Positions 1 to 33,214 of a stretch of DNA of 33,214 nt are shown here, piece by piece. How positions within the stretch are numbered: the first letter of the stretch is position 1; each line of letters begins with the position of its first letter. The translations under genes were made by a program, and so were the position numbers. The stretch is from contig CALZFR010000005.1 of NCBI GenBank assembly GCA_945648485.1, positions 1 through 33,214 of the forward strand, in the 5' to 3' direction. The notes under the pieces are model-generated. The model was given only the letters and a program-made list of their open reading frames with translations, searched no databases and was not told the origin of the DNA. Source of the DNA: an uncultured Eubacterium sp. GTDB taxonomy: Bacteria > Bacillota > Clostridia > Lachnospirales > Lachnospiraceae.

Positions 1-810
1 GGTATCGATTATAGTGTAACTCTTGCACCGGAGACACCAGGTATGCTCCTGGCAGGAGGTATACTTGCTTTGTCAGTTTTTATTGTGATGTTTATTGTTA
101 TCAAGAAAAGGTGGAAGGGAAGAGTGCTTCCGTTTTTTCTTGCTTTAGTAACATTCACATTTGTAAGAATTTTTGCTATGCTTGCTGAATCTGCTTTAAT
201 GCTTGTTCCAAGTATTGATGCTGCTTTTGAATATAATCCATCAGCACTTACAGTTGTGGACGTGCTTCTTTCAGCAGTGGGATATGTAGCTGCCAGATGG
301 GTAGTTTCCAATATTCTTATTGAGAGATTTGAGAGACAGGGAGACGTTCTTCTTGCTGGACTTGGACTTGGATTTGGTGATGCCATGCTTTTTGGATTTA
401 CACTTATTTCCAATTATGTATGGTGTATTGCTGTGGACACGGGTTCTCTTGCCCAGGCATTTGAAGGATTGACTGAAAGTGAGGCTCTGACTACTTATCT
501 GTCATTGCAGGAGCTTTTTTATGCACCTGCAATTCTCTGGCTTCTGATGGGAGTAAGTACCGTTATTGATATGGTTCTTCACATTCTTCTTACCATGGTT
601 ATATTCGGTGTGGCTAAGAAACAGGTTCCGTCAGTTTGGCATGCCATATGTGCAGTTATATATATAGGTGTTATCATACCTTTCCAGATGTATGATTATA
701 CGTCAATTACAAGTATTATGATTTGCTTTGCTGTTAAGCTGGTTATATTTGCAGCTGCGGCATATTATATTTCCAAAAATGTGTTCAACAGTATACAGTA
801 CGAGGAGTAA
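1..810 (+). CDS. Polytopic membrane protein, possibly YhfC-family (5' end outside or at window edge)
   Basis: The reading frame is open from the first base; the track's ATG at 43 is only the first internal Met, and 14 residues upstream (starting GIDYSV) are in frame, so the gene may begin outside the window. The product is almost entirely hydrophobic, with about seven candidate membrane segments separated by short basic loops such as KKRWKGR. A Gly-rich segment (GLGFGDAMLFG) lies near the middle, after ERQGDVLLA. Overall layout resembles the YhfC/DUF2324 putative intramembrane peptidase family, but the glutamate I associate with that family's GxGHGGxE motif is not seen, so activity is doubtful. 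The P-type ATPase GTG lies 2 bp after its TAA, and the end of this gene (gaggag) supplies that start's SD, indicating translational coupling. Family assignment is from memory and moderate. Confidence 0.55.
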   Translation, partial: GIDYSVTLAPETPGMLLAGGILALSVFIVMFIVIKKRWKGRVLPFFLALVTFTFVRIFAMLAESALMLVPSIDAAFEYNPSALTVVDVLLSAVGYVAARWVVSNILIERFERQGDVLLAGLGLGFGDAMLFGFTLISNYVWCIAVDTGSLAQAFEGLTESEALTTYLSLQELFYAPAILWLLMGVSTVIDMVLHILLTMVIFGVAKKQVPSVWHAICAVIYIGVIIPFQMYDYTSITSIMICFAVKLVIFAAAAYYISKNVFNSIQYEE

Positions 811-812
811 AT

Positions 813-3167
813 GTGGATTACACTAACAAGGATACAGGATTAACTACTAAAAGAGCAGAACAGCTTGCAAAAGCAGGATTGTCCAACTTAGGGATTAAGA
901 ATCAGTCAAAATCAATTCCACAGATTATTGCAGATAATGTATTTACTTACTTTAATCTTATATTTGCAATATTTGCGGGATTACTGATTTTGGTAAAGTC
1001 ATACATTAATATGACATTTCTGCCTATAGTCATTATTAATTCTCTGATAGGAATTATCCAGGAAATCCGTACCAAGCTGGTTCTTGATAAGCTGACTCTG
1101 CTGTCAGCTCCAACATCAAGGGTTATTCGTGATGGAAAGCTTTCTGAGATTATGTCAGAACAACTTGTGAAGGGAGATCTCTGCGTTTTTGAAGCAGGGG
1201 ACCAGATATGTGCGGATGCCAGGGTGGCAACAGGTTCTGTAAGGGTTAATGAATCTTTGGTAACAGGTGAATCAGATGAAATAATCAAGCTTCCGGGGGA
1301 CAGTCTGCTTTCCGGAAGCTTTGTTGCATCCGGAAGCTGCCGGGCAGTTCTTACTAATGTGGGACTTGATTCCTATGTTTCAAGGCTGGCTGTTGAGGCC
1401 AAGGCTTCCAGAGGAAAGCAGCAGACTGACATGATGCGCTCCCTGGACAGGTTGGTTAAGATAATAGGGATTGTAATCATACCTATAGGTATTCTTATGT
1501 TTGTGCAGAATTATTTCTTTCTTGGTGCTGGTCTGCAGCAAAGTGTTGTGGCGGTAATAGCAGCCCTGGTGGGAATGATACCGGAGGGACTTTACCTTCT
1601 TGCCTCAGTGGCACTTGTTGTAAGTGTGCTAAGACTTGGAAAGAAAAATGTGCTGGTTCACGAGATGCCTTGCGTTGAGACATTGGCAAGAGTTAATGTG
1701 CTATGTGTTGATAAGACAGGAACTATAACGGAGAATAAGATGTCTGTGGCAGATATAATTCCTCTTAATGCAGACGAAGGGAATAAATCAGAAGAGATTC
1801 CGGGAGATTCTAATGTTCATGAGATGATCGGCAATCTTGTAGCAGCCCTTAATTGTGATAACGCAACCATTGAGGCATTAAAAGAGTATTTTACCAGGGA
1901 GCCATCCATGGCTGCAGAGACGATATATGGTTTCTCTTCTGAAACCAAATACAGTGGGGCTGTTATGTCTGACGGAAATAATCTGGTTCTGGGAGCACCG
2001 GAAAAGCTTCTTCTTGAAGACTATCCTCTTTACAAGGATGAAATAGTTTCACTGTCATCAAGAGGATTCCGCGTTCTTGTTTTTGGAGTATATGAAGGTT
2101 TTCTTGATGGAAAACCTCTTTTAAGGCCGGTTAAACCACTGGCAATAGTGACACTGTGGAATGCAATACGTCCTGAGGCAAGGGCAACATTCCAGTATTT
2201 TAAGGATCAGGGAGTGGATATCAAGGTTATATCAGGAGATAATCCTGTAACAGTTTCATATGTTGCCAGATCTGCAGGAATTGCAGGGGCAGATTCTTAT
2301 GTGGATGCCACAGAACTGGTTACTGAAGCTGATTTTGCCAGGGCTGTTAAACAGTACACAGTGTTTGGCAGAGTGTCGCCTGAACAGAAAAGAAAACTGG
2401 TAAATGCCATTAAAGCAGATGGAAATGTTGTTGCAATGACAGGGGATGGGGTTAATGATGTTCTTGCATTAAAGGATGCTGACTGCAGCATAGCATTTGG
2501 TTCAGGAAGCGATGCGGCATGTAATGCTGCTCAGATAGTACTTGTTGATTCGGATTTCGCATGTATGCCATCAGTAGTGGCAGAGGGGAGACGTGTTGTC
2601 AACAATATCCAGCGTACAGCCTCATTGTTTCTGGTGAAAAACATTTTCTCCATGATGCTTTCTGTATTTTCGTTGTTTACAGGCAATGTGTATCCATTGT
2701 ATCCAACCCAGTTGTCACTTCTTGGAGCATTTACCATAGGAGCACCGGGATTCTTACTTGCACTGCAGCCAAGCCACAGCCGCATAACAGGCAGGTTCCT
2801 AAGGAACGTGTGCGTTAAGGCCCTGCCTGCGGCTTTGACAGATTTTATTCTGGTGGCTGTATACACTGTAATCGGAATGCACTCAGAGTTGTCGCATCAA
2901 CAGATATCCACTACAGTTATATTTATTCTGCTTACTGTGGGAATGGCAGAACTGGTAAGAGTATGCCGGCCTTTTGACTGGATAAGGATTATAATATGCA
3001 CCTGCATGGCAGCAGGTATAGTTCTTTCAGTCTTATTTGCCGGAAATATATTTGCCATATCGCCACTGGGACCACGGCTCATGTGGCAGACAATGTGGGG
3101 AATGATTGGTGCTGTTCCTATATTTTATTTTAACTGCAAGGTTATTAACAGGATATTTAACCGTTAG
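813..3167 (+). CDS. Cation-translocating P-type ATPase, CtpE-like
   Basis: A 784-residue ion pump with all catalytic P-type signatures: actuator TGES at residues 151-154, phosphorylated DKTGT with Asp300, and hinge TGDGVND at 543-549. The fourth membrane helix carries PEGL (257-260), where calcium pumps have PEGLP-like and heavy-metal pumps CPC motifs. PEGL plus the ~790-residue length suggests the CtpE branch, which in mycobacteria has been linked to calcium uptake; the ion here is inferred, not shown. No N-terminal heavy-metal-binding domain is present. Six hydrophobic helices follow the nucleotide-binding region. The start is a GTG at 813; an ATG at 811 is out of frame. It is coupled to the upstream membrane protein, and its TAG lies inside the 3' end of the convergent lipoprotein gene (11-bp overlap), so no intergenic terminator separates them. 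Confidence 0.88.
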   Translation: MDYTNKDTGLTTKRAEQLAKAGLSNLGIKNQSKSIPQIIADNVFTYFNLIFAIFAGLLILVKSYINMTFLPIVIINSLIGIIQEIRTKLVLDKLTLLSAPTSRVIRDGKLSEIMSEQLVKGDLCVFEAGDQICADARVATGSVRVNESLVTGESDEIIKLPGDSLLSGSFVASGSCRAVLTNVGLDSYVSRLAVEAKASRGKQQTDMMRSLDRLVKIIGIVIIPIGILMFVQNYFFLGAGLQQSVVAVIAALVGMIPEGLYLLASVALVVSVLRLGKKNVLVHEMPCVETLARVNVLCVDKTGTITENKMSVADIIPLNADEGNKSEEIPGDSNVHEMIGNLVAALNCDNATIEALKEYFTREPSMAAETIYGFSSETKYSGAVMSDGNNLVLGAPEKLLLEDYPLYKDEIVSLSSRGFRVLVFGVYEGFLDGKPLLRPVKPLAIVTLWNAIRPEARATFQYFKDQGVDIKVISGDNPVTVSYVARSAGIAGADSYVDATELVTEADFARAVKQYTVFGRVSPEQKRKLVNAIKADGNVVAMTGDGVNDVLALKDADCSIAFGSGSDAACNAAQIVLVDSDFACMPSVVAEGRRVVNNIQRTASLFLVKNIFSMMLSVFSLFTGNVYPLYPTQLSLLGAFTIGAPGFLLALQPSHSRITGRFLRNVCVKALPAALTDFILVAVYTVIGMHSELSHQQISTTVIFILLTVGMAELVRVCRPFDWIRIIICTCMAAGIVLSVLFAGNIFAISPLGPRLMWQTMWGMIGAVPIFYFNCKVINRIFNR

Positions 3168-4179
3168 GGACATTTTTTGAGAATGTTGTGTTGACAAGCT
3201 TCTCATAAGGGGCATCACCTGTTAATTCTCCTGAAGATTTAAGGATATCCTTAAGGAGTTTATATGCTTCTTCTGTGAATACAGTGTCTTCTTTCCATGT
3301 ATCCTGTGATTTATATCTCTCAACGATTGTGGTAATAGTTTCAATGTCGTTCTCAGGGAACTGTGGTGAGATAATTCTGGCGATTTCCTCAGAACTGTGG
3401 CTGTTTACATAGTCAAGACCCTTTTGGATTGCATTTGTAAATGCCTGGATTATTTCAGGATGTTTTTCGATATAGCTTACTTTTGCACAGTATGCAGTGT
3501 ATGGTACATATCCACTCTCCACGCCAAGAGAAGCAACAACATATCCTTTTCCTTCCTGCTCAAGAGTAGTGGCAGTAGGCTCAAACTCTACAGTGAAGTC
3601 TGCCAGACCAGAGGCAAATGCCGCAGCAGTAGAACCAAAATCTACATTTTTAATTATGGTTAAATCTTTCTCTGGATTGATTCCGTTTTTCTTAAGGATG
3701 TATTCCAGAAGCATTTGTGGCATGCCGCCCTGACGTCCTCCGATAATGGTACAGTATCTGATGTCATCCCATGAGAAGTCTTTCATTTCTTCCCTTGATA
3801 CAAGGAAGTTTCCTGCTCTCTGGGTAAGCTGGGCAAAATTCACGGCATAATCTTTAGAACCTCCTTCGTATACGTAGATGGAGGATTCTGAGCCCATAAA
3901 TCCAATGTCAGCATCTCCGCTCACAAGAGAAGTCATGACTTTGTCGGCTCCGAATCCGGTCACAAGATTGATGGACAGCCCTTCTTCTTCAAAATATCCG
4001 GATTCAATGGCAACATACTGGGGTGCGTAGAATATAGAATGAGCAACTTCATTTAATGTGATGGTTTTAAGTGAACCACTTTCATTATCTTTTGTTGTGC
4101 AGCCCAAACAGCCTGCCAGCGTGACTAATACAAGCAGAATGACTGTGAATCTCATGACAGTTTTCAGATTTTTTTTCAT
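3157..4179 (-). CDS. ABC transporter substrate-binding lipoprotein, NMT1/SsuA/ThiY-like
   Basis: The 340-residue protein starts with a lipoprotein signal: basic MKKNLK, a hydrophobic run, and the lipobox LAGC with Cys24 as lipidation site. The mature part begins with TLNEVAHSIFYAPQYVAIESGYFEEEGL, a layout typical of the NMT1/THI5-like and SsuA periplasmic-binding families, followed by GADKVMTSLVSGDADIGFMG. Such proteins deliver aliphatic sulfonates, taurine or pyrimidine/thiamine precursors to an ABC permease; the ligand cannot be read here. No permease or ATPase gene is adjacent, so it is an orphan in this window. The start has a good SD (AAAGGAG, 7 nt upstream on the minus strand). Its TAA lies within the coding end of the P-type ATPase on the other strand. 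No terminator is visible at the convergent junction. Confidence 0.85.
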   Translation of the reverse strand: MKKNLKTVMRFTVILLVLVTLAGCLGCTTKDNESGSLKTITLNEVAHSIFYAPQYVAIESGYFEEEGLSINLVTGFGADKVMTSLVSGDADIGFMGSESSIYVYEGGSKDYAVNFAQLTQRAGNFLVSREEMKDFSWDDIRYCTIIGGRQGGMPQMLLEYILKKNGINPEKDLTIIKNVDFGSTAAAFASGLADFTVEFEPTATTLEQEGKGYVVASLGVESGYVPYTAYCAKVSYIEKHPEIIQAFTNAIQKGLDYVNSHSSEEIARIISPQFPENDIETITTIVERYKSQDTWKEDTVFTEEAYKLLKDILKSSGELTGDAPYEKLVNTTFSKNVPNG

Positions 4180-4247
4180 ATTATCTCCTTTCTATCTTAT
4201 ATCATCATATTATGCAGTAACAAAAAAACTGTTTATATTTTTAAATT

Positions 4248-4299
4248 AGGACAAAAATCTGTATATATTAAATATAAAAGTTGTTTCTTATTTTGTCCT
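4248..4299. promoter_or_regulatory. Widely spaced inverted repeat between divergent genes (operator candidate)
   Basis: AGGACAAAA (4248-4256) is matched by its exact reverse complement TTTTGTCCT (4291-4299) with 34 bp between. It lies between the divergently transcribed lipoprotein and chemoreceptor genes, just upstream of the chemoreceptor -10 box. Nine-bp arms in AT-rich DNA could be partly chance. Confidence 0.3.
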
Positions 4300-4312
4300 T
4301 TTATGTTACAAT
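4284..4312 (+). promoter_or_regulatory. Promoter candidate for the chemoreceptor gene (extended -10)
   Basis: TGtTACAAT at 4304-4312 is an extended -10 element; a weak -35 (TTTCTT, 4284-4289) lies 17 bp upstream of TACAAT. The start codon is 55 bp downstream. No flagellar sigma-D type promoter was recognised. Confidence 0.4.
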
Positions 4313-4366
4313 TACCTAAAGAAGTGTTAGTTTTCAGTACAAATCGCAGTTTAGGAGGACGTTCGT

Positions 4367-5776
4367 ATGTTTGGAAAGAAGAAAACAGATGGAGCTGTAT
4401 CCGGCAATGACATGAATCTTCTGATGGAGATGATGGACAAAGTTATTGCAGGAGAATACGGAGATGTGGATACATCATTATTCTCTAATCCTGCATATGG
4501 AGCAAAGCTTAACGAGTTGATTCACGCCTTTAAGAAAGCCAATAACAACTTTGTTATGAGACTTAATGAAGCTATGGAGTCAATTGGTGACAATTCGTAT
4601 GTTAAGAATACTATGGATCAGGTTCAGTCACAGACTACATCTATTGCAGAGATGGAAAGCGCAAGCCAGGGTCTTGCGGATTCTATCAATGGAATATCTG
4701 TTTCAATGGATGGTATACGTGACAGCACACATGAGATGCTTGCAGCTGTGCAGAACAGTACAGCTAATATGAATGAGAGTATCAGGGTTGTTAATGAGTC
4801 ATTTGAGAAGATTAATATAATTAATAAGCAGGTACAGGATTTCAAGGAAAAAATTGATAAAATTGGTGAGATTGTAGATATTGTTAAGAAGGTGGCAAGC
4901 CAGAGTAACCTTCTTGCTCTTAATGCGTCTATTGAGGCGGCGAGAGCCGGAGAGGCAGGCAAGGGATTTGCTGTAGTTGCTGAACAGGTTAGAAGACTTT
5001 CAATTAATACATCTGAATCAGCCGAGGACATTGTTAAGTATGTTAATGAGCTTGAGAAGGATATTGATGTTCTTGCAACATCAATGAATGAAACAACTGC
5101 CAAGCTTTCAGAAGGCAATGAGAAGGTTGAAACATCACTGGATGACATTGAGATTATGGCAAACCAGATGGAGGCTGTTAAGAACAAGGTTGATGAAGTG
5201 TTTGATGATATTGACAAGCAGACATCACTTACTAAGGCATTTAACAAGGAAGTTGCCAATATCGCATCAAGTTATGATGAACTTTCACGCTGTTGTGTTG
5301 AACAGGGTACTCATGTATATAAGATTGGCCGTTACATTGATACTGCAAGAAGTGATATGGTGAGAGGCTTTGCCGAGGTTACACTTCAGGATTGGTTAAG
5401 AATATATGAGATTGACCATTTTATCCTAATGTGGAGAGTATACAACAATCTTATGGATTTCGAGCATCTTAAGATTACCCAGCTTAATAATAATACTTCA
5501 TGTAAGCTTGGTAAGTGGATTGGAAGCCAGACAGATCCTGTTGTAACAGGAAGCCCTGAATTCAAGGCTGTTGTTGATACTCATAATAATGTACATAAGT
5601 GGGCAACAGAGTCATGGAAGGCAAAGGATGCAGGCGATACCAAGATGGCTATGGAATACTTTAATAAAACCTATGATGCATTCTTTAAGTATCAGGCTGC
5701 TATCAGGAAGCTTGGTGACTTTTACGGTACTTTAGGATATACAGATAAGACAGAGATAGTTGTGTTCCGTAAGTAA
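4367..5776 (+). CDS. Soluble methyl-accepting chemotaxis protein with C-terminal CZB zinc-binding domain
   Basis: A 469-residue receptor with no membrane segment or signal peptide, so cytoplasmic. Residues ~60-330 form the long coiled-coil methyl-accepting domain; the conserved hairpin tip that contacts CheA/CheW is present ([17 protein letters not shown]). The C-terminal third is a chemoreceptor zinc-binding (CZB) domain with the four expected ligands: His351 (DHFIL), Cys379 (CKLGKW) and His406/His410 (HNNVH). CZB domains in receptors such as TlpD have been linked to sensing zinc or oxidants such as hypochlorous acid; the stimulus here is inferred. The N-terminal ~55 residues are a short helical region with no recognised sensor domain. 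SD aggagg precedes the ATG. No other che gene is adjacent; a CheX/CheY-like pair lies 3.4 kb downstream. Confidence 0.93.
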
Positions 5777-5818
5777 TTTGTGTATACTTAAGCTTGTGCA
5801 TTGACGCAGTCATTAAAA

Positions 5819-5880
5819 CTATTATGAATAATAGCTGCTATAGACGTAATCTGCATAGATGCGTGTGTGGCAGCTTTTAT
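5819..5880 (+). other. Palindrome and weak hairpin downstream of the chemoreceptor gene
   Basis: The 205-bp gap before the aminopeptidase gene holds CTATTATGAATAATAG (5819-5834), a palindrome with 7-bp arms, directly followed by AGCTGC (5833-5838) and GCAGCT (5870-5875), a 6-bp stem followed by TTTTATT. It could be a weak terminator for the chemoreceptor gene. A TATAAT at 5956-5961 upstream of the next gene lacks a convincing -35. Confidence 0.3.
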
Positions 5881-5981
5881 TAAAGGATGCAGCTTGTGTG
5901 ACTATGCAGTATGGAGATGGTTAAGTCCTGGGATGTCTGATGTTGATGTTGTAAGTATAATATGTTGGAGATAGATATGAT

Positions 5982-6854
5982 ATGAAAAAGCTTAGAAAAG
6001 ATGAGCCATGCTGGTGCAAAAGTAATAAGCCATATGGACAGTGTCATATGGAATTTGACAGAAGAATTGATATGTACAGAAAGAAGTTTCATACAGTTCC
6101 ACCAAGAAATATAATAAAGAATGAAGAACAGCTGAGGGGTATGAGAGAAAGCTCTAAAATTAACGTGGCTGTACTTGATTATGTGGCAAAACACATTAAG
6201 GCAGGTATAACCACGGAAGATATTGACAGAATGGTTTACGAGAAGACAACTGCAATGGGAGGAATTCCTGCACCATTGAATTATGAAGGGTTTCCGAAAT
6301 CAGTCTGCACATCACTTAATGACCAGGTGTGCCACGGAATTCCATCGAGCAATGTCGAACTGGTTGATGGAGATATAATTAATGTGGATTGTTCAACAAT
6401 TCTGAATGGATATTATTCGGATTCATCAAGAATGTTCTGTATAGGTGATGTATCACCGGAAAACAGAAAGCTGGTAGATGTTGCCAGAGAATGTGTCCAG
6501 CTTGGACTTGAACAGGTACGTCCATGGGGACATCTGGGAGATGTGGCTGCAGCCATTAATGACCATGCCAGGAAGAATGGCTACACAGTAGTGAGACAGG
6601 TAGGAGGACATGGAATAGGACTGGAATTTCATGAAACTCCATTTGTAAGCTATGTAATCAAAAAGGGAACTGGAATGGTTATGGCACCAGGAATGGTATT
6701 TACCATTGAACCTATGGTTAATATGGGAAGTGATGAAATCTATATTGATGATTCCAATGGATGGACTATATATACAGAGGATGAGCTGCCAAGTGCCCAG
6801 TGGGAAATCATGGTTCTTGTTACAGATTCAGGGTATGAGGTATTAAGCTGGTAG
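5982..6854 (+). CDS. map: Methionine aminopeptidase type I with N-terminal SEC-C-like zinc motif
   Basis: A 290-residue enzyme removing the initiator Met from nascent proteins. Residues 10-22 (CWCKSNKPYGQCH) form a SEC-C-type CxC...CH zinc motif, known from a subset of clostridial MetAPs and thought to aid ribosome association. The catalytic pita-bread fold follows from about residue 45. The substrate-side His is in QVCHGIP, metal-binding Asp residues in INVDCS and YYSDSS, the His in GGHGIG, and Glu residues in FTIEPM and AQWEI. SD TTGGAG lies about 9 nt before the ATG. Unlike many Firmicutes it is not in the secY-infA ribosomal cluster, suggesting a second or relocated copy. Confidence 0.95.
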   Translation: MKKLRKDEPCWCKSNKPYGQCHMEFDRRIDMYRKKFHTVPPRNIIKNEEQLRGMRESSKINVAVLDYVAKHIKAGITTEDIDRMVYEKTTAMGGIPAPLNYEGFPKSVCTSLNDQVCHGIPSSNVELVDGDIINVDCSTILNGYYSDSSRMFCIGDVSPENRKLVDVARECVQLGLEQVRPWGHLGDVAAAINDHARKNGYTVVRQVGGHGIGLEFHETPFVSYVIKKGTGMVMAPGMVFTIEPMVNMGSDEIYIDDSNGWTIYTEDELPSAQWEIMVLVTDSGYEVLSW

Positions 6855-6896
6855 GAAACTCACAGAAATCAGATATTAAGCGGAATGGAGATTATT

Positions 6897-7406
6897 ATGT
6901 ATAACGTTGCGGTTGAACAGATAATAAGTGTTACACCACCAAAGAAATCAATACTATATAAAGTTATTTTGATTATTGCATGTATTCTGGCGGTTACTAC
7001 AATACCATCAACAGGTCTGTTTGGGCTTTTACTTCTTGTGGTTCTCGTATTATTTACCATATTCGTGTTCAGATATTACAAGGCAGAATATGAGTACTCC
7101 CTGGTAGATGGTGAATTGACAATTGAAAGAATCATGGCTAAGACATCAAGAAAAAGATGTGGAGTATACTCTATAAGTAAGGCTAAACTGGTGGCAAGAC
7201 CTGATTCTAATGATGCTTTAAGACTGGAGCACATGGATTACAGAACAAGCAGGTATATTTCAGAGGATGCAGACAATAACAGTATTGTAGTTGTATACAC
7301 ATACAACAGCAGAAATGAGATGGAAAGACTGTACATCCAGCCTGATGAAAGGATGCTTCAGGCTATTGCTGGTTGTGTTGGGAGAGATGTATATAAAATT
7401 AATTGA
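6897..7406 (+). CDS. Small membrane protein with two-helix anchor and soluble C-terminal domain, function unknown
   Basis: The track starts this ORF at 6885, but that ATG lies within the SD (aATGGAG); the ATG at 6897, 6 nt after GGAG, is the likely start, giving 169 residues. After about 18 residues come two hydrophobic segments (roughly 20-37 and 41-58) joined by a short turn, then a soluble ~105-residue region beginning YKAEYEYSLVDGELTIER. A hairpin of membrane helices followed by this strand-rich pattern is reminiscent of bacterial PH-like membrane proteins, but I cannot name a family. It lies 42 bp after map on the same strand. The -35 box of the guaB promoter overlaps its stop codon. Confidence 0.7.
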   Translation: MYNVAVEQIISVTPPKKSILYKVILIIACILAVTTIPSTGLFGLLLLVVLVLFTIFVFRYYKAEYEYSLVDGELTIERIMAKTSRKRCGVYSISKAKLVARPDSNDALRLEHMDYRTSRYISEDADNNSIVVVYTYNSRNEMERLYIQPDERMLQAIAGCVGRDVYKIN

Positions 7407-7431
7407 CAAACATAAGCACCGATGATATACT
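7403..7431 (+). promoter_or_regulatory. Near-consensus sigma-A promoter for guaB
   Basis: TTGACA (7403-7408), exactly 17 bp, then TATACT (7426-7431). The -35 overlaps the TGA of the preceding gene. Predicted transcription start is about 7438, leaving a ~120-nt leader before guaB. Confidence 0.75.
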
Positions 7432-7437
7432 AACTGT

Positions 7438-9021
<1,584 letters not shown>

Positions 9022-9084
9022 TATGTCATATATCCGGATTCTTACATAATAGTGGGAATCCATAGACAGGGATAAATTAAATAT

Positions 9085-9125
9085 AACAGACATTTTCGCA
9101 ATTCGGTGAAGATGTCTGTTTTTTA
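9085..9125 (+). terminator. Factor-independent terminator after guaB
   Basis: AACAGACATTTTC and GAAGATGTCTGTT form a ~12-bp stem with one mismatch around a short loop, followed by TTTTTTATT. Confidence 0.85.
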
Positions 9126-9154
9126 TTGCAAAGTTATTTATATTAGAGTATATT
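9126..9154 (+). promoter_or_regulatory. Promoter candidate for the cheX-like/cheY-like genes
   Basis: TTGCAA (9126-9131), 17-bp spacer, TATATT (9149-9154), directly after the guaB terminator and 36 bp before the next start codon. It would drive the CheX/CheY-like pair and probably the TruA-like gene and argS. Confidence 0.5.
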
Positions 9155-9190
9155 AAATGTAACTGTAAAATAGATGATGGGAGTTTATTA

Positions 9191-9685
9191 ATGAAAGAAG
9201 ATGTTATGTCAAAGTTTGTTACGTTTAATGATAACAAATATATGATTCAACTCCAGAGCATTCTTAAGAGTATGAAATATTACATGAAGGATGATTTATC
9301 ACTAGAGAAGGTAACTACTACTGGCTCGTTTAATGGTAAATATATTGGCTGTCAGATTATGGATGGTGACCAGGAGATATTCTTTGGCATCAGCGGGGAG
9401 GACGAGACATTGTTAGAGATAGCCTCTGTATTTGCAAGATATGAGTTTGATACCTTTGATGAAGATGCCTATGATGCAATATGTGAGCTTATTAACTGTG
9501 TGAATGGGGCTATGGCAGTGTGTCTTGAGGACAGGGATATTAGGTGTGAGCTTAAACCACCAGTGTTTTACTGCAATGTTTCTGTAAACGGAAGGGATAA
9601 CTTCTGTATTCTTGACATGAAACTTAAGGGACGGGATTTTAGTATAATCCTGGCAGTTGATGATGGGATAATAATTAGCAGATGA
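9191..9685 (+). CDS. CheX/CheC-like chemotaxis phosphatase domain protein
   Basis: A 164-residue soluble alpha/beta protein. Residues 94-106 (AYDAICELINCVNG) match the CheC/CheX/FliY phosphatase signature, with the Glu and Asn that attack CheY-phosphate at the correct i/i+3 spacing (Glu99, Asn102); only one such motif is present, as in CheX. CheX proteins dephosphorylate CheY-P. The single-domain response regulator gene begins 12 bp downstream, making it the likely partner. SD gggag is 7 nt before the chosen ATG. The N-terminal half is divergent, so the family call rests on the motif, length and neighbour. Confidence 0.7.
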   Translation: MKEDVMSKFVTFNDNKYMIQLQSILKSMKYYMKDDLSLEKVTTTGSFNGKYIGCQIMDGDQEIFFGISGEDETLLEIASVFARYEFDTFDEDAYDAICELINCVNGAMAVCLEDRDIRCELKPPVFYCNVSVNGRDNFCILDMKLKGRDFSIILAVDDGIIISR

Positions 9686-9697
9686 GGAGAGGGGATA

Positions 9698-10060
9698 ATG
9701 GCAAAGATATTAATTGTTGATGATTCTAAGACTTCGAGAAGATTTTTAAAGGATATGCTGGTTTCCGCCGGACATGAGGTTGTTGCAGAGGCGTTGAACG
9801 GACAGGAAGGAATTGATAAATATTTCGAATATATGCCTGATCTGGTAACCATGGATATTACCATGCCTGGAAAGGATGGAATTACAGCTTTGACTGAGAT
9901 AATTGAGAGAGATTCCAAGGCAAGGATTATTATGGTTACAGCAGCAGGACAGAAGTCTAATATGATAGAGGCCTTAAAGCGTGGGGCTTCAGACTTTATT
10001 CAGAAACCATTTGAGGCTAATATTATAATTGATGTAATTAAAAAGGTGCTTGAGGAATAA
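9698..10060 (+). CDS. CheY-like single-domain response regulator
   Basis: A 120-residue receiver without an output domain. The acidic pair is in IVDDSK, the phosphoacceptor is Asp53 (LVTMDITMPG), the conserved Thr is Thr81 (MVTAAGQ) and the Lys is Lys103 (FIQKPF). Small ALNG and GASDF motifs resemble CheY proteins that bind motor or chemotaxis partners. It follows the CheX-like gene by 12 bp, and its TAA overlaps the next gene's ATG (TAATG), so translation is coupled to the TruA-family gene. The cognate kinase is not in this cluster. Confidence 0.92.
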   Translation: MAKILIVDDSKTSRRFLKDMLVSAGHEVVAEALNGQEGIDKYFEYMPDLVTMDITMPGKDGITALTEIIERDSKARIIMVTAAGQKSNMIEALKRGASDFIQKPFEANIIIDVIKKVLEE

Positions 10061-10800
10061 TGAGTAATTATGTAATGGTTATCCAGTATGACGGAGGAAG
10101 ATATGACGGCTGGCAGCGTATGGGTAACGAAAGAAGCGATAATACGGTGCAGGGAAAGATTGCAGAAGTATTGAGGCGCATGACTGGAAGTGAACCTGAG
10201 ATTAATTGTGGCTGTAGAACAGAAAAAGGTGTTCATGCTTATGGACAGGTCATTAATGTAAGAATTGATAATGATGGTACTTCACCTGTGGAGTTAAAGA
10301 ATTATCTTAGCAGGTATCTTCCAAGAGATATTGGCGTGATTAGTGTGGACAGGGCTGATGACAGGTTTCATGCACAGCTCAACGCCAGAAGTGCGGAATA
10401 TATGTACAGGCTCGATGTAGGAAAGAATCCGGATGTGTTCATGAGAAGATATGCATATCATACATTTGACATGCCGGATATCGATGCCATGAGAAAGGCT
10501 GCATCATATTTTATTGGAGAACATGATTATAAGCTGTTTACAACGGCTAAGAAAAGCAAAAGTACAGTAAGGAATATTGAAGATATCCAGATAGAACATA
10601 AGGGGAATGAAGTGACTATAAGGATTATTGCCAATGATTTTATGCATAATATGGCAAGACTTATGGTAGGAATGCTGCTGGATGTAGGCGGAGGACTTAA
10701 GAAGCCTGAGACAGTAAAGGATGCCCTGGAACTTAAAAGTGTTACTATGTCATTTCCGGCAGAGGCTTATGGTCTTTTTCTTGAGAAAGTGAATTATTAA
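10060..10800 (+). CDS. TruA-family tRNA pseudouridine synthase with Glu in place of the catalytic Asp
   Basis: The 246-residue protein has full TruA architecture: N-terminal YDGGRYDGWQR, a central ARSAEYMYRLDV strand with the conserved tyrosine region (Tyr114/Tyr116), and C-terminal NDFMHNMARLMVGMLLDVG. TruA isomerises U38-U40 in the tRNA anticodon arm. The catalytic motif, normally GRTDxGVHA, reads CRTEKGVHA here: Arg53 is kept but the universally conserved catalytic Asp is Glu55 (codon GAA at 10222-10224). The preceding Gly is Cys. Everything else looks intact, so this is not a decayed gene. It may be a paralog with altered or lost activity, with canonical truA elsewhere. It overlaps the response regulator by 1 bp and precedes argS by 16 bp. 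Confidence 0.88.
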   Translation: MSNYVMVIQYDGGRYDGWQRMGNERSDNTVQGKIAEVLRRMTGSEPEINCGCRTEKGVHAYGQVINVRIDNDGTSPVELKNYLSRYLPRDIGVISVDRADDRFHAQLNARSAEYMYRLDVGKNPDVFMRRYAYHTFDMPDIDAMRKAASYFIGEHDYKLFTTAKKSKSTVRNIEDIQIEHKGNEVTIRIIANDFMHNMARLMVGMLLDVGGGLKKPETVKDALELKSVTMSFPAEAYGLFLEKVNY

Positions 10801-10816
10801 CAGGATGGTATAACAG

Positions 10817-12604
10817 ATGGAAACTATTATTGAGAAGATTGAAGATATAGTTAAGGAGGGATTTAACGCCTGCGGATATGATGAGAAATATGCAAGGGTT
10901 ACAGTGTCTAACAGACCTGACCTGTGCGAATACCAGTGTAATGGTGCCATGGCTGCTGCCAAGGAATATGGTAAAGCACCATTTCTTATAGCAGACAGTG
11001 TTGTGGAGAGGCTTGCCGGTAATGTTGCGTTTAAGAGTATCGAAAGCGTTAAGCCAGGGTTTATAAATATTATTGTGTCAGAGGATTTTCTTGGCACATA
11101 TCTTGATGACATGGGACATGAGGATAAGTTTGGCTATGTTCCATCCGTAACAGATAAAACTGTTATAGTTGATTATGGCGGAGCTAATGCGGCTAAACCG
11201 CTGCATGTAGGACATTTGAGATCAGCAGTTATCGGAGAGAGTGTTAAGAGAATACAGCGTTTTGCAGGTAATAAGGTTATAGGTGATGTGCATCTGGGTG
11301 ACTGGGGACTTCAGATGGGACTTATCATTGAAGAATTAAGAGACAGAAAGCCTGAGCTTCCATATTTTGATGAGAGCTTTACCGGAGAATACCCGGCAGA
11401 TCCTCCTTTTACAATATCTGAGCTGGAGGAAATATATCCTGCTGCCAGCAGGAAATCTAAAGAGAATGACCAGTTTCTTGAGAGAGCGCATAATGCTACC
11501 TTAAAGCTCCAGAGTGGTGACAGGGCATGCAGGGCAATCTGGAACCATATTATGAATGTATCTAAGAAGGATTTAAAGAAGAATTACGATAATCTTAATG
11601 TTTCCTTCGACCTCTGGAAAGGTGAGAGTGATGCGCAGACCTATATTCCTGATATGATTCAGGATATGATAGACAAGGGACTTGCTTACGAAAGCCAGGG
11701 AGCAACTGTTGTAGATATTCAGGAAGACACTGATTCTAAGGAACTTCCACCATGTATCATAAGAAAGTCTGATGGGGCTGCATTATATGCTACATCAGAC
11801 CTGGCAACTATTGTGGAAAGAGAGAGGGATTATCACCCTGATTCATATATATATCTTGCAGATAAGAGACAGGAACTTCATTTTACACAGGTGTTCAGAG
11901 TTGCCAAGAAAGCGGGAATTGTTAAACCTGATGCCAGCCTTACATTTTTAGGATTTGGAACAATGAATGGAAAGGATGGAAAACCATTTAAGACAAGAGA
12001 TGGTGGTACCATGCGTCTGGAGATTCTTATATCTGACATTCAGAAAGCTGTTCTTTCAAAGATGGAGGATAATGCAAAGAAAAAGGGTCAGGAGGATGGA
12101 GATTCCAGTGGTGAAGCTTATGAAACAGCCAGAATGATTGGACTTGCAGCCTTAAAGTATGGCGATTTGTCTAACCAGGCTTCCAAGGATTATGTATTTG
12201 ACATTGACAGATTTACTTCATTCGAGGGCAATACAGGACCATATATCCTGTATACTATTGTAAGAATTAAGTCTATTCTTTCAAAGTATGTACAGGCAGG
12301 TGGCGAATGTAATAATCTTAAGATTATGCCACCATCTTCTGACAGCGAGAAGAATCTTGCTCTCGCACTGGTAAGATTTTCTGAAGTGATTGACAGTGCA
12401 TATATGGACAATGCCCCTCATAAGATATGTCAGTACATATATGATGTATCTAATGTATTTAATGGATTCTATCATGATACCAAAATCCTTTCAGAGGCAG
12501 ATGAGGAAAAGAAGAAGGGCTATATTGCAATATTAAGCCTGACTAAAGACATTCTTCTTACTTGTATTGATTTACTGGGAATTGAGTGCCCAGAAAGAAT
12601 GTAG
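10817..12604 (+). CDS. argS: Arginyl-tRNA synthetase
   Basis: A 595-residue class I synthetase. The N-terminal ~110 residues form the Add-1 domain that binds the tRNA D-loop. The ATP-binding HIGH motif is HVGH (130-133) inside GGANAAKPLHVGHLRS. The KMSKS loop is degenerate (GTMNGKDGKPFKTRDGG), as in many bacterial ArgRS. The C-terminal anticodon-binding domain ends in the typical LLGIECPERM. The SD before the ATG is weak (cagga, about 10 nt upstream), and the gene probably relies on transcription from the cheX/cheY promoter. No tRNA T-box leader is visible in the 16-bp gap. Confidence 0.97.
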   Translation: METIIEKIEDIVKEGFNACGYDEKYARVTVSNRPDLCEYQCNGAMAAAKEYGKAPFLIADSVVERLAGNVAFKSIESVKPGFINIIVSEDFLGTYLDDMGHEDKFGYVPSVTDKTVIVDYGGANAAKPLHVGHLRSAVIGESVKRIQRFAGNKVIGDVHLGDWGLQMGLIIEELRDRKPELPYFDESFTGEYPADPPFTISELEEIYPAASRKSKENDQFLERAHNATLKLQSGDRACRAIWNHIMNVSKKDLKKNYDNLNVSFDLWKGESDAQTYIPDMIQDMIDKGLAYESQGATVVDIQEDTDSKELPPCIIRKSDGAALYATSDLATIVERERDYHPDSYIYLADKRQELHFTQVFRVAKKAGIVKPDASLTFLGFGTMNGKDGKPFKTRDGGTMRLEILISDIQKAVLSKMEDNAKKKGQEDGDSSGEAYETARMIGLAALKYGDLSNQASKDYVFDIDRFTSFEGNTGPYILYTIVRIKSILSKYVQAGGECNNLKIMPPSSDSEKNLALALVRFSEVIDSAYMDNAPHKICQYIYDVSNVFNGFYHDTKILSEADEEKKKGYIAILSLTKDILLTCIDLLGIECPERM

Positions 12605-12614
12605 GAAAGGGGTT

Positions 12615-12630
12615 CAGTGTGGAAACACTG
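12615..12630 (+). other. Small GNRA-capped hairpin between argS and the glycosyltransferase gene
   Basis: CAGTGT-GGAA-ACACTG is a perfect 6-bp stem with a GGAA (GNRA) loop, 10 nt after the argS stop and 17 nt before the next start. There is no U tract, so it is not a terminator; it may be an RNA processing or stability element. Confidence 0.45.
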
Positions 12631-12647
12631 TAATAAAGGTTACATTA

Positions 12648-13664
12648 ATGAAATTAATTAGTTTTGCAATTCCATGTTACAATTCTGCTGCCTATATGAG
12701 AAAATGTATTGAATCAGTTCTTCCAGGTGGAGATGACGTGGAAATCATCATTGTTGATGATGGCTCTGTTAAAGATAATACAGGAGAAATTGCAGATGAG
12801 TATGCTGCAAAGTATCCAACAATTGTCAAGGCAGTGCATCAGGAGAATGGCGGTCATGGGCAGGCAGTTAACACAGGACTTGCCAACGCTACAGGTAAGT
12901 ATTTTAAAGTAGTTGACAGTGATGACTGGGTAGATGGAAAGAGTTACAAAAGAATTCTTAAGACATTAAAGAATTTCAACGAAGATAATGAACCTGACAT
13001 GGTAATTGCCAATTATGTGTATGATAAAGTTGGTGCCAGAAGAAAGAAAGTTATTCACTATGATAATGTTTTTCCTCTTGATAAGATGTTTACATGGGAT
13101 GAGATTGGAAACTTTAAGATTGACCAGTATATTCTTATGCATTCAGTAATATACAGGACAGAACTTCTTAAGAAGTGTGGATTGCAGCTGCCAAAGCATA
13201 CTTTCTATGTGGATAATATTTTCGTATTTGAGCCTCTTACAGAAGTCAAGAATATGTATTATATTAACACGAATTTTTACAGATACTTTATCGGCAGGGA
13301 CGACCAGTCAGTAAATGAAACTGTTATGATAGGAAGAATTGACCAGCAGATAGCAGTTACCAAAAGAATGATTGATTTCTTCCTTGACAGTAATGTGCGT
13401 CCTGGCAAGAGAAAGAATTATATGATTAATTATCTCAGAATCATGATGGAGGTTTCTTCAATATTCCTGATTATAAGTGGAACAAAGGAGAATCTTGAGA
13501 AGAAAAAGGAACTGTGGAATTACGTTAAGAATAAGGATGCAGAACTGTACAGGAAGTTAAGATACAGCCTGTTAGGAAGTACAGTTAACATTCCTGGTAA
13601 AGGCGGCAGGGCTATATCAAAATATGGCTACAAAGTCATGAACAAACTTATTGGATTTAATTAA
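12648..13664 (+). CDS. Glycosyltransferase family 2
   Basis: The track start (12567) lies inside argS; the ATG at 12648 begins the canonical GT-A domain (MKLISFAIPCYNSAAYMRKC) and has a modest SD (aaagg), giving 338 residues. Nucleotide-sugar binding and catalysis motifs are clear: IIIVDDGS, GGHGQAVNTGL and the DxD-like VDSDDWVD. The C-terminal ~110 residues are basic and helical without clear membrane spans, so the enzyme is probably cytoplasmic or peripheral. The acceptor sugar cannot be inferred, and no capsule or teichoic acid genes are adjacent. Transcription ends at a strong bidirectional terminator. Confidence 0.88.
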   Translation: MKLISFAIPCYNSAAYMRKCIESVLPGGDDVEIIIVDDGSVKDNTGEIADEYAAKYPTIVKAVHQENGGHGQAVNTGLANATGKYFKVVDSDDWVDGKSYKRILKTLKNFNEDNEPDMVIANYVYDKVGARRKKVIHYDNVFPLDKMFTWDEIGNFKIDQYILMHSVIYRTELLKKCGLQLPKHTFYVDNIFVFEPLTEVKNMYYINTNFYRYFIGRDDQSVNETVMIGRIDQQIAVTKRMIDFFLDSNVRPGKRKNYMINYLRIMMEVSSIFLIISGTKENLEKKKELWNYVKNKDAELYRKLRYSLLGSTVNIPGKGGRAISKYGYKVMNKLIGFN

Positions 13665-13677
13665 ATAGTATCATAAT

Positions 13678-13728
13678 AAAAAGGTCAGAATTCTTATCCT
13701 GCAAGCAGGCATGAATTCTGACCTTTTT
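13678..13728. terminator. Bidirectional factor-independent terminator
   Basis: AAAAAGGTCAGAATTC pairs perfectly with GAATTCTGACCTTTTT, with a nested CCTG-CAAG-CAGG hairpin in the loop. T tracts occur on both strands, serving the convergent glycosyltransferase (+) and YcxB-like (-) genes. Confidence 0.92.
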
Positions 13729-13750
13729 AATCTTATTATAATAATGATAT

Positions 13751-14272
13751 CTAAAACAGTATCTTACAAATATTCTGGTTTACGTACTTTTTTATTATAA
13801 CAGGAGCAGCTGTCTGCTGTTCTGTGTCCATATCAGCAATTCTTAACATAACTGTCATCTTTGAGCCTTCAAAGAACATATAGTAGCCCATTTTCCGGTA
13901 AATTGTTGTAAATGAGTTCCACTGGTATGTGTGTGTGATCTGGAAGTCAGGAATCTCAGCCATAATGCCTGTGTCCATTAATGTTATGGTGCAAGGCGCA
14001 TCTTCTGAAGGGTCTCTGTGCTTTAAATGATATCCCACAGCACTTCTGAACTGGAATACGAATATATATACAGGGTATGCAAAGCATGCTGCGTAAATAA
14101 CTCCCAGATACATATTAAAAAATCCCATAACCATAAGGGCTATTGCGATGGCGACGGGAACAAGGGACAGAACTGTCTCAATAGGATTCCTGATAAATCT
14201 GTTCCAGAACACAATTTTTCGGTATTCGTCGCCGGATGCCTTCAATCTGGTGTTATATTTGATAGTATCCAT
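13751..14272 (-). CDS. YcxB-like small membrane protein
   Basis: A 173-residue protein with a basic N-terminus, two adjacent membrane helices (about 33-52 and 54-75) and a soluble C-terminal domain. The C-terminal stretch TYQWNSFTTIYRKMGYYMFF followed by short strands matches the general pattern of YcxB-like C-terminal domains (Y-x-W-x5-I...Y.x.F). Function of that family is unknown. SD TGGAG is on the minus strand 9 nt before the ATG. It is monocistronic here, facing the glycosyltransferase gene through a shared terminator and diverging from the GGDEF-EAL gene. Confidence 0.65.
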   Translation of the reverse strand: MDTIKYNTRLKASGDEYRKIVFWNRFIRNPIETVLSLVPVAIAIALMVMGFFNMYLGVIYAACFAYPVYIFVFQFRSAVGYHLKHRDPSEDAPCTITLMDTGIMAEIPDFQITHTYQWNSFTTIYRKMGYYMFFEGSKMTVMLRIADMDTEQQTAAPVIIKKYVNQNICKILF

Positions 14273-14358
14273 ATATTAATCTCCATTTATTAAAAATTAT
14301 CAGCTGTAAGCTAACGCCAATCAGAATGATAACATTTTTATTTCTTTAACACAAGGGT

Positions 14359-14394
14359 TTGCAAAGACCGCAAAATAGGGTATAATATCCCTAT
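14359..14394 (+). promoter_or_regulatory. Promoter with palindrome centred on the -10 box, upstream of the GGDEF-EAL gene
   Basis: TTGCAA (14359-14364), a 16-bp spacer and TATAAT (14381-14386). The -10 lies in the centre of ATAGGGTATAATATCCCTAT (14375-14394), a palindrome with 6-bp arms that would suit a dimeric repressor. The start codon is 24 bp downstream. Confidence 0.6.
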
Positions 14395-14417
14395 ATATCA
14401 GTTAGGGGGCAAAACTC

Positions 14418-16553
14418 GTGGAAGATAAGTACCGCAGAGAAGAAGTAATGACCAGAATAGTGCATAAACTGGAGGCAGAGGGGACTTTCATGGAAATCGT
14501 GGAAAGTATCCTTGAGGATGTAGAGACAGTTCTCCTCACTTCACATGCAGCGATTATGCAGATAAGTGCAGATAATAACTGGGTAGATACTGTTATCTCT
14601 TATGTGTGTCCGGATGATAAGCCTATGGAGATGACTAATTTTGCCATGGATAAGTTTGTTATTGCAGGTGATGGAATCAAGGCATGTTATACAGACAGCT
14701 GCACTGAGGATGAACGCGCTATATTGGAACTTATGGGAGCAGAGACATCTGTTACAGTGCCAGTATATATTAATAATGCCTGCGCTATGTATTTTGCTGT
14801 ATTTGATACACATTCATGCACTCATTATGGTGAAGATGTTTTAAAATTTATTGGAGATGTGGCCAATATTGTGCAGATTATTGCACAGAAGAAGGTTACC
14901 AAGAGTTCTCTTCTTTCGTCTTACGAAGTGTTAAGAGAGATTCTTAGCAGCATAGGTTCTGGAATTATGGTTTTTAACCGTACTGACGGAGCAGTTCTTT
15001 TTGAAAATGATGTAGCTGCCAGAACGGATGAGATAAAACGTGCAATCCAGGAGGGCGTCACTGATTACATGAACATGCCTGATGAGGAGAAAAAACACAG
15101 GAAACCAAGTGAGTATTATGATCCTATGTCAGGTTTGTGGTTTGAGATTAAGTTCTCGGATCTTACATGGATTGATGGAAGTCCTGTAATTGTGTGTACC
15201 GCTGTAGATACTACACAGAAGAAGAAGAACCAGCAGAAGATAGAATATCAGGCTAATAATGATTTCCTGACAGGTCTGTATAACAGAATGAAGTGTGAGA
15301 ATGACCTGAGAAGGGTAATGAGAGAGGCAGAGAATACCGATGCTAAAGGTGCTGTAATGTTCATCGACCTTGATGATTTTAAGCATATTAATGATGGTTT
15401 AGGACATCAGTATGGTGACGTCCTGTTACAACAGATTGCAGCCGGACTTCAGGGCGTGCCTGGTCTTCGTGGTAATTGCTACAGGATGGGTGGAGACGAG
15501 TTTCTTGTAATAATAAGACCTGAACAGTTCCAGGATATGGAAAGAATTATTAAGAATGTTGTCAATATGTTTAATAAGCCATGGTATCTTATGGGAACAG
15601 AGTATTACTGTACAATGAGTATGGGTATTGCAACATTTCCTGATAACAGTGATGATGTCCATGATATAATTAAGATGGCAGATGTGGCTATGTACGAAAG
15701 TAAGAAGTCAGGTAAGAACTGCTATAATTATTATGATGCTGATAAGAGGACAAATACTGCAAAGCAGCTGGATATTGAGAACAACATGCGTCAGGCAGTG
15801 GCCTCCCAGATTCAGGAGTTTGTTGTTTTCTACCAGCCTGTTGTTGATACAGTAACTAAGCGATGTGTGTCTTGTGAGGCTCTTGTAAGATGGGACAGTA
15901 AATCTCTGGGATTTATGGGACCGGGAGAGTTTATTCCGCTTGCTGAGTATCTGGGACTTATAACAGATATTGGTGATTATATTCTGGAGGAGGCATGTAA
16001 GCAGTGCAAGAAGTGGAATGATGCAGGTTATGTAGATTTCCATGTTAATGTCAATCTTTCAGTAGTCCAGCTTTTACAGAAGAATGTAGTTGACAATATT
16101 AACAGGATTATTCTTCAGAGTGGTGTTAACCCATCTAATGTAGTTCTTGAGATTACAGAGTCATTTGCAATTAATGACATGGACAGAGTACTTAATATCA
16201 TAAAAGGCTTAAAGACATTAGGTCCAAGGATTGCACTGGATGATTTCGGAACAGGATATTCATCTCTTAACTACATAAAGCAGCTTCCGCTTAATATTAT
16301 TAAGGTGGACAAGACCTTTATAGATGACATTGTTGGAGATGATTATGCACAGGCTTTCGTAAAGCTTATAGTGGACCTTTCAAAAACAATCGGAACACAG
16401 ATTGTTGTTGAGGGCGTGGAGCACAGCAACCAGTATGAACTTTTAAGAGAACTTGGAGCAGATTATATTCAGGGTTATTATTTTGGAAAGCCAGTACCAG
16501 CAATGGAATTCGAGGAGAAGTTCCTTGGAAAGCAGCTTGGTGGTGATGCCTGA
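14418..16553 (+). CDS. GAF-PAS-GGDEF-EAL cyclic-di-GMP turnover protein
   Basis: A 711-residue cytoplasmic protein starting with GTG (SD taggggg, 8 nt upstream). Domains in order: GAF-like sensor (~5-155), PAS-like region (~165-275), GGDEF cyclase (~280-440) and EAL phosphodiesterase (~460-705). The cyclase signature is intact (GGDEF at 358-362). The EAL motif is intact (487-489), as are DDFGTGYSSL and VVEGVE, which carry metal and catalytic residues. Both activities are therefore plausible, with the sensors choosing direction. The RxxD product-inhibition site expected five residues before GGDEF is absent (GLRG occupies its place). No membrane segments are seen. pyrC starts 45 bp downstream on the same strand. 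Confidence 0.92.
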   Translation: MEDKYRREEVMTRIVHKLEAEGTFMEIVESILEDVETVLLTSHAAIMQISADNNWVDTVISYVCPDDKPMEMTNFAMDKFVIAGDGIKACYTDSCTEDERAILELMGAETSVTVPVYINNACAMYFAVFDTHSCTHYGEDVLKFIGDVANIVQIIAQKKVTKSSLLSSYEVLREILSSIGSGIMVFNRTDGAVLFENDVAARTDEIKRAIQEGVTDYMNMPDEEKKHRKPSEYYDPMSGLWFEIKFSDLTWIDGSPVIVCTAVDTTQKKKNQQKIEYQANNDFLTGLYNRMKCENDLRRVMREAENTDAKGAVMFIDLDDFKHINDGLGHQYGDVLLQQIAAGLQGVPGLRGNCYRMGGDEFLVIIRPEQFQDMERIIKNVVNMFNKPWYLMGTEYYCTMSMGIATFPDNSDDVHDIIKMADVAMYESKKSGKNCYNYYDADKRTNTAKQLDIENNMRQAVASQIQEFVVFYQPVVDTVTKRCVSCEALVRWDSKSLGFMGPGEFIPLAEYLGLITDIGDYILEEACKQCKKWNDAGYVDFHVNVNLSVVQLLQKNVVDNINRIILQSGVNPSNVVLEITESFAINDMDRVLNIIKGLKTLGPRIALDDFGTGYSSLNYIKQLPLNIIKVDKTFIDDIVGDDYAQAFVKLIVDLSKTIGTQIVVEGVEHSNQYELLRELGADYIQGYYFGKPVPAMEFEEKFLGKQLGGDA

Positions 16554-16554
16554 T

Positions 16555-16584
16555 TTGTACGCAATAACCGGTATAAGATAATAT
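16555..16584 (+). promoter_or_regulatory. Weak promoter candidate upstream of pyrC
   Basis: TTGTAC (16555-16560), 18-bp spacer, TAATAT (16579-16584), immediately before the pyrC SD. It would give a very short leader with no room for a PyrR-type attenuator. Confidence 0.3.
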
Positions 16585-16598
16585 AAGGAGATAAGGAT

Positions 16599-17921
16599 AT
16601 GAAGACTATTATTAAGGGCGGCAGAGTAATTGACCCTGCCAGTAGCACTGATGCAGTTAAGGATGTGCTGTTTGAAGACGGAATCATTGTTAAGGTTGAA
16701 GAGAATATTAGTGAAGCAGCAGAGAACGTTATTGATGCCTCAGGATGTCTGGTATGTCCTGGATTAATTGATCTTCATGTACACTTAAGAGAACCGGGAT
16801 TTGAGCATAAGGAGACAATAAGGACTGGAGCCAGGGCAGCAGCCAGAGGCGGATTTACAACAATTTGCTGCATGCCTAACACAAAACCTGTTGTGGATTG
16901 TGTTGATATGGTTGATTACATAGTTGAGAAGTCAAAAGAGGTAACAGATATTAATATTCTTCCTATTGCAGCAATTACAGCAAACCAGGAGGGGGAATAT
17001 ATTACTGATTTCGAACAGCTTAAGGCTCATGGAGCAGTGGCTGTCAGCGAGGATGGTAAGTCAGTTATGAATGCCAGAGTTGCAAGACAGGCAATGAGAC
17101 TGGCAGCTATTGTTGATATTCCGGTATTTGCCCACTGTGAGGATAAGAATCTGGCAGCCAGAGGTGTTATGAATGCCGGAGAGAGAGCCAGGGAACTTGG
17201 CTTATATGGAATAATGAACGCTGTTGAGGATGTTATTGTGGCAAGGGATATTCTTCTTGCCAAGAATACAGGAGCAAGACTCCATCTCTGTCACTGCTCA
17301 ACTAAGGACAGTGTTGCAATGGTTGAACAGGCTAAGAAGGAGGGACTGGATGTAACTGCTGAGGTTACCCCACATCACTTTACTCTGACAGAGGAGGCAA
17401 TCACATCTGATGATGCCAATTTCAAGATGAATCCTCCGTTAAGAAAGCAGGAGGATGTTGATGCTCTGATTGAAGGATTAAAGAGCGGAATAATGGACTG
17501 CATATCAACAGACCATGCTCCACATCATGCAACAGAGAAAGAAAGACCATTTGCGGAAGCACCATTTGGAATAACAGGTCTGGAAACAGCTGTCAGCCTT
17601 ACAATTACTGAACTGGTTGATAAGGGAGTGCTTACACCTATGCAGATGGTGGAGAGGATGAGTTACAACCCTGCAAAGGTTTTAAGATCTGACAAGGGAA
17701 CACTTCTTCCAGGAAGGGCAGCAGATATAACTATAATTAACCCGGATGAAGAATATGTAATCGACAGCAGTAAATTTGCATCATTGGGAAAGAATACTCC
17801 TTTCAATGGAAAGAAAGTTAAGGGTAAAGTAGTGTATACAATTTCGGGAGGAAAGACAGTTTACTCATACAGACCGGGATTTGAGTGTATTGTGGATAAG
17901 GATGTTCCAAAGCTGTACTAG
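16599..17921 (+). CDS. pyrC: Dihydroorotase
   Basis: A 440-residue class I (long form) dihydroorotase, cyclising N-carbamoyl-L-aspartate to dihydroorotate in UMP synthesis. The metal-binding DLHVHLREPG motif, the substrate segment CCMPNTKPV, metal His residues in VFAHCED and LHLCHCS, and catalytic Asp in ISTDHAPH are all present. SD aaggag is about 8 nt before the ATG. It opens the run pyrC-pyrF-pyrK-pyrD. Carbamoyl-phosphate synthase and aspartate transcarbamoylase genes are not in the window. Confidence 0.97.
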   Translation: MKTIIKGGRVIDPASSTDAVKDVLFEDGIIVKVEENISEAAENVIDASGCLVCPGLIDLHVHLREPGFEHKETIRTGARAAARGGFTTICCMPNTKPVVDCVDMVDYIVEKSKEVTDINILPIAAITANQEGEYITDFEQLKAHGAVAVSEDGKSVMNARVARQAMRLAAIVDIPVFAHCEDKNLAARGVMNAGERARELGLYGIMNAVEDVIVARDILLAKNTGARLHLCHCSTKDSVAMVEQAKKEGLDVTAEVTPHHFTLTEEAITSDDANFKMNPPLRKQEDVDALIEGLKSGIMDCISTDHAPHHATEKERPFAEAPFGITGLETAVSLTITELVDKGVLTPMQMVERMSYNPAKVLRSDKGTLLPGRAADITIINPDEEYVIDSSKFASLGKNTPFNGKKVKGKVVYTISGGKTVYSYRPGFECIVDKDVPKLY

Positions 17922-17933
17922 CACACAATATGT

Positions 17934-17951
17934 CAGACGCAAAGACGTCTG
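17934..17951 (+). other. Hairpin in the pyrC-pyrF gap
   Basis: CAGACG-CAAAGA-CGTCTG forms a 6-bp stem 12 nt after the pyrC stop. It has no T tract and is more likely an mRNA stability or processing element than a terminator. Confidence 0.4.
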
Positions 17952-17999
17952 GGGAATGGGATTAACCAGAAAGAAATCAGGAGAGGAATGGAGAATAAT

Positions 18000-18920
18000 A
18001 TGATTAACAAGCTTGTAGACAAGATTAAAAAGACTAATGCACCAGTAGTAGTTGGACTTGACCCAATGTTAAAGTATATTCCGGAACACATTAAGAAAGC
18101 GGCTTTCAGCCAGTATGGTGAGACACTTGAAGGTGCTGCAGAGGCGGTATGGCAGTTTAATAAGGCAATTGTGGACTGTATATATGATATAGTTCCTGCA
18201 GTAAAGCCACAGGTTGCCATGTATGAGCAATTTGGTGTTCCAGGAATGTCTGCATTCAAGAAAACAGTTGATTATTGTAAACAGAAGGATTTAGTTGTTA
18301 TTGGTGACGTTAAGAGAGGGGATATCGGCTCAACTTCAGAGGCATATGCTGTGGCACATCTTGGAAAGGTTACAGTAGGCAATACAAAGATCAGTGCCTT
18401 TGATGAAGACTTTGCTACAGTTAATCCATATCTTGGTTCAGATGGAATTAATCCATTCTTAAAGGTGTGCCAGGAGGAGAAGAAGGGAATATTCATCCTT
18501 GTTAAGACATCTAATCCTTCCAGTGGTGAATTCCAGGACAGAATTATTGATGGAAGACCATTATATGAATGGGTTGGAGAGAAGGTTAACGAATGGGCTT
18601 CACAGTGTATGGGAGACCAGTACAGTTATGTAGGAGCAGTTGTAGGAGCAACATATCCCGAAATGGGCAAAATATTAAGAAAAGTTATGCCTAAATCATA
18701 TATTCTTGTGCCTGGATATGGCGCACAGGGTGGCAAGGCAGAGGATCTTGTGCATTTCTTTAATCAGGATGGACTCGGTGCTATTGTAAACAGTTCAAGA
18801 GGAATTATTGCAGCTTATACTAAGAAAGAATACAGCAGATTTGGAGAAACAGGCTTTGCTGATGCATCAAGACAGGCTGCAATAGATATGATTAATGATA
18901 TTAACAGTGCACTTAAGTAG
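18000..18920 (+). CDS. pyrF: Orotidine 5'-phosphate decarboxylase, long (group 2) form
   Basis: Converts OMP to UMP. The track begins at 17988, but that ATG is part of the SD (gaATGGAG); the ATG at 18000 is the likely start, giving 306 residues, typical of the longer PyrF group rather than the ~240-residue form. Motifs: VVGLDPMLKYIP at the N-terminus, the catalytic Asp/Lys/Asp cluster in IGDVKRGDIGST, and the phosphate-binding VPGYGAQGG and NSSRGI loops. It lies 78 bp after pyrC and 30 bp before pyrK. Confidence 0.96.
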   Translation: MINKLVDKIKKTNAPVVVGLDPMLKYIPEHIKKAAFSQYGETLEGAAEAVWQFNKAIVDCIYDIVPAVKPQVAMYEQFGVPGMSAFKKTVDYCKQKDLVVIGDVKRGDIGSTSEAYAVAHLGKVTVGNTKISAFDEDFATVNPYLGSDGINPFLKVCQEEKKGIFILVKTSNPSSGEFQDRIIDGRPLYEWVGEKVNEWASQCMGDQYSYVGAVVGATYPEMGKILRKVMPKSYILVPGYGAQGGKAEDLVHFFNQDGLGAIVNSSRGIIAAYTKKEYSRFGETGFADASRQAAIDMINDINSALK

Positions 18921-18950
18921 TGTGAATATCAGACTAGAATGGAGAAAAGA

Positions 18951-19721
18951 ATGTCAAACAGAGAAGAAGTTGTTATTACCAAGGCAGAGTGCCTGGCGGA
19001 TGGTGTATATTCAATGGTATTAAAGACTGAGGTAATTGCTGGTAAAGCAAAACCGGGTCAGTTTGTGTCATTGTATTCAGGAGATGGTTCAAGACTTCTG
19101 CCACGGCCTATAAGCATATGTGAGATAGATGGAACATATATAAGACTTGTATACAGAGTTGCAGGCAAAGGAACGCAAGGATTCTCTAAGCTTAAGGCAG
19201 GAGATACCATTACAGTTCAGGGACCTCTTGGCAACGGATATGATGTTAAGGCACCATATGCTGGAAAAAAAGCAATTATTTTTGGTGGTGGAATAGGAAT
19301 ACCTCCAATGTTAGAGCTTGCAAAGCAGCTTCACTGTGAGAAAGATATTCTGCTGGGATACAGAGACAGCCAGACATTTCTTGCTGATGAATTTGCAAAA
19401 TATGGCAATGTAACAATAGCTTCAGAAGATGGAAGTGTTGGAGTTAAAGGTAATGTGCTGGATGCAGTTAAACAATGTAGTATTACAGGACAGGTTATAT
19501 ACGCCTGTGGTCCTACACCAATGCTAAGGGCAATTAAATCATTTGCCCTGGATAATGACATAGAGTGTTTTATTTCCCTGGAAGAGAAGATGGCATGTGG
19601 AATAGGGGCATGTCTTGCCTGTGTATGCCAGACAAAGGACATTGATGATCACTCAAAGGTTCATAATGCCAGAGTCTGCAAGGAAGGACCTGTATTTAAT
19701 GCCAGGGAGGTGGAGATATAA
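18951..19721 (+). CDS. pyrK: Dihydroorotate dehydrogenase B, electron-transfer subunit
   Basis: Passes electrons from the catalytic PyrD subunit to NAD+ through FAD and a 2Fe-2S cluster. The ATG at 18939 in the track falls in the SD (ATGGAG); 18951 is preferred, giving 256 residues. The FAD site is LLPRPISIC, the NAD-binding glycine segment FGGGIGIPPM, and the cluster ligands are in CGIGACLACVC plus the later VCKEGPVF. The stop overlaps the pyrD ATG by 1 bp (TAATG), fitting stoichiometric translation of the heterotetramer. Confidence 0.96.
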   Translation: MSNREEVVITKAECLADGVYSMVLKTEVIAGKAKPGQFVSLYSGDGSRLLPRPISICEIDGTYIRLVYRVAGKGTQGFSKLKAGDTITVQGPLGNGYDVKAPYAGKKAIIFGGGIGIPPMLELAKQLHCEKDILLGYRDSQTFLADEFAKYGNVTIASEDGSVGVKGNVLDAVKQCSITGQVIYACGPTPMLRAIKSFALDNDIECFISLEEKMACGIGACLACVCQTKDIDDHSKVHNARVCKEGPVFNAREVEI

Positions 19722-20632
19722 TGAGCAAAGTCAATATGTCTGTGGATATAGCCGGGGTTCATTTTAATAATCCGGTGACAGTTGCATCTGGAACATTTGG
19801 TTCTGGAATGGAATATGGAGAATACGTAGATTTAAACAGGCTTGGAGCAGTGACTACAAAAGGCGTTGCCAATGTGGCCTGGCCTGGTAATCCTACACCA
19901 AGAATTGCAGAGACCTATGGCGGAATGATTAATGCTATTGGATTACAGAATCCGGGAATAGATACATTTCTTTCAAGAGACATTCCTTTCCTTAAGAAGT
20001 TTGATACCAGAATTATTGTAAATGTATGTGGAAAAACTAAGGAAGATTATATTGATGCTGTTGAAAAACTGTCTGATGCACCTGTAGATATGCTGGAAAT
20101 CAATATATCATGTCCTAATGTCAAAGAGGGTGGAATAGCATTCGGACAGAAAGCAGATATGGCTGAGGATATTACAAGGGCAGTGAAGAAAGTTTCTAAA
20201 CATCCTGTTATCATGAAATTAAGCCCTAATGTTACTGATATTACCGAGATGGCAAAGGCTGTTGAAGCTGGTGGAGCAGACGCAGTTTCTCTTATTAATA
20301 CAATTACAGGAATGAAGATTGATATTAACAGAAGAACATTTGCAGTTGCCAACAAGACTGGAGGATTGTCTGGCCCTGCTATTAAGCCAGTAGCTGTGAG
20401 AATGGTTTATCAGACAGCCAATGCAGTTAAGATTCCGGTTATTGGAATGGGAGGAATTGCCAGTGCAGAGGATGCATTAGAATTTATTATGGCTGGGGCT
20501 ACAATGGTTTCCGTTGGAACAGCTAATTTTAATGATCCATTGACAACAATAAAAGTAATTGACGGCATTGAAAGTTTTATGGAACAAAAGAATATAACCG
20601 ATATCCACGAAATTATCGGCTGTGTTAAGTAG
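19721..20632 (+). CDS. pyrD: Dihydroorotate dehydrogenase B, catalytic subunit
   Basis: A 303-residue FMN enzyme of class 1B oxidising dihydroorotate to orotate. The catalytic base is Cys131 in NISCPNVKEGG, diagnostic of class 1 (class 2 enzymes use Ser). FMN and substrate segments MINAIGLQNPG, KLSPNVTD, SLINTITGM, GGLSGPAIKP and GMGGIASAEDA are intact. It is coupled to pyrK. An 87-bp gap without a clear terminator separates it from the hybrid kinase gene. Confidence 0.97.
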   Translation: MSKVNMSVDIAGVHFNNPVTVASGTFGSGMEYGEYVDLNRLGAVTTKGVANVAWPGNPTPRIAETYGGMINAIGLQNPGIDTFLSRDIPFLKKFDTRIIVNVCGKTKEDYIDAVEKLSDAPVDMLEINISCPNVKEGGIAFGQKADMAEDITRAVKKVSKHPVIMKLSPNVTDITEMAKAVEAGGADAVSLINTITGMKIDINRRTFAVANKTGGLSGPAIKPVAVRMVYQTANAVKIPVIGMGGIASAEDALEFIMAGATMVSVGTANFNDPLTTIKVIDGIESFMEQKNITDIHEIIGCVK

Positions 20633-20719
20633 AGACAGGATATTCGGTTGCTTATTCTGATACAGAATTGTTATTATTCACAAATGTCCGGATAATGGTT
20701 CCACAGGGAGGGTGAAAGA

Positions 20720-23700
20720 TTGAGTTACGCATGGTTAGGAATTCATATTCTTGGGGCAATAGTATGCTTTATTCTTCTGATATGGGTTGCAGGTAAGGAA
20801 GAAACAGATTTTAAAAGTACAATGGTTCTTTCAGTGGGCTGTTGTTTTATTACCCTTATTTCAAGATGTTTATATATTCTTGCTGATTCTCTCGAAGCAC
20901 TTGTTCTGGCGGCAAAGATGGAGTACCTTGGCAAGTGTTTTGTGAATTTCTTCGCTCTTGTATTTCTTTTAAAATGGAAGAAGATTAACTGGCCAAAATG
21001 GATTCTTAATTTAATGATGTCAGTAAATATTGTGGCTTTTGCATTGATAGTTACCTGTGAACACCACACTCTGTATTATAAAAGTTTCACCTTGGGATAT
21101 TCCAGTACCTCAGGCAATATCCTTAAAAGTGAGGCTTCTCCATTCTACTATTTTTATATGTCATACATTTTAGCTGAAATTATTATCAGTATGATTATAG
21201 TTCTGATTCCATTGATAAAGAGTCAGCTTACCAGGGAGGAAAGAAAGATTCATCTGCTTTTACTGTTTTCAGCTCTTGTACCATGTGTGCTTCTGATACT
21301 CAGGGCTGTAAGGATTTTCCCAGGAGACGACCCTACAATTCTTGGCATTTTCTTTACATGTATATCCTGGACGGGAACTATAAGCTCACGAGGTTTGTTT
21401 GATACAGTTAAAAGTGCCAAGGAAGGATTGGTTGAGAATCTTTCAGAAGGAATTATAGTATCGGACAACAATAACAGTATTTTGTATTATAATCCTGCGG
21501 CTTCCAGTATTTTGAAGAATCTTTCCGTCAGAATGAATTTCGAGGATGTTAAGGATGCTCTTGGATATAATGGAAGAGGAAGCTCACAGGTTGAGATTGA
21601 CGGAAAATACTATGAAACAAGACTGTCAGAGGTCAATGATAAGGAACATCATGTTATTGGTAATATGATGTCCATAATCGATGTGTCCAATATGGTGGAG
21701 CAGACAAAAGAGATGCAGGAGTTAAAGGAAAGGGCAGAGGATGCAAGTACTGCAAAATCAATCTTTCTTTCAAATATGTCCCATGAAATCCGTACTCCTA
21801 TGAATGCCATTGTTGGTATGACAGAGATTCTTTTAAGAGAGGATCTGGATGATAAGGAGAAAGAATACCTGATGAATATTAAAAGTTCAGGAAAGTCTCT
21901 TCTTACAATTGTCAACGATATTCTGGATTTCTCCAAGATTGAATCAGGAAAGATGGACATTATTCCAGAAAATTACGAAACCGCAAATTTCCTTAATGAT
22001 TTGGGAATGATGTTTTTTAACAGAATAGGAAGCAAGGATATTGATTTAATATTTGATATTGATAAAAGAATGCCATCCGTTCTGTATGGTGATGCTTCAA
22101 GAGTCAGACAGGTTATTATAAATATTGTTAATAATGCCATTAAATTCACTGATGTGGGATTTGTCAGACTTAAGATTGAAATTGTTGATATGAATGACAA
22201 GGAAGCAACGATTAAATATTCTGTCAAGGATACGGGCGTCGGAATAAGTGAAATAGACATTAACAGGCTTTTCAGGTCATTTGAACAGCTTAATACAAGG
22301 AAGGCAAGCAAGCAGGAGGGCACAGGACTAGGTCTTTCTGTATCACAGAGACTGGTTGAACTCATGGGAGGAAAGATTGAGGTTACCAGTACATTTGGAG
22401 TAGGAAGTGAGTTCTACTTTACACTTAAACAGGGTATTGTTAACAAGAAGCCTGTTGCAGAGATAAGAAAGAGAAGTGTGGAGAAAATACCTTCATTAAC
22501 ATGTTATATTGATTCCTTCTACAGAAGGGAAGCTTTTATTAACATGGCACAGTGCTTTAACCTTCCGTACATAAGTTATGAAGATGTGGTAAATAACCAT
22601 GAAAAGGTTGATTATATATTTGTTGACAGCAAGTTTTACAGTGATGTGAAGATGGAACTGCCATCTGATATATTTGATGAAGCCACTGTGTGCTTAATCA
22701 ATAATCCTATGCTGGATAATAAGAAGGTAGATGGTACACTGGCAACTAACAGACCTTTATACAGTGTGAACTTTGCCCAGATGATTAATAATGAGAAGAA
22801 TGAAGTTGAGGTTGAAGATGAGTATTGCCTTAACTTTATTGCTCCGGCTGCAAATATACTTCTCGTTGATGATAATGAGATGAACAGGAAAGTAGCAATT
22901 GGACTGTTGAAACCACTTCTTATGCACATTGATACTGCCCAGGATGGCAGGGAGGCATTGGATATGATTAAGAGGAACAGATATGATATTGTTCTTATGG
23001 ATCATATGATGCCGGTAATGGATGGCGTGGAAGCAACCAAGGCATTGAGAGCCATGGATGGAGATTACTTTAAACATCTTCCTGTTATTGCTCTTACGGC
23101 TAATGCTGTTATGGATGCAAGAAAGAGTTTTGAAGAGGCTGGTATGGATGGCTTTGTTGCAAAGCCAATAGAGCTTAATGAAATGGTGGCGCTTTTAAAA
23201 AAGTTTCTTCCTGCTGACAAGATATACAAGCAGAATGCAGAAGTGGAGATGAATACTCCTAAGGAGTCTATTGATGATATTCCGGTAATTGATGGAATTG
23301 AAATCAAGGAGGGCATAAAGAACTCCGGCTCTAAGGAAATGTTCCTTAAGATGCTTGGGGATTATTATAATATTATTGATATCAAATCAAACAAAATTGA
23401 ACAGTGCCTTAATGATAATATGATTAAGGATTATGTAATCGAGGTTCATGGATTAAAGAGTACATCAAGGCTTATTGGTGCAACTAAGATGTCTAATGAG
23501 TTCTTAAGAATGGAAAACCTGGGTAATGACAATAATATTGAACAGTTAAAGAAGGATACGCCTCAGGTTCTTAAGATGTACAGATCATTTAAGGATAAGC
23601 TGGCGAGCTTTGCTTCTTACGACAACAAGGATAAGAATGATGTTCCGGCAGATGAGCTGTTAACATTGTTAGATGATATTAAGCAGGCTATGGATGATTT

Positions 23701-23875
23701 CAATCTTGAGAAGGCTGATGAAGCAATGAAGGTTCTTGACCAGTGTAAGATTCCGGAAGTCTGCCAGAAGAATATGGAGCTTTTAAGAGCTTATGTATCT
23801 GACGTGGCAATGGAAGAGGTTATGAACCTGTGTGATGTAATGGCAGAACAGCTAAAGAAGGAGGCAGCTGAGTAA
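20720..23875 (+). CDS. Hybrid sensor histidine kinase with 7TM N-terminus, receiver and Hpt domains
   Basis: A 1051-residue membrane kinase beginning with TTG (SD gggagg). Seven hydrophobic segments (~1-225) resemble the 7TM histidine-kinase sensor type, then a PAS-like linker (~235-325) and a short coiled coil. HisKA contains the phosphorylated His355 (FLSNMSHEIRTPMNA); the ATPase carries NAIKFT, DTGVGI and GTGLGL boxes. Residues ~590-685 look like a degenerate receiver without a phosphorylatable Asp. A full receiver follows with Asp761 (VLMDHMMPVMDG), and a C-terminal Hpt with His910 (VHGLKSTSRL). A complete His-Asp-His relay is thus in one protein, and the final regulator is not adjacent. 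It lies between pyrD and pyrE on the same strand, an unusual position. Confidence 0.93.
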   Translation: MSYAWLGIHILGAIVCFILLIWVAGKEETDFKSTMVLSVGCCFITLISRCLYILADSLEALVLAAKMEYLGKCFVNFFALVFLLKWKKINWPKWILNLMMSVNIVAFALIVTCEHHTLYYKSFTLGYSSTSGNILKSEASPFYYFYMSYILAEIIISMIIVLIPLIKSQLTREERKIHLLLLFSALVPCVLLILRAVRIFPGDDPTILGIFFTCISWTGTISSRGLFDTVKSAKEGLVENLSEGIIVSDNNNSILYYNPAASSILKNLSVRMNFEDVKDALGYNGRGSSQVEIDGKYYETRLSEVNDKEHHVIGNMMSIIDVSNMVEQTKEMQELKERAEDASTAKSIFLSNMSHEIRTPMNAIVGMTEILLREDLDDKEKEYLMNIKSSGKSLLTIVNDILDFSKIESGKMDIIPENYETANFLNDLGMMFFNRIGSKDIDLIFDIDKRMPSVLYGDASRVRQVIINIVNNAIKFTDVGFVRLKIEIVDMNDKEATIKYSVKDTGVGISEIDINRLFRSFEQLNTRKASKQEGTGLGLSVSQRLVELMGGKIEVTSTFGVGSEFYFTLKQGIVNKKPVAEIRKRSVEKIPSLTCYIDSFYRREAFINMAQCFNLPYISYEDVVNNHEKVDYIFVDSKFYSDVKMELPSDIFDEATVCLINNPMLDNKKVDGTLATNRPLYSVNFAQMINNEKNEVEVEDEYCLNFIAPAANILLVDDNEMNRKVAIGLLKPLLMHIDTAQDGREALDMIKRNRYDIVLMDHMMPVMDGVEATKALRAMDGDYFKHLPVIALTANAVMDARKSFEEAGMDGFVAKPIELNEMVALLKKFLPADKIYKQNAEVEMNTPKESIDDIPVIDGIEIKEGIKNSGSKEMFLKMLGDYYNIIDIKSNKIEQCLNDNMIKDYVIEVHGLKSTSRLIGATKMSNEFLRMENLGNDNNIEQLKKDTPQVLKMYRSFKDKLASFASYDNKDKNDVPADELLTLLDDIKQAMDDFNLEKADEAMKVLDQCKIPEVCQKNMELLRAYVSDVAMEEVMNLCDVMAEQLKKEAAE

Positions 23876-23949
23876 TATCCTTGAGGCTGTTGAAAAATAC
23901 AGAGTGTTATGGTAGTATTTATAGGAAAATTTTAGGAGGTCTAAGGACA

Positions 23950-24633
23950 ATGGAACAGTATAAGCAGGATTTTATTGAATTCATGGTAGACAGCAATGTA
24001 TTAAGATTTGGTGACTTTACATTAAAGAGTGGAAGAAAATCTCCATTTTTCATGAATGCCGGACTTTATGTTACAGGAGAGCAGTTATTAAAGCTGGGAA
24101 GATATTATGCTACGGCTATCCATAATAATTTTGGAGATGATTTCGATGTCCTGTTTGGACCTGCATACAAGGGAATTCCTCTTAGCGTAGCAACAGTTAT
24201 GGCATACAGCGAGCTTTATGGCAAGCAGATTCGCTACTGTTCAAACCGTAAGGAGGCAAAGGACCACGGAGACGCAGGCATACTTCTTGGAAGTCCTATT
24301 AAAGACGGAGATAAAGTTGTTATTATCGAGGATGTAACTACATCAGGCAAATCTATTGAAGAGACATTTCCAATTATTAAGGCACAGGGTGATGTTACAA
24401 TCAAGGGGCTTATGGTTTCATTAAACAGAATGGAGGTTGGTCTTGGTGGCAAGGTCAGCGCTCTTGATGAGATTAAAGAGAAATATGGTTTTGAAGCTAA
24501 AGCAATCGTTACCATGGCAGAAGTGGTGGAACATCTGTATAATAAGCCATATAAGGGAAAAATAGTAATTGAGGATAACATCAAGGCTGCTTTAGATGAA
24601 TATTATAAACAATATGGAATCAAGGCTGAGTAA
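23950..24633 (+). CDS. pyrE: Orotate phosphoribosyltransferase
   Basis: Joins orotate to PRPP to make OMP. The track start (TTG 23881) is unlikely; the ATG at 23950 is preceded by aggaggt at 9 nt and begins MEQYKQDFIEFMV, giving 227 residues, normal for this family. The PRPP-binding loop is VVIIEDVTTSGKSIEE, the catalytic-loop basic segment is CSNRKEAKDHGDAG, and GPAYKGIPL is the N-terminal substrate segment. It is 74 bp after the hybrid kinase gene and separated from the other pyr genes only by that gene. Confidence 0.96.
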   Translation: MEQYKQDFIEFMVDSNVLRFGDFTLKSGRKSPFFMNAGLYVTGEQLLKLGRYYATAIHNNFGDDFDVLFGPAYKGIPLSVATVMAYSELYGKQIRYCSNRKEAKDHGDAGILLGSPIKDGDKVVIIEDVTTSGKSIEETFPIIKAQGDVTIKGLMVSLNRMEVGLGGKVSALDEIKEKYGFEAKAIVTMAEVVEHLYNKPYKGKIVIEDNIKAALDEYYKQYGIKAE

Positions 24634-24705
24634 TTGCAGATTGTACATAACGGACAGATAAAATAATCGTGATTTATAGATAGTTTTAGTAAGGATGGTA
24701 GGATT

Positions 24706-24858
24706 ATGGATGAAAAGCTTTATAAGAAAATGAAACATATCGGGGCATGCAGCCTTGTTCTGGGAATAGTTACAATTGCTGTGGCAGTTGGTACAGGGGT
24801 GATTATGATTATCAATGGAGCAAGACTTATTGCTCATAAGTCAGAGAGTTTATTCTAG
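24706..24858 (+). CDS. 50-residue single-span membrane protein, function unknown
   Basis: This ORF is too short for the supplied track. It reads MDEKLYKKMKHIGACSLVLG at the N-terminus, a hydrophobic helix of about 22 residues, then NGARLIAHKSESLF and TAG. Upstream aaggatggtagg gives a usable SD. The charged N-terminus, one strong hydrophobic segment and basic C-terminal tail are coherent with a genuine small membrane protein rather than chance. It lies 72 bp after pyrE and before the VanZ-like gene, in a run of three small membrane-protein genes. No family recognised. Confidence 0.6.
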   Translation: MDEKLYKKMKHIGACSLVLGIVTIAVAVGTGVIMIINGARLIAHKSESLF

Positions 24859-24915
24859 TTTATCCTTGAATTATTTCTGGTAAATGCCATATTAATATTT
24901 ATGATGGGGTCATTG

Positions 24916-25383
24916 ATGAAAAAGAGTAAAGCAGGAGTGGCTGCAGAGTGGGTCGCTTTTATATTTTATATCGGACTTCTGGTATATTTCACTATATTTG
25001 CAGAGAGTATGGGCAGAACAGTTCCTATTGTGAGCAGCAGCTACAGGTACAATCTTGTACCACTTAAGGAGATTAAGCGCTTTTTATGTAATACAGATAC
25101 CCTGGGATGGGAACCTGTAATATTGAATATTGCAGGTAATGTAATTGCCTTTATTCCATTCGGGTATTTTCTTCCGAGACTGTTTAAATACAGGATTCAA
25201 TTCGTAAAAGCAGTACTTGTCTCCTTTGACCTGAGTCTTGCAATAGAGATTATACAGCTTCTTTCAAGAGTGGGAAGCTTCGACGTGGATGATTTGATTC
25301 TTAATACCCTTGGTGGAATTATTGGATATATATTATGTGTTATTGTGTGGAGAGAACGTGGGAAATATCCTCATTCACAGTAA
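24916..25383 (+). CDS. VanZ-like membrane protein
   Basis: The track begins at 24901 without an SD; the ATG at 24916 has gggg 6 nt upstream and begins MKKSKAG, giving 155 residues. Four hydrophobic segments and the VanZ-like signatures are visible: YNLVPLKEI, NIAGNVIAFIPFGYFLP, and EIIQLLSRVGSFDVDDLILNTLGG. VanZ gives low-level teicoplanin resistance in enterococci, but most VanZ-like proteins have unknown function, so resistance should not be inferred. It is followed 38 bp later by another small membrane-protein gene. Confidence 0.88.
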   Translation: MKKSKAGVAAEWVAFIFYIGLLVYFTIFAESMGRTVPIVSSSYRYNLVPLKEIKRFLCNTDTLGWEPVILNIAGNVIAFIPFGYFLPRLFKYRIQFVKAVLVSFDLSLAIEIIQLLSRVGSFDVDDLILNTLGGIIGYILCVIVWRERGKYPHSQ

Positions 25384-25421
25384 TTCAGCTATGTTAATAA
25401 GTGTAAAATTGGTAATAATAT

Positions 25422-25742
25422 ATGAGTATTTTCAACAAATATAAGTTTTCTAATAAAAGTCAGTCCCTAGGAGGTGTATTATCTACCTTAACAGGTCTGG
25501 GCTCTCTGGCATGTTTTTCTGCCGGAGTGTATATTTCTTTCAAGAAAAGCGGTTATGCAGGTCTCGAGGTAGGAGCGCTGGGATTACTTACCCTTATGCT
25601 TTCTGTTATTGGTACAATCATTGGACTGTTAAGTTTTAAGGAAGATGACAAGTTCTACACATTGTCATGGGTAGGTTCTCTTCTTGGGGGAATTATGACA
25701 GTGCTCATGTTGGCAGTAATATTCATGGGACTTGGATTTTAG
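25422..25742 (+). CDS. 106-residue membrane protein, function unknown
   Basis: Three hydrophobic segments (about 17-40, 50-68 and 81-105) with a Gly/Ser-rich first helix (LGGVLSTLTGLGSLACF) and a charged loop FKEDDKFYT. SD is weak (ggtaataa), so translation may depend on the VanZ-like gene upstream. An AT-rich inverted repeat, GAATAATA/TATTATTC, follows its stop. I do not recognise a characterised family. Confidence 0.7.
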   Translation: MSIFNKYKFSNKSQSLGGVLSTLTGLGSLACFSAGVYISFKKSGYAGLEVGALGLLTLMLSVIGTIIGLLSFKEDDKFYTLSWVGSLLGGIMTVLMLAVIFMGLGF

Positions 25743-25748
25743 TATGAG

Positions 25749-25773
25749 GAATAATACTTAAGGCTTATTATTC
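25749..25773 (+). other. AT-rich inverted repeat after the 106-residue membrane protein gene
   Basis: GAATAATA-cttaaggct-TATTATTC is a perfect 8-bp stem with a 9-nt loop, but all A/U pairs apart from one and no downstream T run, so only a weak terminator or regulatory candidate. Confidence 0.3.
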
Positions 25774-25822
25774 ATCGGTCATTTTCGATATAACAGGATT
25801 ATTATAAAGGATGGAGAAAGGA

Positions 25823-27913
25823 ATGTTTGAGGATAATATTGAAGAACGTATCACTCTTGCCATGGAAAGAGTGGCGCAGATTCAGCAGGATGCTGATTAT
25901 CTTAATGCAATAGATATTAAGGTGTTAAAGGATGCTTACGCAGATTATTTCAGCCGTGTTGCATCCTTTATTTCGTATTTGGATTCTGTCAGGATGGCAG
26001 TAGATTCTAAAACCTTTGATGATTATTCACTGGAAGAACTTAAAAATATCAATACAAGGCTGTATGAGGACATAACGGGCAGCAGTTATGATACCAGCTT
26101 TGCAAACCCTGCATACGCAGTGGAAAAGCTTGGAGAAGACTATGGACAGATAATGTCATTTATATATGTGGAGATAAGAAGTCTTATTGTATATGGCTTT
26201 GAAAACCGTCTGGCTGAGTTCACAACTGTCGTTGAATTGTTTCTGGAGGTGTATTGCAGCTTTAGTGATGGAATACCTGAATATAAAACATTAAAGGATA
26301 TTGTTTACTGGTATGTAAGCGATTATAGTGATGAATTTGTTGAGTACAGAGTCAGGGAACAGATTGATTCATCACTGGGTTTTGCTACAGACATTATAAT
26401 GAATGCTGATTTATCTGATGAAAGATATCTGTACAGATTTGGAGAATATATATCTGACAATGAAATTCAAACAAGCAGGTTTCTTGCCAGCCTGCCAGAT
26501 GAAAGTATAGAGAGCATGGCAAGAACATTCACGGAAGGGTATCGTATTGGCTTTGTTATGGGCAGGAAGGATATCACTAAGAAGAAAACTGTGAATATCC
26601 GTTACTGTCTTGGATTTGAGAGACTTGTCCGTGAGGAGATTAAACAGTTTAAGGAAATGGGACTTGATACGACTGTTTACAGGTCAGCAGTTAATTCTAT
26701 TAACAAGAAAATGCATATAAGAGTTGGTTATTATGGTGCAGTTCCTAACAAACAGATGGATTATGATCATAGGTTTGACTGTGCTTTATATATGGATTCT
26801 GCATTTGTTGAGAGAAAGATTGGTGCATTAAAGCTTGCTTATGAGAAAAACAGCAGCCTGGCTGGAGTATTCGGTGGACCGGCTGTAATGGAAGTTTTCG
26901 GCGAGATACCATTTGAACCTGTTGAGAAGAAGGAGTGCTTAAGGCTTGATGAGAAGCAGCAGCGCCTTTCTGTAAAGTATGATAATGAATCTTCAGCTAT
27001 TGTTAATAAATATATTAAAGGCGAGGAGAGAAGCTTTACAATAATTGCATATCCAGTGCCTGAGATTGGGGAACACTACGAAGATATATTTAATGAGACA
27101 GTGACTATTAATACACTGGATTATGATATGTATAAGGATATCCAGACCAGAATTATTGATGCGCTGGACGGTTCTTCATATGTAGAGGTTAAGGGAGCAG
27201 AAGGAAACTTAACAGATATGAAGGTCATGGTTATGCAGATAAATGACAGGGATAAGGAGACTATATTTGAAAACTGCCTTGCAGATGTGAATATTCCTGT
27301 GGGAGAGGTGTTTACGTCCCCGGTTCTTAAAGGTACTTCAGGAGTCCTTAATGTAAGTGAAGTGTATCTTAACGACTATAAGTTCAAGAATCTGAAGGTA
27401 TATTTTGAAGATGGAATGGTTAAGGATTATTCCTGTGATAATTTTAAGGAACAGGATAAAAACAAAGCATTTTTTAAAGAAAACGTACTATTTAACCATG
27501 ATACTCTTCCAATAGGTGAATTTGCTATTGGAACCAACACAACAGCTTACGTAATGGCAGGCAGATATGACATATTATATAAGCTGCCAATTCTTATTGT
27601 TGAGAAGATGGGACCACATTTTGCATTGGGAGATACCTGTTATTCACGTTCAGAGGATGTTAAGGTCTATAATCCGGATGGAAAAGAGATAATCTCAAGA
27701 GACAATGAGATATCTGTTCTGAGAATGAGCCAGCCGGATAAAGCATATTTTAACTGCCATACAGACATTACCATACCTTATGATGAGATTGGATGTATCG
27801 CAGCAGTGTACCCGGATGGAACCAGGAAAGAGATTATTAAGAATGGAAGGTTTGTTCTTGATGGCTGTGAGAAGCTGAATGAACCATTTAAAGCCAGCCA
27901 GACCGATTTATAG
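25823..27913 (+). CDS. M29-family (AmpS/PepS-like) metalloaminopeptidase with ~250-residue N-terminal extension
   Basis: The start at 25823 is preferred over 25811, whose ATG lies in the SD; this gives 696 residues. Residues ~255-696 follow the layout of M29 aminopeptidases: KTVNIRYCLGFERLVREEI, AYPVPEIG (family AYPTPxWA), the chamber strand VEVKGAEGNLTDM (family ...GTDL), then NIPVGEVFTSP with Glu495, PIGEFAIG with Glu566, GPHFALGDTCY with His599 and Tyr607, and CHTDITIPYDEIG with His646 and Asp648. These correspond to the two Glu, two His, Asp and Tyr that form the dinuclear metal site of AmpS/AmpT, and the final YPDGTRKEIIKNGRFVL matches the family C-terminus. Usual members have ~370-410 residues; the first ~250 residues here are helical, acidic and unknown, with no signal peptide. 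Loops between ligands are somewhat longer than usual. Confidence 0.72.
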   Translation: MFEDNIEERITLAMERVAQIQQDADYLNAIDIKVLKDAYADYFSRVASFISYLDSVRMAVDSKTFDDYSLEELKNINTRLYEDITGSSYDTSFANPAYAVEKLGEDYGQIMSFIYVEIRSLIVYGFENRLAEFTTVVELFLEVYCSFSDGIPEYKTLKDIVYWYVSDYSDEFVEYRVREQIDSSLGFATDIIMNADLSDERYLYRFGEYISDNEIQTSRFLASLPDESIESMARTFTEGYRIGFVMGRKDITKKKTVNIRYCLGFERLVREEIKQFKEMGLDTTVYRSAVNSINKKMHIRVGYYGAVPNKQMDYDHRFDCALYMDSAFVERKIGALKLAYEKNSSLAGVFGGPAVMEVFGEIPFEPVEKKECLRLDEKQQRLSVKYDNESSAIVNKYIKGEERSFTIIAYPVPEIGEHYEDIFNETVTINTLDYDMYKDIQTRIIDALDGSSYVEVKGAEGNLTDMKVMVMQINDRDKETIFENCLADVNIPVGEVFTSPVLKGTSGVLNVSEVYLNDYKFKNLKVYFEDGMVKDYSCDNFKEQDKNKAFFKENVLFNHDTLPIGEFAIGTNTTAYVMAGRYDILYKLPILIVEKMGPHFALGDTCYSRSEDVKVYNPDGKEIISRDNEISVLRMSQPDKAYFNCHTDITIPYDEIGCIAAVYPDGTRKEIIKNGRFVLDGCEKLNEPFKASQTDL

Positions 27914-27914
27914 G

Positions 27915-27943
27915 TTGACGTTGCTTTAAAAAGCAAGTAAAAT
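27915..27943 (+). promoter_or_regulatory. pur promoter with perfect palindrome filling the spacer
   Basis: TTGACG (27915-27920), 17-bp spacer, TAAAAT (27938-27943). The spacer contains TTGCTTTAAAAAGCAA (27921-27936), a palindrome with perfect 7-bp arms around AA, well placed for a repressor. It begins 1 bp after the upstream gene's stop. Confidence 0.65.
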
Positions 27944-27949
27944 ATATAA

Positions 27950-28033
27950 GGATTTTAAAGGCGTAAACCTATGCTAAGCGTACCGGACACAGGTTTGAAT
28001 ACGCAGGAGGAGGTACGCGGAATGGAGATTAAT
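27950..28033 (+). promoter_or_regulatory. Structured purE leader with pseudoknot-capable stems that cover the SD
   Basis: Stem 1 pairs GCGTAAACCT (27961-27970) with AGGTTT (27991-27996), extended by ACGC (28001-28004). Its loop contains GCGTACC (27978-27984), which is exactly complementary to GGTACGC (28012-28018), overlapping the end of the SD-like AGGAGGAGGT (28005-28014). GCGTA and TACGC each occur twice, so alternative pairings exist. This is consistent with translational control of purE. The consensus of the ZTP (pfl) riboswitch was not found. Confidence 0.45.
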
Positions 28034-28540
28034 ATGGCACAAGTAGGAATTGTAATGGGAAGTGACTCTGACATGCCTGTAATGGCTAAGGCAGCAGATA
28101 TCCTTGAGGAACTGGGAATCTCATATGAGATGACAATTATTTCAGCACACAGGGAACCAGATGTTTTCTTTGAATATGCAAAGACAGCTGAATCAAAAGG
28201 ATTTAAGGTTATTATAGCCGGGGCAGGAATGGCAGCTCATTTACCAGGCATGTGTGCAGCTATTTTTCCAATGCCTGTTATTGGTATTCCAATGCATACC
28301 ACATCTTTAGGAGGAAGAGATTCATTATATTCAATCGTACAGATGCCTACAGGTATTCCGGTTGCAACAGTTGCAATTAACGGTGGAGCTAATGCAGGTC
28401 TTCTGGCGGCCAAGATTCTTGCAACATCAGATGCAGCGCTTCTTGACAGATTAAAAGCTTACAGCCAGGGGCTGAAGGAAAGTGTCCAGAAGAAGGATCA
28501 GAAGCTTCAGGAAGTAGGATATAAGAATTACGGAAAGTAA
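28034..28540 (+). CDS. purE: N5-carboxyaminoimidazole ribonucleotide mutase
   Basis: A class I PurE catalysing N5-CAIR to CAIR in IMP synthesis. From ATG 28034 the product is 168 residues, starting MAQVGIVMGSDSDMPVM like other PurE proteins. The track start 27971 adds 21 leader-encoded residues; ATG 28022 is an alternative because a strong AGGAGGAGGT ends 7 nt before it. Active-site motifs GSDSD, ISAHREPD, AGMAAHLPG and MPTGIPVATVAINGG are intact. PurE of this class needs PurK to make its substrate; purK is not in the window. It leads the run purE-purM-purN-purD. Confidence 0.96.
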   Translation: MAQVGIVMGSDSDMPVMAKAADILEELGISYEMTIISAHREPDVFFEYAKTAESKGFKVIIAGAGMAAHLPGMCAAIFPMPVIGIPMHTTSLGGRDSLYSIVQMPTGIPVATVAINGGANAGLLAAKILATSDAALLDRLKAYSQGLKESVQKKDQKLQEVGYKNYGK

Positions 28541-28565
28541 TCGAAAGTGGTAGAGAATATTGTGG

Positions 28566-28593
28566 TTAACCATAATAGTACAATGATGGTTAA
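28566..28593 (+). other. Inverted repeat in the purE-purM gap
   Basis: TTAACCAT (28566-28573) and ATGGTTAA (28586-28593) are exact reverse complements separated by 12 nt. No T tract follows. It may be an operator or mRNA hairpin tuning expression between purE and purM, which are 108 bp apart. Confidence 0.4.
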
Positions 28594-28648
28594 TCTGAAT
28601 AAATGATTTAATATGGTGTTTTATCACGTATAAGGAATGGAGGATAAT

Positions 28649-29674
28649 ATGGATTACAAAAAAGCGGGAGTAGATATAGAGGCAGGCTACAAGTCAGTGG
28701 AACTTATGAAGGATGCTGTAAAGGCTACTTTCAGACCAGAGGTTTTAGGTGGAATTGGTGGATTCTCAGGAGCATTTTCTTTGTCAAAGATTAAGGAGAT
28801 GGAAGACCCGGTTCTTCTTTCAGGAACAGATGGCTGTGGAACTAAGGTTAAGCTTGCTTTTATTATGGACAAGCATGATACAATCGGTATTGATGCAGTT
28901 GCAATGTGTGTTAATGATGTTGCCTGCGCAGGTGGTGAACCATTATTCTTCCTTGATTACATTGCCTGTGGCAAGAACTATCCAGAGAAGATTGCTACAA
29001 TTGTAAGTGGTGTAGCTGAAGGCTGCAAGCAGTCTGAATGTGCCCTTATCGGTGGTGAGACAGCAGAACATCCAGGTCTTATGCCTGCTGATGAATATGA
29101 TCTTGCAGGTTTTGCAGTAGGTGTTGTTGAGAAGAAGGATCTTATTACAGGAGAGAATATTAAGCCAGGGGATGTGCTTATAGGTATTGCTTCAAGCGGT
29201 GTCCACAGCAACGGTTTTTCACTGGTAAGAAGTGTATTCACAATTACAGAGGAGTCTCTTAATACATATTATGATTCATTAGGTACAACACTGGGTGAGG
29301 CACTGTTAGCTCCTACCAAGATATATGTTAAGACTATGAAGTCAATTAAGAATTCAGGTGTCAGGGTTAAGGGATGCAGCCATATCACAGGTGGAGGATT
29401 CTATGAGAATATACCAAGAATGCTTCCAGAAGGAGTTCGTGCTGTTGTTAAGAAGGACAGCTACAAGGTTCCACCTATCTTTGATATGTTGCAGAAGGAT
29501 GGAGACATTGACGAGCAGATGATGTACAACACATTTAACATGGGTCTTGGAATGGTTCTTGCAGTTGACCCTGCTGATGTTGACAAAACTCTTGAAGCAA
29601 TTAAGGCAGCCGGAGAAGAAGGATATATTGTAGGTTCTGTTGAAGCAGGAGAGAAGGGAGTTACTTTATGCTAA
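28649..29674 (+). CDS. purM: Phosphoribosylformylglycinamidine cyclo-ligase (AIR synthetase)
   Basis: Closes FGAM to AIR using ATP. The ATG at 28637 in the track is within the SD (ATGGAGG); 28649 gives 341 residues beginning [18 protein letters not shown]. Family motifs are intact: the [11 protein letters not shown] region near residue 60, [43 protein letters not shown] and [16 protein letters not shown]. The 3' end overlaps purN by 7 bp (ATGCTAA), so the two are translationally coupled. Confidence 0.97.
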
Positions 29675-30264
29675 AGATAGCAGTACTTGTATCTGGTGGT
29701 GGAACTAATCTTCAGGCTATAATTGACGGAATTAAGAATGGCGATATTACCAACACAGAGATTACAGCTGTAATAAGCAATAATGCCAATGCCTATGCTC
29801 TTACAAGGGCAAAGGATAACGGAATTAAGGCTATGTGTATATCTCCTAAGGATTATTCGTCAAGAGATATATTTAACCAGGCATTGCTTGATGAAGTAAA
29901 CAAGCTGGATGTGGATTTAATAGTACTTGCAGGTTATCTTGTAAGGATTCCTGAGGCTATGGTTCATCAGTATTCCCACAGAATTATTAATATACATCCA
30001 TCACTTATTCCTTCTTTCTGTGGAGTGGGATTCTATGGATTAAAGGTTCACGAAGCAGCACTGGAGAAAGGCGTTAAGGTTACTGGCGCAACAGTTCATT
30101 ACGTGGATGAGGGAATGGATACTGGTGAGATTATATTCCAGAAGGCAGTGGATGTTCTTCCGGATGATACACCAGAGACACTGCAGAGAAGAGTTATGGA
30201 ACAGGCTGAATGGAAGCTTCTTCCTGCAGCCATCAATATGATTGCTAATAGACAGAACATATAG
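29668..30264 (+). CDS. purN: Phosphoribosylglycinamide formyltransferase (10-formyl-THF dependent)
   Basis: A 198-residue GAR transformylase. The N-terminal [13 protein letters not shown] loop binds the GAR phosphate; catalytic Asn/His/Asp are represented by [11 protein letters not shown] and the later YVDEGMDTG. Its ATG lies within the end of purM, signifying coupling. Length and motifs are normal. An 83-bp gap without clear terminator leads to purD. Confidence 0.97.
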
Positions 30265-30347
30265 TGTGCATAGAATTGCAGGAGTTGTATTGCAACGAAG
30301 CAGTTTATATATCAAATACATAAAAGTGGCGAAAGGGCAGGATAAAT

Positions 30348-31628
30348 ATGAAGGTATTAGTTGTAGGAAGTGGTGGACGTGAACATGCAATCTGCTGGAA
30401 GATAAGCCAGTCAGACAAGGTTGATAAGATATACTGTGCACCTGGTAATGCAGGTATTTCACAGGTGGCAGAATGTGTAGATATAAAGGCGATGGAATTT
30501 GACAAGCTTGTACAGTTTGCAAAGGATAATGCTATTGACCTCACAGTTGTAGGAATGGATGATCCATTAGTTGGCGGTATTGTTGACGTGTTCGAGAAGG
30601 AGGGCTTAAGAGTATTCGGCCCAAGAAAGAATGCAGCTATCCTTGAAGGCTCTAAGGCATTTTCAAAGGATCTGATGAAGAAGTACAATATTCCTACAGC
30701 AGCTTATGAGACATTTACATCTGCTGAGGATGCCAAGGAATACCTTAAGACAGCAGAATTTCCTATTGTACTTAAAGCAGACGGACTTGCCCTTGGTAAG
30801 GGTGTGCTTATCTGTGGTACTTTAGAGGAGGCACTTGCCGGAGTTGATGAACTTATGCTTGACAAGAAGTTCGGTACTGCTGGTGATACAATCGTTATTG
30901 AAGAGTTTATGACAGGAAGGGAAGTATCTGTACTTTCATTTGTTGATGGCAATACAATCAAGATTATGTCATCTGCCCAGGACCACAAGAGAGCTCTTGA
31001 TGGAGACCAGGGACTTAACACAGGTGGAATGGGTAATTTCTCACCAAGTCCTTTCTATACTGAGGAAGTTGATGATTTCTGCAAGAAATATATATATCAG
31101 GCAACTGTTGATGCCATGAAGGCAGAGGGAAGACCATTCAAGGGAGTTATCTTCTTTGGGCTTATGCTTACACCTAAGGGTCCTAGAGTTCTTGAGTACA
31201 ATGCAAGATTTGGTGACCCTGAGGCACAGGTTGTTCTTCCTAGAATGAAGAATGATATTATTGATGTATTTGAAGCATGTATAGATGGAACATTAGATAA
31301 GGTAGACCTCCAGTTTGAGGATAATGCCTGTGTATGTGTTGTCCTTGCATCTGATGGTTATCCTCTGGAATACAAGAAGGGCTATGAAATCTTTGGTCAG
31401 GAAAGATTCAATGACAAGGATGGATATTATCTTTTCCATGCAGGAACCAAGTTTAATGAAGAAGGCAAGGTAGTAACCAACGGGGGAAGAGTACTTGGAG
31501 TAACAGCACTGGGTAAAGATCTTGTTGAGGCAAGAGCCAACGCATATAAAGCCACAGAGTGGGTTACATTTGCTAACAAATATATGAGACATGACATCGG
31601 CAGATCAATTGATGAGGCATTAAAATAA
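30348..31628 (+). CDS. purD: Phosphoribosylamine-glycine ligase (GAR synthetase)
   Basis: A 426-residue ATP-grasp enzyme joining phosphoribosylamine and glycine. Motifs: N-terminal VLVVGSGGREHAI, ATP-grasp strand VLKADGLALGKGV, catalytic/glycine region DHKRALDGDQGLNTGGMG, and metal-binding LEYNARFGDPEAQVVLPRM. The SD is gaaagggcagga upstream of ATG. hisS starts 15 bp after its stop, suggesting a joint transcript. Complete and ordinary. Confidence 0.98.
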   Translation: MKVLVVGSGGREHAICWKISQSDKVDKIYCAPGNAGISQVAECVDIKAMEFDKLVQFAKDNAIDLTVVGMDDPLVGGIVDVFEKEGLRVFGPRKNAAILEGSKAFSKDLMKKYNIPTAAYETFTSAEDAKEYLKTAEFPIVLKADGLALGKGVLICGTLEEALAGVDELMLDKKFGTAGDTIVIEEFMTGREVSVLSFVDGNTIKIMSSAQDHKRALDGDQGLNTGGMGNFSPSPFYTEEVDDFCKKYIYQATVDAMKAEGRPFKGVIFFGLMLTPKGPRVLEYNARFGDPEAQVVLPRMKNDIIDVFEACIDGTLDKVDLQFEDNACVCVVLASDGYPLEYKKGYEIFGQERFNDKDGYYLFHAGTKFNEEGKVVTNGGRVLGVTALGKDLVEARANAYKATEWVTFANKYMRHDIGRSIDEALK

Positions 31629-31643
31629 GGATTGGAGAGGAAC

Positions 31644-32897
31644 ATGAAAGTTACATCTGTAAAGGGAACTAACGATTATCTTCCTAATGAAGTAGAGATA
31701 AGAGATTATCTCCAGAATCAGATATTATCAGTATATAAAGCTAACGGATTTGAACATATTACAACACCTATTCTTGAGGACATCGAGAACCTTGATAAAA
31801 GTGATGGTGGAGAGAACCTTAATCTTATATTTAAGATTATGAAGCGTGGTGACAAGCTTGATAAGGCGCTGGAGTCAGGTGTTACATCAGCCAATGAGAA
31901 CGAACTGGCTGACATGGGACTGCGCTACGACCTTACACTTCCATTAAGCAGATATTATGCAAATAATAAAGATAAGCTTACAATTCCTATGAAGTGTATC
32001 CAGATGGACAGGGTATACAGAGCTGAGAGACCCCAGAAGGGAAGATTAAGAGAGTTTGTCCAGTGTGATATTGATATTATTGGTTCAGATTCAACAGATA
32101 GCGAGATAGAACTTATTCTTACAACAACCAAGGCTCTTGATGCAATTGGAATGAAGAATTACAAGGTAAAGGTTAATGACAGAAGATTACTTCGTGCTGT
32201 GCTTTCTTCATTTGGATTCGAGGATAAGGATCTTGACAGTGTGTGTATCACTTTTGATAAGATGGACAAAATCGGACTTGAGGGAGTTACAGAGGAACTT
32301 AACGAAAAAGGATTTTCTGATACAGCTGTTAATAATTTTAAAGTGTTTCTGTCGAAACAGGATTTCAGCCTGACATCAATAAGAGATATGCTTGATGATA
32401 AGGAGCCTGCTGACAGCCTGATTCATATTATTGATTCAGTTAATGAGATTACAGGCAATGCATATGATGTAGTATTTGACCTGTCACTGGTAAGAGGACA
32501 GGGATACTATACAGGAACGGTATTCGAGGTTGAGAGTATTGACTTCAAGGGAGCTATTGCTGGTGGTGGAAGATATGATAATCTTATAGGCAAGTTCCTT
32601 AACGAGAATGTTCCTGCAGTAGGATTTTCAATTGGATTTGAGAGAATTTTCTCAATTCTTATGGAGCATGGAATCAGTATACCAGACAGAGAGAAAAAGG
32701 TAGCTGTTATGTACGATTCTGAGAATCTTGTTAAGGCTGTAAGAATTGCAGATGGCTTAAGAGAACAGGGATGCGCAGCATCTTTGTATGTTAAGCCTAA
32801 GAAGCTTGGCAAGTTCCTTAATAAGCTGGAAGAGAGAGCTTATGACGGATTTGTAAATGTGGAGAATGGACCAGAAGTGAGCTGGTTTGAAAAGTAG
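31644..32897 (+). CDS. hisS: Histidyl-tRNA synthetase with short anticodon-binding domain
   Basis: The track start (TTG 31632) is inside the SD (TTGGAGAGG); ATG 31644 gives 417 residues. Class II and histidine motifs: VKGTNDYLP, LRYDLTLPLSRYY, motif 2 VYRAERPQKGRLREFVQCD, the histidine-binding LVRGQGYYTGTVFE (classical form LVRGLDYYT), GGGRYDNL and motif 3 AVGFSIGFERI. These favour a catalytic HisRS over the HisZ regulatory paralog. The C-terminal anticodon-binding domain is only about 67 residues (from KKVAVMYDSE to the stop) against ~90-95 in typical HisRS. The giant palindrome begins 54 bp after the stop. The downstream sequence in frame does not resemble the missing part. Confidence 0.9.
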   Translation: MKVTSVKGTNDYLPNEVEIRDYLQNQILSVYKANGFEHITTPILEDIENLDKSDGGENLNLIFKIMKRGDKLDKALESGVTSANENELADMGLRYDLTLPLSRYYANNKDKLTIPMKCIQMDRVYRAERPQKGRLREFVQCDIDIIGSDSTDSEIELILTTTKALDAIGMKNYKVKVNDRRLLRAVLSSFGFEDKDLDSVCITFDKMDKIGLEGVTEELNEKGFSDTAVNNFKVFLSKQDFSLTSIRDMLDDKEPADSLIHIIDSVNEITGNAYDVVFDLSLVRGQGYYTGTVFEVESIDFKGAIAGGGRYDNLIGKFLNENVPAVGFSIGFERIFSILMEHGISIPDREKKVAVMYDSENLVKAVRIADGLREQGCAASLYVKPKKLGKFLNKLEERAYDGFVNVENGPEVSWFEK

Positions 32898-32951
32898 AAC
32901 ATTCAGCAATTGACTGATTTATGGCTGCTTAGGCTGTGTTTCTGGGGTTTT

Positions 32952-33214
32952 GCGATACTCCCGGCAGAAATACGCTGATGGGCTGGTATACAGTTACAGC
33001 TGGAACGATTGGGCGAAATCTTAGTGCTGCGGCATGTATGGATTACACTTCGCCACCAATGGGGCAACTGTTTGAGCCCCGACCAGGGGCGAGTTTTGAA
33101 CCATTGGTGAAATAAGCGAGTGTAATTCATATATGTCGCAACACTTAGACTTTCGACCTGTTCCAGCTGTAACTGTATACCAGCCCATCAGCGTATTTCT
33201 GCCGGGAGTATCGC
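32952..33214. repeat. Giant palindrome: 55-bp perfect inverted arms around an imperfectly paired 153-bp core
   Basis: The left arm 32952-33006 (starting GCGATACTCCCGGCAGAAAT) and the right arm 33160-33214 are exact reverse complements over all 55 bases. The core continues the pairing with mismatches: CTTAGTG/CACTTAG, TGCGGCATGTATGGATTACACT against AGTGTAATTCATATATGTCGCA, and CACCAATGG (33054-33062) against CCATTGGTG (33101-33109). The apex GGGGC-aactgtttga-GCCCC-gacca-GGGGC offers two alternative hairpins. Together with 54 bp after hisS it fills the last 317 bases, with no credible gene. The right arm matches to the final base, so the true outer boundary may lie beyond the window. Confidence 0.95.

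Follow-up and report, generated by a model that had tools for sequence, protein, structure and literature searches.

In bacterial palindromic repeats, it is usually the ends that are retained and the middle that is lost. The bcr repeats of Bacillus cereus are comparable dispersed palindromic repeats, and REP/BIME/REPIN units are ~25–100 bp long and associated with RAYT. The ERIC (IRU) sequences are 127-bp imperfect palindromes of the enterobacterial RU class (PMC2759123). Template switching has been reported to homogenise the arms of inverted repeats and to invert their spacers (PMC8604942).

The palindrome family described here is the reverse of the usual repeats: the middle is kept and the ends vary. 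It is a real, dispersed, "inside-out" palindromic repeat; its conserved tip is common to distant bacteria, and its arms are copy-specific. We found no description of it in the open-access literature searched by topic and by sequence words. The family works like a MITE or a REP element. As in MITEs, ERIC and bcr, its copies are short, non-coding, dispersed, intergenic and palindromic, and some are nested insertions. Unlike these repeats, it is conserved at the apex and not at the ends, its arms are locus-specific, and neither defined ends nor a target duplication was found in the window's family. With the REP/BIME/REPIN repeats and their RAYT it shares dispersed hairpins downstream of genes, often in inverted pairs, but its copies measure 200–600 bp and its host genomes lack a Y1 transposase. 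Its arm homogenisation and spacer inversion resemble those of template-switch-homogenised inverted repeats (PMC8604942) and, likewise, of the coding palindromes of Nematomorpha mitochondria (PMC6649704). In contrast to both, the family is dispersed, with tens of copies and one conserved core.

One copy lies at the end of the window, i.e., the whole 33,214-nt stretch analysed, which is contig C5 of the draft genome G000 (222 contigs, 78% complete). The palindrome continues in contig C145. The features are as follows.

31632–32897, + strand: hisS (histidyl-tRNA synthetase), left convergent neighbour; an ORF matching Pfam PF13393 (E=2e-48), with its stop 7 bp before the palindrome.
32904–33214, no strand assigned: in-window portion of the whole palindrome, which extends ~47 bp into C145, to the stop of a convergent tetR-like gene.
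32929–33006, + strand: left arm, 78 bp perfectly complementary to the right arm and its C145 continuation.
33012–33154, + strand: conserved core, matched by covariance model R1 with 148 bits; 47 full copies in two genomes.
33068–33096, + strand: apical motif CTGTTTGAGCCCCGACCAGGGGCGAGTTT, common to hairpins of distant genera, with GA flanking the apical stem on both sides.
33110–33116, + strand: conserved, one-sided A-rich bulge AAATAAG on the core 3' strand; a similar bulge occurs in genome G051.
33160–33214, + strand: right arm, truncated by the contig end; its final 32 bases recur at the start of C145.

The initial annotation had described perfect 55-bp arms at 32952–33006 and 33160–33214. 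These segments are indeed complementary at 55/55 positions, but the C145 continuation shows that the true perfect arm is 78 bp (32929–33006). C145 opens with 32 bases identical to the window end, and reverse-complementing its first 55 bases gives exactly window positions 32929–32983. When the window and C145 are joined, the palindrome is ~358 bp long and runs from 32904 to 47 bp beyond the window end. Because two independent stops fall at exactly 55 bp, we infer that the figure of 55 and the arm end at the window edge are assembly effects of a 55-mer de Bruijn break; the core orientation of the window copy is therefore uncertain. In the close relative G015 (99% complete), the same two genes flank a palindrome in the interior of a 388-kb contig, with C145 aligning beyond it. 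Thus, the palindrome is real; in the window copy, assembly has affected the break point alone and perhaps the orientation of the core. The fold greatly exceeds chance expectation: the 263 nt give -195.7 kcal/mol (z = -24), and 0/200 shuffles were as good. We also considered an intrinsic terminator and rejected it; the 300–600 bp palindrome has no layout of a short GC hairpin with a T tract.

Using a DNA search, we checked the copy number. The palindrome turned out to be a dispersed intergenic structural repeat, as one of the earlier proposals had it, with ~50 copies in two related gut bacteria, and not a single copy. Its middle part has many copies in G000 and G015 and none in the other 20 genus genomes. 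We extracted 14 distinct full cores from G000 and 33 from G015, and all 47 are centred in a longer palindrome. In the 388 kb of G015, read unselected, the long palindromes were the core loci, two with other apices and a few of terminator size; the shuffled control gave 0. The two with other apices, C1:318239-318502 and 108598-108759, have a different, GACGTAGC-rich apex and arms resembling those of the core elements; they are perhaps a second core family. A near-perfect palindrome on G015 contig C7 (L104:3366-3511) has 69-bp arms, almost no loop and no core; it may be empty or may never have been filled.

The conserved unit is the ~143-nt core at the apex, not the outer arms. The inner part, previously regarded as decayed, is what the dispersed family conserves, and its asymmetries are internal loops that are conserved as well. 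Alignment of 30 cores gives a 49-pair fold, in which 24 of the 49 pairs show double compensatory changes (0/500 shuffles as high) and 97.9% of cells are paired, versus about 29–42% when the fold is slid. There are 104 G.U cells versus 6 A.C cells, an excess that is weaker per pair position (18 versus 6) and to which orthologs do not contribute independently. The consensus energy is -82.7 kcal/mol, versus -53.4 for the opposite strand. The G.U excess and the energy difference point to one core strand acting as RNA or single-stranded DNA. Asymmetry is conserved at AGAAGAAATCTTAG/CTTAGATTCTCTTCG, at the AAATAAG bulge and in the apex CTGTYTGAGCCC-GGGCGAGTT. The GA found on each strand next to the apical stem is like a kink-turn, by resemblance only. 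For the structured RNA that was suggested earlier, the core features and the covariation in the conserved fold speak in favour; single-stranded DNA may also account for them, and the arms show no G.U preference. In Rfam, window positions 32600-33214 had no match at E values up to 1, and six distant loci had none at the gathering score.

The arms behave differently from the core. Over 60 nt, their mean identity is 0.90 within a copy versus 0.44 between the left and right arms of different copies. A GTGAC-type arm (~46 bp) is present in 22 of 44 copies, with a between-copy identity of 0.68. In the 22 copies without it, identity is 0.92 within versus 0.39 between copies, and the best match is always the copy's own partner. 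Terminal inverted repeats common to all copies were not found. Since arm mismatches are as often A.C (92) as G.T (99), with no strand preference, arm matching is a DNA-level property. At 5 of the 7 orthologous loci compared, the arms are clearly less alike between species (0.59–0.83) than within one copy, and the flanking DNA of orthologous loci (G000/G015) aligns at roughly 91–97%. At locus L111, the outermost arm includes an inverted copy of the 3' end of the neighbouring gene (25/25 bp, including the stop codon). Longer imperfect inverted copies of gene 3' ends lie in the outermost arms of L021, L064, L068, L014/L118 and L008/L116. As the coding end is the source sequence, copying from one flank to the other took place at least at those loci. 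The inner arms of L013/L106 (~95 bp) differ from each other, and each is almost perfect; no third copy of this arm type was found in the ~0.9 Mb examined.

We also compared the sites between the two species. Most copies examined lie at sites occupied in both. Three G000 copies face a coreless G015 site (C153/C20, C83/C1 and C73/C9). These seemingly empty sites are explained as apex deletions, in which a deletion between short matches leaves arm stubs. No clean pre-insertion empty site was found among the G000/G015 comparisons. One candidate for a clean insertion, L018 of G000 versus L111 of G015, was set aside, as apex deletion at a 3-bp match would also account for it. Relative to the flanking genes, the core is inverted in L008/L116 and L014/L118; the window core is apparently inverted relative to G015, and the assembly may affect its orientation. 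Nested copies, with cores inside halves of older cores, also occur. At C153/C20 (L011, L170), the flanks are almost identical while other loci differ by ~5% between the species, and this sequence comparison suggests a recent exchange.

Between two close species, arms can be seen to grow and turn over, cores to invert and apices to be deleted, and dozens of these natural palindromes exceed the lengths that E. coli is known to tolerate. How quasi-palindromes become perfect is a long-standing question. With dozens of natural examples of these changes, it becomes directly testable in natural genomes. Absence of SbcCD was rejected as an explanation: neither G000 nor G015 has an SbcD match above the cut-off, but the same holds for about six other near-complete congeners that do not carry the family, and SbcD is present in 8 of 10 distant carriers. 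SbcD loss does not track the family and is at most permissive.

The window palindrome fills the gap between the convergent hisS and tetR-like genes; hisS is found in 20 of the 22 genus genomes. Among the 30 loci with both neighbours readable, convergent pairs flank 22, co-directional pairs 8 and divergent pairs none, against a baseline of 12% convergent and with orthologs counted twice. Only a few bp separate the palindromes from the stop codons. Neighbouring hairpins within 1.5 kb of each other (in G494, G342, G447, G015 and G000) have the -+ orientation in 11 of 13 cases and never +-. A search for cargo between paired copies yielded only ordinary chromosomal genes.

These data are best explained, and in our view probably, by a conserved core with hairpin-templated, locus-specific arms that persists between convergent genes. 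The explanation is based on the conserved core, the paired locus-specific arms, the convergent bias, the inverted gene 3' ends, the apex deletions and the inversions. The window end is one copy of a set of dispersed long intergenic palindromes, with the ~143-nt core hairpin in the centre and locus-specific arms. Constraint would act on one core strand, folded as RNA or single-stranded DNA, with its conserved internal loops. During replication, a strand would fold back at the core, and template switching would copy one side, arm or flank, onto the other. Such hairpin-templated synthesis would keep the arms matching, lengthen them and sometimes replace them; template switching could also account for the inverted cores and for the apex deletions between short direct repeats. 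The palindromes persist between convergent genes, where neither promoters nor operons would be disturbed, and may end transcription from both sides. New core copies would most likely arrive by inserting into the loops of palindromes already in place, of which the nested copies would be examples. The anatomy gives good support for arm maintenance by hairpin-templated copying, and we infer template switching as its cause. Several findings speak against the explanation: about half of the copies have the common ~46-bp GTGAC arm, as if arms moved with the core by ordinary transposition; inner arms of the L013/L106 type need a new sequence source; a clean pre-insertion empty site was not found; and the G.U excess of the core is weaker when counted by pair position, with orthologs that are not independent.

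The first of these findings would be expected of a MITE-like mobile palindrome. Here the core and inner arms, as long terminal inverted repeats, would move as a unit by a trans-acting transposase into existing hairpin loops, and the outer arms would be older nested insertions. The cores within halves of older cores and the common ends GATGCCTG...CAGGCATC of G342 copies would also fit. Nevertheless, the other half of the copies have unrelated arms, the window's family shows neither fixed ends nor a target duplication, every available comparison of an occupied with an unoccupied site is an apex deletion, and most examined sites are occupied in both species. Neither a candidate enzyme nor an autonomous copy was found in the loci read, and the reported lack of a transposase near the window copy was confirmed. 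A MITE with 55-bp terminal inverted repeats, as first proposed, does not agree with outer arms that differ in almost every copy. We regard the general MITE-like reading as doubtful.

The convergent location, the few bp to the stop codons and the core covariation could instead reflect functional 3'-end RNA, i.e., long hairpins between convergent genes that terminate transcription in both directions or stabilise mRNA as 3' structures, with pairing under selection. This is rather unlikely: the arms have no excess of G.U over A.C, unlike what RNA-level selection would give, at 30–240 bp they far exceed a terminator, and the family occurs in only 2 of the 22 genus genomes.

A REP/BIME-like element mobilised by a Y1 (HUH, RAYT) transposase would account for intergenic hairpins with mostly -+ neighbours. 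It is very improbable, as the Y1 transposase (PF01797) is absent from G000 and the 99%-complete G015, is present in 13 of the 22 genus genomes, and the unit is ten times larger than REP. An assembly fold-back, suggested by a right arm that ends exactly at the contig end, is excluded for practical purposes by the G015 ortholog internal to its 388-kb contig, the C145 continuation on the far side and dozens of internal copies.

Relatives were found beyond the genus. Four more genera of the family have matches to the covariance model (best E 5e-11, 1e-9, 5e-6 and 1e-4), and the matches inspected are again palindrome apices with unrelated arms. Of 392 genomes searched in the order, 36 contain the motif CTGTYTGAG-N6-24-CGAGTTT, with up to 26 matches per genome; the reversed control gave 0–1. 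Together, the model and the motif reveal multi-copy long hairpins in many other genera within the order and in a few outside it. In multi-copy genomes, almost all matches lie at the tip of hairpins with ~70–190 nt arms, which often have patches that vary between copies and pair within a copy. Elsewhere in the phylum the motif is rare (5/150 genomes, including G000 and one family member). An apical motif common to several genera points to an undescribed structured element. Tentatively, the module CUGUYUGAG-stem-loop-CGAGUUU may mark widespread, undescribed selfish RNA/ssDNA hairpins of Clostridia and beyond, which would spread by the core only and grow matching arms from host flanks by templated copying.

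In G570, from this wider set of the phylum, four motif copies lie inside an element with matching ends; at L284, L287 and L290, the ends of this element (TAGATTCCGCTGAAAAAGTC...) resemble insertion-sequence ends. Contig C2 of G342 (L230, L231) carries at least 10 hairpins in 38 kb of ordinary chromosomal genes, and several of them have the common ends noted above and downstream repeated DNA. Phage and plasmid collections searched with one such repeat gave no match, and the exact core pattern has 0 matches in viral contigs. The general motif occurs in 33 contigs there, of which only five, four of them unambiguous, have hairpin arms; these are GC-rich hairpins. On one GC-rich, phage-like contig (L260:7362-8879, IMGVR_UViG_3300010373_001371), two inverted motif hairpins flank two small genes.
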